NCBI RefSeq assembly: GCF_023017165.1
Contig: NZ_JALKBW010000001.1
Span: forward strand, 2,542,001 to 2,606,000
Source of the DNA: Gordonia alkaliphila
GTDB taxonomy: Bacteria > Actinomycetota > Actinomycetes > Mycobacteriales > Mycobacteriaceae
DNA length: 64,000 nucleotides
Reading direction: 5' to 3'
Shown here piece by piece: positions 1-64,000 of the stretch (its first letter is position 1; every line of letters begins with the position of its first letter). The notes beneath the pieces are model-generated. The model ran no database searches, had not been told where the DNA came from, and saw only the letters and a list, made by a program, of their open reading frames with translations. A program made the position numbers and the translations under genes.

Positions 1-18
1 CTTCGTCTCTGCAGTCAC
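1..18 (-). CDS. possible first codons of an AccE5-like gene (partial)
   Basis: Directly downstream of accD5 on the same strand, a GTG at 18-16 opens a frame reading V-T-A-E-T-K to the window edge. An AGAAGG-like ribosome site lies about 11 nt before it. In mycobacteria accD5 is followed by the small epsilon subunit gene accE5, whose product starts similarly. Only six codons are visible, so the call rests on position and a plausible start. Confidence 0.3.
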
Positions 19-47
19 GTCTTCGACACCCTTCTCGCTCGCTGCGC

Positions 48-1673
48 TCACAGGGGGATGTTCCCGTGCTTCTTGGGCGGCAACTGCACGTACTTGCGCT
101 CCAGCAGGCGCAGCGCGTTCGCGATCTGGCCGCGGGTGTGGCTGGGCGGGATCACCGCGTCGACGTAACCGCGTTCGGCGGCCACGTACGGGTTCACCAG
201 GGTGTCCTCGTACTCCTGCTGGAGTTCCAGGCGCAGCGCGTCGACGTCGGTGCCGTTGGCCTCGGCCTCCTTGAGCTGGCCGCGGTAGACGAAGCCCACC
301 GCGCCCGAGGCGCCCATCACCGCGATCTGCGCGGTCGGCCACGCCAGGTTCACGTCGGCGCCCATGTGCTTGGAGCCCATCACATCGTATGCGCCGCCGT
401 AGGCCTTGCGGGTGATGACGGTGATCTTGCCGACGGTGGCCTCGCCGTACGCGTACAGCAGCTTGGCGCCGCGGCGAATGATGCCGTTGTACTCCTGGTC
501 GGTGCCCGGCAGGAAGCCCGGGACGTCGACCAGGGTGATGATCGGGACGTTGAAGGCGTCGCAGGTCCGCACGAAGCGGGCGGCCTTCTCCGAGGCGTCG
601 ATGTCCAGGCAGCCGGCGAACTGGGTCGGCTGGTTGGCGACGATGCCGACGCTGCGGCCGTCGACGCGACCGAAGCCGACGATGATGTTCATCGCGCGCT
701 CGGCCTGCACCTCGAGGAACTCGTCGTCGTCGAGCAGACGGCGGATCACCTCGTGCATGTCGTACGGCTGGTTCGGGGAGTCCGGGATCAGCGTGTCCAG
801 CTCGAGGTCTTCCTCGGTGAGGTTGTCCTCGATGGAGCCGACGCGGTCCGGCGCAGGCAGGCGCGGGGCCTCGGCGCGGTTGTTGCTCGGCAGGTAGCTG
901 AGCAGTTCCTTGACGTACTCCAGGGCGTCCATCTCGTCGTCGGCGACGTAGTGGGCCACGCCCGAGCGGGTCATGTGGGTGTGGGCGCCGCCCAGATCCT
1001 CCATGGTGACGTCCTCGCCGGTGACCGTCTTGATCACGTCGGGGCCGGTCACGAACATCTGGCTGGTCTTGTCCACCATCACCGTGAAGTCGGTGAGCGC
1101 GGGGGAGTAGACGTGGCCGCCGGCGGCGGGGCCCATGATCAGCGAGATCTGCGGGATCACACCGGACGCGCGGACGTTGCGGTGGAAGATCTCACCGTAC
1201 AGACCGAGCGAGACCACGCCCTCCTGGATGCGGGCGCCCGCGCCCTCGTTGATGCCGATCAGCGGGCGACCGGTCTTCACCGCGAGATCCATGACCTTCA
1301 CGATCTTCTCGCCGTAGACCTCGCCGAGGCTGCCGCCGAAGACGGTGACGTCCTGGCTGAAGACGCAGACCTCGCGGCCGTCGACGGTGCCGTAGCCGAC
1401 GACGACGCCGTCGCCGACCGGGCGCTTGTCGGCCAGACCGAAGTTGGTGGCGCGGTGGCGGGCCAGTGCGTCGAGTTCCACGAAGGAGCCCTCGTCGAGC
1501 AGGTTGATGATGCGTTCGCGGGCGGTCATCTTGCCCTTGGCATGCACCTTCTCGACGGCGGCCTCGCCGGCGGGATGCTCGGCGTCGGCCAGCCGATTGC
1601 GGAGATCGGCCAGCTTGCCGGCCGTGGTGTGGATGTCGGGAGCGGCGGCGTCGTCGCGGCGAGCAGTGGTCAT
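48..1673 (-). CDS. accD5: propionyl/acyl-CoA carboxylase beta subunit (AccD5-like)
   Basis: This is the carboxyltransferase subunit that moves CO2 from biotin to propionyl- or acetyl-CoA, giving methylmalonyl- or malonyl-CoA for fatty and mycolic acid precursors. At 541 residues it is full length. The N half carries the GAGARIQEG and [12 protein letters not shown] blocks that build an oxyanion pocket; the C half carries GAYDVMG and [11 protein letters not shown], typical of bacterial AccD/PccB. It is divergent from birA, whose product biotinylates the partner alpha subunit; that arrangement is also remembered for M. tuberculosis. ATG at 1673 is the natural start, with only a weak ribosome site. 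The exact acyl-CoA preference cannot be read from sequence. Confidence 0.95.
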
Positions 1674-1772
1674 GGGATCTCATGCTAACGAGAGTCGGGC
1701 CGCGAGTGTGAACCGCCACAGGTACTGGCCAGTAGAAATGGGCGTCGCATCCGGTGCGCGCACCCGCGAGAT

Positions 1773-1778
1773 TAGGCT
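1773..1778 (+). promoter_or_regulatory. -10 box of birA, leaderless
   Basis: TAGGCT ends 7 nt before the GTG of birA. This spacing puts the transcript start on or next to the start codon. No ribosome site is visible between them. Confidence 0.6.
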
Positions 1779-1785
1779 CGACGTC

Positions 1786-2607
1786 GTGAACTCTCCCGTG
1801 CTGCCCGACCCCGTCGCCCTCGCCGCCGCGTTGACCGATACCCGTTGGCGGGAGGTCGCGGTGGTCGCCGCGACCGGTTCGACCAACGCCGACCTCGTGG
1901 CCCGGGCCGGCGAGGGGGACGCCGCGGTGGACGGCGCGGTGCTGATCGCCGGTGAGCAGACCGCGGGCCGCGGCCGGTACGCGCGGGTGTGGCAGACCCC
2001 GCCCGGACAGCTGGCGGTGTCCGCGGCGCTGCGGGTGGAGGCCGAGCAGACGCCCGCGGTGGGGTGGCTGTCGTTGCTGACCGGGCTGGCCGTGCGCGAG
2101 GCGGTCGTCGAGGTGACCGGCGTCGCGGTGGACCTCAAATGGCCCAACGACGTCCTGGTGCCCGCCGACGGACGAAAGCTCTCTGGCATCCTGTGCGAAT
2201 TCGTGCCGTCGCCGAGCGGTGGCGGGGTGGCCGTGATCGGCACCGGGCTCAATCTGGATCTGACGCAGGCGCAGCCGCGGCTGGAGACCGCCGCCTGCCT
2301 GCGGGAGCTCACGGGCGGCGCGGTGGATCCCACCGCGCTGGCCGCCGCGTACCTGCGGGCCCTGTCCGGACTGCTGGATCGGTGGCCCGCCGAGCTGCCC
2401 GCGCTGGCCGAGCGGTACCGCCGCGCCTCCGCGACGTTGGGCAAACGGGTGCGCCTGATCCTGCCCGGCGACACCGAGGTGGTCGGGACCGCCGTCGACG
2501 TCGACGACGAAGGGCGCATCGTGGTGGACGGGGTGGACGGGGAGAAGGGGGAGAACGGCCGCGTGGCGGCCTCGGCCGGCGACGTGACGCACCTGCGCCT
2601 CACCTGA
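1786..2607 (+). CDS. birA: biotin--[acetyl-CoA carboxylase] ligase
   Basis: It activates biotin as biotinyl-AMP and attaches it to the biotin carrier domain of acyl-CoA carboxylases. The 273-residue protein has the biotin-binding loop GRGRYARVW and the KWPNDV block of the BPL/LplA fold, then a small C-terminal beta domain. It lacks an N-terminal helix-turn-helix, so it is a group I, non-repressor ligase. The frame is open far upstream, but GTG 1786 is chosen because homology begins there and a TAGGCT box sits 7 nt before it. Its neighbour accD5 fits the role. A UUCG-loop hairpin follows the stop. Confidence 0.93.
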   Translation: MNSPVLPDPVALAAALTDTRWREVAVVAATGSTNADLVARAGEGDAAVDGAVLIAGEQTAGRGRYARVWQTPPGQLAVSAALRVEAEQTPAVGWLSLLTGLAVREAVVEVTGVAVDLKWPNDVLVPADGRKLSGILCEFVPSPSGGGVAVIGTGLNLDLTQAQPRLETAACLRELTGGAVDPTALAAAYLRALSGLLDRWPAELPALAERYRRASATLGKRVRLILPGDTEVVGTAVDVDDEGRIVVDGVDGEKGENGRVAASAGDVTHLRLT

Positions 2608-2625
2608 CCGGGCGGGACAGGTCCG

Positions 2626-2649
2626 GTCCGGGGCGTTCGCGCCCCGGAC
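2626..2649. terminator. bidirectional terminator hairpin with TTCG loop
   Basis: A perfect 10-bp stem (2626-2635 with 2640-2649) closes a TTCG tetraloop. It lies between the convergent birA and the minus-strand membrane gene, whose stop codon begins at 2650. There is no U tract, which is common for actinobacterial terminators. Confidence 0.75.
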
Positions 2650-3252
2650 TCAGTGACGCTGTTTGCTGCGGTTGCCCATCGTCGGGATCAGGGACAGCAC
2701 CGGCAGGCCGATGCACACGTGCAGCACGCCGGTCGCGAGGCCGCGCCAGATGTCGCCGTCGGCGGCCAGCGGGACCACGAACGCCGCGATGATCAGCAAT
2801 CCGACGATCCAGCGGTAGAAGCTGTCCGGCGTCGGGGTGACCAGCTGCAGCAGGTACCAGAGGGCGCCGCCGACGAGGGCGGTGATGAAGCCGGCGAGTG
2901 CGAACCAGTACTCGCCGCCCGGCTCCAAGGGATTCCAGGCGCCAAACTGGCCGGTCGCGGTCACCGCGCGGGCGATGAGTCCGATGATCCAGGCGACCAG
3001 CCACGCGGCCAGACCGGTCACCACACCGGTCATGAAGACGCCGCCGGCGAACAGCAGGGGATCGACGTCGGGGCGGCGGCTCGGGCGCTGCGGCGCGGGC
3101 TGACTCGACTGGGGGTAGCCCGACTGGGTGTAGCCGGACTGGGTCTGGCCGGACTGGGTGGGCGGATAGTTCGGGTATCCGCCCGGGTCGGCGCTGTACG
3201 CGCGGGTCGACGGCGACTGCCTGCGGGGGTCACGCGGATCGGAGTAGGTCAT
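2650..3252 (-). CDS. small membrane protein with Gln/Ser/Tyr-rich N-terminus
   Basis: Function is not recognised. The first ~65 residues are hydrophilic and repetitive (TQSG/YTQSG/YPQS runs, then proline- and arginine-rich). Four hydrophobic segments follow, at about residues 70-95, 115-138, 148-165 and 170-190, so it is probably an inner-membrane protein with a cytoplasmic low-complexity tail. The layout recalls small actinobacterial DUF6069-like proteins, but I cannot confirm the family. It converges on birA. ATG 3252 is preceded by a modest AGGGA site. Confidence 0.7.
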   Translation of the reverse strand: MTYSDPRDPRRQSPSTRAYSADPGGYPNYPPTQSGQTQSGYTQSGYPQSSQPAPQRPSRRPDVDPLLFAGGVFMTGVVTGLAAWLVAWIIGLIARAVTATGQFGAWNPLEPGGEYWFALAGFITALVGGALWYLLQLVTPTPDSFYRWIVGLLIIAAFVVPLAADGDIWRGLATGVLHVCIGLPVLSLIPTMGNRSKQRH

Positions 3253-3344
3253 CTGGTCCCTGCCTGTGGTCTGCGGTGGTGCCGCTCGCGGGCGGCGCGG
3301 ACTCCTGGCTCAAGTGTAACGGCGGCGCTGCGTCGGCCGCCGAC

Positions 3345-3350
3345 TACGCT
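3345..3350 (+). promoter_or_regulatory. -10 box of the PH-domain gene, leaderless
   Basis: TACGCT lies 7 nt before ATG 3358 with no ribosome site between, the leaderless layout seen repeatedly in this window. Confidence 0.55.
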
Positions 3351-3357
3351 GTGGCCT

Positions 3358-3876
3358 ATGGCATACCCGCGGGACAATCTGGCCCCCGACGAGGTCGTGG
3401 TGGTGCACCGGCATCCGCACTGGAAGTCGTTGGTGCCCCCGATTCTGCTGTTCTGGTTGATCACCGCCGTGTGCGGGCTGGGTCTGGGCCTGCTGTGGGG
3501 TTCGCAGGACTCCGAGGCGACACAGACCTGGGGGACGGTGGCGATCGCGGTGGTGTGGGGGCTGTGCACCGTCTGGTGGCTGATCCGCCCCCTGCTGACC
3601 TGGCGCTTCACCCATTTCGTGGTGACCGATCGGCGGGTGATCTACCGGACCGGCATCCTGACCCGCTCGGGCATCGACATTCCGATCAGCCGGATCAACA
3701 CCGTCGAGTTCGAGCACGGCCTGATCGATCGTCTGCTGCGCACCGGCTCGCTGCAGATCCAGTCGGCCTCCGAGGATCCGCTGACCTTCGCCGACATTCC
3801 GCGCGTCGAAGCGGTGCACGCCCTGCTCTACGAGCAACTGCTCGACGATCCCGACGACGACTGGGGGCGACGGTGA
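3358..3876 (+). CDS. PH-domain (YdbS/bPH2-like) membrane protein
   Basis: This 172-residue protein has two membrane segments at about residues 27-48 and 60-80, followed by a bacterial pleckstrin-homology-like domain (VVTDRRVIYRTGILTR, then the DIPISRINTVEFEHG block). Such proteins sit in the membrane with the PH domain in the cytoplasm; the ligand is usually unknown. Its stop overlaps the GTG of the response regulator gene (GTGA), so the two are translationally coupled. From memory, the M. tuberculosis gene beside birA is of the same type. The role here is unknown. Confidence 0.8.
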   Translation: MAYPRDNLAPDEVVVVHRHPHWKSLVPPILLFWLITAVCGLGLGLLWGSQDSEATQTWGTVAIAVVWGLCTVWWLIRPLLTWRFTHFVVTDRRVIYRTGILTRSGIDIPISRINTVEFEHGLIDRLLRTGSLQIQSASEDPLTFADIPRVEAVHALLYEQLLDDPDDDWGRR

Positions 3877-4559
3877 CCGGCGGCCGCGCGATACTGCTCG
3901 GCGAGGACGATCCGGCGATCGCGCAGCCGCTGGCCCGTGCCCTCAAACGCGAGGGCAACGACTGCACGGTGGTCGAGTCCGGCCCGGCCGCGCTGGCCGC
4001 CGCCGTGTCCGGCGCGTACGCGCTGGTGATCCTGGATCTCGGGCTGCCGGGCATGGACGGGCTGGAGGTGTGCCGACGAATCCGCGTCGAACGACCGCAG
4101 TTGGCCGTGTTGATGCTGACCGCGCGCACCGACGAAGTGGACTTCGTGGTGGGCCTGGACGCGGGCGCCGACGACTACGTCGGCAAACCCTTCCGACTGG
4201 CCGAACTGCTGGCTCGGGTGCGGGCGCTGCTGCGGCGCAGCGCTGGCGCCGACGATGTGGTCCTCGACAGTGGTGACCTCCAGCTCGACGCGCGGGCGCG
4301 GCGGGTGGTGATGGACGGCCGCGAACTGACGCTCGCCAACCGCGAATTCGACCTGCTGCGCTGTCTGATGGAGACGCCCGGGCAGGTCCGGACCCGCGAC
4401 GAGATCATGACCGAGGTCTGGGGTTCGACGGACCTGCGGTCGTCCAAGACGCTCGACATGCACATCTCGTGGGTGCGCAGAAAGCTCGGCGACGACCAGC
4501 CGGGCCGACGCAAGCACATCGCGACGGTGCGCGGCGTCGGCTTCCGATTCGACCCGTAG
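3873..4559 (+). CDS. OmpR/PhoB-family response regulator
   Basis: A two-component DNA-binding regulator of 228 residues. The receiver domain (1-115) has acidic pocket D12/D13, phospho-acceptor D55 in VILDLGLPG, T83 and K105. The winged-helix output domain (130-228) ends in RGVGFRF. GTG 3873 overlaps the stop of the PH-domain gene, and the histidine kinase starts 3 nt after the stop, so all three are one unit. The signal and targets are not deducible; the coupled membrane protein may take part in sensing. Confidence 0.93.
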   Translation: MTGGRAILLGEDDPAIAQPLARALKREGNDCTVVESGPAALAAAVSGAYALVILDLGLPGMDGLEVCRRIRVERPQLAVLMLTARTDEVDFVVGLDAGADDYVGKPFRLAELLARVRALLRRSAGADDVVLDSGDLQLDARARRVVMDGRELTLANREFDLLRCLMETPGQVRTRDEIMTEVWGSTDLRSSKTLDMHISWVRRKLGDDQPGRRKHIATVRGVGFRFDP

Positions 4560-4562
4560 CGC

Positions 4563-5879
4563 ATGCGTCGTCGTCTGCTTCGGGCCATGATCGCCACCAT
4601 GCTGGCGCTGGCGGTGCTACTCGGCGTGCCGCTGACCACGCTGACGTGGACCGGGATCTCGTTGGCCGCCCACGAGGACCTGGCCGACCGGCTCAAGAGG
4701 ATCTCCGAGTACGTGCTGACCGAGGAGACCGCGGGTCGGTTGAGCGGACCGGAGGCGCTGGACCTGGACGACTTCCGTCTGTTGGTGCCCGGCAACGGCA
4801 CGCTGGTGCTGCTCGGCCCCTCCGGGGTGGAGCAGGTGGGCCAACCGGCCGCCGAGCACGAGCTGTCCGAATCGGTGAATCTGGGACCGGGCTACGTGTT
4901 GACGCTGTCCATCCCGCGCAACGACGTGCGGTCGCGGCAATGGATCGCGGTGGCGGTGGTGGTGGTGGTGATCCTCGCGATGCTCGCCGTGGGCGTTCTG
5001 GTCGCCGTCGTCACGGTGCGACGGATGACGCAACCGCTGGAACAGGTGGCCACCCGCGCCTCGGCGATGGCGCGCGGCGACCTGAGTTCGCCCTGGCCGT
5101 ACTACGGGATCGACGAACTGGACCGCGTGACCACCGCGCTGTCGGAAGCGAACACCGCGGTGGTGCGTCGCCTGGAACAGGAGGGGCAGGTGATCGGCGA
5201 TGCCTCCCACCAGCTGCGCAGCCGTCTCACCGCGATTCACCTGCATCTGGACGAGCTGACCCTGCACCCGGATCCGGAGGTGGTCAGCGAGGCCGCCGAG
5301 ACGGTGGCCCTGGTGGAGAAGCTGACCGCTGAGCTCGACGAGTTCGTCGCCGCCTCACGCTCGACGGGCGGCGAGCGCGCGCTGGTGGACGTGCCCGAGC
5401 TGCTTTACGCCCTGGCGGGCGACCACGACGCGATGTTCAGCGCGGAGGGCCGACGGATCGCCGTCGAGGTCGACGGCACGCCGTCGCCGGTGCACGGCGG
5501 GCCGGGTCGTCTGCGCGAGGCTCTCAGCGCGTTGCTCGACAATTCGCTCCGCCACGGCGACGGCACCGTCACCCTGCGCGTGGAGGAGTTGGAGTCCGCG
5601 GAGGTGGTGCGTATCGCGGTGTCCGACGAGGGGGTGGGCGTGCCCGACGAGTTGGCGCCGGAGGTCTTCCGGCGCGGCTTCTCCGGTGGATCCAGCAGCG
5701 GCGTCGGACTGTCGCTGGCGCGGGCGCTCGTCGAGGCCGACGGCGGCCGACTGGACTTGGCGGCACGACGGCCAGCGGTGTTCACGATCGTGCTGCCGAC
5801 CGGGCCGAGCGGCTCGGGCGGGCCCGGCGGGGGCCTGGTGTCGCCCGAATTCAGGCGTGGCCCAGTTCCTCATCGGTGA
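4563..5879 (+). CDS. sensor histidine kinase
   Basis: Partner of the preceding regulator, 438 residues. Two membrane helices (about 8-28 and 127-150) flank a ~100-residue extracytoplasmic sensor. A HAMP linker follows (151-205), then the dimerisation/phosphotransfer helix with H216 in DASHQLRSRL, the N box around N327 (LLDNSLRHG), the DEGVGVP G1 box at 355-361 and a glycine-rich G2 box. The tail runs 29 bp into the 3' end of the opposite-strand GtrA gene, an unusually long convergent overlap. The stimulus is unknown. Confidence 0.93.
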   Translation: MRRRLLRAMIATMLALAVLLGVPLTTLTWTGISLAAHEDLADRLKRISEYVLTEETAGRLSGPEALDLDDFRLLVPGNGTLVLLGPSGVEQVGQPAAEHELSESVNLGPGYVLTLSIPRNDVRSRQWIAVAVVVVVILAMLAVGVLVAVVTVRRMTQPLEQVATRASAMARGDLSSPWPYYGIDELDRVTTALSEANTAVVRRLEQEGQVIGDASHQLRSRLTAIHLHLDELTLHPDPEVVSEAAETVALVEKLTAELDEFVAASRSTGGERALVDVPELLYALAGDHDAMFSAEGRRIAVEVDGTPSPVHGGPGRLREALSALLDNSLRHGDGTVTLRVEELESAEVVRIAVSDEGVGVPDELAPEVFRRGFSGGSSSGVGLSLARALVEADGGRLDLAARRPAVFTIVLPTGPSGSGGPGGGLVSPEFRRGPVPHR

Positions 5880-6411
5880 GTTCTTCGGGCGTGGGATCGA
5901 GGTCGGTGGAACCGCCCTGGCCGCCGGGCAGCTGCTGCTCGGGGAACGCGAAGCGGCGCAGCGCCCAGAAACGGAAGGCCATCTGCAGCAGATTGCCCAG
6001 GATGAAGGCGAGCACGAAGTCGACCACCGCCAACTCCACGGCGCCGAGGTTGTGGCGCATGTCGAAGACGTTGTTGCCCAGCCACAGCGGTGCGGCGGCC
6101 AGCACCACGCCGATGCCGCTGATCGCGAAGAACAGCAGGGCCTCGTGGTGTCGGGCGCGTCCGCCGCGGTTCTTGAACGCCCATTCGGCGTTGAGGATGT
6201 AGCTCAGAATGGTGGCGATCACGCCGGAGATGATCTTCGCGACCACCGGCTTCTCTTCGAGGACGGTGAAGATCAGGCCGTAGTAGATGGCCATGTCCAC
6301 CACGAAGGTGGTGCCGCCCACGATGGCGAACTTGATGAACTCGGAGTATCGCAGTGCCAAGCGATGCAGGGGGTCGGGCAGCAGGGAGGCAAGCCCGTCG
6401 ATGGATGGCAC
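5851..6411 (-). CDS. GtrA family membrane protein
   Basis: This 186-residue protein has four hydrophobic helices (about 25-45, 55-75, 92-112 and 125-145) and the N-terminal FAIVGGTTFVVDMAIYYGL signature of the GtrA/DPMS family. Members help move or modify polyprenyl-linked sugars at the membrane; in mycobacteria a relative acts in arabinogalactan assembly. The GTG start at 6411 has a TACAAT box (6420-6425) 8 nt upstream. Gene order birA-PH-GtrA-purK matches what I recall for M. tuberculosis. Its substrate is not known. Confidence 0.87.
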   Translation of the reverse strand: MPSIDGLASLLPDPLHRLALRYSEFIKFAIVGGTTFVVDMAIYYGLIFTVLEEKPVVAKIISGVIATILSYILNAEWAFKNRGGRARHHEALLFFAISGIGVVLAAAPLWLGNNVFDMRHNLGAVELAVVDFVLAFILGNLLQMAFRFWALRRFAFPEQQLPGGQGGSTDLDPTPEELTDEELGHA

Positions 6412-6419
6412 AAAGAGTC

Positions 6420-6425
6420 ATTGTA
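6420..6425 (-). promoter_or_regulatory. -10 box of the GtrA gene
   Basis: TACAAT on the minus strand ends 8 nt before the GTG start at 6411, a near-leaderless arrangement. Confidence 0.45.
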
Positions 6426-6558
6426 GGGCTCCCGCGGTGCGGGCCGGAATCGTCGGCCCGGTTTGTGAGCCATTCGGTCCCGGGTACCGGGCCGAATCCG
6501 TCCGGTGCCCGGGGCCTCGTTGTGCCGATCGGGCGCCGATCGTGCCAGGATTGGCACC

Positions 6559-7830
6559 GTGAGTACGCCTTCTCCTTCCTCCCGCGCTGCTTCCCCCCGT
6601 GCTGCATCCTCCGGGGGCGGTCTGCCGACGGTCACCATGATCGGCGGCGGACAGCTGGCCCGCATGACCCACCAGTCCGCGATCGCGCTGGGCCAGTGCC
6701 TGCGCGTGCTCGCCGGGTCGGCGAGCGAGCCGGCCGCGGCGGTGAGCCCGGACGTGGTCCTCGGATCGCACGACGACCTCGACGACCTGTTGCGCGCGGC
6801 CGAGGGCGCGGTGGCGCTGACTTTCGATCACGAGGGCGTGCCCGTGGACCATCTGCGGGCGCTGGAGGCGCGCGGCGTGGTGGTCCGGCCGCCGTCCGCG
6901 GCCCTGCAGTACGCGCAGGACAAAATGCTCATGCGTGAGCGGCTCGCGAAGCTGGGGCTGCCGGTGCCCGCGTTCGTCGACCTGTCCGGTGACGTCGCCG
7001 CGGCCCGCGCCGCGCTGATCGAGTTCGGCGCCGCCCAGGACTGGCAGATCGTGCTGAAGGCGGTGCGCGGCGGGTACGACGGCCGCGGCGTCTGGCTGAT
7101 CGACGGCGACGAGGCCGCCGCGTTGGCGGCCTTCGACGCCGCTGCGGGCGGCGACACCGTGCTGATGGCCGAGCAGAAGGTGCCGATGGCGCGCGAGCTC
7201 TCGGCCATGATCGCCCGGTCCCCGCACGGCCAGGGCGCGGCCTGGCCGGTGGTGGAGACCATCCAGCGCAAGGGCCAGTGCGCCGTCGTGCTGGCGCCTG
7301 CGCCCGGATTGGACCCCGAGACCGCCCAGCGCGCCCAGCAGATGGCGCTGGCGCTGGCCGACGAACTCGGCGTGGTCGGCAACATGGCGATGGAGCTGTT
7401 CGAGACCGTCGACGGCGACCTCGTCGTCAACGAGCTGGCGATGCGCCCGCACAACAGCGGCCACTGGACCATGGACGGCGCCGTCACGTCGCAGTTCGAG
7501 CAGCACCTGCGCGCGGTCCTCGACTACCCGCTCGGGGCCACCGCCGCCACGTCCGACGTCGTGGTGATGGCGAACATCCTCGGCGCCGAGCAGGCGCCGA
7601 CGATGTCGATGGACGAGCGCCTGCACCACCTGATGGCACGGATGCCCGAGGCCAAGGTGCACCTGTACGGCAAGGACGAGCGGCCCGACCGCAAGGTGGG
7701 CCACCTCAACATCGTCGGCCGACCGGGCCAGAGCCTCGACGATGTCCGCGAGCGCGCCGAGCGTGCCGCACACTGGATGAGCCACGGCGTCTGGACCGAC
7801 GGCTGGGATCCCCACGAAGGAGAGAACTGA
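6559..7830 (+). CDS. purK: N5-carboxyaminoimidazole ribonucleotide synthase
   Basis: ATP-grasp enzyme of purine synthesis: AIR + bicarbonate + ATP gives N5-CAIR, the substrate of PurE next door. Length is 423 residues. The N-terminal [10 protein letters not shown] block is diagnostic of PurK, and the central ATP-grasp domain has [15 protein letters not shown] and [17 protein letters not shown] 6559 is chosen because a CAGGAT box stands 7 nt before it. The purE ATG follows the stop after one base. About 20 extra Ser/Ala/Pro residues precede the conserved start. Confidence 0.96.
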
Positions 7831-7831
7831 C

Positions 7832-8356
7832 ATGGCTGAAACCCCGGCAGGCCCCCCGGCCCCGCGCGTCGGACTGATCATGGGCAGCGACTCGGACTGG
7901 CCGGTGCTCAAGCCGGCCGCCGAGGCCCTCGCCGAATTCGGCGTGCCCTTCGAGGTCGGCGTGATGTCGGCGCACCGCACCCCGGGCCGCATGCTCGACT
8001 ACGCGCAGACCGCCGCCGACCGCGGCGTACAGGTGATCATCGCGGGCGCCGGCGGCGCCGCGCACCTGCCCGGCATGGTGGCCGCGGCCACCCCGCTGCC
8101 GGTGATCGGCGTGCCGGTGCCGCTGAAGTACCTGGACGGCATGGATTCGCTCCTGTCGATCGTGCAGATGCCCTCCGGTGTGCCGGTCGCGACCGTGTCC
8201 ATCGGCGGCGGCCGCAACGCCGGTCTGCTGGCGGTCCGCATCCTGGGCGCCACCGACGCGCGACTGCGCGCCGGGATGGCCGAGTTCCAGGCCGACCTGC
8301 AGGCCATCGTCCTGGAGAAGGACGAGAAGCTGCGTCGTTCGATCCTCGAAGACTGA
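7832..8356 (+). CDS. purE: N5-CAIR mutase, class I PurE
   Basis: It converts N5-CAIR to CAIR, the step after PurK. The 174-residue protein carries GSDSDW (18-23), the catalytic SAHRTP loop with H48, and [12 protein letters not shown], all hallmarks of the octameric class I enzyme. GAAGGAGAG gives a strong ribosome site inside the end of purK, and the two genes are separated by one nucleotide. The DinB-like gene starts 2 nt downstream, so it probably shares the transcript. Confidence 0.97.
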
Positions 8357-8358
8357 GC

Positions 8359-8862
8359 ATGCCGGGCGCGTCCGAGCGCGACGCGGCGCTGGAGGCCGCC
8401 TACGCGGTGGTGGCGGGTGAAACCTTCGACACCATCGCGGCCGTGCTGGACCGGTGCGACGATCGCACCGTCAACGCCGTCGTCGCGGAGGTGCCCGGCA
8501 TGAATTCGGTGTTCGCGCTGGTGACGCACCTGGACGGCGTGATCGCCGACTGGGGCGGCAACCTGGTGGCCGGGGAGAAGATCCCGCGCGACCGGGCCGG
8601 AGAGTTCGCCGCGACCGGCACCGTCGAGCAGGCCCGCGCCCTGGTGGATCGGATGCGCGATCGGCTGCCGCGGTACGTTCACCGCGCTTTGGCCGACGGG
8701 ATCGCCGACCGCTCGGCCATCGGCTCCACCCGCGCCGACGCCGCGGCCGCGACCGGAGAGTTCGTGATCCTGCATCTGCTTCGCGAACTCACCCAGCGCA
8801 CCGGTCACCTGCAGATCTGCGCCGACCTCGTCGCCGGAGGAGAGGCCGCCGGCGCGAGGTGA
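8359..8862 (+). CDS. DinB/DUF664-like four-helix protein
   Basis: A 167-residue mostly helical protein. VTHLDG near residue 51 and RTGHLQI near residue 150 place histidines as in the DinB/mycothiol-dependent metalloenzyme superfamily, whose members bind a metal and often use mycothiol as thiol donor. It begins 2 nt after purE, so it is probably cotranscribed, though no link with purine synthesis is evident. The substrate is unknown. Confidence 0.72.
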   Translation: MPGASERDAALEAAYAVVAGETFDTIAAVLDRCDDRTVNAVVAEVPGMNSVFALVTHLDGVIADWGGNLVAGEKIPRDRAGEFAATGTVEQARALVDRMRDRLPRYVHRALADGIADRSAIGSTRADAAAATGEFVILHLLRELTQRTGHLQICADLVAGGEAAGAR

Positions 8863-8872
8863 CCGGGGCCGG

Positions 8873-9364
8873 TCACCACTGAAAGGTGCCGGTGGCCCGG
8901 TTCGCGTCCACGCACACGACCACGTCGTCGCCGGCTTCCCAGGTGGCCTTGTTCGGGTAGGCGAAGTTCAGCGTCTTCTGCGGATTCGCCACACCCTGCA
9001 GGCGACTGCATTCGTCGACGGCGATGAAGTACATGTTCGGGAAGGCCGGGTAGGGGATGCCCGGGGTGGTGGCGCCGCCGCCGCGGCGGATCTCCGTTCG
9101 GAACGGCCCGGCCGCCAGCACCGGCGCGCTGTCGGGCGTGTCGCAGTCGACCACGGTCAGCGTCGAGACGCCCTGCATGCTGCCCGAGGCGAGCTCGGTG
9201 TTGAGGACGCAGTCGCCGACACGGACCTGGCCCAGCGGCGTCGGCCGGGGTGCTGCAGTGGTGCTGGTGGACGACGACGACGGCGCGGCGGCCTCGTCCG
9301 CCGTGCCACAGCCGACGACGAGCGTGAGAGCACCGACCACAACGGCGGTCGCGAGAGTCTTCAT
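8873..9364 (-). CDS. small secreted lipoprotein, septum-formation-like layout
   Basis: This 163-residue protein has a lipoprotein signal peptide with lipobox VVGC (C19) and a Ser/Thr/Pro-rich spacer. The C-terminal domain starts VGDCV and has spaced cysteines (VVDCDTP, VDECSR, VVVCVD), resembling the septum-formation domain of actinobacterial secreted proteins. The family call is tentative. The ATG is leaderless, with TAGGTT (9371-9376) 6 nt upstream. It converges on the DinB-like gene. Confidence 0.7.
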   Translation of the reverse strand: MKTLATAVVVGALTLVVGCGTADEAAAPSSSSTSTTAAPRPTPLGQVRVGDCVLNTELASGSMQGVSTLTVVDCDTPDSAPVLAAGPFRTEIRRGGGATTPGIPYPAFPNMYFIAVDECSRLQGVANPQKTLNFAYPNKATWEAGDDVVVCVDANRATGTFQW

Positions 9365-9370
9365 GCCACG

Positions 9371-9376
9371 AACCTA
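9371..9376 (-). promoter_or_regulatory. -10 box of the lipoprotein gene, leaderless
   Basis: TAGGTT on the minus strand lies 6 nt before the ATG at 9364. Confidence 0.55.
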
Positions 9377-9430
9377 GCCGGGCCGGCTCAATCCGTCGGA
9401 CCCCGGCCGCGGCGGCACCCTCACACAAAG

Positions 9431-9488
9431 GCGGCAGCCCGCCCCAGAGGCGGCAGTCGGGGCGGCCGCCTCTGGGGCCGCCTGCCGC
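9431..9488 (-). terminator. strong two-tier hairpin ending the 13125-9546 operon
   Basis: A perfect 13-bp inner stem (9442-9454 with 9465-9477, loop 9455-9464) is enclosed by a 7-bp outer stem (GCGGCAG 9431-9437 with CTGCCGC 9482-9488). It stands just after the stop of the nitronate monooxygenase gene on the minus strand. No U tract is present. Confidence 0.7.
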
Positions 9489-9545
9489 GGATGGGTGGGA
9501 CTGACGCCTGTGCGCAGGCGACGGAACGCGGCGGACGTGCGCCGA

Positions 9546-10559
9546 CTAGGCGTTCGGGTTCAGATGTGCGACGACCTCGGCGGCCGACGCTGGCCGGGCG
9601 CCGCGCCAGCCGGTGCCCGCCCAGAGGTTGATCACCTGCGGATCGTCGGCCGCGGCCCGGCGCAGCGGCCCGGTCAGGGTGTTGACCTGCGGGTAGACCG
9701 GGGGTGCGACGTCGGTGAAGTCGCGGACGAAGTCGTTGACCAGCGCCCGGGCCAGCCGGCCGGAGTAGGCGCGGGTGGTGGCAGTGGCGGTGAAGCGCGG
9801 GTCGGCCAGCGCCGCCCGGTGCGCGGCCCGCGTGCCGGCCTCCGGGGTCGGCAGGAACAGGGTGCCGACCTGCGCGGCGACCGCCCCGGCCGCCAGGATC
9901 GCGCGGACGTCGTCGACCCCGCCGACCCCGCCCGCACCGATCACCGGTACGCCGAGACCGGCGACGGCCACGATCAGGTCGCCGACGCCGATCTCGCTGT
10001 CGTCGGCGAGGATCTCGAACGTGGACCGGTGCCCGCCGGCTTCGATGCCCTGCGCGCACAGCGCGGTACTGCCGGAGGCGACCGCGATGCGGGCCTCGTC
10101 AAGGGTGGTCACTGTGGTGACGGTGGCGATGTCGCGGTCGGCGAACGCGGCGTAGACCTTCGGTGCGGGAGCGCCGAACGTGAACGACACGGCGGCGACC
10201 CGCTCGTCGAGCAGGACGTCGACCTTGGCCGCGAACGCGTCGTCGGTATAGGCGGGGGCGGTCGGCAGCTCGGCGCCGAACATCCCGGCCAACGGCAGCA
10301 GGCGGGCGCGGTACTCGTCGAACGCGGCGGCATCGAACACGAGCTCCTCGGGGACGAAGAGATTCACCCCGAACGGCGCGTCGGTGGCGGCACGCACCGC
10401 GGCGATCTCGGCGCGCAGCGCGTCCGGCGACAGGTAGGCGCCCGCCAGGATGCCGAAGCCGCCCGCCGCGCTGATCGCGGCGGTCAGCGCCGGGGTGGAC
10501 GGACCGCCCGCCATGGGCGCCCCGACGATCGGCACGGCGAGAGTGGACGGATCGAACAT
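9546..10559 (-). CDS. nitronate monooxygenase family flavoprotein
   Basis: An FMN-dependent TIM-barrel enzyme of 337 residues in the 2-nitropropane dioxygenase family; it oxidises alkyl nitronates or, in related members, acts as a quinone or enoyl reductase. Visible marks are the N-terminal PIVGAPMAGG, the GIEAGGHRS phosphate/FMN loop and VIGAGGVGG. The frame extends upstream as an artefact; ATG 10559 has an AGGAG site 6-7 nt before it. It is the last gene of a five-gene operon and is followed by a strong hairpin. Confidence 0.88.
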   Translation of the reverse strand: MFDPSTLAVPIVGAPMAGGPSTPALTAAISAAGGFGILAGAYLSPDALRAEIAAVRAATDAPFGVNLFVPEELVFDAAAFDEYRARLLPLAGMFGAELPTAPAYTDDAFAAKVDVLLDERVAAVSFTFGAPAPKVYAAFADRDIATVTTVTTLDEARIAVASGSTALCAQGIEAGGHRSTFEILADDSEIGVGDLIVAVAGLGVPVIGAGGVGGVDDVRAILAAGAVAAQVGTLFLPTPEAGTRAAHRAALADPRFTATATTRAYSGRLARALVNDFVRDFTDVAPPVYPQVNTLTGPLRRAAADDPQVINLWAGTGWRGARPASAAEVVAHLNPNA

Positions 10560-10590
10560 GGAAGGCTCCTCACTGTTGCGGGGCACCGGG

Positions 10591-11280
10591 TCAGCGGGGC
10601 ACGCGCACGATCTCCAGGGTGACGGTGTTGCGGTGGACAAAGCCCATCGACGCGTAGAGGAGGCGAGCGGGATTGTCCTCGGTGGTGTGCAGGAAGACCT
10701 CGTCGCCGCGGTCGCGGATCCCGGCGGCCACCGCCGCGACGATGCGCCGGGCCAGACCGCGGCCGCGGGCGTCCGGGTGCGTGCAGACCGCGCTGATCTC
10801 GGTCCAGCCGTCGGGTCGGGCACGCTCGCCGCCCATGGCGAGCAGACGGCCGGTCGCCGGGTCGCGGTAGCCGAGGTAGCGGCCCAGCTCGATGGTGCGC
10901 GGCAGGAACGGGCCGGGGTTGGTCAGTTCCACCAGTGCGGTCATCTCGGCGACGTCGGCCGGACCGAGCACTACGAGTTCGTCGTCGGGAACGCCGGGCA
11001 CGTCGACGCCGGTGTACTGGACCATGCCGAAGGTGCCGGCCACCGTCCACCCGTCCGGCAGCGGCACGTGGCGATCGCGCAGCCCGAGCGTGTGACCCGG
11101 TCCGGCCAGGGTCGCGAGGTCGGCGTAGACGGCGTCGGTCAGCGGCTCGGGATGGGCGAAGAAGACCGAGACGTCCGGCTGATAGGCGATCGCGGTGCCG
11201 TGGGCGCGGGCGAAGGACCGCTGCCGCCCGCGCAGCGCGTTCCCGAACGGATCGTCGAGCACGGTGACATCGCGGCTCAC
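10591..11280 (-). CDS. GNAT-family N-acetyltransferase
   Basis: A 229-residue protein. The C-terminal half is a GNAT domain: the acetyl-CoA loop DARGRGLARRI follows the VCTHP strand, and LLYASMGFVHRN closes the fold. The N-terminal ~100 residues are less conserved, as in FR47-like acetyltransferases. The ATG overlaps the stop of the dienelactone hydrolase gene (ATGA), so translation is coupled. The acceptor is unknown. Confidence 0.85.
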   Translation of the reverse strand: MSRDVTVLDDPFGNALRGRQRSFARAHGTAIAYQPDVSVFFAHPEPLTDAVYADLATLAGPGHTLGLRDRHVPLPDGWTVAGTFGMVQYTGVDVPGVPDDELVVLGPADVAEMTALVELTNPGPFLPRTIELGRYLGYRDPATGRLLAMGGERARPDGWTEISAVCTHPDARGRGLARRIVAAVAAGIRDRGDEVFLHTTEDNPARLLYASMGFVHRNTVTLEIVRVPR

Positions 11281-12098
11281 GCCGACGATCCGAGCTTGGT
11301 GACGAAGAAGTCGATCACCTGGTCGAGGGTGTCGCGGGTGGGCTGCCCGGGCTCATCGATCAGGTGCTCGGTCAGCACCGAATGCGGCGGTATCCGGGAG
11401 GCGGGGTTCGCGGCGTCGTCGGGCAGTTCGACGCCCACGAACGCGTCGCCCAACTCCTCGCGCAGGAACTCGAAGCGGCTGCCCGGCACCAGCCGGTCGC
11501 CCTCGAAGCGGGCACCGAGGACCTGCAGGCCCTTGGCGCAGCGCGCCTTGACGGTGTTCAGGTCGGCGCGGCTGATGTCGATGGTGCGGGCGCGGCCCGG
11601 GGTCAGGGCCAGCGGCAGCGACGGCTGGGACAGGACGGGTGCCAGCATGCGGTCGTCGACGGCCATCGCCAGGGCGAAGCCTCCGGTGACGCACATGCCG
11701 ACCGCGCCGACGCCCGGACCGCCGCACTCGTCGTGCGCGCGGGCGGCCAGCGCCCGCAGCCAGGTCACGACCGGCGAGGACCGACCGGTCGCGAAGAGGG
11801 TGAACTCGCGGGAGACACATACCCTGCTGAAGGCCCGGGTGAAGACCGCGCCCACCCGCGCCAGGTCGGTGGCGCCGTCGGGCATCGGGTCGGCGCCGTC
11901 GGTGCCGAACAACGACGGCACATACACGGTGAGGCCGGCGGCGGCGACCCGTCGCGCGAACGTGATCACCTTCGGCGTGATGCCCGGGATCTCGGCCAGC
12001 ACGAGCACCGCGGGGCCGGCGCCGAGCCGGTAGTAGTGGTGCGTGGTGCCGTCGTGGGTGAAGTCGGCGCGGGCGAAGTCGTCGAGCAGGTCGGTCAC
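11277..12098 (-). CDS. dienelactone hydrolase family protein
   Basis: An alpha/beta hydrolase of 273 residues. The nucleophile elbow reads GMCVTGG, the Cys-type elbow of dienelactone hydrolases, preceded by VLAEIPGITP. Such enzymes open lactones of chloro-aromatic pathways or act on other esters. GTG 12098 overlaps the stop of the upstream deazaflavin-type gene (GTGA); the region before it is only an open frame. Partners suggest detoxification, which is inference. Confidence 0.83.
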   Translation of the reverse strand: MTDLLDDFARADFTHDGTTHHYYRLGAGPAVLVLAEIPGITPKVITFARRVAAAGLTVYVPSLFGTDGADPMPDGATDLARVGAVFTRAFSRVCVSREFTLFATGRSSPVVTWLRALAARAHDECGGPGVGAVGMCVTGGFALAMAVDDRMLAPVLSQPSLPLALTPGRARTIDISRADLNTVKARCAKGLQVLGARFEGDRLVPGSRFEFLREELGDAFVGVELPDDAANPASRIPPHSVLTEHLIDEPGQPTRDTLDQVIDFFVTKLGSSA

Positions 12099-12475
12099 GA
12101 CGGCTGCTCGACGATGCGGCCGAACAGCACGCCCTCGAACGGGCGGCCGACGTAGCGGGCCAGGCCGACGATGTCGGGGGAGTCGGGCGGCAGGATGCGC
12201 GCGCCCGCGACGTGCACGCGCTCGCCCTCGCGCACCAGGGTGAACTCGCCCGCGGCGAGCACGTTGCGGACCCAGTCCGACTGGGTGCCGTAGGTCAGCG
12301 GAATCGACACGCGGCCGTGGTCCACCCAGCACAGCACCGGGTTGGAGTAGGCCTTGCCGGACGTGCGGCCGACGTGCTCGACCACCGCCCACGGCGCGAC
12401 CCGGGGCGCCCAGATGCCTTGGATCGGATTGGTGACGTACTTGTTGATGCGGGCGACGACCTGGGGGACTCTCAT
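12095..12475 (-). CDS. deazaflavin (F420)-dependent nitroreductase-like protein
   Basis: A 126-residue split-barrel protein of the DUF385/Ddn type. The block VEHVGRTSGKAYSNPV is the family signature and matches the F420-binding strand of mycobacterial Ddn relatives. It probably reduces nitro or quinone compounds with F420H2, though some relatives use FMN or heme. ATG 12475 is preceded by GAGGGC and by TAGCGT 8 nt upstream, so it may have its own promoter besides that of the dipeptidase gene 17 bp upstream. Confidence 0.82.
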   Translation of the reverse strand: MRVPQVVARINKYVTNPIQGIWAPRVAPWAVVEHVGRTSGKAYSNPVLCWVDHGRVSIPLTYGTQSDWVRNVLAAGEFTLVREGERVHVAGARILPPDSPDIVGLARYVGRPFEGVLFGRIVEQPS

Positions 12476-12492
12476 GCCCTCGAACGCTACCG

Positions 12493-13125
12493 CTACCGGG
12501 ACGGGATCGGCGTGACGTCGGCGTCGGTCACCAGCAGTGCCTGGTCGTCGGGCAGCATGATCAGCGGCATGCGCGGGGAGTAGCGCGCGTCGATCTCGGC
12601 GATGATCTCCGCCGGATACTGGGGGATCTGGCCGTCCGAGTGCGGCACCACCGACGCCTCGAGCAGCCCCAGGCCGCGCAGGTCGGTGAGTCCGGGCGCG
12701 GCGGCGACGTCGTCCATCAGCGAGACGGGTTCGGTGCTGGCGCCGGCGAGCACCGATCCGGCGCTGAGGCCGATGTACGGGAGTCCGGCGCGGACCTTGT
12801 CGGCCAGCACGACGTCCAGGCCGTGCCGGCGCAGATGATGGAGCAGCACGTAGGTCTCGCCGCCGCAGACGTACAGCGCGTCCAGTGCGTCCAGGCGCGC
12901 CGCGAAGGCCTCCGGCGAGGTGTAGTCGCGGGCGGTCACCACCTCGGGGCGGTACCCCAGTTCGGTGAGGCGCGCGGTCTCGATGGCGGTGAACACCGCG
13001 TCTCCGTAGGGCAGCGCCGCGTCGTTGAGGTAGCCGAGGCGGACGGCCGAGCGCGGGCCGGGGGCGGCGTCGTCGAGGAAGTCGGTCAGGGCGCCGATGC
13101 CCCACGAGAGCAGTAGCAGTCGCAT
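12493..13125 (-). CDS. dipeptidase E-like peptidase (S51)
   Basis: A 210-residue cytoplasmic serine peptidase of the class I glutamine amidotransferase fold. The nucleophile elbow YIGLSAGSVLAG puts the serine at residue 121, and YVCGGETYVLLHHL is the second family block. Family members cleave N-terminal Asp dipeptides. It is the first gene of the five-gene operon. ATG 13125 is leaderless with TACGCT at 13132-13137; the long upstream open frame is spurious. Confidence 0.87.
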   Translation of the reverse strand: MRLLLLSWGIGALTDFLDDAAPGPRSAVRLGYLNDAALPYGDAVFTAIETARLTELGYRPEVVTARDYTSPEAFAARLDALDALYVCGGETYVLLHHLRRHGLDVVLADKVRAGLPYIGLSAGSVLAGASTEPVSLMDDVAAAPGLTDLRGLGLLEASVVPHSDGQIPQYPAEIIAEIDARYSPRMPLIMLPDDQALLVTDADVTPIPSR

Positions 13126-13131
13126 ACCGGC

Positions 13132-13137
13132 AGCGTA
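13132..13137 (-). promoter_or_regulatory. -10 box of the dipeptidase operon, leaderless
   Basis: TACGCT on the minus strand lies 6 nt before the ATG at 13125, at the head of the five-gene operon. Confidence 0.55.
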
Positions 13138-13182
13138 GTGCCGGGGAGGAGCCGCCGCCGGGCGCGGTGAATACTGGGGCGC

Positions 13183-13770
13183 ATGGTCACCACCGAGCAG
13201 GCGTCGATCGACGCATCCGAGTTCCGGTTGCATGTGGCATCCGAGTCCCTGCGGCTGTTCGCCGAGCGCGGGTACGAGGCGACCACCGTCGATGACATCG
13301 CCGCGGCCGCGGGAACGTCCCGCCGCACCCTCTTCCGGCAGTTCGGGTCCAAGGAGGACCTGATCTTCGCCGACCACGAGTCCCTGCTCGATCAGGTCGC
13401 CGAGCACCTGGCCTCGGCCGTCGACGACGACGATCCGTGGTGGGTGGTGTGCGAGGGCGCGGAGACGGTGTTCGCCCATTTCGCCGACAACCGCGATCTG
13501 GCCGCCCGCCGCTACGCGGTGGTGTCGCAGGTCGCGAACCTGCGCGACCGGGAACTGGTGACCGCACTGCGCTACCAACGGCTCTTCGAGGAGCACCTGC
13601 GCCGCACGCGGCCGGATGCGCCGCCGGCTCGGGTCGTCGCCTACGCGGCCGCGGTCACCGCGGTGCACAACTATCTGCTCCGCCAGGTCAGCCGCGGCGA
13701 TGCGGACGCCACGGCCGCGGTGCTGAACGCCGAGCTGCGACGACTCTGGGAGACGCTCGCCGAACGCTGA
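13183..13770 (+). CDS. TetR-family transcriptional regulator
   Basis: A 195-residue repressor-type protein. The N-terminal helix-turn-helix (about 18-62) contains GYEATTVDDIAAAAGTSRRTLFRQFGSKEDL, shown here only in outline; the rest is the helical ligand domain. It precedes the FadE25-like gene on the same strand by 78 bp, and a 6-3-6 inverted repeat lies between them, so it may control that gene or itself. The effector is unknown. Confidence 0.9.
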   Translation: MVTTEQASIDASEFRLHVASESLRLFAERGYEATTVDDIAAAAGTSRRTLFRQFGSKEDLIFADHESLLDQVAEHLASAVDDDDPWWVVCEGAETVFAHFADNRDLAARRYAVVSQVANLRDRELVTALRYQRLFEEHLRRTRPDAPPARVVAYAAAVTAVHNYLLRQVSRGDADATAAVLNAELRRLWETLAER

Positions 13771-13818
13771 GTGTTGACTCACCCCCGCCGTCGTGGTGCA
13801 CTTGAACCGAACCGGCTG

Positions 13819-13833
13819 TGGCACTTAGTGCCA
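13819..13833. promoter_or_regulatory. 6-3-6 inverted repeat before the acyl-CoA dehydrogenase gene
   Basis: TGGCAC-TTA-GTGCCA is a perfect inverted repeat that touches the AGGAGGAG ribosome site. It could be an operator for the adjacent TetR protein, or an RNA hairpin that masks the ribosome site. Confidence 0.4.
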
Positions 13834-13848
13834 GGAGGAGTGTAGACA

Positions 13849-15012
13849 ATGGCATTCGGCAACCCTGATTTCGATCTGTTCCAGCTTCCCGAGGAGCATC
13901 AGGCGCTGCGCGAGGCGATCCGTGCCCTCGCGGAGAAGGAGATCGCCCCCTACGCCAAGGAGGTCGACGAGAACGCCCGCTTCCCCGAGGAGGCCCGTAA
14001 GGCTCTCGTGGACAACGGCTTCAACGCCATCCACGTCCCGGAGCAGTTCGACGGCCAGGGCGCGGACTCCGTCGCCGCCTGCATCGTGATCGAAGAGGTC
14101 GCCCGCGTCGACGTCTCTGCCTCGCTGATCCCCGCCGTCAACAAGCTGGGCACCATGGGTCTGATCCTGGCCGGTTCCGAGGAGCTCAAGGCGCAGGTGC
14201 TGCCGTCGATCGCCTCCGGTGAGGCGATGGCCTCCTACGCGCTGTCCGAGCGCGAGGCCGGTTCCGACGCCGCCGCCATGAAGACCCGCGCCCGCCGCGA
14301 AGGCGATTCGTGGATCATCAACGGCTCCAAGTGCTGGATCACCAACGGCGGCCAGTCGAGCTGGTACACCGTGATGGCGGTGACCGACCCGGAGAAGGGT
14401 GCCAACGGCATCTCGGCGTTCATGGTCCACAAGGACGACGAAGGCTTCACGGTGGGCCCGCTGGAGCACAAGCTCGGCATCAAGGGCAGCCCTACCGCTG
14501 AGCTGTACTTCGAGAACTGCACCATCCCGGCGGACCGCATCATCGGCGAGGAGGGCACCGGCTTCAAGACCGCGTTGGCCACCCTCGACCACACCCGCCC
14601 GACCATCGGCGCGCAGGCCGTCGGTGTGGCGCAGGGCGCCCTCGACCAGGCCATCGCCTACGTCAAGGAGCGCAAGCAGTTCGGCAAGACCATCAGCCAG
14701 TTCCAGGGTGTCGAGTTCATGATCGCCGACATGGCGATGAAGGTTGAAGCCGCTCGCCTCATGGTCTACAGCGCCGCGGCGCGCGCCGAGCGCGGTACCG
14801 GCAAGCTGGGCTTCATCAGCGCCGCCTCCAAGTGTCTGGCCTCGGACGTCGCGATGGAGGTCACCACCGACGCCGTGCAGTTGTTCGGCGGTGCCGGCTA
14901 CACCACCGACTTCCCGGTGGAGCGCATGATGCGCGACGCCAAGATCACTCAGATCTACGAGGGTACCAACCAGATCCAGCGGATGGTGATGGCGCGCGCT
15001 CTGCTGCGCTGA
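13849..15012 (+). CDS. fadE25: acyl-CoA dehydrogenase, FadE25-like
   Basis: An FAD-dependent dehydrogenase of 387 residues that introduces the alpha,beta double bond of acyl-CoA in beta-oxidation or branched-chain degradation. The three-domain family layout is complete: YALSEREAGSDAA and WITNGG in the FAD/substrate middle domain, QLFGGAGYTTDFPVERMMRD, and IYEGTNQIQR with the catalytic-base glutamate at E371. AGGAGGAG gives a strong ribosome site. Gene position purE-fadE25 matches my memory of M. tuberculosis Rv3274c. A terminator with a short T run follows. Confidence 0.93.
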   Translation: MAFGNPDFDLFQLPEEHQALREAIRALAEKEIAPYAKEVDENARFPEEARKALVDNGFNAIHVPEQFDGQGADSVAACIVIEEVARVDVSASLIPAVNKLGTMGLILAGSEELKAQVLPSIASGEAMASYALSEREAGSDAAAMKTRARREGDSWIINGSKCWITNGGQSSWYTVMAVTDPEKGANGISAFMVHKDDEGFTVGPLEHKLGIKGSPTAELYFENCTIPADRIIGEEGTGFKTALATLDHTRPTIGAQAVGVAQGALDQAIAYVKERKQFGKTISQFQGVEFMIADMAMKVEAARLMVYSAAARAERGTGKLGFISAASKCLASDVAMEVTTDAVQLFGGAGYTTDFPVERMMRDAKITQIYEGTNQIQRMVMARALLR

Positions 15013-15039
15013 CACCCCGCCCGATCGGGCAGACCCGGG

Positions 15040-15078
15040 AAGCGGATCGCGGCCACCATCGGTGGCGGCGGTCCGCTT
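15040..15078 (+). terminator. terminator hairpin of the acyl-CoA dehydrogenase gene
   Basis: Outer stem AAGCGGA / TCCGCTT (15040-15046 with 15072-15078) and inner stem GCCACC-ATC-GGTGGC (15052-15066), followed by TT. It sits between convergent genes and abuts the stop at 15080-15082 of the minus-strand gene, so it may serve both. Confidence 0.7.
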
Positions 15079-15079
15079 T

Positions 15080-15787
15080 TCACGTCAGGGTGAGGTCGGT
15101 GTGCGCGGTGTCGGCGATCGCGGCCAGATCCAGGTCCGCGGCCGGATCGGCGTAGACCAGCGCCGCACCGACTGCCATCGGGGCCACCAGGTGGGCGAGG
15201 ACGTCGTCGGCGGTGCGCCACGGTCGTGTCGACAGCACCCGTGCCCCGGCGGCGATCCCGTCCGCGGCGGCGGACGCGCGGGCGGCGGCGAGCGTCTGGT
15301 CGACGCTGCGGCCGAGCATCGCTTCGCCACCGACGCCGCCGGGGGAGAAGTGGTCGCCGTGCGGACGCACGGTGTCGCCGAAGTCGGCGGCGAACGGCGG
15401 CAGATCGGGGGTGCGTCCGGCGAACGGATCCAGCGGCAGCACCACCGTCTCCTCGGCGTCCGGGTAGGCGTCGACGCCGGCGAGGTCGGTGAAGACCACG
15501 CGCGCCTCGGTGGCGGCGTCGTCGCCGATGTCCACACGCAGACCCGCCCACCAGCTGCCGAGCAGCACGGCCGCGGTCTGCCAGTGCTCGGGCGCCGCCA
15601 CGCCCACGGCGTCGCCGGGGAACAGGCCGACTTCGTCGCGCAGATAGTTCGCGATCTTGGCCGCCCAGTTCTCCAGGGTCGCACCGGACAGGCCGATGCG
15701 CTGGGCCGCCCCGTAGTAGGTCAGCAGGGGGCGTGCGCGGTCGTCGACGGCGGCCAGCAGGGCACCGGTGAGAGTCGGATCGGCCAT
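15080..15787 (-). CDS. TIGR03089-type AMP-binding-like protein
   Basis: A 235-residue protein resembling only the N-terminal third of acyl-AMP ligases (TLENWAAKIANYLRD, PGDAVGVAAPEHWQTAAVLLG). It lacks the adenylation P-loop and the C-terminal lid, so it probably does not activate acids itself. The compact family is typical of Mycobacteriales, next to the LCP gene as in Rv3268-Rv3267. It starts 1 nt after the LCP stop on the same strand. Function unknown. Confidence 0.83.
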   Translation of the reverse strand: MADPTLTGALLAAVDDRARPLLTYYGAAQRIGLSGATLENWAAKIANYLRDEVGLFPGDAVGVAAPEHWQTAAVLLGSWWAGLRVDIGDDAATEARVVFTDLAGVDAYPDAEETVVLPLDPFAGRTPDLPPFAADFGDTVRPHGDHFSPGGVGGEAMLGRSVDQTLAAARASAAADGIAAGARVLSTRPWRTADDVLAHLVAPMAVGAALVYADPAADLDLAAIADTAHTDLTLT

Positions 15788-15788
15788 G

Positions 15789-17516
15789 TCAGTACACGCA
15801 GACCGGGCCGTCGGTGTCGGCCTTGATCGCCGTCGGAGCCTTGGCGGTGGATCCCGGCGCGGCCGGCGAGTTGCCGTCGGCGGCGTTGTCGCCCTGCGGG
15901 CCGGTGTTCCAGATGGCGCCGAGACCGGTGTAGGTGTTGGTGAGCACCGCGCGGACGCGGTCGTCGGGCAGCGAGGAGTCCTCGCGGATCTCGATGTTTC
16001 CGCCGAGATCCCGGGCGAGCTGGCGGGCGCCGTCGTTGTCGGTGGAGTTCGCGAAGATGATCGAGTCGAACTCGTTCATCGGCTTGCTCGACGTCTCGCC
16101 CTCCTTGTAGCCCTTGGCGGTCAGCAGCCCGGCGACGTTGGCGGCCAGACCGTCGACGGTGCCGGCGTTCACCACGTCCACGGTGATCCCGGCGCGGCCG
16201 CCGGACTCGCCCTGGGCGGCGGTGCCGAGCTGACGATCGACGAACGTCTTGACCTGTGCGGGATCCACCTCGACGACGCTCTGCGTGCCGTCGTCGCTCC
16301 ACCCGTGATCGGTGATCACCGGGATGGTGGTGAATTTGACGTCGCCGCCGCTGAGATCCTTGAGCGAGTTCGCGAGGTTCAGGATGTCCCAGCCGTCGTC
16401 GATCGCCACCGACCGCGCCACGGCGGTCTCGAGCTCGCCCAACTTGGCCGGGTTGGTGAGGGTCTGGGTCGACAGGATGCGCTGCGCGAGGGAGGCCATG
16501 TACACCTGCTGGCGGGTGATGCGGTCGAGGTCGCCGCGCGGCAGATCGTGACGCTGGCGCACGAAGCTGAGCGCCTTGGGGCCGTTGAGGGTCTGTCGTC
16601 CGGCGCGGAAGCGGGCGCCGGACAGCGGCTCGCGGACCGCCTGCTTGAGGCAGACCTCGACGCCGCCGACGGCGTCGGTGAGCAGCGCGAAGCCGAGCAG
16701 ACCCACCTCCGCGTAGTGGTCGACGGTGACGCCGGTGAGGTTCGCGACCGAATCGATCAGCGCCTTGCGGCCGGCTTTGATGCCCTCGTTCTCGGCGGTC
16801 TTCTCGTCGGTCCCCGACTCGACGGCGGTACGACGCACCGTCTCGCGGGTGGAGCCGTAGGCCGCGTTGATCTTGCTCATGCCGATGCCGGGGACCTCGA
16901 CGTAGGAGTCGCGGGGGATGGAGACGGCGGTCGCGGTGCTGCCGTCGTTGGGGATGCGGATCAGCAGGATCGTGTCCGTGGAGGTGGTGATCTCGTCGCC
17001 CACCCGCAGCCACTTGAGCTCCTCGTCGCTGAGCGGGTTGCCCTTGGCGTCGAGGCGGGAGTCGGTGCCGACCAGCAGGATGTCCATCGCGCCGTCGGCG
17101 CCGCCGCCGAGTCCGAGGCCGCCGACCAACGTCACCGACGAGTTGAGGCTGGAGATCCGGCTCCAGCCGTATCCGGTGACGACGAGGACCACCACGGTCA
17201 GCAACGCGACCAGGCCGCGGCCGAAGGGCAGCAGCTCGTGGATGGTGCGGCGGGGTCGCGGCGGCGGAGGCTTGCGCGGTCCGGTCTTGGTGGTGGCCGC
17301 GGCACGACGCGGCCGGGTGTGGATCTCCTCCGAGGAGGTGCGCTGGCGTGTCGAGCGGGCCCGCGTGGAGACCGGAGTGGCCTTGCCCGAGCTGCGGGCG
17401 GCCTCCTCGGCGGCCCGCATCGGAGGCGTGCGGCGTCCGCGACGTTCCGGCTCGCCGCCGCCGGACGATGCCCGGCCGCCGGCGCGTCGGTCTCGACCTT
17501 CGCGGCGTGGTTCCAC
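15789..17516 (-). CDS. LytR-CpsA-Psr ligase with LytR_C domain
   Basis: Membrane-anchored phosphotransferase that in Mycobacteriales attaches arabinogalactan to peptidoglycan. The 575 residues form an Arg/Pro-rich cytoplasmic tail (1-95), one helix (about 103-120), and the LCP domain (140-300) with DILLVGTDSR, DTILLIRIP, SIPRDSYV and FVRQRHDLPRGDLDRI, whose Arg/Asp residues bind pyrophosphate. A LytR_C domain (about 415-530) follows. The start is GTG 17516; a TAGGGT box lies ~40 nt upstream in the untranslated leader. It neighbours rmlD/wbbL, which make the rhamnose linker, matching its role. Confidence 0.93.
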   Translation of the reverse strand: MEPRREGRDRRAGGRASSGGGEPERRGRRTPPMRAAEEAARSSGKATPVSTRARSTRQRTSSEEIHTRPRRAAATTKTGPRKPPPPRPRRTIHELLPFGRGLVALLTVVVLVVTGYGWSRISSLNSSVTLVGGLGLGGGADGAMDILLVGTDSRLDAKGNPLSDEELKWLRVGDEITTSTDTILLIRIPNDGSTATAVSIPRDSYVEVPGIGMSKINAAYGSTRETVRRTAVESGTDEKTAENEGIKAGRKALIDSVANLTGVTVDHYAEVGLLGFALLTDAVGGVEVCLKQAVREPLSGARFRAGRQTLNGPKALSFVRQRHDLPRGDLDRITRQQVYMASLAQRILSTQTLTNPAKLGELETAVARSVAIDDGWDILNLANSLKDLSGGDVKFTTIPVITDHGWSDDGTQSVVEVDPAQVKTFVDRQLGTAAQGESGGRAGITVDVVNAGTVDGLAANVAGLLTAKGYKEGETSSKPMNEFDSIIFANSTDNDGARQLARDLGGNIEIREDSSLPDDRVRAVLTNTYTGLGAIWNTGPQGDNAADGNSPAAPGSTAKAPTAIKADTDGPVCVY

Positions 17517-17670
17517 CCTCGTGCGTCCCCTCGGTGTTGCAGATGTGACAAGTGTGGTTTCACCCTACTGGTTCGCGACGGCTGGACGCGGTGCGCAACG
17601 CCGGTGGTGTCGGACACGCACGCGTGGCGCGAGGGCGGGATCGGCGGTGCGGTGCGGCACCATGGCACCC

Positions 17671-18576
17671 ATGTCCACCCGCATTCATCTCGTCGGTGCG
17701 GCCGGCCAACTGGGGGCGGCCTTCGCCGCGCGCACGCCGGCCGACGTCGACCTGGTCCGCTACACCTCGACCGACCTGGACGTGACCGACGCCGCGCAGG
17801 TGCGGTCGGCATTGGCCGAGCTGCGGCCCGGGGAGACGGTGGTCAACGCCGCCGCCTACACCGATGTCGACGGCGCGCAGGAGGACGCGGCGGGAGCGTA
17901 TGCGGTCAACGCCGACGGGCCGGGTCACCTCGCCGCCGCCACGGCCGCGGCCGGCGCTCGGCTGGTGCACGTGTCCACCGACTACGTCTTCGCACCGCCG
18001 CCCGGGCAGAGCGCGCCGCTGGAGCCCGGCGATCTGGATCCGGCCGCGACCCCGGCGACGGTGTACGGGGCCAGCAAACTGGCGGGGGAGCGCGCGGCCC
18101 GCGCCGCCGATCCGTCGACCACCGTGGTGCGCACCGCGTGGGTGTACACCGGCGGCCTCGACTCCCCGGACTTCGTCGGCACCATGCGTCGCCTCGAGGC
18201 CGCCCGCCCGGAACTGTCCGTGGTCGACGATCAGCGCGGCTCGCCCACCCATGTCGGTGACCTGGCCGACGGACTGTGGGAACTGGTGGGGCAGGTGGGC
18301 GCGGCCGACGACCGCACCGCGGGCGCCGTGCTGCACGCCGCGGGCGGCGGCGAGGCCACGTGGTACGACCTGGCGTGCGCGGTGTTCGCCGAGATCGGCG
18401 CCGACCCGGCGCGGGTGCACCCGTGCACCACGGCCGATTTTCCGCGCCCCGCGCCGCGCCCGGCGTTCTCGGTGCTCTCCGGGCGCTCCTGGGCGGCCGC
18501 CGGCCTGACCCCGCTGCCGCACTGGCGCGGCGCGCTGTCGGCGGCGCTCGCGCCCGACGCTAGGCTGTTGCGGTGA
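17671..18576 (+). CDS. rmlD: dTDP-4-dehydrorhamnose reductase
   Basis: Last enzyme of dTDP-L-rhamnose synthesis, supplying the rhamnose of the arabinogalactan linker. The 301 residues show the Rossmann motif LVGAAGQLG, the STDYVF strand, and the YGASKLAGE helix with catalytic Tyr/Lys. ATG 17671 is preferred; an in-frame ATG at 17662 is also possible. The stop overlaps the wbbL GTG (GTGA), so it is coupled to the transferase that uses its product. Confidence 0.95.
   Translation: MSTRIHLVGAAGQLGAAFAARTPADVDLVRYTSTDLDVTDAAQVRSALAELRPGETVVNAAAYTDVDGAQEDAAGAYAVNADGPGHLAAATAAAGARLVHVSTDYVFAPPPGQSAPLEPGDLDPAATPATVYGASKLAGERAARAADPSTTVVRTAWVYTGGLDSPDFVGTMRRLEAARPELSVVDDQRGSPTHVGDLADGLWELVGQVGAADDRTAGAVLHAAGGGEATWYDLACAVFAEIGADPARVHPCTTADFPRPAPRPAFSVLSGRSWAAAGLTPLPHWRGALSAALAPDARLLR
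18561..18566 (+). promoter_or_regulatory. internal -10 box for wbbL within the rmlD 3' end
   Basis: TAGGCT inside the last codons of rmlD lies 6 nt before the wbbL GTG, so wbbL may also be made from its own leaderless transcript. Confidence 0.5.
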
Positions 18577-19478
18577 CTTCCCAGCCCGTCCCGCCGGTCG
18601 GCGTAGTGACCGTGACGTACTCCTCCGGCGAGTATCTGCACAATTTCCTGCGCACCCTGAAGACCGCGACTACCGCGCCGGTGCAGGTGATCATCGCCGA
18701 CAACGGCTCCGACGACGGCGCACCGGAGGCGGCCGCGGCCGCCGATCCCGCGGTGACGCTGGTGGACACCGGCGGCAACCTCGGCTACGGCGGCGGCATG
18801 AACCGCGGCGTCGCCGCGCTGGACCCGGACGTCGAGTTCATCGTCATCGCCAACCCGGACATCGAATGGTCACCCGGCTCGCTCGACGAGCTGCTCGCCG
18901 CGGCGCGCCGCTGGCCGCGCGCCGGCGCCCTCGGCCCGCTGATCACCGAACCCGACGGCACCGTCTACCCGTCGGCCCGCCGCGTGCCCGATCTGGTCTC
19001 CGGCACCGGTCACGCCCTGCTCGGCAAGGTGTGGAAGAACAATCCGTGGACGGTGCGCTACCGCAATGAGGACGCCGCACTCGTCGAGCGGCCGGTGGGC
19101 TGGCTGAGTGGCTCGTGCCTGCTGGTGCGTCGTGCCGCGTTCGACAGCATCGACGGCTTCGACTCCCGCTACTTCATGTTCATGGAGGACGTGGACCTCG
19201 GCGACCGCCTGAGCACGGCGGGCTGGCTGAACGTCTTCGTACCGTCCGCGGTGGCGATGCACGCCAAGAGTCATTCGGTGTCCCGGCATCCCGAACGCAT
19301 GATCGCCGCGCACCACGACAGCGCCTACCGCTTCCAGGCCGATCGGCACCCGGGCCCCGCGTGGGCGCCGGTGCGCTGGGGCCTGCGCGCCGGACTGGCC
19401 GTGCGCGCCAAACTCGAGATCGCCGCCGCGCTGCGCGCGCAGGCCGCCGACTCCGCGTCTACCGAAGAAGAAAGGTGA
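18573..19478 (+). CDS. wbbL: decaprenyl-P-P-GlcNAc rhamnosyltransferase
   Basis: A GT2 family transferase of 301 residues that adds L-rhamnose to decaprenyl-diphospho-GlcNAc, forming the linker between peptidoglycan and arabinogalactan; essential in mycobacteria. Visible marks are VTVTYSSGEYL, IIADNGSDDG, the GGNLGYGGGMN loop, the NPDIEW metal site and FMEDVDLGDRL. The GTG start overlaps the rmlD stop, and manB follows within 10 nt. Confidence 0.95.
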   Translation: MTSQPVPPVGVVTVTYSSGEYLHNFLRTLKTATTAPVQVIIADNGSDDGAPEAAAAADPAVTLVDTGGNLGYGGGMNRGVAALDPDVEFIVIANPDIEWSPGSLDELLAAARRWPRAGALGPLITEPDGTVYPSARRVPDLVSGTGHALLGKVWKNNPWTVRYRNEDAALVERPVGWLSGSCLLVRRAAFDSIDGFDSRYFMFMEDVDLGDRLSTAGWLNVFVPSAVAMHAKSHSVSRHPERMIAAHHDSAYRFQADRHPGPAWAPVRWGLRAGLAVRAKLEIAAALRAQAADSASTEEER

Positions 19479-19483
19479 CCCTC

Positions 19484-20557
19484 GTGGCTACTGACGTTCA
19501 GGCCGTGATCCTGGTGGGCGGCAAGGGCACGCGCCTGCGGCCGCTCACCCTGTCGGCCCCGAAGCCGATGCTGCCGACCGCCGGCGTGCCGTTCCTCACG
19601 CACCTGATCTCCCGGATCCGGGATGCGGGCGTCACCGACATCGTGCTCGGCACGTCGTACCAGGCGGAGGTCTTCTCCGATTACTACGGCGACGGCGCCG
19701 ACCTCGGCGTGAAGCTCACCTACGTCACCGAGACCGAGGCCCTCGGCACCGGCGGCGGCATCCGGAACGTCTTCGACGAGCTCACCGCCGACACGGTGCT
19801 CGTGTTCAACGGCGACGTCCTCGGCGGCACCGACATCCGCGAGGTCCTCGACACCCACCGCAGCTCCGATGCGGAAGTCACCCTGCACCTGGTCCGCGTC
19901 GGCGATCCGCGGGCCTTCGGCTGCGTGCCGACCGACGGCGACGGCCGGGTCACCGCGTTCCTGGAGAAGACTCAGGATCCGCCCACCAACCAGATCAACG
20001 CCGGCACGTACGTGTTCCGGCGCGAGGTGATCGCCGAGATCCCGGCCGGACGTCCGGTCTCGGTGGAGCGCGAGGTGTTCCCGCGACTGCTGGCCGCCGG
20101 CCGTCACGTGCACGCCTACGTCGACGACGCCTACTGGCGCGACATGGGCACCCCGGAGGACTTCGTCCGCGGCTCGGCCGACCTCGTGCGCGGCATCGCG
20201 CCGTCGCCCGCTCTCCGCGGCGCGGGCGGCGAAGCACTGGTCAAGGACGGTGCGCAGGTCGCGCCCGACGCGGTCCTGATCGGCGGCACGGTGATCGGCG
20301 CGAACGCGAAGATCGGTTCCGGCGCCCGGCTCGACGGCGCGGTGATCTTCGACGAGGCCGTCGTGGAGGACGGCGCGGTGGTCGAGCGCAGCATCGTGGG
20401 CTTCGGCGCCCGCGTGGGTGCCGGCGCTCTGGTTCGCGACACCGTGATCGGCGACCACGCCGTCATCGGCGCGCGCTGCGAACTGCTCCGCGGCGCCCGG
20501 GTGTGGCCGGGAGTACAGCTGCCGGAGAGCGGTATCCGCTTCTCCACCGACGTCTGA
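19484..20557 (+). CDS. manB: mannose-1-phosphate guanylyltransferase (ManB/ManC type)
   Basis: It makes GDP-mannose for lipoarabinomannan, phosphatidylinositol mannosides and glycoproteins. The 357 residues comprise a nucleotidyltransferase domain (LVGGKGTRLRPLTLSAPKPM at the N-terminus, VFNGDVLGG metal site) and a left-handed beta-helix of hexapeptide repeats from about residue 255. GTG 19484 matches the remembered start of the M. tuberculosis protein and has AAAGG 8 nt upstream; GTG 19475, overlapping the wbbL stop, is an alternative. Completes the rmlD-wbbL-manB unit. Confidence 0.93.
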   Translation: MATDVQAVILVGGKGTRLRPLTLSAPKPMLPTAGVPFLTHLISRIRDAGVTDIVLGTSYQAEVFSDYYGDGADLGVKLTYVTETEALGTGGGIRNVFDELTADTVLVFNGDVLGGTDIREVLDTHRSSDAEVTLHLVRVGDPRAFGCVPTDGDGRVTAFLEKTQDPPTNQINAGTYVFRREVIAEIPAGRPVSVEREVFPRLLAAGRHVHAYVDDAYWRDMGTPEDFVRGSADLVRGIAPSPALRGAGGEALVKDGAQVAPDAVLIGGTVIGANAKIGSGARLDGAVIFDEAVVEDGAVVERSIVGFGARVGAGALVRDTVIGDHAVIGARCELLRGARVWPGVQLPESGIRFSTDV

Positions 20558-20566
20558 CCGCGGCGG

Positions 20567-21220
20567 TCAGCGCGCCTTCGCGGCCGCCAGCAGACCCGTG
20601 CCCACCGGTACGACGGCCGGCAGCAGCCGGTCGTCGTCGGCGATCAGCTGGGCGGCCTCGCGCGCGGTGAAGGTGCGCGGATCGTCGGACGACGGGTCGG
20701 CGATGGTGCCGCCCGCGGACGCGTTGTTCACCACGAGCACGCCGCCCGGCCGCAGGATCCGCACGGCCTCGGTCACGTAGGCGGGGTAGCTCAGCAGCGG
20801 ACCGTCGATGAACACCACGTCGTAGGTCTCGTCGGCCAGCCGGGTCAGCACGTCCGTCGGCGCGCCGGTGATGAGCCGTGTGCGTCCCGGCGCGATGCCG
20901 GCATCGGCGAACGCCTGGCGCGCGGCCCGGTGATGTTCGGGTTCGGGATCGATGGTCGTCAGGATGCCGGTCGGTGGCATGCCGGCCAGCAGCCACAGCC
21001 CGCTCACGCCCACCCCGGTGCCGATCTCCACCACGTGCTGGGCGTTCGCGATCCGGGTGAACAACGACAGCAGGGCGCCGGTGGCGGGGGAGACGGCCGT
21101 CGCCCCCAGTTCCTGGGCGCGGGCCCGCGCCGACCGCAGTGCATCGTCTTCGATGATGGCGGATTCGGCGTAGGCGGCCAGCGCGGCGGCGGACTTGTCA
21201 GTCGTGCCCAGTTCAGTCAT
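20567..21220 (-). CDS. SAM-dependent O-methyltransferase (Rv1220c-like)
   Basis: A 217-residue class I methyltransferase with the SAM loop [15 protein letters not shown], the acidic TTIDPEPEH strand end and the VFIDGPL block of catechol-O-methyltransferase relatives. It is divergent from sigE, as I recall for M. tuberculosis Rv1220c. ATG 21220 is chosen by homology; CACCCT 7 nt upstream is a weak -10. The substrate is unknown. It converges on manB, and this gap marks the junction between two blocks that are far apart in M. tuberculosis. Confidence 0.88.
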
Positions 21221-21444
21221 GTCCAGTAGGGTGCCACGACCTCGACCGACCTGCGCGAGTGGCGCGCCGGACGTGGGCCGCATCGCACGCCGACTCCCGC
21301 CCGGACGCTTCCTCAGCGAACACTCAGGCCGGTAACAGCGATCGCACACCGGAGTACGACAGGCTTTGCTCTGTCGGTTCGGGAATACCGGCCGCACCAG
21401 CGGTGTTGGACCGCTCACAGTCACGAAAGGACTCGATCAACACG

Positions 21445-22059
21445 GTGAAGGCATCACAACGCAGTGAGGCACACGCTTCCTTCGCGGGAACCGCAGGGTT
21501 CGACGCGAGCGGCGACCGCACGCTGATGCCGACGTGGGAGGACCTGGTCGCCGAACACGCCGACCGGGTGTACCGCCTCGCTTTCCGGCTCAGCGGCAAC
21601 CAGCACGACGCCGAGGACCTCACGCAGGAGACGTTCATCCGCGTCTTCCGTTCGCTGAACAAGTACCAGGCCGGCACCTTCGAGGGCTGGCTGCACCGCA
21701 TCACCACGAACCTGTTCCTGGACATGGTGCGCCGCCGCGCGAAGATCCGCATGGAGGCCCTGGAGACCGGCTACGAGCGGATCAGCGCCGACACGCCCGA
21801 TCCGCAGCAGGCCTACGCCGACGCCAGCCTGGACCCGGACCTGCAGCAGGCGCTCGACGCGCTGGCGCCGGAGTTCCGCGCCGCCGTCGTCCTGTGCGAC
21901 ATCGAAGGCCTCTCGTACGAGGAGATCGCGGCGACCATGGGCGTCAAGATGGGCACCGTCCGCAGTCGTATCCATCGCGGCCGGCAGGGGATCCGCGAAT
22001 TCCTCGCGGCGCGCGGGCACACCGACAGTCGTTCGGTGGCCGTCGGCCACGGTGTTTGA
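21445..22059 (+). CDS. sigE: extracytoplasmic-function sigma factor SigE
   Basis: Envelope- and heat-stress sigma factor. Region 2 ([26 protein letters not shown], in outline) and region 4 ([25 protein letters not shown], in outline) match mycobacterial SigE almost residue for residue, as does [22 protein letters not shown]. The start is uncertain: GTG 21445 (204 aa) with AAAGGA 13 nt upstream, or GTG 21403 (218 aa). A possible self-regulated promoter is GGAAT (21382) with GTTG 17-18 nt later. The stop lies in the first copy of a 15-bp repeat array. rseA-htrA-tatB follow in the classic order. Confidence 0.92.
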
Positions 22060-22158
22060 TCCCTCGGGGTTTGATCCCTCGGTGTTTGATCCCTGGGGGC
22101 GTAGTCCTTGTGGGCCTGATCGCTTGGGGCTGGATCCGTCGGCGGCTGAACCCCTCGG
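22053..22158 (+). repeat. seven degenerate 15-bp tandem repeats at the sigE-rseA junction
   Basis: Three near-identical copies of TGTTTGATCCCTCGG (22053, 22068, 22083) are followed by four degenerate ones (22098, 22113, 22128, 22144; one extra base before the last). The sigE stop codon lies in copy 1, and copies 2 and 3 repeat the in-frame TGA. In the rseA frame the array would read as pentapeptides ([15 protein letters not shown] and so on). Confidence 0.8.
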
Positions 22159-22172
22159 CGGGGACGTTCGGT

Positions 22173-22178
22173 TAGGCT
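22173..22178 (+). promoter_or_regulatory. candidate -10 box for rseA
   Basis: TAGGCT lies ~60 nt before the preferred rseA start, after the repeat array. It would let rseA be transcribed apart from sigE. Confidence 0.35.
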
Positions 22179-22237
22179 GGATGCATCTCCGCCGCGACCG
22201 TGGTGGGAGTCCTGCTGGTGTGAAAGAGGTGCCGCCC

Positions 22238-22620
22238 GTGGCAGACGACCGAACCTCCCGGACACGGCGCTGGACGTCGGCGGGTGCGACCTTCGCCCCG
22301 AATCCGGAGTATCGCGCCGGTCGCGCCTTCGGCTCCACCGATCACCTCGCCGCCGACGCGGTCGTCGCCTACGTCGACGGCGTGCTGCGCGGTACCGCCC
22401 GCGGCCGCGCCGAGGAACACCTGCGTCTGTGCCCGGGCTGCGCCGCCGAGGTGTCCGCCCAGACCGACGCGCGGTCCCTGCTGCGCGGCTGCGGCGCGGT
22501 CCATGCGCCGTCGAGCCTGATCGGCCAGCTGAGCCAGACCCCACCCGCGATCCCCACCGCGAGATCCCCACCGCGAGATCGATGTGCGCGACGTGCGCCG
22601 ACGGAGCCGCTGACACGTGA
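22238..22620 (+). CDS. rseA: anti-sigma-E factor RseA, end out of frame through a 14-bp duplication
   Basis: Zinc-associated anti-sigma protein that holds SigE. Residues 36-70 (STDHLAADAVVAYVDG, then HLRLCPGC) give the H61-x3-C65-x2-C68 zinc motif. GTG 22238 has AAAGAGG 8 nt upstream. As written, the frame does not stop near htrA: after residue 110 it runs on in an Arg-rich shadow frame to 24013 (591 residues in all). The cause is a perfect 14-bp tandem duplication at 22549-22576. With one copy, the protein would be 122 residues, ending at TGA 22618-22620 and overlapping the htrA GTG. I give that likely original end. The zinc domain is untouched, so some function may remain. Confidence 0.75.
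22549..22580 (+). repeat. 14-bp tandem duplication inside rseA
   Basis: GATCCCCACCGCGA occurs at 22549-22562 and again at 22563-22576, followed by GATC as the start of a third copy. The unit is not a multiple of three, so copy number sets the rseA reading frame. An imperfect related stretch precedes it (22539-22550). Confidence 0.9.
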
Positions 22621-24083
22621 GCACTACTCCCGACTGGGCGACCCGCGACGAGGCCGACCCGCAGCCCGCTCCCGCGCGCCGCGAGCACCCCGCGGTCTCC
22701 CCGCAGACCGCCGCGGTCTTCGGTCGACCCGACGGTGTGGCGGGCTCGTTCTCCACCGCGCCCAGCCGCCGCCCGCAACCCGAGCTCGCGCCGCCCGACC
22801 CGGTGCTGGCCGAAGCCTTCAGTCGTCCCGCGGGCGCGTCCAGCGCCCTGCAGCGCGACCCCTACGCGACCTACGGCAGCGAGGTCGCCGAGACCGAGCC
22901 CGACGATCCGTGGCGCGATCCGGCCAGCGGTGCGCACCTGGAAGGTCCCGCGCTCGCGGAAGCGTCGTCGACCACCGAGCGCCCGGCCGGCCCCAAACTC
23001 GGCGTCACCGACCTGCTCTTCGGTCGGCGCGTGCACTGGTGGGCGCTGGCCTCCCTCGCCATCGTGGCCCTCCTGGTCGGCGTGGCCGGCGGTCTGATCG
23101 GCCGGTGGACCGCCGAGGCGGTCCCGCCGCTGAACTCCAACTCGGTGAGCCTCGACGTGGACGACTCCGCGGTGGCCTCCACCGACATCGCGAAGGTCGC
23201 CAAGGCCGTGGCGCCCTCGGTCGTGATGATCGAGGTCCGCACCGCGGGCAGCGGCGGCTCCGGCTCCGGCTTCGTTGTCGACAAGCTCGGCTACATCGTC
23301 ACCAACAACCACGTGATCTCGCTCGCCGCCAACGACAAGAGCGCCAAGCTCGAAGTGGTCTTCTCCGACCACTCCCGCGTCCCGGCGCGCATCGTCGGCC
23401 GGGACGTGAAGACCGACGTCGCCGTCCTCAAGGTCGACAACGTGGAGAACCTCACCGTCGCCAAGCTCGGCGACTCGGCCAAGCTCGAGATCGGGCAGCC
23501 GGTGATCGCCTTCGGTGCGCCGCTGGGCCTGGACCGGACCGTGACCACCGGCATCGTGAGCGCCGTCGACCGTCCCGTGCCGCTGCGCCCGGACGCCTCG
23601 TCGGACACCGACGCGGTGATCAACGCGATCCAGACCGACGCCGCCATCAACCCCGGCAACTCCGGCGGCCCGCTGGTCGACGGTCAGGGACGCGTGATCG
23701 GCATCAACACCGCGATCGCCGCGGCCGGCGGCGGCTCGATCGGGCTGGGCTTCGCGATCCCCATCAACGAAGTGATCCCGATCACCGAGGCGTTGATCAA
23801 GGACGGCTCGATGCGGCACCCGCAGATCGGCGTCACCGCGTCGACGGTCCGCAACGACCAGGTCTTCGGAGCGCGCGTCAAGGACGTGGCGGCCGGCAGC
23901 CCCGCGGCGAGCGCCGGGATCAAGGAGAACGACGTCATCACCGAGTTCGACGGCAAGCCCATCGAGGGTGCCGACGAGTTGACCGTCGCCGTGCGAACGT
24001 CGACCATCGGTGAAGAGGTGAAGTACACCTACTGGCGAGACGGGCGGACCTTCACCGGCACCATCACGCCGCGCGGCGACTAG
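22617..24083 (+). CDS. htrA: membrane-anchored HtrA-type serine protease
   Basis: Periplasmic-side quality-control protease of 488 residues. A long disordered cytoplasmic tail (1-135) precedes one helix (about 143-163). The trypsin-like domain has H232 in TNNHVI, D267 in KTDVAVLKV and S349 in NPGNSGGPL; a PDZ domain covers about 400-485. In mycobacteria this protein works with RseA/SigE in envelope stress. GTG 22617 overlaps the expected (single-copy) rseA stop, so the 14-bp duplication should break the coupling between the two. Confidence 0.95.
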
Positions 24084-24094
24084 AGGCGACAACG

Positions 24095-24574
24095 ATGTTC
24101 AGCAGTATCGGATGGGGCGAGGTCCTGATCCTCATCGTCGCGGCCCTGGTGATCCTGGGCCCCGAACGCCTGCCCGGCGCCATCACCTGGGTGATGCAGT
24201 CGGTGCGGAAGGCGCGCGACTACGCCACCGGCGCGTCGAAGGACCTGCAGGACCAGATGGGCACCGACTTCGACTCCATCCGCGAACCCCTGCAGCAGCT
24301 CAACGAACTGCGCCAGATGACGCCCAAGGCGATCGTCACCAAGCATCTGTTCGACGGCGACTCGTCGTCGATCGACTCCCTGGAGGGTTCGGTCCGCGAC
24401 TCGCTGAGCCTGTCCGGCCCGGCCCCGGCCAATCCGCACCCGGTCGTGCCCGCGGGCGAGACGACGCCCGCCCCGCCGGTCACCCAGGTGGATCCCGCGC
24501 GGCTCAACGCCGACACTCCGCCGCCGCCGCGCGCCGCGCGCGACCACGACGTCACCGACTGGGACGCCACCTAG
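24095..24574 (+). CDS. tatB: Sec-independent translocase subunit TatB
   Basis: A component of the twin-arginine export machine. The 159 residues start [20 protein letters not shown] (membrane helix 4-22), then the GPERLPGA hinge and a charged amphipathic helix, then a Ser/Pro-rich tail. It lies 11 nt after htrA, as in mycobacterial sigE clusters. A nested hairpin terminates the unit. Confidence 0.93.
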
Positions 24575-24583
24575 CCCGCGCGC

Positions 24584-24668
24584 TCCCGCGAGAGCATTCC
24601 GGTCCCGAGAGACGACTCCGCTCCCGCGGGCCTCGTGGAGGCCGCGGGAGCGGAAGGCTCTCGCGGGA
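24584..24668. terminator. nested double hairpin between tatB and mrp
   Basis: Perfect 12-bp outer arms (24584-24595 with 24657-24668) enclose a second perfect 12-bp stem (24618-24629 with 24642-24653), which extends 4 bp past a bulged G to a GTG loop. It separates convergent tatB and mrp and should stop transcripts in both directions. Confidence 0.75.
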
Positions 24669-24695
24669 AGCGGCGGCGGCGGGCCGCCGAATGGC

Positions 24696-25838
24696 TCAGT
24701 GGCGGACGGTGTCGATGCCCAGGCTCATGCCGGCCAGACCGCGGCGGCGGACGGCGAGCTTGTCGGCGACGGCGCGCAGCGCCGCGCCGGAGGGGGAGTC
24801 CGGAGCCGAGAGCACCACGGGGACACCGCTGTCGCCGCCCTCGCGGAGCTGCTGCTCCAGCGGGACCTGACCGAGCAGCTCCACCGGGGCGCCCACCGCG
24901 CGCGTGAGGCGCTCGGCGACGGTCGCGCCGCCGCCGGAGCCGAAGGGCTCCATGCGGGTGCCGTCGGGCAGCTGGAGCCACGACATGTTCTCCACCACGC
25001 CGAGGATCTTCTGGCGGGTCTGCAGGGCGATCGCACCGGCCCGCTCGGCCACCTCGGCGGCGGCCTGCTGCGGGGTGGTGACCACCAGGATCTCGGCGCC
25101 CGGGATGAGCTGCGCGATGGAGATCGCGACGTCGCCGGTGCCCGGCGGCAGGTCCAGGAGCAGCACGTCCAGGTCGCCCCAGTAGACGTCGGCCAGGAAC
25201 TGCTGCAGCGCGCGGTGCAGCATCGGTCCGCGCCAGGTGACCGGGGTGTTGCCGTCGGTGAACTGGCCGATGGAGATGAACTTCACGCCGTGGCTGATCG
25301 GCGGCATGATCATCGACTCCACCTGCGTGGGCTTGGCATCGCTGCCCAGCATGCGGGGGACGCTGTGGCCGTAGATGTCGGCATCCAGCACGCCCACCGA
25401 CAGGCCGCGGTCGGCGAGCGCCGCCGCGAGGTTCACCGTGACGCTGGATTTGCCGACGCCGCCCTTGCCGGAGGCGATGGCGTACACGCGGGTCAGGTTG
25501 CCGGGCTTGGCGAACGGGATCTCCGGCTCGGCGCGGTCGCCGCGCAGCTGCTTGCGCAGGGCGGTGCGCTGCTCGTCGTTCATCACGTCGAGTTCCACGC
25601 GGACCTCGCCCACGCCGGGCACGTCGGAGACGGCGTCGCGGACGCTGTCGCTGATCTTGCCCTTCATCGGACAGCCCGAGGTGGTGAGGTAGATGCCGAC
25701 GTCGACGCTGCCGTCGTCGGCGACGGCGACGGACTTGACCATGTTCAGATCGGTGATCGGTTTGCCGATCTCGGGATCGGCCACCTTGCTCAACGCCGAA
25801 CGGACAGCGGATTCGGTGGGGGTGCCTGCGGTGCTCAC
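24696..25838 (-). CDS. mrp: Mrp/ApbC iron-sulfur cluster carrier ATPase
   Basis: A P-loop ATPase of 380 residues that carries Fe-S clusters. An N-terminal MIP18/DUF59 domain (about 5-85, with SGCPMKG) precedes the deviant Walker A GKGGVGKSS and the VLLLDLPPGTGD switch. The CxxC cluster site seen in E. coli ApbC is not visible near NMSWLQLPDG, as I also recall for mycobacterial Mrp. GTG 25838 is leaderless with TAGGGT at 25846-25851. Confidence 0.92.
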   Translation of the reverse strand: MSTAGTPTESAVRSALSKVADPEIGKPITDLNMVKSVAVADDGSVDVGIYLTTSGCPMKGKISDSVRDAVSDVPGVGEVRVELDVMNDEQRTALRKQLRGDRAEPEIPFAKPGNLTRVYAIASGKGGVGKSSVTVNLAAALADRGLSVGVLDADIYGHSVPRMLGSDAKPTQVESMIMPPISHGVKFISIGQFTDGNTPVTWRGPMLHRALQQFLADVYWGDLDVLLLDLPPGTGDVAISIAQLIPGAEILVVTTPQQAAAEVAERAGAIALQTRQKILGVVENMSWLQLPDGTRMEPFGSGGGATVAERLTRAVGAPVELLGQVPLEQQLREGGDSGVPVVLSAPDSPSGAALRAVADKLAVRRRGLAGMSLGIDTVRH

Positions 25839-25845
25839 ACCGACC

Positions 25846-25851
25846 ACCCTA
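25846..25851 (-). promoter_or_regulatory. -10 box of mrp, leaderless
   Basis: TAGGGT on the minus strand lies 7 nt before the GTG at 25838. Confidence 0.55.
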
Positions 25852-25872
25852 GTCGGCCTGCGAACGGGGTGT

Positions 25873-26995
25873 TCAGCGGCCGTTCGCAGGCTTCGGTGCG
25901 GGACTGGTGGCCTTGGGCTTGGCAGGTGCGGGCTTCTGCTGCGGAGCGGGGGCGGGCCCGATGCCCGGCGGCAGGCAGATCGCGCCGAGGCAGTTCTGCG
26001 GCGGCGTGGTCGGCTTCGGCTTGGGCGTGGTGCTCTTGTCCGTCTTGTCCCCGGGCTGCTTGTCCCCGGGCTTGTCACTGTCCGGCTTGTCCTGGGCCTT
26101 CTTGTCCTTGTCGTCCTTCTTCTCGGACTTCTTCTTGTCCTTGTCGTCCGGCGCGGAGTGGCTCATCTCCGGGATGCCGCCGGTCGGGACCACGCCGGTG
26201 GCGTAGGCGCCGGCCCAGCCGAGGACGTTGTTGGCGTAGGCCACCGAGCGGTTGTAGCGCAGCACGGCGCCGACGCGGGTGGGCTCGGCCATGATGTCGG
26301 TGACGCCCGCGCAGAGGTAGCGGCCGGCCGAGAAGGTGGCGTCGAAGATGTTGTCCGGGTCGGCCTTGCCGTCGCCGTTGGCATCCGAGCCCCAGGAGGC
26401 CCAGGTGCTCGGAATGAACTGCATGGGGCCCATGGCGCGATCGTGCTTGCCGTCGCCGTCCCAGCGGCCGCCGTCGGTGTCGGTGATGACCTCGTTGCCG
26501 GCCAGTGAACCGTCGAGCACCGGCCCGCGGATCGGGGTGCGGGTGTTGCCGTACTCGTTGACGTTGCCGCCGCCGGCGTGCCCGGACTCGATGCGGCCGA
26601 TGCCGGCCAGCAGGTACCAGGGCAGCTTGCACTGCGGACTCTCGGCGGCGACGCGGGTGGCGGCCAGCTTGTAGGCCTGCAGCACCACACCGGGGATGCC
26701 GAGCGGGCCGTTGGGCAGATCGGCGGCGATACGGAACTGGGTGCGGCGGTCGGCGGCCGCGGCAGGGTGAAACCGTACAGGACGGGGTGGCGGCGGGCAC
26801 CGACTGCGCGACGGCGACGGACTGTTGCTCGTCGGCGGTCAGGGTGACGCCGGGCGCGGTGACCGGCGGCTGGGCGTCGAGGGTGCTGCTCGCGGAGGTG
26901 CCGACCATCAGGGCGGCACCGACGGCGGCGATGCCGGTGGTGACCGCGACGCCGCGCCACGGCATGCCGTGCGAGCGGTGGAAACTCATCCCCAT
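25873..26995 (-). pseudogene. secreted lytic transglycosylase-like gene with broken reading frame
   Basis: The 5' part (ATG 26995 or 26989) codes an export signal (GVAVTTGIAAVGAALMVG) and a linker up to about 26790. The catalytic part is in another frame (25873 to about 26745): LPNGPLGIPGVVLQAY, the SLT glutamate in GIGRIESGHAGGGNV, then AMGPMQFIPSTW, and a long Lys/Asp- then Pro-rich tail. An in-frame stop lies upstream of the catalytic frame, so it cannot be read from its own start except from GTG 26688, without signal peptide. The frames fit if two bases are missing or one is extra between about 26720 and 26790. It could be a real lesion or a sequencing error. Intact relatives cut peptidoglycan. 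Confidence 0.75.
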
Positions 26996-27120
26996 TGTTT
27001 CTACTTACTCCAGTCGAGACTTCTGGCCGAGTACGTCTGGCGTCCGATTCCGTCAGTTGTTCCCCCCGGGTGGACGAGACGTGAGTCACCATACCCTGCC
27101 CGGATTCCGTGCGATCGGGG

Positions 27121-27648
27121 TTATCGGTGATCCGGCCCGCCGCGCGCCGGTTCCTCGCTGTCGGCCGCCGGGGCCTGCGCGGCGGCGAGTCGTTCGACGA
27201 GGTCGTCGAGCAGGTCGTCCAGTTCCCGGCGCAGATAGTCGCGGGTCACGGTCTCGCCGACGGCCAGGCGGACGGCGGCCAGTTCGCGGGCCAGGAACTC
27301 GGTGTCGGCCTTGGTCTGGGCGGCACGACGACGGTCCTCGTCGAGCGAGACCTTGTCGCGGTTCTCCTGACGGTTCTGGGCCAGCAGGATCAGCGGGGCG
27401 GCGTAGGCGGCCTGCGTGGAGAACGCGAGGTTGAGCAGGATGAACGGGTACGGATCCCAGCCGAACGTGAAGACGCCGATGTTCAGGAAGATCCAGACGA
27501 TCACGACGACCGTCTGGATGGCCAGGTAGGAGCCGGTGCCGAGGAAGCGGGCCACCCGTTCGGCGTAGACGCCGATCACATCGGCGTCGATGTTCGCCGA
27601 GAAGCGCCGTCGGCCGTCGCTGGGGGTGTCGAGGCGACGTTGGTTCAC
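27121..27648 (-). CDS. DUF1003 membrane protein
   Basis: A 175-residue protein with two membrane helices (about 40-60 and 70-92) and the family signature NLAFSTQAAYAAPLILLAQNRQ, in outline, followed by a helical C-terminal tail (TRDYLRRELDDLLDDLVERL). The function of DUF1003 is unknown. GTG 27648 overlaps the stop of the upstream MgtE-N/CBS gene (GTGA), so the two are co-translated; the pairing is kept in M. tuberculosis as I recall. Confidence 0.87.
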   Translation of the reverse strand: MNQRRLDTPSDGRRRFSANIDADVIGVYAERVARFLGTGSYLAIQTVVVIVWIFLNIGVFTFGWDPYPFILLNLAFSTQAAYAAPLILLAQNRQENRDKVSLDEDRRRAAQTKADTEFLARELAAVRLAVGETVTRDYLRRELDDLLDDLVERLAAAQAPAADSEEPARGGPDHR

Positions 27649-28928
27649 CGGGCGGCCTCCGGCTCCTGGTCGCGCCAACCGCGGGGGAGCACGGCGTCGA
27701 GGAGGTCGTCGACGGCCACCGCGCCCAGCAGGTGCGCGGTCTCGTCGACCACGGGGGCCAGGGCCAGGTTGTAGGTCGCGAAGAAGCGGGTCACCTCTTC
27801 CAACGGATCGTCCGGGCTGAGGCGGGGCACGTCGTCGTCGAGGATGCCGGCCACCAGGTTGGCGGGCGGCTCGCGCAGCAGCGCCTGGGTGTGGACGGCG
27901 CCGAGGAACTTGCCGGTGGGCGTGCTGGTGGGCGGGCGGACCACCAGCACCATCGTCGCGGTGGCCGAGCCGACGTCGGGGTTGGCCACGCGGGCGAGGG
28001 CCTCGGAGACGGTGGTGCCGGCCGAGACGATGATCGGCTCGGGGGTCATCACGCCGCCCGCGGTGTCGGGGGAGTGGCGCAACAGGCGACGGACCGGTTC
28101 GGAGTCCTCCGGATCCATCTGGGACAGCAGGGCCTCGGCCTCGGCGGCGGGCAGTTCGCCCATCAGGTCGGCGACGTCGTCGGGATCCATCGCCTCCAGC
28201 ACGTCGGCGGCGCGGGACGGCTTCATGCTGGCGAGCATGGAGGTCTGCTCGTCGGTGGACATCTCCTGCAGGATGTCGGCCAGCCGTTCGTCGTCGATCG
28301 CCCGCGCCAATTCGATGCGGCGGGGCTCGGGCAGCTCACGCAGCGCGTTGGCGACGTCGGCCGGACGCATGCCCTCGAACTGGGTCAGGGCCAGTTCCAC
28401 GCCGTGGCCCGGGCGGTTCAGATTCAGGAGGGTCAGGCCGTGCACGTGATTCCAGGTCACCACGATCGTCTCGCCGCGCCGCCGGAGCGGCCCCTTGCGC
28501 ATGGTGCGCAGCGCCACCCGGCCGATCACCCAGTCCAGGGCGCGGGTGCGTTCGATCTCCAGGTCGACGACCGAAAGGTCGGCGTCGGCCAGCCCCGGAT
28601 GGTCGGGATCGTCGGTCCGTACCCGGCTCTCCATGATCTGGCCCACCGCGAGGGCTTCGTTGGGGCGCAGCGCCAGCTTGCGCATGTTGACGCGCCCGGT
28701 GGTCAGGGTGACGGCATCGGCGTCGATGTTGGTCACCCGGCCCATCGGAACGAAGATGCGACGTCGGCTCGCGGCCAGTTCGACGGCCAGGCCGAGTGCG
28801 CGGGGTCGCTGCCCCGGCAGATACATCGAGACCACGACGTCGCGGACACGGCCGATCGACTCGCCGTCCGGGCCCAAGACGACCAGACCGACTAATCTGG
28901 CGACGAAGACCTTGAGCGTTGGCATCAT
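27645..28928 (-). CDS. PRC-barrel / MgtE-N / CBS-domain cytoplasmic protein (Rv1232c-like)
   Basis: A 427-residue soluble protein. The N-terminal part has PRC-barrel features (GESIGRVRDVVV). The MgtE-N helical repeat follows (ELPEPRRIELARAI, MSTDEQTSMLASM, MDPDDVADLMGELP), then a CBS pair (about 300-415) with GGVMTPEPIIV. It has the regulatory half of the MgtE Mg2+ channel but no membrane pore; what it gates is unknown. ATG 28928 is chosen because TAGTCT (28936-28941) lies 7 nt before it; GTG 28934 is less likely. Confidence 0.87.
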   Translation of the reverse strand: MMPTLKVFVARLVGLVVLGPDGESIGRVRDVVVSMYLPGQRPRALGLAVELAASRRRIFVPMGRVTNIDADAVTLTTGRVNMRKLALRPNEALAVGQIMESRVRTDDPDHPGLADADLSVVDLEIERTRALDWVIGRVALRTMRKGPLRRRGETIVVTWNHVHGLTLLNLNRPGHGVELALTQFEGMRPADVANALRELPEPRRIELARAIDDERLADILQEMSTDEQTSMLASMKPSRAADVLEAMDPDDVADLMGELPAAEAEALLSQMDPEDSEPVRRLLRHSPDTAGGVMTPEPIIVSAGTTVSEALARVANPDVGSATATMVLVVRPPTSTPTGKFLGAVHTQALLREPPANLVAGILDDDVPRLSPDDPLEEVTRFFATYNLALAPVVDETAHLLGAVAVDDLLDAVLPRGWRDQEPEAAR

Positions 28929-28935
28929 GGTCACC

Positions 28936-28941
28936 AGACTA
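28936..28941 (-). promoter_or_regulatory. -10 box of the MgtE-N/CBS gene, leaderless
   Basis: TAGTCT on the minus strand lies 7 nt before ATG 28928. Confidence 0.5.
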
Positions 28942-28990
28942 GAAGTACAGCCGTGGAATTGTTTGCCGCCGGACCCGACAGGGGAGATCT

Positions 28991-29473
28991 ATGACCCAGC
29001 CCATGCGCCCGACCCCGGGCCTGCCCACCAAGCCGACGGGCTGGCCGGTCGGGTCGTACGACACCTACGAGCGGGCGCAGCGGGCGGTGGACCATCTCGC
29101 CGACAACGAGTTTCACGTCGAGAAGCTGACCATCGTCGGCGTCGACCTGATGCAGGTGGAGCGGGTGCTGGGCCGGTTGACCTGGAGCAAGGTGCTCGGC
29201 GGCGGACTGGTCTCGGGCGCGTGGTTCGGCCTCTTCGTGGGCCTCATCATCAGTATCTTCGTCACCGGCCAGGACTTCTGGATTCCGATCGTGTTCTGTG
29301 TGGTCGCGGGCATGGTCTTCGGCGTGATCAGCGGCGCCATTCCGTACGCCGCGACCCGCGGGCAGCGCGACTTCTCGTCGACCATGCAGTTGGTGGCCGG
29401 CCGGTACGACGTCCTGTGCGATCCGGGCAGCGCCGAGCAGGCCCGCGACATGCTCGCCAAGCTCGCAATCTAG
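28991..29473 (+). CDS. general stress protein 17M-like membrane protein
   Basis: A 160-residue protein. The N-terminal YflT-like domain (SYDTYERAQRAVDHLADNEF) is followed by two membrane helices (about 72-92 and 97-118). Relatives are induced by general stress in Gram-positive bacteria; the molecular function is unknown. GGGGAG lies 4-5 nt before the ATG. It is divergent from the MgtE-N/CBS gene. Confidence 0.82.
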   Translation: MTQPMRPTPGLPTKPTGWPVGSYDTYERAQRAVDHLADNEFHVEKLTIVGVDLMQVERVLGRLTWSKVLGGGLVSGAWFGLFVGLIISIFVTGQDFWIPIVFCVVAGMVFGVISGAIPYAATRGQRDFSSTMQLVAGRYDVLCDPGSAEQARDMLAKLAI

Positions 29474-29599
29474 CCGCGCCGGGGACCTTCCTGTGTGATG
29501 AGTCACTGGTTGCGTTAACCTGACCTCACATCAGGATTCACAGGCGTCCCTCAGGTTCGCTGTGGTCACTGCGAAATGGCGAGGAGGCGGGTCGGCGAG

Positions 29600-31204
29600 A
29601 TGGTCCCACGAGAGTCGATGCCCATGCAGTCGGGGCCCATGCAGTCGGGGCCCATACAGTCGGGGCCCATACAGTCGGGGCCCATACAGTCGGGGCCCAT
29701 ACAGTCGGGGCCCGAGCGGTCCGGGCCCGAGGAATCGGTATCCGAACCGGTGACCGGTCGACGACGTCGTCGACCGCTGCGCACCCGGTTGGCGGTGGCC
29801 GCGGTCGCCGCGGCCGCGGTGGTGCCGGCACTGGTCGCCTGCGGCGGCGGATACACCGCCGGTGTGCTGAACGTGTACGCCCCGGCCGACGGTGCGGGTG
29901 AGATCACCACGCAGGCCGCGCTGTGCACCAAGAACTCGGGCGGCGCCTACGAAGCCAAGGTGACCGTGCTGCCCAAGGACGCCGACGGGCAGCGCCTGCA
30001 GCTGGCTCGTCGTCTGGCCGGCAACGACAAGAGCCTCGACGTGATGGCGATGGACGTGGTCTGGACGGCCGAGTTCGCCAACGCCGGATGGCTGGTGCCG
30101 GTGCCCGATGCGCACGCAGCCGAGGTGGAGCAGACCAATCTCGCCGGTCCGGTGGAGACCGCGATGTGGAAGCGGCCCGACGACGAGGCCGCGCGCCTGT
30201 ACGCGCTGCCGATCTGGACCAACACGCAGCTGCTCTGGTTCCGGCCGGACGTGTTGACGGAGTACCTGGGGCGGAAGGCGAAGGCCGCCGCCACCTGGGA
30301 CCAGATGATCGCCGACGCCACCGCCGTCTATGAGAAGAACAAGCAGGGTCCCACGCAGATCCTGGTGCAGGGCGGCCAGTACGAGGGCCTGATGGTGTGG
30401 TTCAACTCGGTGCTGCAGAGCGCCGGCGGGAACATCCTCGATCCGGACGACCCGAGCAAGCAGACCCTGAACGACACGCCCGAGCATCGCGCGGCGACGC
30501 TGAAGGCGTTGCAGATCCTCAAGGCGGTCGCGACCTACCCGGGCGCCGATCCGTCGATCACCAACTCCAACGAGGGCACCGCCCGCGACGGCATGGAGAA
30601 GGGACAGGCGCTCTACGAGATCAACTGGCCGTTCGTCTTCAAGTCGGCGCGCGACAACGGTTCGGCCGGCGCCATCGACTTCCTGCAGGCGCTGACGCCG
30701 TACGCCGACCAGCTCGCCGACACCGAGAATCCGCCGACCGCCAAGGAACTGGTGCCGATCAACCGGATCCTGCGCAAGAGTTTCGACTTCGCGCCTTACC
30801 CGGGTGTGAGCGACGCGCTGCCGGCCAAGTCGACCCTCGGTGGTCTGAACATCGCGGTGGCGAGCACTTCGCAGCAGCAGGACCTCGCCGCCGAGCTCGC
30901 CGCGTGCCTCACCAGCCGGGACGCGCAGCGCGTGTACGCGCTCGAGGGTGCGCTGCCGCCGACGGTCACCGCGCTCTATGAAGAGCCCGACTTCAAGGTG
31001 GCCTACCCGATGGGCGACGACATCCGCCGCCAGCTCGAGTCCGAGCACGTTGCTCCGCGACCGGCCACCCCGCAGTACCAGGCGGTCTCCACGCTGGTCA
31101 CCGCCACGCTCAGCCCGGTCGGCGCGTGGGATCCGGAGACCATGGTGGACACGCTGGCCGAGCAGGTCCAGAAGGCGATCGACGGGGAAGGGATCATCCC
31201 ATGA
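29600..31204 (+). CDS. lpqY: trehalose-binding lipoprotein LpqY with repeat-coded N-terminus
   Basis: Substrate-binding lipoprotein of the trehalose importer, which recycles trehalose released during mycolate transfer. The lipobox LVAC follows RRRRRPLRTRLAVAA (Cys 81 from this start). The mature part is a family 1 solute-binding protein of normal length. ATG 29600 has AGGAGG 12 nt upstream; it adds ~50 residues of Q-S-G-P-(M/I) repeats before the signal peptide, unlike known LpqY. GTG 29750 would give an ordinary lipoprotein signal but has no good ribosome site. The stop overlaps sugA (ATGA). Confidence 0.88.
   Translation: MVPRESMPMQSGPMQSGPIQSGPIQSGPIQSGPIQSGPERSGPEESVSEPVTGRRRRRPLRTRLAVAAVAAAAVVPALVACGGGYTAGVLNVYAPADGAGEITTQAALCTKNSGGAYEAKVTVLPKDADGQRLQLARRLAGNDKSLDVMAMDVVWTAEFANAGWLVPVPDAHAAEVEQTNLAGPVETAMWKRPDDEAARLYALPIWTNTQLLWFRPDVLTEYLGRKAKAAATWDQMIADATAVYEKNKQGPTQILVQGGQYEGLMVWFNSVLQSAGGNILDPDDPSKQTLNDTPEHRAATLKALQILKAVATYPGADPSITNSNEGTARDGMEKGQALYEINWPFVFKSARDNGSAGAIDFLQALTPYADQLADTENPPTAKELVPINRILRKSFDFAPYPGVSDALPAKSTLGGLNIAVASTSQQQDLAAELAACLTSRDAQRVYALEGALPPTVTALYEEPDFKVAYPMGDDIRRQLESEHVAPRPATPQYQAVSTLVTATLSPVGAWDPETMVDTLAEQVQKAIDGEGIIP
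29621..29740 (+). repeat. 15-bp tandem repeats at the lpqY 5' end
   Basis: Six copies of CCCAT(G/A)CAGTCGGGG run head to tail at 29621-29710; the first two have G and the next four have A. Two degenerate copies follow (29711-29740). The unit is five codons, so changes in copy number would not shift frame. The two G copies each carry a possible ATG start. Confidence 0.93.
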
Positions 31205-32439
31205 CCACCGGTGACGACAACGCCCCCGAGAACACCGAGGGTGCGCAGCCCTCAGAACCCCAGCAGCCCCGGGAATCGCGGGAGCCGGCGGCGCCGGTCC
31301 ACTCCGACATCTGGGTGCCCCCGGAGGCGGTGATTCTGCCCCCGGATCCGATCCCACCGGTGCGGTCGGGCCCGCTCCCGCCGCTGCCGACGCCGCCGGC
31401 GCCCCGGACGCAGCCGGTCGCGGAGCCGGTCCCCGCGGCCGCACCCGCCGCCGTGCCGGTTCCGGCGGCCTCGTCCGCCGGGTCGATCGTCGACCTGCTC
31501 GACGAGTCGCCGCCCGCGTCGTCGACCTCGGTGCGCACACCGCGCACCCGCAAGGTCGCCAGCGAACGCACGTCCAACGAACGCAAGCTGGCCTACTGGC
31601 TGGTGGCGCCCGCCGCGATCGTGATGCTGCTGGTCACCGGCTATCCGATCCTGTACGCGGTGTGGCTGTCGCTGAACAAGGCGACGCTGACCGCGCCGGA
31701 CGAGAACGAGTTCATCGGCCTCTCCAACTACGCCACGGTGCTCTCCGACGGCTACTGGTGGCAGTCGCTGTGGGTCACCCTGTTCATCACGGTGATCTCG
31801 GTGGCGATCGAGCTGGTGCTCGGCATGATGATCGCCCTGGTGATGCACCGGACCATCTTCGGCAAGGGCACCATCCGCACCGTCGTGCTGATCCCGTACG
31901 GCATCGTGACCGTCGCGGCGGCCTTCTCCTGGTACTACGCCTGGACCCCGGGCACCGGCTACCTGGCCAACCTGCTGCCCGACGGCACCGATCCGCTGAC
32001 CAACCAGTGGTCGTCGCTGTTCATCATCATCCTGGCGGAGGTCTGGAAGACCACCCCGTTCATGGCGCTGCTGCTGCTCGCGGGTCTGGCCCTGGTGCCC
32101 GACGACCTGCTCAAGGCCGCGCAGGTCGACGGCGCAGGCGCCTGGACCCGACTGCGGAAGATCATCATTCCGCTGATGAAGCCGGCCATCCTGGTGGCGC
32201 TGCTGTTCCGTACGCTCGACGCCTTCCGGATCTTCGACAACATCTACATCCTGACCAAGGGCAACCACGGGACCGGATCGGTGTCGATGCTCGGCTACAA
32301 CAACCTGTTCAAGGCGTTCAACCTGGGCGTCGGTTCGGCGATCAGCATTCTGATCTTCCTGTGCGTGGCGATCATCGCCTTCATCTTCATCAAGATCTTC
32401 GGCGCCGCGGCGCCCGGCTCGGACAACGAGGGGCGGTAA
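31201..32439 (+). CDS. sugA: trehalose ABC permease SugA, long Pro-rich N-terminus
   Basis: MalF-type permease subunit. Six helices occupy about residues 130-405, with the EAA-like loop DDLLKAAQVDGAGAWTRLRKI that docks on the ATPase. The first ~120 residues are hydrophilic and Pro/Ala/Glu-rich, about 100 more than I recall for M. tuberculosis SugA. The ATG overlaps the lpqY stop. sugB follows after 3 nt. Confidence 0.93.
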   Translation: MTTGDDNAPENTEGAQPSEPQQPRESREPAAPVHSDIWVPPEAVILPPDPIPPVRSGPLPPLPTPPAPRTQPVAEPVPAAAPAAVPVPAASSAGSIVDLLDESPPASSTSVRTPRTRKVASERTSNERKLAYWLVAPAAIVMLLVTGYPILYAVWLSLNKATLTAPDENEFIGLSNYATVLSDGYWWQSLWVTLFITVISVAIELVLGMMIALVMHRTIFGKGTIRTVVLIPYGIVTVAAAFSWYYAWTPGTGYLANLLPDGTDPLTNQWSSLFIIILAEVWKTTPFMALLLLAGLALVPDDLLKAAQVDGAGAWTRLRKIIIPLMKPAILVALLFRTLDAFRIFDNIYILTKGNHGTGSVSMLGYNNLFKAFNLGVGSAISILIFLCVAIIAFIFIKIFGAAAPGSDNEGR

Positions 32440-32442
32440 CCG

Positions 32443-33474
32443 GTGAATCATCTCAATCGCCGCGTCGGCTGGACCGTCGCCAATGTGATCGTCATCTTGT
32501 ACGCCGTGGTTCCGCTGTGGTGGATCATCAGTCTGTCGTTCAAGCCGCCGAGCACGGTGCTCGACGGCAACTTCATCCCGCGGCAGTGGACCATGGACAA
32601 CTACAAGGCGCTGTTCGCCGACGGCGTCCTCGCCGAGTTGCTGTGGGCGCTGCTCGGCCTGGCCATCGGGGCCGCCCTGCTGGGTGTGCTGCTGTGGCAG
32701 CGCAAGCGCGCGGTGGCCGAGCACAACGCGTCGCTGGAACTCGGTCTGCGGATCGGCGCGATCCTGGTGTCGATCGGCCTGGCGGCCGGCGTCATCTGGG
32801 GCGTCATCATCCCGCTGACCGACGGCGGCAACTTCGGTAGACCGCTGCTGAACTCGATCGGCGTCGGCCTGATCACCACCGCCATCGCGGTGCTGCTGGG
32901 CACCATGGCCGCCTACGCCATCGCCCGACTGGAGTTCCGCGGCAAGAAGCTGCTGGTGGGCGTCGCCCTGCTGATCGCCATGTTCCCGCAGATCTCGCTG
33001 GTGACCCCGCTGTTCAACATCGAACGTAGCCTCGGCCTGTTCGACACCTGGACCGGCCTGGTGATCCCGTACGTGGCGTTCGCGCTGCCGCTGGCGATCT
33101 ACACGCTGTCGGCGTTCTTCCGGGAGATCCCGTGGGATCTGGAGAAGGCCGCCATGATGGACGGCGCCACCTCGGCGCAGGCCTTCCGCCGGGTCATCGT
33201 GCCGCTGGCCGCGCCCGGCGTGGTCACCGCCGCGATCCTGGTGTTCATCTTCGCCTGGAACGACCTGCTGCTGGCCCTGTCGCTGACTTCCACCGACCGC
33301 GCCCAGACGGCGCCGGTGGCCATCGCGAACTTCACCGGCTCCAGCCAGTTCGAGGAGCCCACCGGCTCCATTTCCGCAGCCGCCGTCGTGATCACCATTC
33401 CGATCATCATCTTCGTGCTCTTCTTCCAACGTCGTATCGTGGCCGGTCTGACCTCCGGCGCGGTGAAGGGATAA
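32443..33474 (+). CDS. sugB: trehalose ABC permease SugB with two-helix insertion
   Basis: MalG-type permease. Residues 1-60 and 131-343 follow M. tuberculosis SugB closely ([22 protein letters not shown]-like block, EAA loop [21 protein letters not shown]). Between [11 protein letters not shown] and [10 protein letters not shown] lies an extra ~70 residues (62-130) with two hydrophobic helices (about 67-85 and 103-123) joined by the charged loop [14 protein letters not shown]. Length is 343 against about 275 remembered for the family. The GTG start lies 3 nt after sugA. Confidence 0.93.
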
Positions 33475-33477
33475 CCC

Positions 33478-34650
33478 ATGGCCGACATCGTTCTGGAGAA
33501 CCTCTCCAAGCAGTACCCGGACGGCTCGACGGCGGTGCAGGACGTGAACCTGCACATCGCCGACGGCGAGTTCGTCATCCTGGTCGGCCCGTCGGGCTGC
33601 GGCAAGTCGACGACGCTCAACATGATCGCCGGCCTCGAGGACATCTCCTCGGGCACGCTGTCGATCGGCGGCACCGTGGTGAACGACGTCGCACCGAAGG
33701 ACCGCGACATCGCCATGGTCTTCCAGAGCTACGCGCTGTACCCGCACATGACGGTGCGCGAGAACATCGCCTTCCCGCTGACCCTTCAGAAGCTGCCGAA
33801 GGCGCAGATCGCCGAGAAGGTGGCCGAGGCCGCCCGCATCCTGGATCTGGAGGAGTTCCTCGACCGTAAGCCGGCGAACCTGTCCGGCGGCCAGCGGCAG
33901 CGTGTCGCGATGGGGCGCGCCATCGTGCGTCACCCGAAGGCCTTCCTGATGGACGAGCCGCTGTCGAACCTCGACGCCAAGCTGCGCGTGCAGATGCGGA
34001 CCGAGATCGCCGAACTGCAGGCCCGGCTGGGTGTCACCACCGTGTACGTGACCCACGACCAGACCGAGGCGATGACCCTCGGCGACCGCGTCGTGGTGAT
34101 GAAGTCCGGTCTGGTGCAGCAGGTGGGCGCCCCGCAGGAACTGTACGACCGCCCGCGCAACCTGTTCGTGGCCGGCTTCATCGGCTCGCCCGCGATGAAC
34201 TTCATCCCGGGCAAACTGTCGCACGGGTACGTCGACACCGTCATCGGTCCGATCCAGCTGCCCGACTACGAGCAGGTGGTGGCCAACGCGCAGCAGGTCG
34301 GCAGTTCCGGCGAGGTGCTCCTCGGCGTGCGGCCCGAGCACCTGGTGGACGCCACGCTCCTGGAGCCGGGGCAGGGTGACGGCATGGTCGCCTTCGACGC
34401 GACCGTGGACATCGTGGAGTCGATGGGCTCGGACAAGTACTACTACTTCACCCTCGGGGACACCGGCCAGAGCGCCGACCTGCTCAATCAGCTCGCCGAG
34501 GACCTGGGTTCGACCACCAGCGGCGGGCAGAAGGTGGCCCGCCTGCAGCCGACCACCACCGTGCCGCGTCGCGGGACGCTGCAGCTCGCCCTGGATCCGG
34601 CGAACCTGCACGTCTTCGACACTGGTTCGGGTCTCTCGCTGCGCCTGTGA
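33478..34650 (+). CDS. sugC: trehalose ABC transporter ATPase SugC
   Basis: MalK/UgpC-type ATPase of 390 residues. Walker [11 protein letters not shown]-loop [11 protein letters not shown], signature [14 protein letters not shown], Walker [12 protein letters not shown] and H-loop VTHDQTEAM are intact; a C-terminal TOBE/OB regulatory domain (about 245-390) follows. It powers SugA/SugB import of LpqY-bound trehalose. The ATG is 3 nt after sugB, and its stop overlaps the start of the suppressor-of-fused gene. Confidence 0.96.
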
Positions 34651-35231
34651 GCTCCATCGTCGAACTCGTCACCGCGCACCTGACCGCCGGGCTCGGACCC
34701 GATCCGCAGCGCGCTTCGGTGACTTTCCTGGGCGTCGAGGCGATCGACGTGCTGCGCTTCGCCGACGTCGAGCGCGGCGAGGTGGTCTTCGCCACCGTCG
34801 GCTGCGCGCGGCACCCGATGCACGATCCGTCGGACCTCGCGCCGGATCCGCAGCGCGGTCCGCGGGCCGAGCTGATCGTCCGGATGCGGCCGAGCGCGGC
34901 CCTGCCGGGGCTGCATCGGTCGCTGGCGACGGTGGCGGCCGCGCCGTCGGTGGAGGGGCTGATCCTGGCCGAGGACTCGCTGATCGATCTGCAGGAGCCG
35001 CTCTGGGGCGGGGCGATCTGCTCGGCGTTCCTGCTGACGGCCGAACCGGAGCTGGCGGACTTGCCGCTGCCGGAACCGGCTGAGCCGGTCCGCTTCCTGC
35101 GCGCCGTGCCGATCACCGCGAACGAGGCAGCCTGGGTGCGGCTCAAGGGCGCCGACGCGCTGCGGGAGGCGTGGGCCGAGGGCGACGTGGACGTGACCGA
35201 CCCGACCCGCGGCGGCGTCACACCAGCCTGA
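34647..35231 (+). CDS. suppressor-of-fused (SUFU) domain protein
   Basis: A 194-residue cytoplasmic protein with the bacterial SUFU-domain pattern ([24 protein letters not shown], then [18 protein letters not shown], in outline). Bacterial SUFU proteins are found near toxin-immunity and sugar genes, but their activity is unknown. GTG 34647 overlaps the sugC stop (GTGA), so it is translated with the importer. I do not recall it in the M. tuberculosis operon. Confidence 0.75.
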
Positions 35232-35252
35232 GTCCGGACCCGAGCGCCGGCG

Positions 35253-36368
35253 CTACAGCCAGCGGTTGCGGTGCAGCAGGCGCCAGAGCAGCACGCAGGC
35301 GGTGAACAGGATCGCCAGCAGCACCGGATACGACCAGCGCCAGGACAGCTCCGGCATGAACTCGAAGTTCATGCCGTACAGACCGGCGACCATGGTCGGC
35401 ACCGCCGCGATGGCGGCCCACGACGAGATCTTGCGCATGTCGGTGTTCTGCTGGATGCCGACCTTGGTGGCGGCCGCGTGCAGCAGCGAGGTGAGCCGGT
35501 CGTCGTACTCGCCGATGCGCTCGATGACGGTCGTCAGGTGGTCGCGGACGTCGCGGAAGTGCCGGTGCACCTCCTTCTCGTCGAACGATCCGGTGTGCGC
35601 GCCGCGCAGGCCGGGCGGGTGCGCGCTGCCGGGGCCGCCCTGCCCGGACAGCCAGGCGAGCGGTTCGGCCAGGGGAGCGACCGCGCGATGCAGTTCCATC
35701 ACCTCGCGTTTGAACAGGTAGACCACGTCGATGTCGAGATCGGTGGTGGCGACCGCGAAGACGCGTTCCTCCACCTCGTCGACGTCGGGTGCCATCTCGG
35801 CGACCACCTCGAGGTAGGTGTCGACCACGTGGTCGGCGACGGCGTGCACCACCGCGGCGGGGCCGAGGGCCAGGGTCTGCGGGCGCGCCTCCATCCGGGC
35901 GCGCACCCCGGCGAGCTGCGTGTGTTCGCCGTGGCGGACGGTGATCACGAAGTCGCGGCCGGCCAGCACCATGATCTCGCCGCCGTCGACGATGTCGTTG
36001 GCCCGGTCGATGCTGTCGTGCGCCACGTACGACATGGAGCGCAGCACCAGGAAGATGAGCCCGTCGTACAGCTCGAGTTTGGGCCGCTGATGGGCCTCGA
36101 CCACGTCTTCGACGGCCAGCGGGTGCAGGCCGAAGATCCGGCCCACCTCGTCCATCTGCGCCTCGCCCGGCGCGTGCAGGCCGAGCCAGACGAAACCCGA
36201 GCCGGTGGCGCGCACATGCGCGTACGCCGACGCGAAGTCGCGGTAGCCGGGTTCGCGGCGGCCGCCCCGATAGACGGCGCAGTCGACGACGGCGCGATCG
36301 GGCGGCACCGACGTGCGCGGCGCCCGAGTACGGCGCGGTCCCGTGGAACCTCGAGATTGCGTGGACAC
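35253..36368 (-). CDS. corA: CorA-type Mg2+/Co2+ transporter
   Basis: Pentameric divalent-cation channel of 371 residues: a long cytoplasmic funnel (1-300), then two C-terminal helices with the selectivity motif YGMNFEFMPEL between them, ending in a basic RLLHRNRWL tail. GTG 36368 is leaderless with TACGAT at 36375-36380; the open frame upstream is spurious. Position beside sugC matches M. tuberculosis Rv1239c as I recall. Confidence 0.94.
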   Translation of the reverse strand: MSTQSRGSTGPRRTRAPRTSVPPDRAVVDCAVYRGGRREPGYRDFASAYAHVRATGSGFVWLGLHAPGEAQMDEVGRIFGLHPLAVEDVVEAHQRPKLELYDGLIFLVLRSMSYVAHDSIDRANDIVDGGEIMVLAGRDFVITVRHGEHTQLAGVRARMEARPQTLALGPAAVVHAVADHVVDTYLEVVAEMAPDVDEVEERVFAVATTDLDIDVVYLFKREVMELHRAVAPLAEPLAWLSGQGGPGSAHPPGLRGAHTGSFDEKEVHRHFRDVRDHLTTVIERIGEYDDRLTSLLHAAATKVGIQQNTDMRKISSWAAIAAVPTMVAGLYGMNFEFMPELSWRWSYPVLLAILFTACVLLWRLLHRNRWL

Positions 36369-36374
36369 GTCGCG

Positions 36375-36380
36375 ATCGTA
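36375..36380 (-). promoter_or_regulatory. -10 box of corA, leaderless
   Basis: TACGAT on the minus strand lies 6 nt before the GTG at 36368. Confidence 0.5.
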
Positions 36381-36435
36381 CCGAGCGCCGTGTGTCGCGG
36401 GTGGGTGCCGCGCGGGTGGACTACCGTGGGCTGCG

Positions 36436-37311
36436 ATGACGAACACCAAGCGGGCCCTGACCGCGCTCCTCGTGCTGCTGGCCGGACTCACCGTTCTCAC
36501 CGCGTGCGGCGACGACAGTGAGGCGGACGCGCCGCTGCTGGTCGGCTCCGGATCGTCGTCGACGATGCGGGCGGCCGCCGCGGTGTACGCGGTGGGGTTG
36601 AGCCGTGCCGGCACGCCGGCGACGACGGCGGGTGCGCCGGTGGGCACCGACACCGCGCTGATGGCGGCGATCAGCACCGGCGGGGTGGATCTGTTTCCGG
36701 CCTTCACCGGTGACCTGCTGACCCAGCTCTCCACCCGCCCCGAAGCGCTCGGCGGGGAGGAACTGCTGACCGAGGTGGCGCGCGCGTTGCCGCAGGGCGT
36801 GGCGATCGGCGACCCGACCGGGGTCAGCGATCGCCCGCAGCTGTTGCTGTCGGCCGGTCTGCGCGACCGCTACGACGTGCCGACGCTCGCCGACTGCGGT
36901 CGGCTGCCGGCCGGACTGCCGCTGGTGGTGCTCGACGGTCAGGACGCTGCGGTGCTCGCGGCCTTCGCCGTCTGCCGCCCCGGTGCGGTGGAGCGGGTGC
37001 CGGATGCGCGCGCGGTGATCGCCCGCGTCACCGGCGGCGAGGCGCTCGGCGTGCTGCCCGCGTTGGCCACGGCGAGCGCGGGGGAGCTGGGCGACCTTCG
37101 CATCCTGGCGTCCGACGGTGCTCCGCGCGCCCAGGATCTGGTGCCGGTGTACCGCAGTGCGGCGCTGGACAAGTCCGCGCTCAAGCAGCTCAGCCGCATC
37201 GCGGGGGAGCTGACCACGGACGTGCTCGCCGAACTCGGTGCACGGGTGGAACGCGGTGAGGACCCCGGCGCGGTGGCCGCCGCCTGGCTGGCCACCGGCG
37301 CCGTGTCCTGA
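36436..37311 (+). CDS. orphan osmoprotectant-type (OpuC/ProX-like) substrate-binding lipoprotein
   Basis: A 291-residue lipoprotein; lipobox LTAC with C24. The mature N-terminus LVGSGSSSTMRAAAAVYAVGL and the DLFPAFTGDLL block resemble quaternary-amine binding proteins of the ProX/OpuC family. No permease or ATPase gene lies nearby, so it is an orphan here. TACCGT (36422-36427) is 8 nt before the ATG. The ligand could be glycine betaine, choline or a similar compound; that is inference. Confidence 0.8.
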   Translation: MTNTKRALTALLVLLAGLTVLTACGDDSEADAPLLVGSGSSSTMRAAAAVYAVGLSRAGTPATTAGAPVGTDTALMAAISTGGVDLFPAFTGDLLTQLSTRPEALGGEELLTEVARALPQGVAIGDPTGVSDRPQLLLSAGLRDRYDVPTLADCGRLPAGLPLVVLDGQDAAVLAAFAVCRPGAVERVPDARAVIARVTGGEALGVLPALATASAGELGDLRILASDGAPRAQDLVPVYRSAALDKSALKQLSRIAGELTTDVLAELGARVERGEDPGAVAAAWLATGAVS

Positions 37312-37329
37312 TCGTGCGGTCCTGCAGGT

Positions 37330-38160
37330 TCAGGACAGGCGGGACATGCCCCACTGGGTGATCTTCGCCGAGATGCCCTGGTAGTACGAGCCCACCAGGC
37401 GCACACCGAGGTCGAGCAGCTTCGCATCGGCGCCGACCAGCACGCGCGCGTTCTCCTTCTCCACCGCGCGCAGGATGATGTCGGCGGCCTTGGACGCCGA
37501 GGTGTTGGCCAGGTACTTGTCGAAGAACGCCGCCGTCGCGGCCGCGTCGTGGTCCCCGGAGGTGGTGGCGTTGCGCGCGATGGCGGTCTTGATGCCGCCG
37601 GGGTGCACGCAGGTCACCGCGACCTGGTGGTCGGAGATCAGCATCTCCTGGCGCAGCGCCTCGGTGAAGCCGCGGACCGCGAACTTCGCCGAGTTGTACG
37701 CGGCCTGTCCGGGCTCGGACAGCAGGCCGAACAGCGAGGACACGTTGACGATGGCGCCGTCGCCGGAGGCGATGATGGCCGGCAGGAACGCCTTGGTGCC
37801 GTTCACCACGCCCCAGTAGTCGACGTCCATGATGCGTTCGATGTCCTTGAACTCCATGGTCTCCACTTCGCCGTGGTGCGCGATGCCGGCGTTGTTGAAG
37901 ATGGCGTTCACGGTCCCGAAGTGCTCGACGACGGTGTCGGCGTAGGTGAGGAAGGCCTCCCGTTCGGCGACGTTGAGCAGCTGCGCATGGACTTCGCCGC
38001 CGGCCTCGGTCACCAGGCGCTCGGTGGTGGCCAGACCGTCCGGGTCGACATCGGAGATGGCGACCTTCGCGCCGCGGCGAGCGAGTTTGACGGCCAGTTC
38101 GCGGCCCATGCCCGAGCCGGCGCCGGTGATCACGACGACCTTGTTGCGGAAATCCTTCAT
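37330..38160 (-). CDS. short-chain dehydrogenase/reductase
   Basis: A classical SDR of 276 residues: TGAGSGMG cofactor loop (12-19), NNAG (89-92) and the catalytic Y155-x3-K159 in AAYNSAKF with Ser near 142. D37 after the second strand suggests NAD(H). GAGAAG precedes the ATG. It lies 31 nt after the Baeyer-Villiger monooxygenase gene and probably shares its transcript, so it may make the ketone that the monooxygenase oxidises. Confidence 0.9.
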   Translation of the reverse strand: MKDFRNKVVVITGAGSGMGRELAVKLARRGAKVAISDVDPDGLATTERLVTEAGGEVHAQLLNVAEREAFLTYADTVVEHFGTVNAIFNNAGIAHHGEVETMEFKDIERIMDVDYWGVVNGTKAFLPAIIASGDGAIVNVSSLFGLLSEPGQAAYNSAKFAVRGFTEALRQEMLISDHQVAVTCVHPGGIKTAIARNATTSGDHDAAATAAFFDKYLANTSASKAADIILRAVEKENARVLVGADAKLLDLGVRLVGSYYQGISAKITQWGMSRLS

Positions 38161-38191
38161 GTGTCTTCTCTTTCGTCGGGAGGTAGGGGAG

Positions 38192-39718
38192 TCAGGCGGT
38201 GACCGGGACGGCGTCGGCCGGGCGGTCGGCGGGGGCCTGGGCGCCCACGGTCACGTCGTAGGCGGCGATGTCGAAGCGACGCGTCGCGTTGCGGAACGCG
38301 AAGGTGAAGCCCGGCCACAGGGCGGTGATGTTGCCGTTGTGGTCCTGATACCAGGATTCGCAACCGCCGGTGACCCACACCGAGGTCTTCAGCGTGCGCT
38401 GCAGCTTCTCGTTGAAACGGTCCTGTGCCGCCGCGCTGACGTCGGTGCGGACGATGCCCGCCGCGCGGGTCTTGCGCAGGTAGTCGACGAGGTAGTTCAG
38501 CTGCGACTCGATCATGTAGACCATCGAGGTGTGGCCGAGGCCGGTCGACGGGCCCACCAGCAGCGCCAGGTTCGGGAAGCCGTGGACGAAGGTGCCCTTG
38601 TAGCCCTGCATGCCGGTCTCGTCCCACACCTGCGCCAGACTGCGGCCGCCCGTGCCGACGATGGTGTCGAAGACGGGGGAGTCGGTGACGTGGAAGCCGG
38701 TCGCGACGACGATGGCGTCCACCGGGTGCTCCACGCCGTCGGCGGTGACGATCGCATCGGCGGTGATCGATGCGATGCCGGAGGTCACCAGGTCGACGTT
38801 CGGCCGATCCAGGGTGGGGTACCACTCGTTGGACTTGAGGATGCGCTTGCAGCCGACGGCGAACGTCGGCGTGACGGCCTCGCGCAGCTTCGGGTCGCGG
38901 ATGCCGCGGAAGATGTTGGCCTTGCAGAGCGCCTCCACCGGCTTGAGGGCCTTGGGGGCGTAGGTCATGCCGGCGGCGACGGTCTCGTTCGCGGTGTAGA
39001 TGGTGCCGCGGATCAGTGCCTGCAGTCCGGGGACGTGCTTGAAGGCCCAGTTCTCCACCGGCAGGTACGGGCGCTCGTTGCGCGGGATGATCCACGGTGC
39101 GGTGCGCTGGTACACGTCGAGGTGCCCGACGATCTTGCCGAGCTGCGGCACGATCTGAATGGCCGAGGCGCCGGTGCCGATCACGGCGACGCGCTTACCG
39201 GTGAAGTCGTAGTCGTGGTCCCAGCGGGCCGAATGGACCAGGGTGCCTTCGAAGCCGTCGATGCCGTCGATGTCGGGCAGGTTCGGCTCGCACAGCGGGC
39301 CCACCGCGCCGATCATGTGCTTGGCGCGGACCTGATCGACGTCGCCGTCGCGCTCGATGTCGATGATCCAGCTGAGCGACTCTTCGTCCCACGCCGCGCG
39401 GCGGACCTCGGTGCCGAACCACGTCTTCTCGGCGACGCCGTGCTGGGCGGCGACACCGTTGATGTAGCGGTGGATCTCCGGCTGATGCGAGTACGACCGG
39501 CTCCACTCGGGGTTGAGCGCGAACGAGAACGAGTACAGGTGCGAGGGGACGTCGCACGCGGCGCCCGGGTAGGTGTTGTCGCGCCAGGTGCCGCCGAAGT
39601 CGGCGCCGCGATCGAGGATCAGGTAGTCGTCGAACCCGTTCTCGGCGAGTTTGACGGCTGCGCCGAGCCCGGAGAAGCCGGCCCCGACGATCGCGATCTC
39701 TACATCGTGTGTTGTCAT
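38192..39718 (-). CDS. Baeyer-Villiger flavin monooxygenase
   Basis: FAD/NADPH monooxygenase of 508 residues that inserts oxygen beside ketones, forming esters or lactones. FAD loop GAGFSG (12-17), the fingerprint F156-E-G-x3-H162-x3-W166, and NADPH loop VIGTGASAIQ are intact. The length is that of the short, EtaA/CHMO-like type. ATG 39718 is leaderless behind a near-consensus promoter (TTGACG-N17-TATGGT), rare in this window. The promoter lies within three operators shared with the divergent TetR gene. Confidence 0.92.
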   Translation of the reverse strand: MTTHDVEIAIVGAGFSGLGAAVKLAENGFDDYLILDRGADFGGTWRDNTYPGAACDVPSHLYSFSFALNPEWSRSYSHQPEIHRYINGVAAQHGVAEKTWFGTEVRRAAWDEESLSWIIDIERDGDVDQVRAKHMIGAVGPLCEPNLPDIDGIDGFEGTLVHSARWDHDYDFTGKRVAVIGTGASAIQIVPQLGKIVGHLDVYQRTAPWIIPRNERPYLPVENWAFKHVPGLQALIRGTIYTANETVAAGMTYAPKALKPVEALCKANIFRGIRDPKLREAVTPTFAVGCKRILKSNEWYPTLDRPNVDLVTSGIASITADAIVTADGVEHPVDAIVVATGFHVTDSPVFDTIVGTGGRSLAQVWDETGMQGYKGTFVHGFPNLALLVGPSTGLGHTSMVYMIESQLNYLVDYLRKTRAAGIVRTDVSAAAQDRFNEKLQRTLKTSVWVTGGCESWYQDHNGNITALWPGFTFAFRNATRRFDIAAYDVTVGAQAPADRPADAVPVTA

Positions 39719-39725
39719 GGTTCTC

Positions 39726-39811
39726 ACCATAAGGACGTGTTGACGGCCCGTCAATAGGTTGTTGAATGTTGGTCAATAGTTGTTGAGCGGGTGTCAATAG
39801 TGGCTTAGGGT
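39726..39811. promoter_or_regulatory. divergent promoters with three TTGA-N7-TCAA operators
   Basis: Operators lie at 39740-39754 (a perfect palindrome, TTGACGG-C-CCGTCAA), 39762-39776 and 39783-39797; each is followed by TAG and starts are 22 and 21 bp apart. Leftward promoter: -35 TTGACG (39754-39749), N17, -10 TATGGT (39731-39726), 7 nt to ATG 39718. Rightward promoter: -35 TTGAGC (39783-39788), N17, -10 TAGGGT (39806-39811), 6 nt to ATG 39818. The outer operators overlap both -35 boxes. Confidence 0.82.
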
Positions 39812-39817
39812 GAGGGC

Positions 39818-40450
39818 ATGACGACCACCGACACCGCGACCGGCGGGTCTGCCGCGCCGCGTCGGACCCGCATGAGTCCGCAGCAACGTCGTCGTCAACT
39901 GCTGGACCTGGGCGAAGAGCTGGCCACCGAGCAGCCGCTGGAGACCGTGACCATCGAAGCGGTCGCTGAGCGCGCCGGGGTGTCGCGGGCACTGATCTTC
40001 CACTACTTCGAGTCCAAGCAGGACTTCCACCTGGCACTGGTGCAGGAGTGGGCGGAGGAGATGCAGGCGCGCACCCTGCCGCCGGAGGACGTCGACGATC
40101 CGCTCGTCATGCTGACCGCGTCGATGACGGCGTATATCGACTACGTGGCCGAGAACGGCGATCAGTTCATCGCGGTGCTCCGCGGTTCACTGAGCACCGA
40201 TCCGGCGATGCGCAATGTCGCCGAGTCCACCCGTTCGGAGATGACCCGCCGCATCCTGCACCATGCGCCGGTCCTGGGCATCGAGGTGACCGGGGCGGTG
40301 GAGATGGCGGTGCGCGGCTGGACCGCGTTCGTCGAGGACGTGATGATCCGCTGGATCACCGACCCGAAGCTCACGCGCGAGCAGGTGCTCGGTGTCCTGG
40401 TGGGTTCGCTGCCCGCGCTGGCCGGCGCGGCCTCGCTCGTCGCCGACTGA
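39818..40450 (+). CDS. TetR-family regulator of the monooxygenase/SDR pair
   Basis: A 210-residue regulator. The DNA-binding domain (about 22-70) has ETVTIEAVAERAGVSRALIFHYFESKQDF, in outline; the C-terminal helical domain should bind an effector, perhaps a ketone or steroid-like compound. It is leaderless and divergent from the monooxygenase gene, with three operators in the shared 99-bp region, so it probably represses both directions. A hairpin follows the stop. Confidence 0.92.
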   Translation: MTTTDTATGGSAAPRRTRMSPQQRRRQLLDLGEELATEQPLETVTIEAVAERAGVSRALIFHYFESKQDFHLALVQEWAEEMQARTLPPEDVDDPLVMLTASMTAYIDYVAENGDQFIAVLRGSLSTDPAMRNVAESTRSEMTRRILHHAPVLGIEVTGAVEMAVRGWTAFVEDVMIRWITDPKLTREQVLGVLVGSLPALAGAASLVAD

Positions 40451-40476
40451 GCTCGTCCGGGCCCCGGATGCACGAA

Positions 40477-40508
40477 TGCCGCCCCACGTCCGAAGACGTG
40501 GAGCGGCA
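40477..40508. terminator. bidirectional terminator between tetR and kgd
   Basis: Stem TGCCGCCCCACGTC with GACGTGGAGCGGCA (one mismatch) around a CGAA loop, 17-27 nt from the stops of the two convergent genes. Confidence 0.75.
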
Positions 40509-40524
40509 CTCGCTCAGATAGGGA

Positions 40525-43500
40525 TCAGTCCATCGAGAACGCCGAGTCGATGATCTCGGCCTGCTCGACGGCGTGCACCTTGGCCGAACCGGACGACGGC
40601 GCAGCCATCGCGCGACGCGAGATACGACGCAGCCCGGACAGCATCTCCGGCAGCAGGTCGGGCAGCCACAGACCCAGGAACGGCCACGGACCCTGGTTGG
40701 CCGGCTCTTCCTGCACCCACACGAAGTCGGTGGCGTTCGGGTACTGCTCCAGCGTGCGTGCCAGACGACGGTGGGGCACCGGGTACAGCTGCTCCAGGCG
40801 GACGATCGCGATGTCCTCGCGCTTCTCCTTGGCCTGCTGGGCGGCGAGCTCGTAGTAGAGCTTGCCCGAGACCAGCAGCACGCGCTTGACCGTGGACCGG
40901 TCACCGCCGCCGGAGACGCCGTTGATGTCGTCGGCGAAGTGCGGATCGTCGCGCACCGACAGGAACTTGCCCTCGGTGAACTCCTCGATCGGCGAGACGG
41001 CGGCCTTGTTGCGCAGCATGGACTTCGGGGTGAAGACCACCAGCGGGCGGCTGATGCCGTCGTGCACGTGACGACGCAGCAGGTGGAAGTAGCTCGCCGG
41101 GGTCGACGGCAGCGCGACGGTCATCGAACCCTCGGCGCACAGCTGCAGGAAGCGCTCGATACGGCCGGAGGTGTGGTCCGGTCCCTGACCCTCATGGCCG
41201 TGCGGCAGGAGCAGCACGACGTCGCTGCGCTGGCCCCACTTGGCCTCGCCCGAGCTGATGAACTCGTCGATGATCGACTGCGCGCCGTTGACGAAGTCGC
41301 CGAACTGCGCCTCCCAGAGCACCAGTGCGTCCGGGTTGCCGATCGCGTAGCCGTACTCGAAGCCGAGGACGGCGAACTCCGACAGCGGCGAGTCGTACAC
41401 CATGAAGCGACCCGGGCCGTTCGGCGCCAGGGTGTTCAGCGGGGTGTACTCCGAGCCGTTCTCCCGGTCGATCAGCACCGAGTGGCGCTGGGTGAAGGTG
41501 CCGCGACGCGAGTCCTGACCGGACAGGCGCACGGTCTGACCCTCTTCGACAAGGGTGCCCAGCGCGAGGAGCTCGGCGAAGGCCCAGTCCACGCCGCCCT
41601 GGGTCGACATCTCGTGGCGACGCTCCAGGACCGGCTTGACGCGCGGGTGCGGGGTGAAGCCCTCGGGCACGTTGACGAAGGCTTCGCCGATCTTGGTCAG
41701 CGCGGCCTGCGGCACCGCGGTCACCAGCTTGACCGGCAGCTGCTGGTCCTCGGTGATCGGCGGCGACGGCTCCGGGCGGAAGCGGTCGAGTTCCTTGACC
41801 TCCACGAAGACCCGCTCGAGCTGGCCCTGGTAGTCGCGCAGGGCGTCCTCGGCCTCCTTGGTGGAGATGTCACCACGGCCGATGAGCGATTCGGTGTAGC
41901 TCTTACGGACGCTGCGCAGGTTGTCGATCACGTCGTACATGGCCGGCTGGGTCATCGAGGGATCGTCGCCCTCGTTGTGGCCGCGGCGGCGGTAACAGAC
42001 GAGGTCGATCACCACGTCGCGGTTGAACCGCTCGCGGTAGTCGACGGCGAGCTGCGCGGCCCACACGCAGGCCTCCGGGTCGTCGCCGTTGACGTGCAGG
42101 ACCGGCGCGCTGATCATCTTGGCGATGTCGGTGCAGTACTCGGTGGAGCGCGAGTGCTCGGGTGCGGTGGTGAAGCCGACCTGGTTGTTGACCACGATGT
42201 GGACGGTGCCGCCGGTGCGGTAGCCGTTCAGCATGGACAGGTTCAGCGTCTCGGCCACCACGCCCTGGCCGGCGAACGCGGCGTCGCCGTGCAGCATGAG
42301 CGGCAGGATGTCGAACTGCTGATCCTCGGGGAGCATGTCCTGCTTGGCGCGGACGATGCCCTCCAGTACCGGGTCGACGGCCTCGAGGTGGCTGGGGTTG
42401 GCGGTCAGCGAGACGTTGATCTCGTTGTCGCCGAACATCTGGTAGTACTTGCCCTCGGCGCCGAGGTGGTACTTCACGTCGCCCGAGCCGTGCAGCTGCG
42501 TGGTGCCCAGGTTGCCCTCGAACTCGGTGAAGATCTTCGAGTAGGGCTTGCCGACGATGTTGGCCAGCACGTTGAGGCGGCCGCGGTGCGGCATGCCGAT
42601 GATGACCTCTTGCAGGCTGTGCTCGGCGCTGCGGTCGATCACCGCGTCCATCATCGGGATGACCGACTCGGCGCCTTCCAGCGAGAAGCGCTTCTGGCCG
42701 ACGTACTTGGTCTGCAGGAAGGTCTCGAAGGCCTCGGCGGCGTTGAGCTTGGATAGGATGTACTTCTGCTCGGCCACCGGCGGCTTGGTGTGCTTCACCT
42801 CGACGCGTTCCTGCAGCCACTGCTGCTGCTCGGGATCGAGGATGTGGGTGTACTCCACGCCGATGTGGCGGCAGTAGGCGTCGCGCAGGATCGACAGCAC
42901 GTCGCGCAGCTTCATCGTGTCCTGGCCGTGGAAGCCGCCGACGTTGAACGTCCGGTCGAGGTCCCACAGGGTCAGGCCGTAGCTGAGGACGTCCAGGTCC
43001 GGATGGGCGATCCGGGCCTCCTTGTCCATCATCAGCGGGTCAGTGTCGGCCATCAGGTGGCCGCGGCTGCGGTAGGCGGCGATCAGCTCGAGCACGCGGG
43101 TGTTCTTGTCCACCCGGCCCTCGGGCATGTCCCGACGCCAGCGGACCGGCTCGTACGGGATCTGCAGCGCCACGAAGAGCTCGTCCCAGAACGCGTCGTC
43201 GAGCAGCATGTTGTGGATCACGCGCAGGAAGTCGCCGGACTCGGCGCCCTGGATGATGCGGTGATCGTAGGTGGAGGTCAGCGTCATCAGCTTGCCGACG
43301 CCCATGTCGGCGAGCTGCTCGTCGCTGGAGCCCTGGAACTCGGCGGGGTACTCCATGGCGCCCGCGCCGACGATGGTGCCCTGGCCGGGCATCAGGCGCG
43401 GCACCGAATGGACGGTGCCGATGGTGCCCGGGTTGGTCAGCGAGATGGTGACGCCGGCGAAGTCGTCGGCGCCGAGCTTGCCCTGACGGGCGCGGCGGAC

Positions 43501-44279
43501 GATGTCCTCGTAGGCGTCCCAGAATTCGCCGAAGCTCATGGTCTCGCAGCGCTTGATGGCGGCGACGACGAGCGTGCGGTTGCCGTCCTTGCCCACCAGG
43601 TCGATGGCGAGACCGAGGTTGGTGTGGGCGGGGGTGACGACGTTGGGCTTGCCGTCGATCTCCGCGAAGTGGCGGTTCATCGCGGGGAACGACTTGAGGG
43701 CCTGCACGATGGCGTAGCCGAGGATGTGGGTGAAGCTGACCTTGCCGCCGCGGGTGCGGGCGAGGTGGTTGTTGATGACGACGCGGTTGTCGATCATCAG
43801 CTTCACCGGGATGGCCCGGACGCTGGTGGCGGTCGGCACCGTGAGGGAGGCGGACATGTTGCGCACGATGGCGGCGCCGGGACCGCGGATCACCTTGGTC
43901 TCGTCGGCGGCCGGCTCGCTCGACGGCTTGGCCGACGACGCGGTGCGGCTGACGCCGGAGGCGGCCTTGGTGGCGGCGGCTTCGCGTGCCGGGGCGACGT
44001 TACGGGGAGCGATGCGCTCGGGCTCGGCATCCAGCGTCAGCAGCGGCTTGGCCGACGCGGCGCGGTGATCGGCGCTGCGGCGGCGGCCGGAGCAGCCGGA
44101 GTAGCCGGGTGGTCGGGGGCGGCCGGGGGCGCGCCGTTGAGGTCGGTGGGCTTGTAGTTTTTCAGCAGGTCGTGCCAACTCGGATCGACCGAGCTCGGGT
44201 CGGTCTGGAATCGCTGGTACATCTCCTCGACCAGCCACTCGTTTTGTCCGTAGTCGGTCTCGGATGGGGAACTACTCAC
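40525..44279 (-). CDS. kgd: multifunctional 2-oxoglutarate decarboxylase/dehydrogenase Kgd, frame break in the linker
   Basis: Actinobacterial fusion of an acyltransferase (E2-like) domain to the thiamine-dependent E1 of 2-oxoglutarate dehydrogenase, about 1250 residues. The GTG at 44279 opens the E1o N-terminal segment ([20 protein letters not shown]). The Ala/Pro linker then hits a stop at about 44037, while the catalytic frame, 1 nt out, continues with [57 protein letters not shown] and [11 protein letters not shown]. One missing base between about 44050 and 44110 explains it. The gene is central and usually essential, so error is likely, but in mycobacteria the N-terminal ~115 residues are dispensable for catalysis, so internal initiation is possible. 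Confidence 0.9.
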
Positions 44280-44447
44280 AGCGTCGTCTCGCCTCTTAGG
44301 TATATCCGGTCTGGGTCTGCATGTCGGTCGGCCCCGGGAGCGTGGTAACGGGCGGGTCCGACCGACTCTCGATGTTACGCGTTCACACGCGGTCCTCGAC
44401 CTCTTCTTCTCTGTCGACGGCGCAATCGTTGCGGTAAGTGGTCAGAA

Positions 44448-47400
44448 TCACCCGGTGGCGGTGGCCACAGGGGCCTCCTCGGGGGCGACGCCCGCGGCCC
44501 AGAGTCGGGCATATGGGCCATCGGCTGTCAGCAGCTCGGCGTGGGAGCCGAATTCGACGATCGCGCCGGCCTCCACCACGGCGATGCGATCGGCGCGGGC
44601 GGCAGTGGCCAACCGGTGGGCGACGATCACGCTGGTGCGTCGCCGGGCGAGGGCCGAGCCTGCCGCCAGCACCTGCGCCTCGGTGGCCTGATCGAGGGTG
44701 GCGGTGGCCTCGTCGAGCAGGATCAGTTCCGGCTCGACGAGTTCGGCCCGCGCGAGCGCGATCAGTTGGCGCTGGCCCGAGGACAGGCTGCGCCCGCGTT
44801 CGGAGATCGCGAAGTTCATGCCGCCGGGCAGGTCGGCGATCATCTGCGCGGCCCCGACGCGACGTGCGGCCTCGGCGATGGCGGTGCGGTCGGCGTTCGG
44901 CCTGCCGTAGGCGATGTTCTCGGCGACGGTGCCGGCGAACAGGTGCGGTTCCTGCGGCACCACGCCCAGCCGGGCGCGGTACCGGTGCAGGTCGAGACTG
45001 CGGAGGTCGGCCCCGTTGTAGGTGACGGCGCCGCGGACCGGGTCGTAGAAGCGGGCGAGCAGTTTGACGATGGTGGACTTGCCGGCGCCGGTCGGACCGA
45101 CCAGGGCCAGCGAGGTACCGGGCGGCAGGTGCAGATCGATCCGGCCCAGGGCGTCGGACTCGGCGCCGGCATAGGCGAAACCGACCTGCTCGAGGCGGAC
45201 GTCAGCGCGGCCGGGCGGCACCGGCACGTGCGCGTCGCCGGCTTCGACGAGCGAACTGGGGGTGGCCAGCAGGTCCCGGATCCGCCGCAGGCCCACGGCG
45301 GCCTGCTGGTAGGCGTCGAAGACGCTGGTCAGTTGCTGGACCGGACCGAAGAGCATGGCGAGATAGAGGACGAAGGCCACCAGCGTGCCCGCGGAGAGTC
45401 GGCCCGCGGCGATCTGCGCGGCGCCGAAGCCGATGGCGCCGGCGGCGGCGAGGTCGGCGCAGAACATGATGAACGGGAAGTACGTCGCGACGGCGCGCTG
45501 GGACGTCATCCGGGCGGTGACCCAGCGGCTGCACAGTTCGTCGAACTGCGCGCGGGCCACCGCGGTGTGCCGGTAGGCGCGGGTGGTGCCCAGACCGGCG
45601 ATGTTCTCCTGGAAGTCGGCGTTGACCGCCGAGATCAGTTCGCGGGTGCGGGTGTAGGCGCGCCCGGAGACGCGCCGGAACCACACGGTGGCCACGGCCA
45701 GGATCGGGAACAGCGGCAGCACCAGCAGGCCGAGCTGCCAGTCGGTGAGCAGCAGCGCGCCGAACACACCGAACAGGGTGAGCACCGCGACTGCGGCCGA
45801 GGTGAGCCCGGTCTGGATGAACCCGGACAGGGCGTCGACGTCGGTGGTCATCCGGGTCATGATGCGGCCGGACAGTTCGCGTTCGTAATAGTCCAGGCCC
45901 AGTCGCTGCAAGTGGGCGTAGCTGCGGATACGCAGGCCGTACAGGACGCGTTCGCCGGCGCGGGCGGAGAGCAGCGTGTTGATCGCGGCCACGAGGGCGC
46001 CCGCGGCGACCAGTGCCAGGCCGATCCCGAGGGCGGTCCAGAGGAGGTCGGCGCGGCCCGAGGTCCCGGCGTCGAGCACCATGCGGGCCAGCGACGGGAA
46101 GCCCAGGCCGATGAGGGTGTCCAGGGCCACCGCGGCCAGGACCAGGGCCAGCAGACCGCGGACCGGGCGCAGGATCTGGCGCAGGGAGAAGTCGCGGCGT
46201 TCGCGGCGCTGCTCCGCCACGTCGACGCGGGGATCCTCGGTGGCCGGCGGCAGTGAGTCGACCGCCGCGAGCAGTTCCGGGGTGGCGGCGATGGCGCCGA
46301 GGGCGCTGGACATGTTGCCGCCGCCTCCGCCGCCGCGGCCCGGGCCGGGACGCGGCGCCGGGGTCGCGGCGCGGGCAGGTTCCGCGGCCGACGGCGCGTC
46401 CGGCCGCCAGAGCTGATCGACGCCGATTGCCTGCTGCCGCGCGACCGCGGCGGCGGCCTGGGCATCCTGCTCGGCGGTGCCGGGCAGCGACATGAGGGCA
46501 CGGAAGCGCGGGCTGCGCGCTTCGAGTTCGTCGACGGTGCCGGACTCGACGATGCGCCCGTCGTCGAGCACGAGGACCCGGTCGGCGATGGACAGGGTGG
46601 AGCGACGGTGCGCGAAGACCACCATCGTGGTGCCGCGCTCGCGCAGGTGGCCGAGGATCTGCGCCTCGGTCACGGCGTCCACCGCGGACGTGGCGTCGTC
46701 GAGCACCAGTACGCGCGGTGCGGCGTAGAAGGCGCGGGCCAGGGCGATGCGCTGGCGCTGGCCGCCGGACAGGGTGAGGCCGCGTTCGCCCACGCGCGTG
46801 GCGAAGCCGTCCGGGAGGGCGTCGATGAAGGCGGTGGCGGCGGCCTGATCGGTGGCGGCGCGCAGTTCCGGGGCGTGCGGGTCGGGCGCCGGATCGGGAC
46901 CGAGGGCCACGTTGGCGGCGATGGTGTCGGAGTAGAGGAACGGTTCGTCGAAGGCCACCGACAGGGCCGAGTGCAGGGCGTCGGGGGCGAGGTCGGCGAG
47001 GTCGTGGGCCTGCCCGGACTCCGCGACGAGGGCGACGGTGCCGCGGTCCGGGCGGTAACTGCCCTCGAGCAGCGCGGCCAGCGTCGACTTGCCGGATCCG
47101 GGGCCGCCGATCACGGCGATGCACTCGCCGGGCGCCGCGACCAGATCCACGTCGGACAGGATGGTGCGCTCGCCGTGCGCGAAGCCGACGCCGGTGAGGG
47201 CGACGCCGAGCGGGCCGTCGGGCAGGGTGGCACCGTTGGCCAGTGCCGGGTCGCGCGGATGGTCGACCACCTCGAACACGCGGGTGGCCGAGGCGGCGGC
47301 CATCTGGGCGGCGATCACCAGGTTCGTCAGGATGCGGGCCAGCCCGGTCATGGTCGCCAGGTAGGTGGAGAAGGCGAGGAAGGTGCCCGCGGTGATCGAA

Positions 47401-48206
47401 CCCGTGTAGGTGAGCCAGCCGCCGACCACGATCACCGCCACCATGCCGAGTTGCGGGATGGCGGCCATGGTGGGGGTGAAGCGGGCCGAGAGGCGGGCGG
47501 CGCGCAGTCGCAGGCGGTACAGGGTGCGTCCGTGGTCGGCGAGTTCGTCGGTGGCGCGTCGTTCCTGGCCGAAGCCCTTGACCACGCGTACGCCGGTGAC
47601 CGTCTCCTCGACGTGCCCGGCCAGTTCGGCGGCGGCCTGCTGCGCCGACCAGTTGGCGGCGAACAGGCGGCGTCGGCCGCGATAGGCGACGAGGGCGACC
47701 AGCGGGATGATCGCGAGGGTGATCACGGTCAGCAGCGGGGACAGCCAGGCCATGATGCCCAAGGCCAGCACCACCTGGACCGCGCCGCCGAGGGCCATCG
47801 GCCCCATCGCGAGCAGGCTCTGCACCACCTGGAGGTCGGAGATCGACCGCGAGACCACCTGTCCGGTGCGGATCTGCTCGTGCGAGCGGCCGTCGAGGTG
47901 GAGCAGCGTGTCGAGCATGGAGCGGCGCAGACCGTCCTGGACCACGATCGATAGTCTGCCCGCCGCGTAGCGTCGCCCGAACTGGCAGGCGTAGCGGATC
48001 ACCGCGGCCACCACCAGGGCGATGACCAGCACCGATAGAGCGACCCCGCCGACGGCGGCGCCGGTGGCGTGGTCGATCGCCGAGCGCGCCAGCAGCGGCG
48101 TCACGAGGTCGGCGGCGACGGCGCCGAGGGTCACCGCCGCGGTGACCAGCACCAGCCCGCGATGCCGCCAGCAGCGCGCACCCAGCTGCGCGAGCCAGCC
48201 CGTCAA
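44448..48206 (-). CDS. fused two-half ABC exporter with one degenerate ATP site
   Basis: 1252 residues: TMD1 (15-310), NBD1 (335-575), Gly-rich linker (600-670 with GGGGGG), TMD2 (680-960), NBD2 (990-1235). NBD1 has Walker A GGPGSGKST (367-375) and signature LSGGQ (479-483), but the catalytic Glu is Asp (D504 in LVLDDAT) and the Q-loop Gln is absent (AFDEPFLYSD). NBD2 has GPTGAGKST, LSSGQ and a normal LLDEAT. This asymmetry is typical of heterodimeric exporters. The M. tuberculosis counterparts (Rv1272c/Rv1273c) are separate genes as I recall. The start is TTG 48206, overlapping the upstream stop. Substrate: probably a lipid or drug (inference). Confidence 0.9.
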   Translation of the reverse strand: MTGWLAQLGARCWRHRGLVLVTAAVTLGAVAADLVTPLLARSAIDHATGAAVGGVALSVLVIALVVAAVIRYACQFGRRYAAGRLSIVVQDGLRRSMLDTLLHLDGRSHEQIRTGQVVSRSISDLQVVQSLLAMGPMALGGAVQVVLALGIMAWLSPLLTVITLAIIPLVALVAYRGRRRLFAANWSAQQAAAELAGHVEETVTGVRVVKGFGQERRATDELADHGRTLYRLRLRAARLSARFTPTMAAIPQLGMVAVIVVGGWLTYTGSITAGTFLAFSTYLATMTGLARILTNLVIAAQMAAASATRVFEVVDHPRDPALANGATLPDGPLGVALTGVGFAHGERTILSDVDLVAAPGECIAVIGGPGSGKSTLAALLEGSYRPDRGTVALVAESGQAHDLADLAPDALHSALSVAFDEPFLYSDTIAANVALGPDPAPDPHAPELRAATDQAAATAFIDALPDGFATRVGERGLTLSGGQRQRIALARAFYAAPRVLVLDDATSAVDAVTEAQILGHLRERGTTMVVFAHRRSTLSIADRVLVLDDGRIVESGTVDELEARSPRFRALMSLPGTAEQDAQAAAAVARQQAIGVDQLWRPDAPSAAEPARAATPAPRPGPGRGGGGGGNMSSALGAIAATPELLAAVDSLPPATEDPRVDVAEQRRERRDFSLRQILRPVRGLLALVLAAVALDTLIGLGFPSLARMVLDAGTSGRADLLWTALGIGLALVAAGALVAAINTLLSARAGERVLYGLRIRSYAHLQRLGLDYYERELSGRIMTRMTTDVDALSGFIQTGLTSAAVAVLTLFGVFGALLLTDWQLGLLVLPLFPILAVATVWFRRVSGRAYTRTRELISAVNADFQENIAGLGTTRAYRHTAVARAQFDELCSRWVTARMTSQRAVATYFPFIMFCADLAAAGAIGFGAAQIAAGRLSAGTLVAFVLYLAMLFGPVQQLTSVFDAYQQAAVGLRRIRDLLATPSSLVEAGDAHVPVPPGRADVRLEQVGFAYAGAESDALGRIDLHLPPGTSLALVGPTGAGKSTIVKLLARFYDPVRGAVTYNGADLRSLDLHRYRARLGVVPQEPHLFAGTVAENIAYGRPNADRTAIAEAARRVGAAQMIADLPGGMNFAISERGRSLSSGQRQLIALARAELVEPELILLDEATATLDQATEAQVLAAGSALARRRTSVIVAHRLATAARADRIAVVEAGAIVEFGSHAELLTADGPYARLWAAGVAPEEAPVATATG

Positions 48207-48979
48207 CGGCGCACGTCCGCCTGCACCACCTGACCGTCGATGTCCCAGAAGCGCGGGGGCGGACCGAAGGCCGTGCGCGCATTGCGGAGGACCAGGGTGC
48301 CCAGCGCGCGGTTGCCCGCTCCGCCCACGGCCGCACCGATGCCGCCCGGGATCAGCTTCCCGGCCAGGATGGGTGCGCGCCGCACCGCGAACTTCTTGAT
48401 GAGCTTGCTGGTCAGCATGCGGTTGAGCGAGGCCAGGTGGCTCGACGACATGCCGCCGCCGGACAGGCGGGCGATCGCATCGGTGCCGCGGGTGCCGGCC
48501 ACCTTGCCGAGGGCGGCGATGCCCTCCTCGCCGAGGGCCACCGACAGCACCAGGGCGCGGCGGCGCTCCACCTCGTGCGGGGAGATGCCGTACACCTCCG
48601 CGGTGGCCAGGGCCAGCAGCGCCGACGCTTCGATGAACAGCGCGGTGTCGACCGAGAGCGCCGAGATCGCGGTGATGGTGCCGACGCCCGGGATGGACGC
48701 GGCCGCGCCCACCGCGCCGCCGGAGACGGTGACGGCGTTGAGGTACTGCCGTTCCAAGCGCGCGATCAGCTGTTCGGGGGAGTCATCGGGGTGCTTGGCG
48801 CGCATCCGCGCGACGTACTTGGTGACCGCGGGTTCCTGCAGGCGGTGCGCCTTCTCCAGGATCTTGGCGACCATGCCGACGGTGCGGGAGTCGCTGCCGA
48901 CGGCGGGCGTCGTACCGGCGGCCGGCGTGCCGTCGGCGCCGGACTGCACCGCGACCTCGTTCTTCTTCTTGCGCAACAT
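48203..48979 (-). CDS. EcsC-like hydrophobic-core protein
   Basis: A 258-residue protein. A basic start (MLRKKKNEV) and flexible region precede a helical domain; residues ~100-150 are strongly hydrophobic and Gly/Ala-rich (SGGAVGAAASIPGVGTITAI), as in EcsC-family proteins linked to ABC transporters. Another Gly-rich stretch lies near the C-terminus (GGIGAAVGGAGN). GGAGGGA provides the ribosome site. It overlaps the TTG of the fused exporter, so the two work together or share expression. The family call is tentative. Confidence 0.7.
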   Translation of the reverse strand: MLRKKKNEVAVQSGADGTPAAGTTPAVGSDSRTVGMVAKILEKAHRLQEPAVTKYVARMRAKHPDDSPEQLIARLERQYLNAVTVSGGAVGAAASIPGVGTITAISALSVDTALFIEASALLALATAEVYGISPHEVERRRALVLSVALGEEGIAALGKVAGTRGTDAIARLSGGGMSSSHLASLNRMLTSKLIKKFAVRRAPILAGKLIPGGIGAAVGGAGNRALGTLVLRNARTAFGPPPRFWDIDGQVVQADVRR

Positions 48980-49190
48980 GTTCGGCTCCCTCCTGTCGCG
49001 TGACCCCGATGACGAGGTCGTCGGCTGCGGCGAGTGCGCAACAGCATTCCAACATCGCGGTCGCCGCCGATGATTCCCGATCGCCGACGTGGCGTGCGTC
49101 ACGCCGGTCGACGATTCTTGCGTCCAGAGTAGGCGTGGATGCCGACGCGGGGGTTCCGGCAGCGATCGGCCCGGCCCGGCCTGACCGGGA

Positions 49191-49213
49191 TTGTCGGTAC
49201 TCGCTCATACGAT
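49191..49213 (+). promoter_or_regulatory. PafBC-type (RecA-independent) DNA-damage promoter of the SbcD/SbcC-like operon
   Basis: TTGTCGGTA, 8 nt, then TACGAT match the mycobacterial RecA-independent damage motif (TTGTCRgtg-N8-TAnnnT), with one difference at the last position of the first block. The expected transcript start is near 49220, 33 nt before ATG 49253. Confidence 0.75.
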
Positions 49214-49252
49214 CGTCATGACGAGCCGATCGAGAAGGAAAGGGGGCCGACG

Positions 49253-50497
49253 ATGACCGCCTCGCTGTTCGACTTGCCCGATTTCGACGACCACCAGCCG
49301 GCCGCGGCTGCCGCTGCGCCGGCCGGGGAGCCCGGCGCCGAGCGGGAAGTCACCTTCCTGCACACCGCCGACTGGCAGCTCGGGATGGGTCGCCACTTCC
49401 TTGGCGGTCAGGCGCAGCACACCTACGACGCGGCCCGCGCGGATGCGGTCGTCGCGATCGGCACGCTGGCACAGACCGTGGGCGCGGAGTTCGTCGTGGT
49501 CTGCGGCGACGTCTTCGACGATCCGAAGGCCAGTTCCCGGGTCATCCGGCGCACCCTGGATGCGCTCGGCGACTATCCGGTCCCGGTGTACCTGCTGCCC
49601 GGCAATCACGATCCGCTCGACTCCACGTCGATCTACCGCAGCGAGACGTTCGTGCGCGCCTGCCCGGACAACGTGCACGTGCTCGACCACGCCGGCGTGG
49701 TGCGGGTGCGCGACGGCGTGAGCCTGGTAGCGGCGCCGTGGACCAGCAAGCGTCCGGAGAGCGACCTGATCGCCGACCAGCTGGGGCGCCTGGCGCCCGC
49801 CGACGACCTGCGCATCGTGGTGGGACACGGCGGCGTGGACCAGTTCAGTCCGGCCGCCGATCCGGCCACGGTCGCGGTCGGCACGCTGCAGGCCGCCGTC
49901 GACACCGGACTCGTCGACTACGTGGCGCTCGGCGACCGCCATTCGGTCACGTCCATCGGCGACTCGGGTCGGATCTGGTACTCGGGTGCGCCGGAGGTGA
50001 CCGACTTCGATCACGTCGAACACGACTCGGGACAGGTCCTCGCGGTCACACTGCGCCGCGGGCAGGAGTCGGCGGTCAGCGTGGCGCCGCATCAGGTGGG
50101 GCAGTGGCGGTTCACCACGATCCGCCGCGACGTCAACGGCGCCGCCGACCTCGCCGCCCTGCGCGAGGAGCTGACGGCGCTGCCGGACAAGTCGCGCACG
50201 GTGGTCAAGCTGGCCCTGGTCGGCACGCTCGGCGTGGCCGACGCCGCCGCCTTCGACGAGCTCTTCGCCGAGTTCGGCGAACGTCTTGCAGCGCTGTGGA
50301 TCTGGGAGCGCCATCACGAACTGACCGTGGTCGCCGATCCTTCCGACGTCGCCGGGCTCGGCCTCAGCGGGTACGCCGCGCAGACCGCCGACGAACTGGT
50401 GGCGGCGGCCGGCTCCGACGACGCCGCGGAAGCGGCGGCCGCGCGCAGCGCACTGTCGTTGCTGTTCCGGCTGGCCGGTTCGGGGGTCTCGGCATGA
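49253..50497 (+). CDS. SbcD/Mre11-like metallophosphoesterase (Rv1277-like)
   Basis: Putative DNA-repair nuclease of 414 residues. Metal motifs are TADWQLG (D40; the usual His after W is Gln), VVCGDVFDD, LLPGNHDP, and GHGG; the final GxH motif reads GDRH. Thus it is a divergent Mre11 family member, not a standard SbcD. AAGGAAAGGGGG precedes the ATG. Its stop overlaps the ATG of the SMC-like partner, and a DNA-damage promoter lies upstream, both supporting a repair role. Confidence 0.87.
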   Translation: MTASLFDLPDFDDHQPAAAAAAPAGEPGAEREVTFLHTADWQLGMGRHFLGGQAQHTYDAARADAVVAIGTLAQTVGAEFVVVCGDVFDDPKASSRVIRRTLDALGDYPVPVYLLPGNHDPLDSTSIYRSETFVRACPDNVHVLDHAGVVRVRDGVSLVAAPWTSKRPESDLIADQLGRLAPADDLRIVVGHGGVDQFSPAADPATVAVGTLQAAVDTGLVDYVALGDRHSVTSIGDSGRIWYSGAPEVTDFDHVEHDSGQVLAVTLRRGQESAVSVAPHQVGQWRFTTIRRDVNGAADLAALREELTALPDKSRTVVKLALVGTLGVADAAAFDELFAEFGERLAALWIWERHHELTVVADPSDVAGLGLSGYAAQTADELVAAAGSDDAAEAAAARSALSLLFRLAGSGVSA

Positions 50498-53091
50498 GAC
50501 TGCATCGACTGCGACTCAAGGACTTTCGCGGGATCGCCGAGCGCGAGGTGGAGTTCGCCGCCTCGGGTGTCACCGTGGTGGAGGGCGCCAACGAGGCGGG
50601 CAAGTCGTCGATGATCGAGGCACTCGACCTGCTCCTGCAGACGCAGGCGAGCAGTAAGAGCGCAGCGGTGAAGGCGGTGCAGCCCGCCGGGCGCGACGTC
50701 GGCTCCGAGGTGCTCGCCGAGATCAGTTGCGGCGCGTGGCGTTTCGAGTACTTCAAGCGGTTCAACAAGCGCGCCGAGACCGCGCTGACCATCACCGAGC
50801 CGCGGCGCGAGCAACTGACCGGCCGCGAAGCCCACGAGCGGGTGGAGCAGATCCTGGGGCAGTCGATGGACGACTCGCTGTACAAGGCGCTGCGCCTGAT
50901 GCAGTCGGGCGCACCCGACCTGGGGCAGTTGACCGACTCCTCGGCGCTGGCGAAGGCCCTGGACCGCGCCGCCGGACCCACCCCGGACGACGACGCCGAG
51001 GACGACGGCGACTCCGGGGCGCTGATCGCCGCGGCCGGTAAGGAGTACCGGCGCTACTTCACGGAGAAGTCCGGGAAACCCGCCGCGGAGCTGGCTGCGG
51101 CCCGCGCGGCCGCTGCGGCGGCGCGCGGCGACGTCGACGAGCGGCTCGCGCTGCTGCGTAACGCCGAGCAGGCGACGGCGCAGCTTCCGGACGTCGAACG
51201 GGCCTACCGGCAGGCCACCGACAACGAAGTGCACGCCACGGTGGAGTCGGCGAATTGCAGCCAACGGGTCGCGGAGGCCGAGAAGGTCGCGGCCGTCGTC
51301 GATCAGGCGCGCGAGCGGGCCGAGCGGCGAGCCATCGCGGTGGACGTGGCCGAGCGCGACGTACGTGACCGGGCAGCCGCCGAAACACGGCTGGCCGAAT
51401 TGGATCGACAGCAGCTCGCCGATCAGGCGCTGCTCGACGAGGCGCGGGCGACCGCGGCCGCGGCGGACGCGCGGGCGCAGACCGCGGACGCGCAAGCTCG
51501 TGCGCTCCATACTGAACTGACGGCCGCGCAGGCCGAGCTCGTGGCTGCGCAGCGCGCGGTACAAGCCGGGGCCGATCGGACGCGTATCGCCGCCATCGAG
51601 GCGGCGCTCGCCGAGGCGGCCGACCTGGCCGCGCGGCGCGCTGGGCACGTCGACGCGATCGCCGGCAACCCGGTGACCGACACGCACGTGGCAGCGGCGA
51701 CGCAGCTCGATCGCGAGATCGTCGCCGCGGCCGCACGCGTCGAGGCCGTCGCCGCGACCGTCGAGGTGGCGCCGACGGGCGAGGTCGAGGTGCTGGTGGA
51801 CGGCCGACCGGTGACCGGCGCCGCCGAGTTCAGCGCCGTCGGCGAGACGGTGGTCCAGGCGCCGGGTGTGCGCGTGGTGGTACGCGGCGCCGCCGACACG
51901 CAGGTGTTGGCCGACCATTTGGCCGACCTGCGTGCGCAGGCCGCCGACCTGGTGGCCGTATGCGGCGTCGACGACTTGTCCGAGGTGGCCGTGCGGGCCG
52001 CGGCGCGAAGTTCCGCGCAGCGCGACCTGCAGGACGTCGACCAGGCACGACACCGCGTGCTGGCCGGATCCACCGAGGAGGCGCTGGCGGACGAGCGCGA
52101 GCGGCTCGTCGCCGGACTGCCGGAGGAGACGGCCGAGCAGAACCTGCGGCCGACCACGGACCTGCAGGAAGCGGTGGCCGAACTCAACGTGCGACTCCTG
52201 CGGTCCCAGCAGCAGGTGTCGGCAGAGCGCGCGGCCGCTTCGGATGCGCGCGCACGCATGGACGTGCTGGCCGCGGGCCTCGAACGCGATGCGGCCGGTG
52301 CCCGGCAGCAGCGGGCCACCCTGCTGGAGAAGCGTGCGCAGCACAGCGACGAAGCCCTGCGCGGTGCCCTGGTCTCGGCGCAGGATGCGCACACCGAGGC
52401 GCTTGCCGCGGTGGACGCGGCCCGCGCCGCCGCCGATCACCTCGATCTGGCGGGCCTGCAGAACGCCGCCGCCGAGGCGCAGCAACGGCTGGACCGCATC
52501 GTCGGCGACGTCGCGCGGCTGCGGGATCAGCGGACGCAGCTGCGCACCGTGCTGGAGATGTGCCGCACCGAGAACCGCCTCGATGATCTGGCGGAGGCCG
52601 AGGCGACGGCGAAAGCCGCCGAGAACGAGCTCGCGCGGGTCACCGAGCGGGCCGAGGGGGCCCGCCTGCTGTACACCTCGCTGCAGCGCACCCGGAGCGA
52701 GAGCCGCTCGCGGTACGTCGCGCCGTTCACGCGGCGCCTGGAGGAGCTCGCCGCGCCCGTCTTCGGCGACTCGGTGCGGTTCGAGGTGCGCGAGGACTTC
52801 ACTGTGGCCACCCGCACCCTCGACGGCGTCACGGTGCCCGTCGACGCGCTGTCCGGGGGAGCGCGCGAACAGCTCGGCCTGATCGCGCGGCTGGCGTGCG
52901 CCCTGATCGTCGACGAGGACGACGGCGTGCCGGTGATCCTCGACGACACGCTCGGCTACACCGATCCGGAGCGCCTGACGTCGATGGCGCAGGTGCTGGG
53001 CGCTGCCGCCGGTGCCGCTCAGATCATCGTGTTGACCTGCACGCCTAAGCGCTACGCCGACGTCGGCCAGGCCACCGTCGTGGCGGTCTGA
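50494..53091 (+). CDS. SbcC/YhaN-like SMC-type ATPase (Rv1278-like)
   Basis: An 865-residue repair ATPase, partner of the metallophosphoesterase. Walker A GANEAGKSS lies near residue 33, two long Ala/Glu/Arg-rich coiled-coil arms fill the middle, and the C-terminal head has signature DALSGGAREQL and Walker B VPVILDDTLGYTD. No CxxC zinc hook is visible between the arms, unlike Rad50/SbcC. ATG 50494 overlaps the upstream stop (ATGA). The pair should process damaged DNA ends; specificity is unknown. Confidence 0.88.
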   Translation: MRLHRLRLKDFRGIAEREVEFAASGVTVVEGANEAGKSSMIEALDLLLQTQASSKSAAVKAVQPAGRDVGSEVLAEISCGAWRFEYFKRFNKRAETALTITEPRREQLTGREAHERVEQILGQSMDDSLYKALRLMQSGAPDLGQLTDSSALAKALDRAAGPTPDDDAEDDGDSGALIAAAGKEYRRYFTEKSGKPAAELAAARAAAAAARGDVDERLALLRNAEQATAQLPDVERAYRQATDNEVHATVESANCSQRVAEAEKVAAVVDQARERAERRAIAVDVAERDVRDRAAAETRLAELDRQQLADQALLDEARATAAAADARAQTADAQARALHTELTAAQAELVAAQRAVQAGADRTRIAAIEAALAEAADLAARRAGHVDAIAGNPVTDTHVAAATQLDREIVAAAARVEAVAATVEVAPTGEVEVLVDGRPVTGAAEFSAVGETVVQAPGVRVVVRGAADTQVLADHLADLRAQAADLVAVCGVDDLSEVAVRAAARSSAQRDLQDVDQARHRVLAGSTEEALADERERLVAGLPEETAEQNLRPTTDLQEAVAELNVRLLRSQQQVSAERAAASDARARMDVLAAGLERDAAGARQQRATLLEKRAQHSDEALRGALVSAQDAHTEALAAVDAARAAADHLDLAGLQNAAAEAQQRLDRIVGDVARLRDQRTQLRTVLEMCRTENRLDDLAEAEATAKAAENELARVTERAEGARLLYTSLQRTRSESRSRYVAPFTRRLEELAAPVFGDSVRFEVREDFTVATRTLDGVTVPVDALSGGAREQLGLIARLACALIVDEDDGVPVILDDTLGYTDPERLTSMAQVLGAAAGAAQIIVLTCTPKRYADVGQATVVAV

Positions 53092-53171
53092 CCGGGCCCG
53101 CGCCCCGCCGAACGGGGGCCGGTTTTGGGGCGCTCGCCACCGGTGCGCTAATGTTGCTCACGCCCCAATGA

Positions 53172-53244
53172 GCCCCCCTAGCTCAGGGGATAGAGCGTCT
53201 GCCTCCGGAGCAGAAGGTCGCAGGTTCGAATCCTGCGGGGGGCA
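53172..53244 (+). tRNA. tRNA-Arg (CCG)
   Basis: A full cloverleaf: acceptor GCCCCCC pairs with GGGGGGC (53237-53243), D arm GCTC/GAGC, anticodon stem TCTGC/GCAGA around CTCCGGA (anticodon CCG, reading CGG), T arm GCAGG-TTCGAAT-CCTGC, discriminator A. CCA is not encoded. A TAATGT box at 53149 is a possible -10. argS lies 9.6 kb downstream; the accessory genes lie between. Confidence 0.97.
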
Positions 53245-53253
53245 CAGAGAACA

Positions 53254-53287
53254 CACTGGTCAGGACCGATTTCGGTCCTGACCAGTG
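53254..53287 (+). terminator. tRNA-Arg terminator hairpin
   Basis: A perfect inverted repeat of up to 16 bp (53254-53269 with 53272-53287) follows the tRNA by 9 nt, then GCGTTTG. Half of this hairpin recurs at 56757. Confidence 0.82.
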
Positions 53288-53300
53288 GCGTTTGTGCCAG
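53257..53300 (+). repeat. left copy of a direct repeat bracketing the accessory segment (att-like)
   Basis: TGGTCAGGACCGATT (53257-53271) and TTGTGCCAG (53292-53300) recur in the same order and nearly the same spacing at 56757-56798. The pair encloses the IS element and two unrecognised genes next to a tRNA gene. Confidence 0.6.
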
Positions 53301-53405
53301 ATTTGTGCCCGTCGTGCCACCGTCGCCGACTTACATGTGGTCGAAGAATGGGTGGATATAGCGCAGACAAACGCGCGTGGCCGCGCTGAGAGGAGGCCAT
53401 GGTCG

Positions 53406-54880
53406 GGTGAGTCCCCTGGAGTGGTGGGGTTTGGTGGCTCGCTGAGGGCGGTGGACACGCCGGAGAGCTTGGTGTCGCCGTTGGGGTGGGCCATCGCGTG
53501 ATGATCAGTGAGTTACCTCACAAGTGACTCAACTGAAAGGCAATCACGCGATGACCCACGACCATTCTGCCCTGCTCGAGCAACTGACTGAACTCGGCAC
53601 ACTCCGATCCGACGAACTCGGTCTTGCCGGAGTGCTCCCGGAGATCCTGCGGGCCGGCTTGCAGGCCCTGATCGAGGCCGAGGCGACAGCGGCGATCGGC
53701 GCCGGCCGTTACGAGCGCTCGGCGGACCGAACGACGGTCCGAAACGGGCATCGACCCAAGACGATCTCAACGCCGGCCGGTGATGTGCGGGTGAAGATTC
53801 CCAAGCTGCGGGCTGGGTCGTTCTTCCCGGTCCTGCTGGAACGACGCCGCCGGATCGACAAGGCCCTCTACGCGGTGATCATGGAGGCCTATGTGCAGGG
53901 TATCTCGACCCGCAGTGTCGACGATCTGGTGCGGGCCATGGGCGTGGACTCCGGTGTCTCCAAGAGTGAGGTATCCCGGATCTGTGCAGGTCTCGACGCT
54001 GAGATCGCCGAGTTCCGGGAGCGTTCACTGACCCACACCGAGTTCCCGTATGTGTTCTGTGACGCCACGTTCTGCAAGGTCCGTGTCGGCGCGCACGTGG
54101 TCTCCCAGGCGCTGGTAGTGGCTACCGGTGTGTCGATCACCGGGACCCGCGAGGTCCTGGGTACCGCTGTCGGGCAGAGCGAATCGTACGAGTTCTGGCG
54201 CGAGTTCCTGGCAAGCCTGAAGGCCCGTGGGCTGCACGGGGTGCATCTGGTCATCTCTGACGCCCATGCAGGATTGAAAACCGCTGTGGCACAACAGTTT
54301 ACGGGTGCCACGTGGCAACGGTGCCGCGTCCATTTCATGAGGAACCTGCACGGAGCGGTCGCGGCGAAACAGCAGCCCGTCGTTACCGCCGGAGTGCGGA
54401 CTATCTTCGCTCACACCGAAGCGAAAGATGTTGCCGCGCAATGGGATCAAGTCGCCAACACCTTCGACGGGCCGTTCCCCAAGGCGGCAGCGATGATGCG
54501 GGACGCGAAAACCGACGTGCTGGCATTCTCAGCGTTCCCGAAGCCGCACTGGCAGAAAATCTGGTCGAACAACCCGATCGAGCGACTGAACAAGGAAATC
54601 AAACGACGCGCCGACGTCGTGGAGATCTTCCCGAACCCCGCCGCGTTCCTCCGACTCGCGACCGCCGTCGTGATCGACGCACACGACGAATGGCAAGTCA
54701 CCCGCAGATACATGTCCGAGGTCTCCATGGACGAGCTACGCGAGGTCCTCGCCGAGAAGGACAAGGCCGCCGCACTCCTGGACGCGCAAGCCCAAATCGC
54801 ATAGCGTTCACAACGACTCGTTGATCAGAACGCGTGACTCTACGCCCGATCCGAAGTCCACCACCCCAAGGGGCACTATC
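53406..54880 (+). mobile_element. complete IS256-family insertion sequence
   Basis: A 1475-bp element coding a DDE transposase. Its ends are imperfect inverted repeats (left from 53406, right complement from 54880) that share CCCCT, GG and GTGGTGG blocks. The 9-bp direct repeat CCATGGTCG flanks it at 53397-53405 and 54881-54889, a normal target duplication for this family. Intact duplication suggests a recent insertion. Confidence 0.87.
53551..54804 (+). CDS. IS256-family transposase
   Basis: A mutator-type DDE transposase of 417 residues. VFCDATFCKVR holds the first Asp, VISDAHAGL the second, and NPIERLNKEIKRR the Glu and the family C/D-box; the WQRCRVHFMRNL motif is also present. ATG 53551 has AAAGG 10 nt upstream; GTG 53524 is an alternative. 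The frame is intact, so the element may be active. Confidence 0.95.
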   Translation: MTHDHSALLEQLTELGTLRSDELGLAGVLPEILRAGLQALIEAEATAAIGAGRYERSADRTTVRNGHRPKTISTPAGDVRVKIPKLRAGSFFPVLLERRRRIDKALYAVIMEAYVQGISTRSVDDLVRAMGVDSGVSKSEVSRICAGLDAEIAEFRERSLTHTEFPYVFCDATFCKVRVGAHVVSQALVVATGVSITGTREVLGTAVGQSESYEFWREFLASLKARGLHGVHLVISDAHAGLKTAVAQQFTGATWQRCRVHFMRNLHGAVAAKQQPVVTAGVRTIFAHTEAKDVAAQWDQVANTFDGPFPKAAAMMRDAKTDVLAFSAFPKPHWQKIWSNNPIERLNKEIKRRADVVEIFPNPAAFLRLATAVVIDAHDEWQVTRRYMSEVSMDELREVLAEKDKAAALLDAQAQIA

Positions 54881-54980
54881 CCATGGTCGCAGTTCTGGGC
54901 GTTCTTGAGCGAAGGAGTCAGGTCGGTCTCGAGTCCCCCCAGACAGCGGCGAAAGTCTGGCTTGACCAAGTCACACTCGG

Positions 54981-56210
54981 CTAGCTGACATCGAGCGGAA
55001 GATCGGTTAGGGCACTTGAACATTCGAATCGACCCACAAGGTCGAGCTGCCATGGCTGGGCGGTCGCTACGAATAGTTCGTCCCATGAGCGAGCACCGGG
55101 GATCTTCGACGCGCGGTATGCATCTGTCACCACCGTCGCAGCGAGTGTTCCCGTGCGCAGGAGTGCTGGGATGTTCGCGTGCCGGACGTGTGATGGATGT
55201 GCGGCTCGCCAGAAATTGCCGGCTGCACCGTGTGCAGCGATCTGGGCTGTGACCTTTCCGAGGGAGATTGCCGAGACCAGCCCATGCGCAGCAAGTAGTA
55301 GCTCCGTGCGACGTCGTTGTTGCGGCCAGTCGAGTTCGGCGGTTCCCGTCCTCTGGTAAGCCTTGGCGTGGACATAGGTGCGGATAAGCAGTTCTGTCAT
55401 GACGACCGTCATACTCGGTGTGGCCAGCCCGCTGCGGACATTCCAGCCGCCACCGGCCTCAAGCCCGCTATAGGAGTGGAGAGCGAACTTCCGAAGGGCT
55501 TCGCTATTGCTCTCGTATAGGAGGGACATGCCTGGGATGGGCAAGCTCATCGGGGTGATGACATCAGCCAGAAGATGCTGGCCGAGTCGGAGCGCTGCCT
55601 CAGTGAACGGGATGTTTCCCTGGTACGCGCCGTTGACGATGGGGGCTGCTATCCCGTTCTGCCACCGAATCCCGCGGAACTCGCCCGCCATGACTTGACG
55701 GATCGCCTCGATTGGGCGGGCAAGATCATGGCCTGCAGCTTTGACGCGGTGCGCACGGCCGCCGAAGCCAGGCCCCATGTAGTCGATCGGGAGACGCTTG
55801 CCAGCCGCTTCCCAGCGCTGGACCAATGAAGACTCGGTCAGAGTCCTTAGCCGATCCCTTAGCGCGCGGTCGATCGAGGCGTCGAACCATGTGCATAGGA
55901 GCCCGACGAAACCAACCGCACCAACCGCGAGGTAGTCGCCGTGCCTCCACTCCAGGCGGTGCTTGGTCCTCCACAACTCCCATGCGGCGCGCTGCTGGTC
56001 GGTCAATACGGCATCGAGGTCGATGTCTGTCCAGTCGCGCTCGTTGCGGAGCGCGTCGTTGTACGCGGTGAGTTCCGTGTATGTCTGGCGTCGAGGGCTC
56101 TCCGGAATCTCGATTTCCAGGTCGTCGTCGAGAGCGGCGCTGATGAGCGCGTCGAGATCGGCCAGCCGGCGCGCTTGTGTGTCCAAGTTGCGCTCGATGT
56201 CGTCATTCAC
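54981..56210 (-). CDS. unrecognised 409-residue protein of the accessory segment
   Basis: I recognise no family. Residues 1-90 are acidic and helical; a single hydrophobic stretch lies at about 93-109 (YLAVGAVGFVGLLCTW). The rest is a soluble domain rich in histidines, with GHDLARP (160-166), GQHLLAD (210-216) and HGAAGNFWRAAHPSHVRH (327-344), so metal binding is possible. GTG 56210 overlaps the upstream coiled-coil gene by 8 nt, forming a two-gene unit. Base composition is visibly less GC-rich than the surrounding core genes. ATG/other starts up to 56237 are possible. Confidence 0.7.
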   Translation of the reverse strand: MNDDIERNLDTQARRLADLDALISAALDDDLEIEIPESPRRQTYTELTAYNDALRNERDWTDIDLDAVLTDQQRAAWELWRTKHRLEWRHGDYLAVGAVGFVGLLCTWFDASIDRALRDRLRTLTESSLVQRWEAAGKRLPIDYMGPGFGGRAHRVKAAGHDLARPIEAIRQVMAGEFRGIRWQNGIAAPIVNGAYQGNIPFTEAALRLGQHLLADVITPMSLPIPGMSLLYESNSEALRKFALHSYSGLEAGGGWNVRSGLATPSMTVVMTELLIRTYVHAKAYQRTGTAELDWPQQRRRTELLLAAHGLVSAISLGKVTAQIAAHGAAGNFWRAAHPSHVRHANIPALLRTGTLAATVVTDAYRASKIPGARSWDELFVATAQPWQLDLVGRFECSSALTDLPLDVS

Positions 56211-56694
56211 AGCGGGTAAACTCCGGCAGTCGGTCACGCACCACGGTCAGCGCCGTTTGGGCTGCTTGCGTTTCGACCTTTTCGGACTTCATCGCTTTGA
56301 TCGTCTCTTTGAGGGCCTTGTTCTCAGCGTCGGCTACAGCCTTCTCCTTCTTGAGTTCAGCGATCTTCTCGGCTAGAAGCTTGGTCCGATCGCTTAGCGC
56401 ATTGATCGACTCCTGAAGACTCTCGACGACGCGCCTCATCTTCTCATCGCGGTCTGGCGAATCGGCGATGATAACTCGTGCCACGAGGTCGAGCTTGATT
56501 GCATCTGCCGTCACTGAGCGCGAAGCCAGTGGACTGTATCGGGTCCCGGTGGCGGCCGCCCCTGCACCAGCAACGCCTCCGATGCCCGAAATGAGGATGG
56601 TGCCGCCAGCGACGCCGAATCCGCCAGCGGCGAGTGAACCGCCGCCGATAGTCGCTAAGCCTGCGGACGTCGCGGCGGCACCGGACAGCCCCAT
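56203..56694 (-). CDS. Gly-rich membrane segment plus coiled-coil protein, probably 5'-truncated
   Basis: From ATG 56694 the frame codes 163 residues: a glycine-zipper-like hydrophobic stretch (GLATIGGGSLAAGGFGVAGG, about 12-31) then a long coiled coil (85-145, LAEKIAELKKEKAVADAENK). The same frame continues upstream (VHQATATHGTAIGST) into the direct repeat at 56757-56771 without a proper start, which suggests that the original 5' part was lost at that junction. Family members I remember have this Gly-rich part after a longer N-terminal region. Function unknown. Confidence 0.6.
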   Translation of the reverse strand: MGLSGAAATSAGLATIGGGSLAAGGFGVAGGTILISGIGGVAGAGAAATGTRYSPLASRSVTADAIKLDLVARVIIADSPDRDEKMRRVVESLQESINALSDRTKLLAEKIAELKKEKAVADAENKALKETIKAMKSEKVETQAAQTALTVVRDRLPEFTRCE

Positions 56695-56756
56695 GGTGCT
56701 ACCGATAGCGGTGCCGTGCGTTGCGGTTGCCTGGTGAACGAGCGCGGAGGGCGCAA

Positions 56757-56798
56757 TGGTCAGGACCGATTCTGTCCGGCAGGTAGTGCTTGTGCCAG
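56757..56798 (+). repeat. right copy of the direct repeat bracketing the accessory segment (att-like)
   Basis: TGGTCAGGACCGATT (56757-56771) and TTGTGCCAG (56790-56798) match the copy in and after the tRNA-Arg terminator. This copy lies at the broken 5' end of the coiled-coil gene. Confidence 0.6.
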
Positions 56799-56886
56799 GT
56801 GTCTTCGCAGGTTGTCGACGGAGTCGGGTCTCGGTAGCGTCGGAAGTACCGGTTCGGCCTGCCGCCGGTAGGTCGACGGCCCGGCT

Positions 56887-57525
56887 ATGGCGGCGGCGAT
56901 GACCACACTCGATGACGACCGATACGCCCGCGCGGCGGAGCTCCTGCGCGAGCGCGCCGCATGCGGCGCAGGCGACGAGCACTGCGACCGCCTGCGGGCC
57001 CGGGCGATCGTGCTGTGTCTCCCGCTCGCCGAGCACATCGCGTGCCGCTACAGCGGCCGCGGGGAGCCTTTCGATGACCTGCTTCAGGTGGCGCGCGTCG
57101 GCGTCATCCAGGCCGTCGACCGCTTCGATCCCGCCGCGGGCGCGGACCTGCTGTCGTTCGCCGTCCCCACCGTGATGGGCGAAGTGCGGCGGCACTTCCG
57201 GGACCGGGTGCCGACCATCCGGGTGCCCCGACGATTGCGGGAGCAGGGTGAGTTGGTGACGGTCGTGTCCCTGGATGCCGCCCGCCCGGACGGGTTCGGC
57301 GCACCGGACCCCGGCTACCGGGCGGTTGACGACCGATTGGCTCTGGCCCCGGCACTCCGGGTGCTGGCGTCGACGGACCGGCGCATCCTGCGTCTGCGAT
57401 TCCGCGACGAAAAGTCGCAGCGGGAGATCGCTGAGACCGTGGGCATCTCGCAGGTGCATGTCTCGCGGCGGTTGCGCACAACGCTTAATGCTCTGCGGTC
57501 GGAACTGAATCCCGCATTGTCGTGA
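56887..57525 (+). CDS. SigF/SigB-like sigma factor lacking region 3
   Basis: A 212-residue group 3 sigma factor. Region 2 matches SigF well (LPLAEHIACRYSGRGEPFDDL and FAVPTVMGEVRRHFRDRVPT, in outline), and region 4 is present (KSQREIAETVGISQVHVSRRL). Between VPRRLREQ and VVSLDAARPDG the ~55 residues of sigma region 3 are missing compared with ~260-residue SigF proteins. ATG 56887 or 56899 are both possible. No anti-sigma gene is adjacent. It could still work on promoters not needing region 3 contacts; regulation would differ from standard SigF. Confidence 0.85.
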   Translation: MAAAMTTLDDDRYARAAELLRERAACGAGDEHCDRLRARAIVLCLPLAEHIACRYSGRGEPFDDLLQVARVGVIQAVDRFDPAAGADLLSFAVPTVMGEVRRHFRDRVPTIRVPRRLREQGELVTVVSLDAARPDGFGAPDPGYRAVDDRLALAPALRVLASTDRRILRLRFRDEKSQREIAETVGISQVHVSRRLRTTLNALRSELNPALS

Positions 57526-57583
57526 TGGTGCGGCGATAATATCGCGGAGCATTCTGTGCAGAAGCCGTAATCGGGTGCCATTT

Positions 57584-57606
57584 CTGTCGGCTCCTGGGTA
57601 TATAAT
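57584..57606 (+). promoter_or_regulatory. PafBC-type motif, copy 1
   Basis: CTGTCGGCT, 8 nt, then TATAAT. The TGTCR core and a perfect -10 are present; the first base differs from TTGTC. Confidence 0.5.
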
Positions 57607-57673
57607 ATGCCCTTACGTAATTCGTTGATTAAATCGAACTTGAGGCAAAATCAGCCGCCATCAAATACGGGAA

Positions 57674-57696
57674 TTGTCGGCACGGTGACGTACCGT
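57674..57696 (+). promoter_or_regulatory. PafBC-type motif, copy 2
   Basis: TTGTCGGCA, 8 nt, then TACCGT: full TTGTCR core and TAnnnT at the right distance. Confidence 0.6.
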
Positions 57697-57765
57697 ATGG
57701 GTCGGAGTGATGGGGCTGTGAACAGGCGGAACGAGAGCGTCGATGTGTCGTTGTGCGGCACTAAA

Positions 57766-57788
57766 TTGTCCGAGGCGCGAGGTAGATT
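57766..57788 (+). promoter_or_regulatory. PafBC-type motif, copy 3
   Basis: TTGTCCGAG, 8 nt, then TAGATT; the purine at position 6 is C here. Copies 3 and 4 are also similar around the motif (21 of 26 bases). Confidence 0.55.
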
Positions 57789-57857
57789 ATGGCTATGTTA
57801 GGGCTGCGGAATGATTCTCTGGGAGTCGGAAAAATGACTTTCCTGGGGCGGAATGAA

Positions 57858-57880
57858 TTGTCGTAGGCGCGCGTTACATT
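57858..57880 (+). promoter_or_regulatory. PafBC-type motif, copy 4, nearest the HNH gene
   Basis: TTGTCGTAG, 8 nt, then TACATT. The expected start near 57887 leaves a short leader with AAGGAAGGAGG before GTG 57910, so this is the likely main promoter. Confidence 0.72.
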
Positions 57881-57909
57881 AATGCGAGAAAAGGAAGGAG
57901 GGGGTCGCT

Positions 57910-59457
57910 GTGAGCGGATTCGCGAGTAACGACGCCGGATTCGACGCCACCGGACTGCGGCGCATCCTCTCCGAACTCTCCGTCGCCCAATTGCTGGCGG
58001 TCCACGACGAAGCCGAGAAGCGGCTGGCGACCGCGAGCCTGTCGGGAGCGCTGTCCGGCCACGCGGAATCGGAACTGCTCGACGTATTGGAGCTGCGCGA
58101 GCAGACCCGTCGGCGGGGCGAGGTCTTCGACGCCGCGCTGTATCTGGAGGTCTCCGACCGCGACGTCGACTCGACCGCCGGATTCATGTCGGTCCACTCG
58201 CTGTACGCCCGTGGGGTCCGCCTCGGCGACGGCGAAGCCCGTCGTCGCAAGGTCACCGCCACCGGCATTGCGCGGTTCACCGCGATGACCGGCGAGAAGC
58301 TCGAGCCTGCGCTGCCCGATACCGCCGCAGCGGTGGCCGACGGAGAGATCGGCGCCGAACACGTGTCGGTGATCGCGGAGGCGATGGATCGGCTGCCCAG
58401 CCGCATCGCGCCCGACGAGCGCGCCCAGGCCGAAACGATGCTGGCCGCGGCGGCCCGGGAACTGGATCCGGGTGCGCTGGTGACGGTCGGCAACCGCATC
58501 CTCGCCTGGCTCGACCCCGACGGCACGCTCACCGACGACCGCGAACGTCGCCGTCAACGCGGTTTCCACCTGCAGCCGCAGAACCGGCAGATGATGAGCA
58601 AGGTCCGGGCGCTGCTCACTCCGACGCTGCGTGCCAAGCTCGAAGTGGTGCTGCACCAGTGGGCGGCGGCAGGCATGAACAACCCCGACGACCCGGAATC
58701 CCCGCGCGGCGCCGCCGATCAGCCCGGCCTGGACCCCGCCGTATTGGCTGCCGCCGCGGCCCGGGACGACCGCACCATCGGTCAACGCCAACACGATGCG
58801 CTCGAGGCACTCTGCGAATGGGCGCTCGCGCTGGCCGGTCAGCCCGCGCCCGACCGCATCCCGTCGCAGGTGGTGGTGACGGTGACCGACGAGGATCTGG
58901 CCCGGCAGGCCGGGATCGCGTGGACCGCCACCGGCGCGCGCCTGCCGATCTCCGATCTGGTGAAGCTGGCCGCCGACGCCGTACCCCACCTCGCCGTGTT
59001 CTCCGCGGCCACCGGGCAGTGCCTGTACCTGGGGCGCGCCCGTCGGTTCGCGAGCCTGGCCCAACGCCTCGCGCTGTTCGCGCGCGACCGCGGCTGCACC
59101 GGGCCGGGCTGCTCGGTGCCGTTCGTTCGGACTGAGGCGCACCACATGCCCGACTGGTCCCGCGGCGGACTCACCGACATCGACCACCTCGGCGGCGCCT
59201 GCGGCCGTCATAACCGCAGTTCCGGCGACAAGTGGGGCCAGTGGGAGTCGGTCATCCTCGAACGCGGCGCCCGCGCCGGGCGCGTCGCGTGGCGCCCCGC
59301 CGGCCGCGGGGGCGCGTGGCAGGTCAACCCCGTGTTCCACCCCGAGCAGTTCGCGCCGCACCGGGCCCGCGCCAGCACCGACGACGATCACGCCGATTCG
59401 GTCGACCACAACGGCCACGAGGGCCACTCGAGCACCCCACACCACCCCGCCGCCTGA
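57910..59457 (+). CDS. DUF222 / HNH endonuclease domain protein (13E12 repeat family)
   Basis: A 515-residue protein. The N-terminal two thirds is the DUF222 region (ELSVAQLLAVHDEAEKRL, GEKLEPALPDTAAAVADGEI, in outline). The C-terminal HNH nuclease domain (about 390-450) has zinc-type Cys pairs (RGCTGPGC, GGACGRHN), and EAHHMPDW supplies the catalytic His. Such genes occur in many copies in Mycobacteriales and are damage-inducible in M. tuberculosis. The GTG start has a strong GGAAGGAGG site. The biological role is unsettled (selfish, repair or defence). Confidence 0.92.
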   Translation: MSGFASNDAGFDATGLRRILSELSVAQLLAVHDEAEKRLATASLSGALSGHAESELLDVLELREQTRRRGEVFDAALYLEVSDRDVDSTAGFMSVHSLYARGVRLGDGEARRRKVTATGIARFTAMTGEKLEPALPDTAAAVADGEIGAEHVSVIAEAMDRLPSRIAPDERAQAETMLAAAARELDPGALVTVGNRILAWLDPDGTLTDDRERRRQRGFHLQPQNRQMMSKVRALLTPTLRAKLEVVLHQWAAAGMNNPDDPESPRGAADQPGLDPAVLAAAAARDDRTIGQRQHDALEALCEWALALAGQPAPDRIPSQVVVTVTDEDLARQAGIAWTATGARLPISDLVKLAADAVPHLAVFSAATGQCLYLGRARRFASLAQRLALFARDRGCTGPGCSVPFVRTEAHHMPDWSRGGLTDIDHLGGACGRHNRSSGDKWGQWESVILERGARAGRVAWRPAGRGGAWQVNPVFHPEQFAPHRARASTDDDHADSVDHNGHEGHSSTPHHPAA

Positions 59458-59605
59458 CCACCAGGGTCAGGTGGACGCTGCCCCCTGCGCGTTCGGCGGC
59501 AGGCGCGGCGAAGCGGGACCTGTCGTCGAGACGAAAACGGACATTCGCCTTATTTCGTCATTTCCTCGGTATGGTCGCGATACAGCGAAGGCAGGGTGAG
59601 CAGTC

Positions 59606-60193
59606 ATGTCGTTCGGTTCGGTCGAACAATGGTCGCATCGAGCGGGGGTGTCCCTCCGGCCCTGGAGCGGGCGCGCCCCCGGGGGCCTGGTGCTGCGGGG
59701 TCTGATCAAGTTGGCCGTCGGTGCGGCGATCGTCTGGATCGGATGGCGGCTGCGCAGCGGCGATCTGCTGTCGGACACCGACGCTGCAACGGTGGGATTG
59801 GAACCCACCGCACCGACCGGCTGGGGGACGGCGTTGATCGTCGTCGCGATGGTGCCGGTGCTGCTCGGCGCCGCACAGGTGGTGATCGGCGTCCTCGATC
59901 TGGTGCTGCGCCGTCGAGTGACCGGGCGCGTGGTGAGCATCCGCGAACGCCGGATGGGCGACGTCCTGCCGGGCATCGTCCAGGAGGCGATCTTCGAGCG
60001 CCGCGACTCCGGGCTCGACCGTCGTCGTTCCCGCTACGAACTGGTCTGCCACACGCCGGACGGCCCACAGCGATGGACGATCCGCAGCGCGCGAACCCGC
60101 CGGGACCTGGCGGTGGACGCCCATGTGGAACTGCGCGTGAGCCCGATCGTCGGCTACGTCGCCAGCGCGCGGACCATCAACCCGCCCGCGTGA
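59606..60193 (+). CDS. two-helix membrane protein of unknown function
   Basis: A 195-residue protein with hydrophobic helices at about 28-46 and 70-95, then a ~95-residue soluble, Arg-rich domain (VTGRVVSIRERRMGDVL, RSRYELVCHTPDG) of beta type, a layout like DUF3592-type proteins. I do not recognise it firmly. TATGGT ~35 nt upstream and GGGTGAG before the ATG could serve expression. It converges on the next gene. Confidence 0.7.
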   Translation: MSFGSVEQWSHRAGVSLRPWSGRAPGGLVLRGLIKLAVGAAIVWIGWRLRSGDLLSDTDAATVGLEPTAPTGWGTALIVVAMVPVLLGAAQVVIGVLDLVLRRRVTGRVVSIRERRMGDVLPGIVQEAIFERRDSGLDRRRSRYELVCHTPDGPQRWTIRSARTRRDLAVDAHVELRVSPIVGYVASARTINPPA

Positions 60194-60230
60194 GCCGGGT
60201 CGGGTTCGATCGGCGCGGGGCTGGATCCGG

Positions 60231-60611
60231 TCAGAGTGCCATTGCGGGGAGTGGCAGCGCGACGAGCATGAGGACGAGCAGGAACCAGGCAGTGCCCTCC
60301 CAGCCGACCCAGGAACGACGTCGCATATACGTCGACATGCCCAGACCGAGGGCGCCCAGGCCGCCGATCAGGAAGGTGGCCGGTACCGCCACCGCCATGG
60401 CGAGCATGCCGTCGAGCAGCGCGAACAGCAGCAGGAAGACCATCGCGATCACCACCACGAGGACCGCGTAGAGCATCGGCCCGCGGTACCCGGCGGGATC
60501 GCCCCAGCGCTTCTCGACGTCGCGTTGCCCGGGCGTCATCGGTGGATCGGGGCGCGGGGGATCGGCCGGGGCACGCGCGTTCGGATTCGGGTGGGTGTTG
60601 TTGGCAGCCAT
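60231..60611 (-). CDS. small three-helix membrane protein
   Basis: A 126-residue protein: Pro/Asn-rich head (1-45), then three hydrophobic helices (about 47-66, 69-92 and 105-124), with RWGDPAGYRGPML before the first. Unknown function. It lies 29 nt after the 341-residue hypothetical gene and may share its transcript. Confidence 0.7.
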   Translation of the reverse strand: MAANNTHPNPNARAPADPPRPDPPMTPGQRDVEKRWGDPAGYRGPMLYAVLVVVIAMVFLLLFALLDGMLAMAVAVPATFLIGGLGALGLGMSTYMRRRSWVGWEGTAWFLLVLMLVALPLPAMAL

Positions 60612-60640
60612 GTGACCCGGGTACCCCGAAAGCGGTTTCG

Positions 60641-61666
60641 CTAAACCTGCGCACCCAGGATGGCGGCGACTTCTGGCGAGGCGTAGAACGGCGCGAGGTG
60701 CTCGGTGACGACCCTCTCCAGCTCGCCGCTGGCGGCGGCGGCCGCCAGCAGGCGCGGTGCCATCGCCACGGCTCGTTCGACGAGGTCGTCGCGGGTGAGG
60801 TCGATGTCTTCGATCAGCACCGCCGCCGGATGATCGGCGTAGGTCGCGAAGAAGCCGTCGACGAAGGCGTCCAGCAGCGCCAGCACCGGGGCGCTCGCGG
60901 CGGCGGTGATGGCGAGGTCCTGGCCCAGGCCGGCCACGCGCAGGGCGTCGTCGTAGGGGAGCAGGCGCTCGCCGTGACCGGCGGGGCGGTCGGCGTACAG
61001 GTCGAACACCTCGAGGACCGCGGTGCGGGTCTGCGGGTCGTCAAGGGTGGCGATGATGATCTTGTTCAGGCGGCTCATGGCGAACTCGGCGCCCTTGGCG
61101 GCGGTGTCGCCGAACAGCTGCTCGAACTGCTCGCCGGTCTTGCCGATCGCCTTGCCCGCCACCGAAGTGCCCAGATTCATCAGGGAACCGACCCCGGGGA
61201 TGCGCTCGGCCACCGCGCGGTTGCCGGCCAGGACGTCGTTCACGATGCGGCCGACGAAACGCGAAGCCAGTGATGCCACCAGCGGGCTGCTGGTCAGGTC
61301 GTCGAGCGCCTTCGCCAGGGTGGGGGTCAGCGCCAGCATCTCGTCGGTGAGGCGTTCGACGTTCTCGCGGTCGATCAGTTCGCGGAGCGTGTACTCGTCG
61401 GCGGGGCCGTCGGACAGGATCTGCGCGGCGGTCTCGGCGAGCGTGGTCGCGGCGGAGCTGGCCGGTGCGCGGGTGGCGGCCAGCCGGGCCAGGGTCTTCA
61501 CTTCCGCGGGGTCGACGAGCTCGCCGATCGTCACCGCGGCGGCGGTGGCCAGGGCATCGTCGACCACGGCGGTCACCAGGACGGGGACTTCGTCGCCGGT
61601 CAGGCGCGCGAGCGTCCAGCTCACCTGGGCGTCGAGCAGCTGCTCGGCGATCGTGGGGGAGGTCAT
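60641..61666 (-). CDS. hypothetical helical protein
   Basis: 341 residues, no family recognised. It is alanine- and leucine-rich and wholly helical by appearance, without a clear signal peptide or membrane helix. A Gly-containing middle (ERIPGVGSLMNLGTSVAGKAIG) could contact membranes. It lies 4 nt after the small membrane gene 61940-61671, forming a minus-strand unit with 60611-60231. Confidence 0.72.
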   Translation of the reverse strand: MTSPTIAEQLLDAQVSWTLARLTGDEVPVLVTAVVDDALATAAAVTIGELVDPAEVKTLARLAATRAPASSAATTLAETAAQILSDGPADEYTLRELIDRENVERLTDEMLALTPTLAKALDDLTSSPLVASLASRFVGRIVNDVLAGNRAVAERIPGVGSLMNLGTSVAGKAIGKTGEQFEQLFGDTAAKGAEFAMSRLNKIIIATLDDPQTRTAVLEVFDLYADRPAGHGERLLPYDDALRVAGLGQDLAITAAASAPVLALLDAFVDGFFATYADHPAAVLIEDIDLTRDDLVERAVAMAPRLLAAAAASGELERVVTEHLAPFYASPEVAAILGAQV

Positions 61667-61670
61667 CGGA

Positions 61671-61940
61671 TCAGCGCAGCCCGTCGCGACGCTGCTGCTC
61701 CTCGAACTGCTGGGCCTGGCTCTCGTGGCCGGGGACCGACGAGATCAACGGCTGACCGCCGAACTCGCGGTACATGGCGAAGCCGATCAGGAGCACGCCG
61801 AGGACGCCGCAGGCGTAGGTGCTGCCCGGGACGCCGCCCCAGCCGAGGTTGACGATGTCGGCGATCATCCACACCACGCCCACCACCCCGAGGGCCACCA
61901 TGACGACGAGAAACCCGCTCACACGCATGCGCCCGATCAT
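61671..61940 (-). CDS. small two-helix membrane protein
   Basis: 89 residues from ATG 61940 (61928 is an alternative): helices at about 6-27 and 36-54, then a polar tail with SQAQQFEEQQRRD. Function unknown. Its candidate -10 (TACGAT, 61951-61956) overlaps the -10 of the divergent shikimate dehydrogenase-like gene by two bases. Confidence 0.68.
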   Translation of the reverse strand: MIGRMRVSGFLVVMVALGVVGVVWMIADIVNLGWGGVPGSTYACGVLGVLLIGFAMYREFGGQPLISSVPGHESQAQQFEEQQRRDGLR

Positions 61941-61954
61941 GCCACGGCAGATCG

Positions 61955-61960
61955 TAGGCT
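61955..61960 (+). promoter_or_regulatory. -10 box of the shikimate dehydrogenase-like gene, leaderless
   Basis: TAGGCT lies 6 nt before ATG 61967 and overlaps a minus-strand TACGAT at 61951-61956. Confidence 0.55.
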
Positions 61961-61966
61961 CGACGC

Positions 61967-62809
61967 ATGAGTTCATCTGAGTCGTCGCACGCCCGTGTTC
62001 TGGATCGCGACACCGTCCTGTGCGTCTCGCTGGCCGCGCGGCCGTCGAACATCGGCACCCGCTTCCACAACTACCTGTACAACGCGCTCGGCCTGAACTA
62101 CGTCTACAAGGCGTTCGCGCCCACCGACATCGCCGCGGCCGTCGCCGGAATCCGCGGGCTCCCGATCCGCGGCGCCGCCGTCTCCATGCCTTACAAGGAA
62201 GCGGTGTTGGAGCTGGTGGATGTGACCGAACCGTCGGCCGCCGCCATCGACTCGGTGAACACCATCGTCAACGAGGCGGGCGTGCTGCACGCCTACAACA
62301 CCGATTTCCAGGCGGTCGCCGACCTGCTCGCCGACTCCGATTTCGATCGTTCGTGGTCGGTCGCGGTGGCCGGTAGCGGTGGCATGGCCAAGGCGGTGGT
62401 CGCCGCGTTGCGGGAGGCGGGTTTCAGCGAGGTGACGGTGGTGGCGCGGAACACGCAGACCGGTACCGACCTGGCCGGCCGCTACGGCTTCGCCTATCGC
62501 AGCGCGCTGGCCGACGACGACCGGCCCGACCTGCTCGTGAACGCCACGCCGATGGGCATGAGCGGCGACGCCGCGGAGCAGCTGCCGTTCCCCACGGCGG
62601 TGATCGAGGCGGCCCGCGCCGGCTTCGACGTGGTCGCTCTGCCGCCGGACACTCCGCTGGTGCGTGCACTCCGGGCCGCGGGCAAGCCGGTGATCAGCGG
62701 CGACGCGGTGATCGCCGGCCAGGCGGCCGCCCAGTTCGCGCTGTACACCGGGATCACGCCGTCGCCGGAACTGGTCGCCGAGGCGTCGGAGTACTCGCGT
62801 CGGTCCTGA
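61967..62809 (+). CDS. shikimate 5-dehydrogenase family protein
   Basis: A 280-residue NAD(P)-dependent enzyme of the AroE/YdiB fold. AVSMPYKEAVLEL carries the catalytic Lys, INTI(V)N and AYNTDFQAV provide the Asn and Asp of the active site, and VAGSGGMAKAVV is the cofactor loop. Since genomes of this group also have a standard aroE elsewhere, it may be the paralogue that acts on a related acid; that is inference. It is leaderless and precedes argS by 51 nt. Confidence 0.85.
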   Translation: MSSSESSHARVLDRDTVLCVSLAARPSNIGTRFHNYLYNALGLNYVYKAFAPTDIAAAVAGIRGLPIRGAAVSMPYKEAVLELVDVTEPSAAAIDSVNTIVNEAGVLHAYNTDFQAVADLLADSDFDRSWSVAVAGSGGMAKAVVAALREAGFSEVTVVARNTQTGTDLAGRYGFAYRSALADDDRPDLLVNATPMGMSGDAAEQLPFPTAVIEAARAGFDVVALPPDTPLVRALRAAGKPVISGDAVIAGQAAAQFALYTGITPSPELVAEASEYSRRS

Positions 62810-62846
62810 TCGGGCATCCGATTGTCGCCGAGCGGGGGGAAAACAA

Positions 62847-62852
62847 TAGGAT
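62847..62852 (+). promoter_or_regulatory. -10 box of argS
   Basis: TAGGAT lies 8 nt before the GTG at 62861. Confidence 0.5.
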
Positions 62853-62860
62853 GGGGAGCC

Positions 62861-64000
62861 GTGACTCCCACCGATCTGGCAGCTTTGATCCGCACTGCGA
62901 CGCTGGCAGTGTTCTCCGCGCGCGAACTGGACGTTTCGCTGATCCCCGACACCGTGGTGGTGGAGCGTCCGCGCAACCCTGAGCACGGCGATTACGCCAC
63001 CAACATCGCGTTGCAGGTGGGCAAGCGTGCCGGTGTGAATCCGCGCGAACTGGCCGGCTGGCTGGTGGAGGAGCTGCGCGCTTCCGACGGCATCGCCGAC
63101 GCCGATCTGGCCGGTCCCGGGTTCGTGAACCTGCGCCTGGCCGCGGCCGCGCAGAACGTCACCGTCGCCACCATCCTGGAGCAGGGCGAGGCCTACGGCC
63201 GCGGCGACGAACTCTCCGACGCCGTGGTGAACCTGGAGTTCGTCTCGGCCAACCCGACCGGGCCCATCCACCTCGGCGGCACCCGCTGGGCGGCCGTCGG
63301 CGACGCACTGGGTCGCGTGCTGGCCGCGCGCGGCGCCGCGGTGACCCGCGAGTACTACTTCAACGACCACGGCGAGCAGATCACCCGCTTCGCTCGGTCC
63401 CTGGAGGCGGCGGCCTCCGGTGCGCCGACCCCCGAGGACGGCTACGCCGGCGACTACATCTCCGAGATCGCCGACCAGGTGATCGCCGCGGTGCCGAACG
63501 TGCTGGAACTGCCCGAGGGCGAGCGCCTGGAGACCTTCCGGTCGATCGGCGTGGACCTGATGTTCACGCACATCAAGACCACCCTGAGTGACTTCGGCAC
63601 CGTCTTCGACGTGTACACGCACGAGAACTCGATGTTCGACCGCGGCCTGGTGGAGGCGGCGATCGCCGAGCTCAAGGCCAGCGACAACCTGTACGAGCAC
63701 GACGGCGCGTGGTGGCTGCGGTCCACCAATTACGGCGACGACAAGGACCGCGTGGTCCTCAAGAGCGACGGCAACGCCGCCTACATCGCCGGCGACATCG
63801 CCTACCTCAAGGACAAGCACGACCGCGGGTTCAACCACCTCATCTACATGCTCGGCGCCGATCACCACGGCTACGTGGTGCGCCTCAAGGCCGCGGCCGC
63901 CGCGCTCGGCTACGACGCCGACCACGTCGAGGTCCTCATCGGGCAGATGGTGAACCTGGTCCGCGACGGCAAGCCGGTCCGGATGAGCAAGCGTGCGGGC
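62861..64000 (+). CDS. argS: arginyl-tRNA synthetase (5' part, runs off the window)
   Basis: 380 codons are present. The N-terminal tRNA-binding domain (about 1-110) is followed by the class I catalytic domain: [12 protein letters not shown] holds the HIGH-type motif (137-140), with [10 protein letters not shown] and [17 protein letters not shown] after it; the last bases encode RMSKRAG, the KMSKS-like loop. The anticodon-binding domain lies outside. GTG 62861 is chosen from the TAGGAT box and homology. It charges tRNA-Arg, one of which is at 53172. Confidence 0.97.

Follow-up and report, generated by a model that had tools for sequence, protein, structure and literature searches.

What are several copies of a DNA-damage promoter motif doing in front of a single gene, and how did they come to be there? 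The question is raised by a locus in the window, i.e., the whole stretch of 64,000 nucleotides of Gordonia alkaliphila DNA analysed here, in which a gene of the DUF222/HNH type follows a region with repeated motifs.

Serial motifs before the DUF222/HNH gene

The gene (57910..59457, + strand) lies in a genome of 3.85 Mb and encodes a protein with a DUF222 match (PF02720, E 1e-53), which we take to be of the 13E12-like type. Although the Pfam HNH model gave no match in this protein, the putative HNH-core residues C396, C401, H412 and C431 are invariant in an alignment of nine sequences, in which the window protein stands together with HNH proteins, some of them having Pfam HNH matches. The gene had been called DUF222/HNH in an earlier, sequence-only reading of this DNA, and this naming holds; the product would be an active nuclease. 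No solved relative was found by sequence at E ≤ 1, neither the window protein nor L272, a relative used for comparison below, had a match in a defence library (L355 had one at E 0.093), and a search of phage records returned one partial match. Genes of the DUF222/HNH type abound in Gordonia, with 24 matches in this genome. Upstream lies a SigF-like sigma-70 gene (56887..57525, + strand) with Sigma70_r2 and r4 matches, the stop codon of which directly precedes the array region; the general sigma-70 model scores above the cut-off, and the SigF and SigB/F/G subfamily models below it. Since its matches in other Gordonia span mostly the first 120-130 residues, the sigma gene is no help in dating the region. 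No Pfam region-3 match was seen in the sigma gene, and a Mutator-type transposase gene (53524-54804) is located ~3 kb upstream of the array.

We scanned the 384 bp before the gene and found five sites within one mismatch of TTGTCR-N11-TAnnnT, all on the strand of the gene; the opposite strand had none over the same 384 bp. Sites were scored with a matrix of 137 distinct sites from other genomes (the own genome left out), all preselected as close matches, and ranks refer to the 127,956 window positions scored with it. The proximal PafBC-type (RecA-independent damage) promoter motif, copy 4 (57858..57880, +; TTGTCGTAGGCGCGCGTTACATT), has an exact core, ranks first with 19.4 bits and stands 52 nt from the GTG start, ahead of which a purine run (57891..57904, +; AAGGAAGGAGGGGG) may act as a Shine-Dalgarno-like element. 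Copy 1 (57584..57606, +; CTGTCGGCTCCTGGGTATATAAT), with TATAAT at -10 and a single mismatch, a C at position 1, reaches 11.9 bits (rank 5), and copy 3 (57766..57788, +; TTGTCCGAGGCGCGAGGTAGATT), the mismatch of which is a C at R, reaches 11.8 bits (rank 6). Copy 2 (57674..57696, +; TTGTCGGCACGGTGACGTACCGT) has the other exact core, yet it scores 6.7 bits (rank 16). The fifth site (57745..57767, +; GTGTCGTTGTGCGGCACTAAATT; one mismatch, 9.7 bits, rank 10) lies in the gap before copy 3, sharing its last two bases with the first two of that copy, and may be a chance match.

The four sites that had been read at 57584, 57674, 57766 and 57858, with spacings of 90, 92 and 92 bp and a fixed 8-nt gap, are thus present as described. 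They are unequal in strength, the proximal one having 19.4 bits as compared with 6.7-11.9 bits for the upstream sites, and the site at 57745 had been missed. A weaker site with a 9-nt gap, proposed at 57517, was rejected, as it scores -8.9 bits (rank 1,408 of 127,956). Ranks 2 to 4 fall on 49191, 16036 and 21195. The unrelated sites at 16036 and 21195 score above every upstream copy, and copies 1 and 2 fit the extended consensus poorly; both findings count against reading the region as a series of PafBC-dependent promoters. The rank 2 site (49191..49213, +; exact core) is a single one before an SbcD/Mre11-like gene, in which a metallophosphoesterase model scores above the cut-off and the SbcD and Mre11 models below it.

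The published RecA-NDp / P1 consensus, which is used through PafBC, is tTGTCRgtg-8 nt-TannnT, with 'gtg' in lower case (PMC5656591). Of the motif claimed in the sequence-only reading, the core stood with at most one mismatch, and the 'gtg' part did not, as this extension is found at none of the array sites. With 'gtg' included, the mismatches number two at each of 57674, 57745, 57766 and 57858 and more than two at 57584. The training sites favour G at the first of these places, A or T at the second and G or C at the third.

The region is richer in A+T than its surroundings (52% G+C versus 70% in the window), and chance was assessed by 20,000 dinucleotide shuffles of the array region. One site arose in 1,327 of these, two in 37, three in 2 and four in none, and two exact sites were likewise never reached (0/20,000). 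If 57745, which breaks the regularity, is left aside, the P value for the evenness of the spacing among the four named sites is ~0.0003. A scan of the whole genome, as had been proposed, gave 20 exact matches, two of them in the array, and the backwards-read control gave 10, so that chance may account for half of the exact matches in the genome; a single match is therefore weak evidence, and it is the cluster that counts. In 57450-57960, neither a plain sigma-70 promoter (hexamer pair) nor a terminator was found, no LexA-like box (at most two mismatches) was seen before the window gene, and the structure of the leader RNA is not unusual (z -0.62). Short ORFs occur within the array at 57718, 57789 and 57834; the last (57834-57866) has 10 codons and an SD-like GGGAG and stops within the proximal promoter motif, so that transcripts started upstream would include it.

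The units of the window array are 50-57% alike, and likeness is clear only between copies 3 and 4, which are 81% identical over 26 nt. Of 1000 shuffles, 1 reached their Smith-Waterman score, and 10 did so once the motif had been masked. This bears out the similarity that had been noticed, and copy 3 is likely to be a weaker tandem duplicate of the proximal unit. Copies 1 and 2 had been said to share mainly the motif. By Smith-Waterman, this is so, no likeness beyond the motif being detected (362 of 1000 shuffles), although a weak in-register likeness was present with the motif masked (13 of 1000 shuffles).

Motif identity and control of related genes

Two adjacent WYL genes beside tatC, which are the two WYL matches of the genome, match solved PafBC chains with E values of 1.5e-79 and 2.3e-75; in the NCBIfam search, no model was found for the first of them. 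To judge from the chain matches, the genome encodes both PafB and PafC. Four of the 20 exact sites in the genome stand ahead of uvrA, imuA', the SbcD/Mre11-like gene and a DEDD exonuclease gene, and those outside the array and these four carry no assignment of this sort. As far as the part of PMC5656591 drawn on here describes the RecA-NDp / P1 promoter, the window array resembles it in the TTGTCR core, the 8-nt gap and TAnnnT, as well as in its direction toward the gene, its nearness to the start codon and the presence of encoded PafB and PafC; it differs in being without 'gtg' and in having four to five serial sites rather than one.

Among 68 named loci encoding relatives of the window gene, the best 21 are from Gordonia, and the rest are mainly from Rhodococcus, Williamsia and Nocardia, plus some from Gordonia. 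The upstream regions of related genes (-210 to +63) were compared, as had also been suggested, using the 126 of 129 regions left after removal of short or identical ones, with 4 of the 24 DUF222 loci of the own genome included. Forward sites scoring 12 bits or more were present in 75 of the 126 distinct regions, a count that is favoured by these regions being partly in the matrix training set; a reverse site was present in 5/126 and two sites in none (0/126). A LexA-like box occurred in 36/126 regions and together with a PafBC-type site in 10/126. When 140 related loci were scanned from -600 to +60, more than one site (at most one mismatch) was found at the window gene and at one other locus only, the latter being counted twice (L045 and L200); a further 12 of 152 loci (L005-L014, L023 and L024) were without a match and stand outside the 140. 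A single site is thus common before the starts of relatives and tandem sites are rare, in agreement with the earlier statement that such promoters are usually single.

Two genomes have many relatives of the window gene. In G018 (L143-L159; 17 of 18 matches fetched), the part common to all copies starts at about the PafBC motif, with subsets sharing more upstream sequence, and in G048 (L163-L176; 14 of 16 matches fetched), the shared part starts at about a LexA-like box in 13 of 14. It looks as if the relatives in these genomes had spread carrying their own damage switch. In L143-L159, motif positions 9-11 (after TGTCRnA) read GGG, CCC, GGC, GCC and others, with the neighbouring bases nearly fixed. 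Before three close paralogs in the own genome, no PafBC-type site was found; one has a LexA-like box with one mismatch, one has a box with two mismatches, and one has neither. PafBC control is therefore not required for the DUF222/HNH family, and damage control in its members tends to come from one of the two systems, PafBC or LexA.

Arrays in other Gordonia genomes

We surveyed 59 Gordonia genomes for tandem pairs of TGTC-N12-TAnnnT, using backwards-read sequences as the control. There was no excess at spacings of 23-75 bp (13 pairs versus 13 in the control), and pairs outnumbered the control at 76-106 (45 versus 5) and at 107-167 (33 versus 9), giving 91 versus 27 for the three ranges together. 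Because one array may yield several pairs, loci were counted in place of pairs. The pairs make up 53 loci, 34 before DUF222/HNH-family genes and 19 before others. Among the 34 array-led genes, 28 were assigned by a Pfam match to DUF222 or HNH or by 71-89% identity to L272, including L274, which lies 0.1 bits below the HNH cut-off; the other six stop short of the HNH core, and over 170-240 residues these relatives share 39-46% identity with L272 (L361, L362 and L363 were compared under the labels L258, L266 and L311). All six, i.e., L275, L278 and L281 in G024 and L361, L362 and L363 in G054, end in ...CRHP-stop just before the HNH core, and this ending makes them a related protein that lacks the nuclease half, present in both genomes.

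The next ORFs of the other 19 loci had no DUF222 or HNH match. With 27 control pairs, these loci are no more than the chance controls, and they are not all independent, as DrrA-like ABC genes of a single kind follow four of them. Both sites reached at least 12 bits in 31 of the 34 DUF222/HNH-family loci as compared with 6 of the 19 others, the sites of G024 and G054 and of two further loci having belonged to the matrix training set. The window array is 0.2 bits short of this 12-bit pair bar and is among the weakest of the 34. L365 and L366, each with one good and one poor site, are probably not arrays. With a stricter core, 301 genomes of the host's family (30 in Gordonia) gave 20 pairs versus 0 in the control, all in three Gordonia and all before the DUF222/HNH gene family.

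Like the window array, those in G017, G024, G054 and G047 are serial sites before DUF222/HNH-family genes. There are eight sites before a DUF222/HNH gene in G017, two to six in G024 and G054, often as duplicated pairs, and two or three in G047. In the four arrays compared in detail and in L273, the units are ~80-93% alike; these four are tandem duplications with strong sites, whereas the window array is diverged and has one strong site. The proposed tandem duplication of a promoter unit is thus supported by the four other arrays and, in the window, by copies 3 and 4, with the other window pairs unclear, and the window array itself has the look of a tandem-duplicated promoter array that has diverged. 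Arrays from different gene groups match one another over just 18-26 nt, and the window array matches none of them; this scant likeness between gene groups suggests independent origins. When the window region 57500-57930 was searched in the 59 Gordonia genomes, all DNA matches besides itself were shorter than 40 nt, so that the array region is absent from the other Gordonia genomes covered. Between neighbouring sites the distance is 64 bp or more, 57745-57766 excepted, a figure that the search ranges help to shape and that would correspond to about one polymerase footprint.

Among the loci before other genes, L329 (G012), L334 (G041), L336 (G047) and L337 (G049) have a DrrA-like ABC transporter gene after two motif-like sites separated by 127-146 bp. 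Both score well in L336, and in the other three the first is poor. In L367 and L368, the two sites are good and are separated by ~140 bp, the genes that follow being an unassigned one and an AAA/OLD-like one, and L314 has a 29-bp motif pair at a uvrB-like gene.

Proposed serial promoters and rival explanations

We consider it reasonably probable that the DUF222/HNH gene is driven by a series of PafBC-dependent damage promoters that arose, at least in part, through duplication of a promoter unit. ssDNA-activated PafBC enables the sigma-A polymerase at such promoters (PMC11804915, in the part drawn on here). After DNA damage, activated PafBC would thus let the sigma-A RNA polymerase initiate strongly at 57858 and less strongly at the upstream sites, and since all sites face the gene and most are about one polymerase footprint apart, their transcripts would sum. 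The proximal site is likely to be active and is most likely the main PafBC-dependent damage promoter, and the chances that the upstream sites contribute to transcription are about even. In our leading view, the gene may encode a damage-induced nuclease, the dose of which would depend partly on how many serial promoters there are.

The strongest rival, though we find it rather unlikely, is that 57858 is the sole working promoter, the sites upstream of it being decayed duplicates or near-matches without a role. The large gap in score, the 50-57% likeness of the units and the single site in most relatives speak for it. On the other hand, the upstream sites have retained their cores with no more than one mismatch in units that otherwise differ, and several strong sites have been kept in the other Gordonia arrays.

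That the sites are targets of the HNH protein itself, in autoregulation or self-cleavage, with duplication following from cutting and repair, would explain why duplicated PafBC-type sites exceed the controls only before the DUF222/HNH family; with the same motif standing ahead of uvrA, imuA' and exonuclease genes, and having the direction of a promoter, we regard this as very improbable. Recognition of the P1 motif by ClgR has been reported (PMC5656591, in the part considered), which would allow another activator such as ClgR to use the sites, and plain sigma-A promoters might be considered as well. Both forms of this explanation appear highly improbable, since PafBC is described as working such promoters with the sigma-A polymerase (PMC11804915), pafB and pafC are both present, and 57450-57960 is devoid of a sigma-70-type hexamer pair. 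Chance production of the motif in an A+T-richer intergenic region, to which the difference in G+C would lend itself, is refuted for the cluster as a whole by the composition-matched shuffles and is next to negligible, although single weak members such as 57745 could be chance.

The serial PafBC reading may be set beside two known cases. Mycobacterial recA has dual damage promoters, P1 (PafBC) and P2 (LexA), and like the window gene has more than one damage-promoter motif before one gene; as presented in the portion of PMC5656591 used here, recA has one site per system, whereas the window gene has several of one system and no LexA-like box. In M. tuberculosis, five putative HNH endonuclease genes are under LexA/RecA control (PMC8151990, in the part considered). 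The window gene likewise encodes a putative HNH endonuclease with putative damage control, a likeness drawn at the HNH level, and differs from these genes in its serial PafBC-type sites. No report of serial PafBC promoter arrays was found among the literature titles and abstracts listed, which is weak evidence of absence.

More tentatively, and with the odds against it, Gordonia may repeatedly and independently build PafBC arrays of up to eight sites, in which the number of sites would set the induction of the nuclease. In a stronger form of this idea, cutting by the nuclease near its own promoter may drive the duplication. That arrays are built repeatedly before one family suggests a central part for strong or tunable damage induction in what DUF222/HNH genes do, and the Gordonia loci, ranging from 1 to 8 sites, form a natural series in which the combined effect of serial PafBC promoters could be followed.
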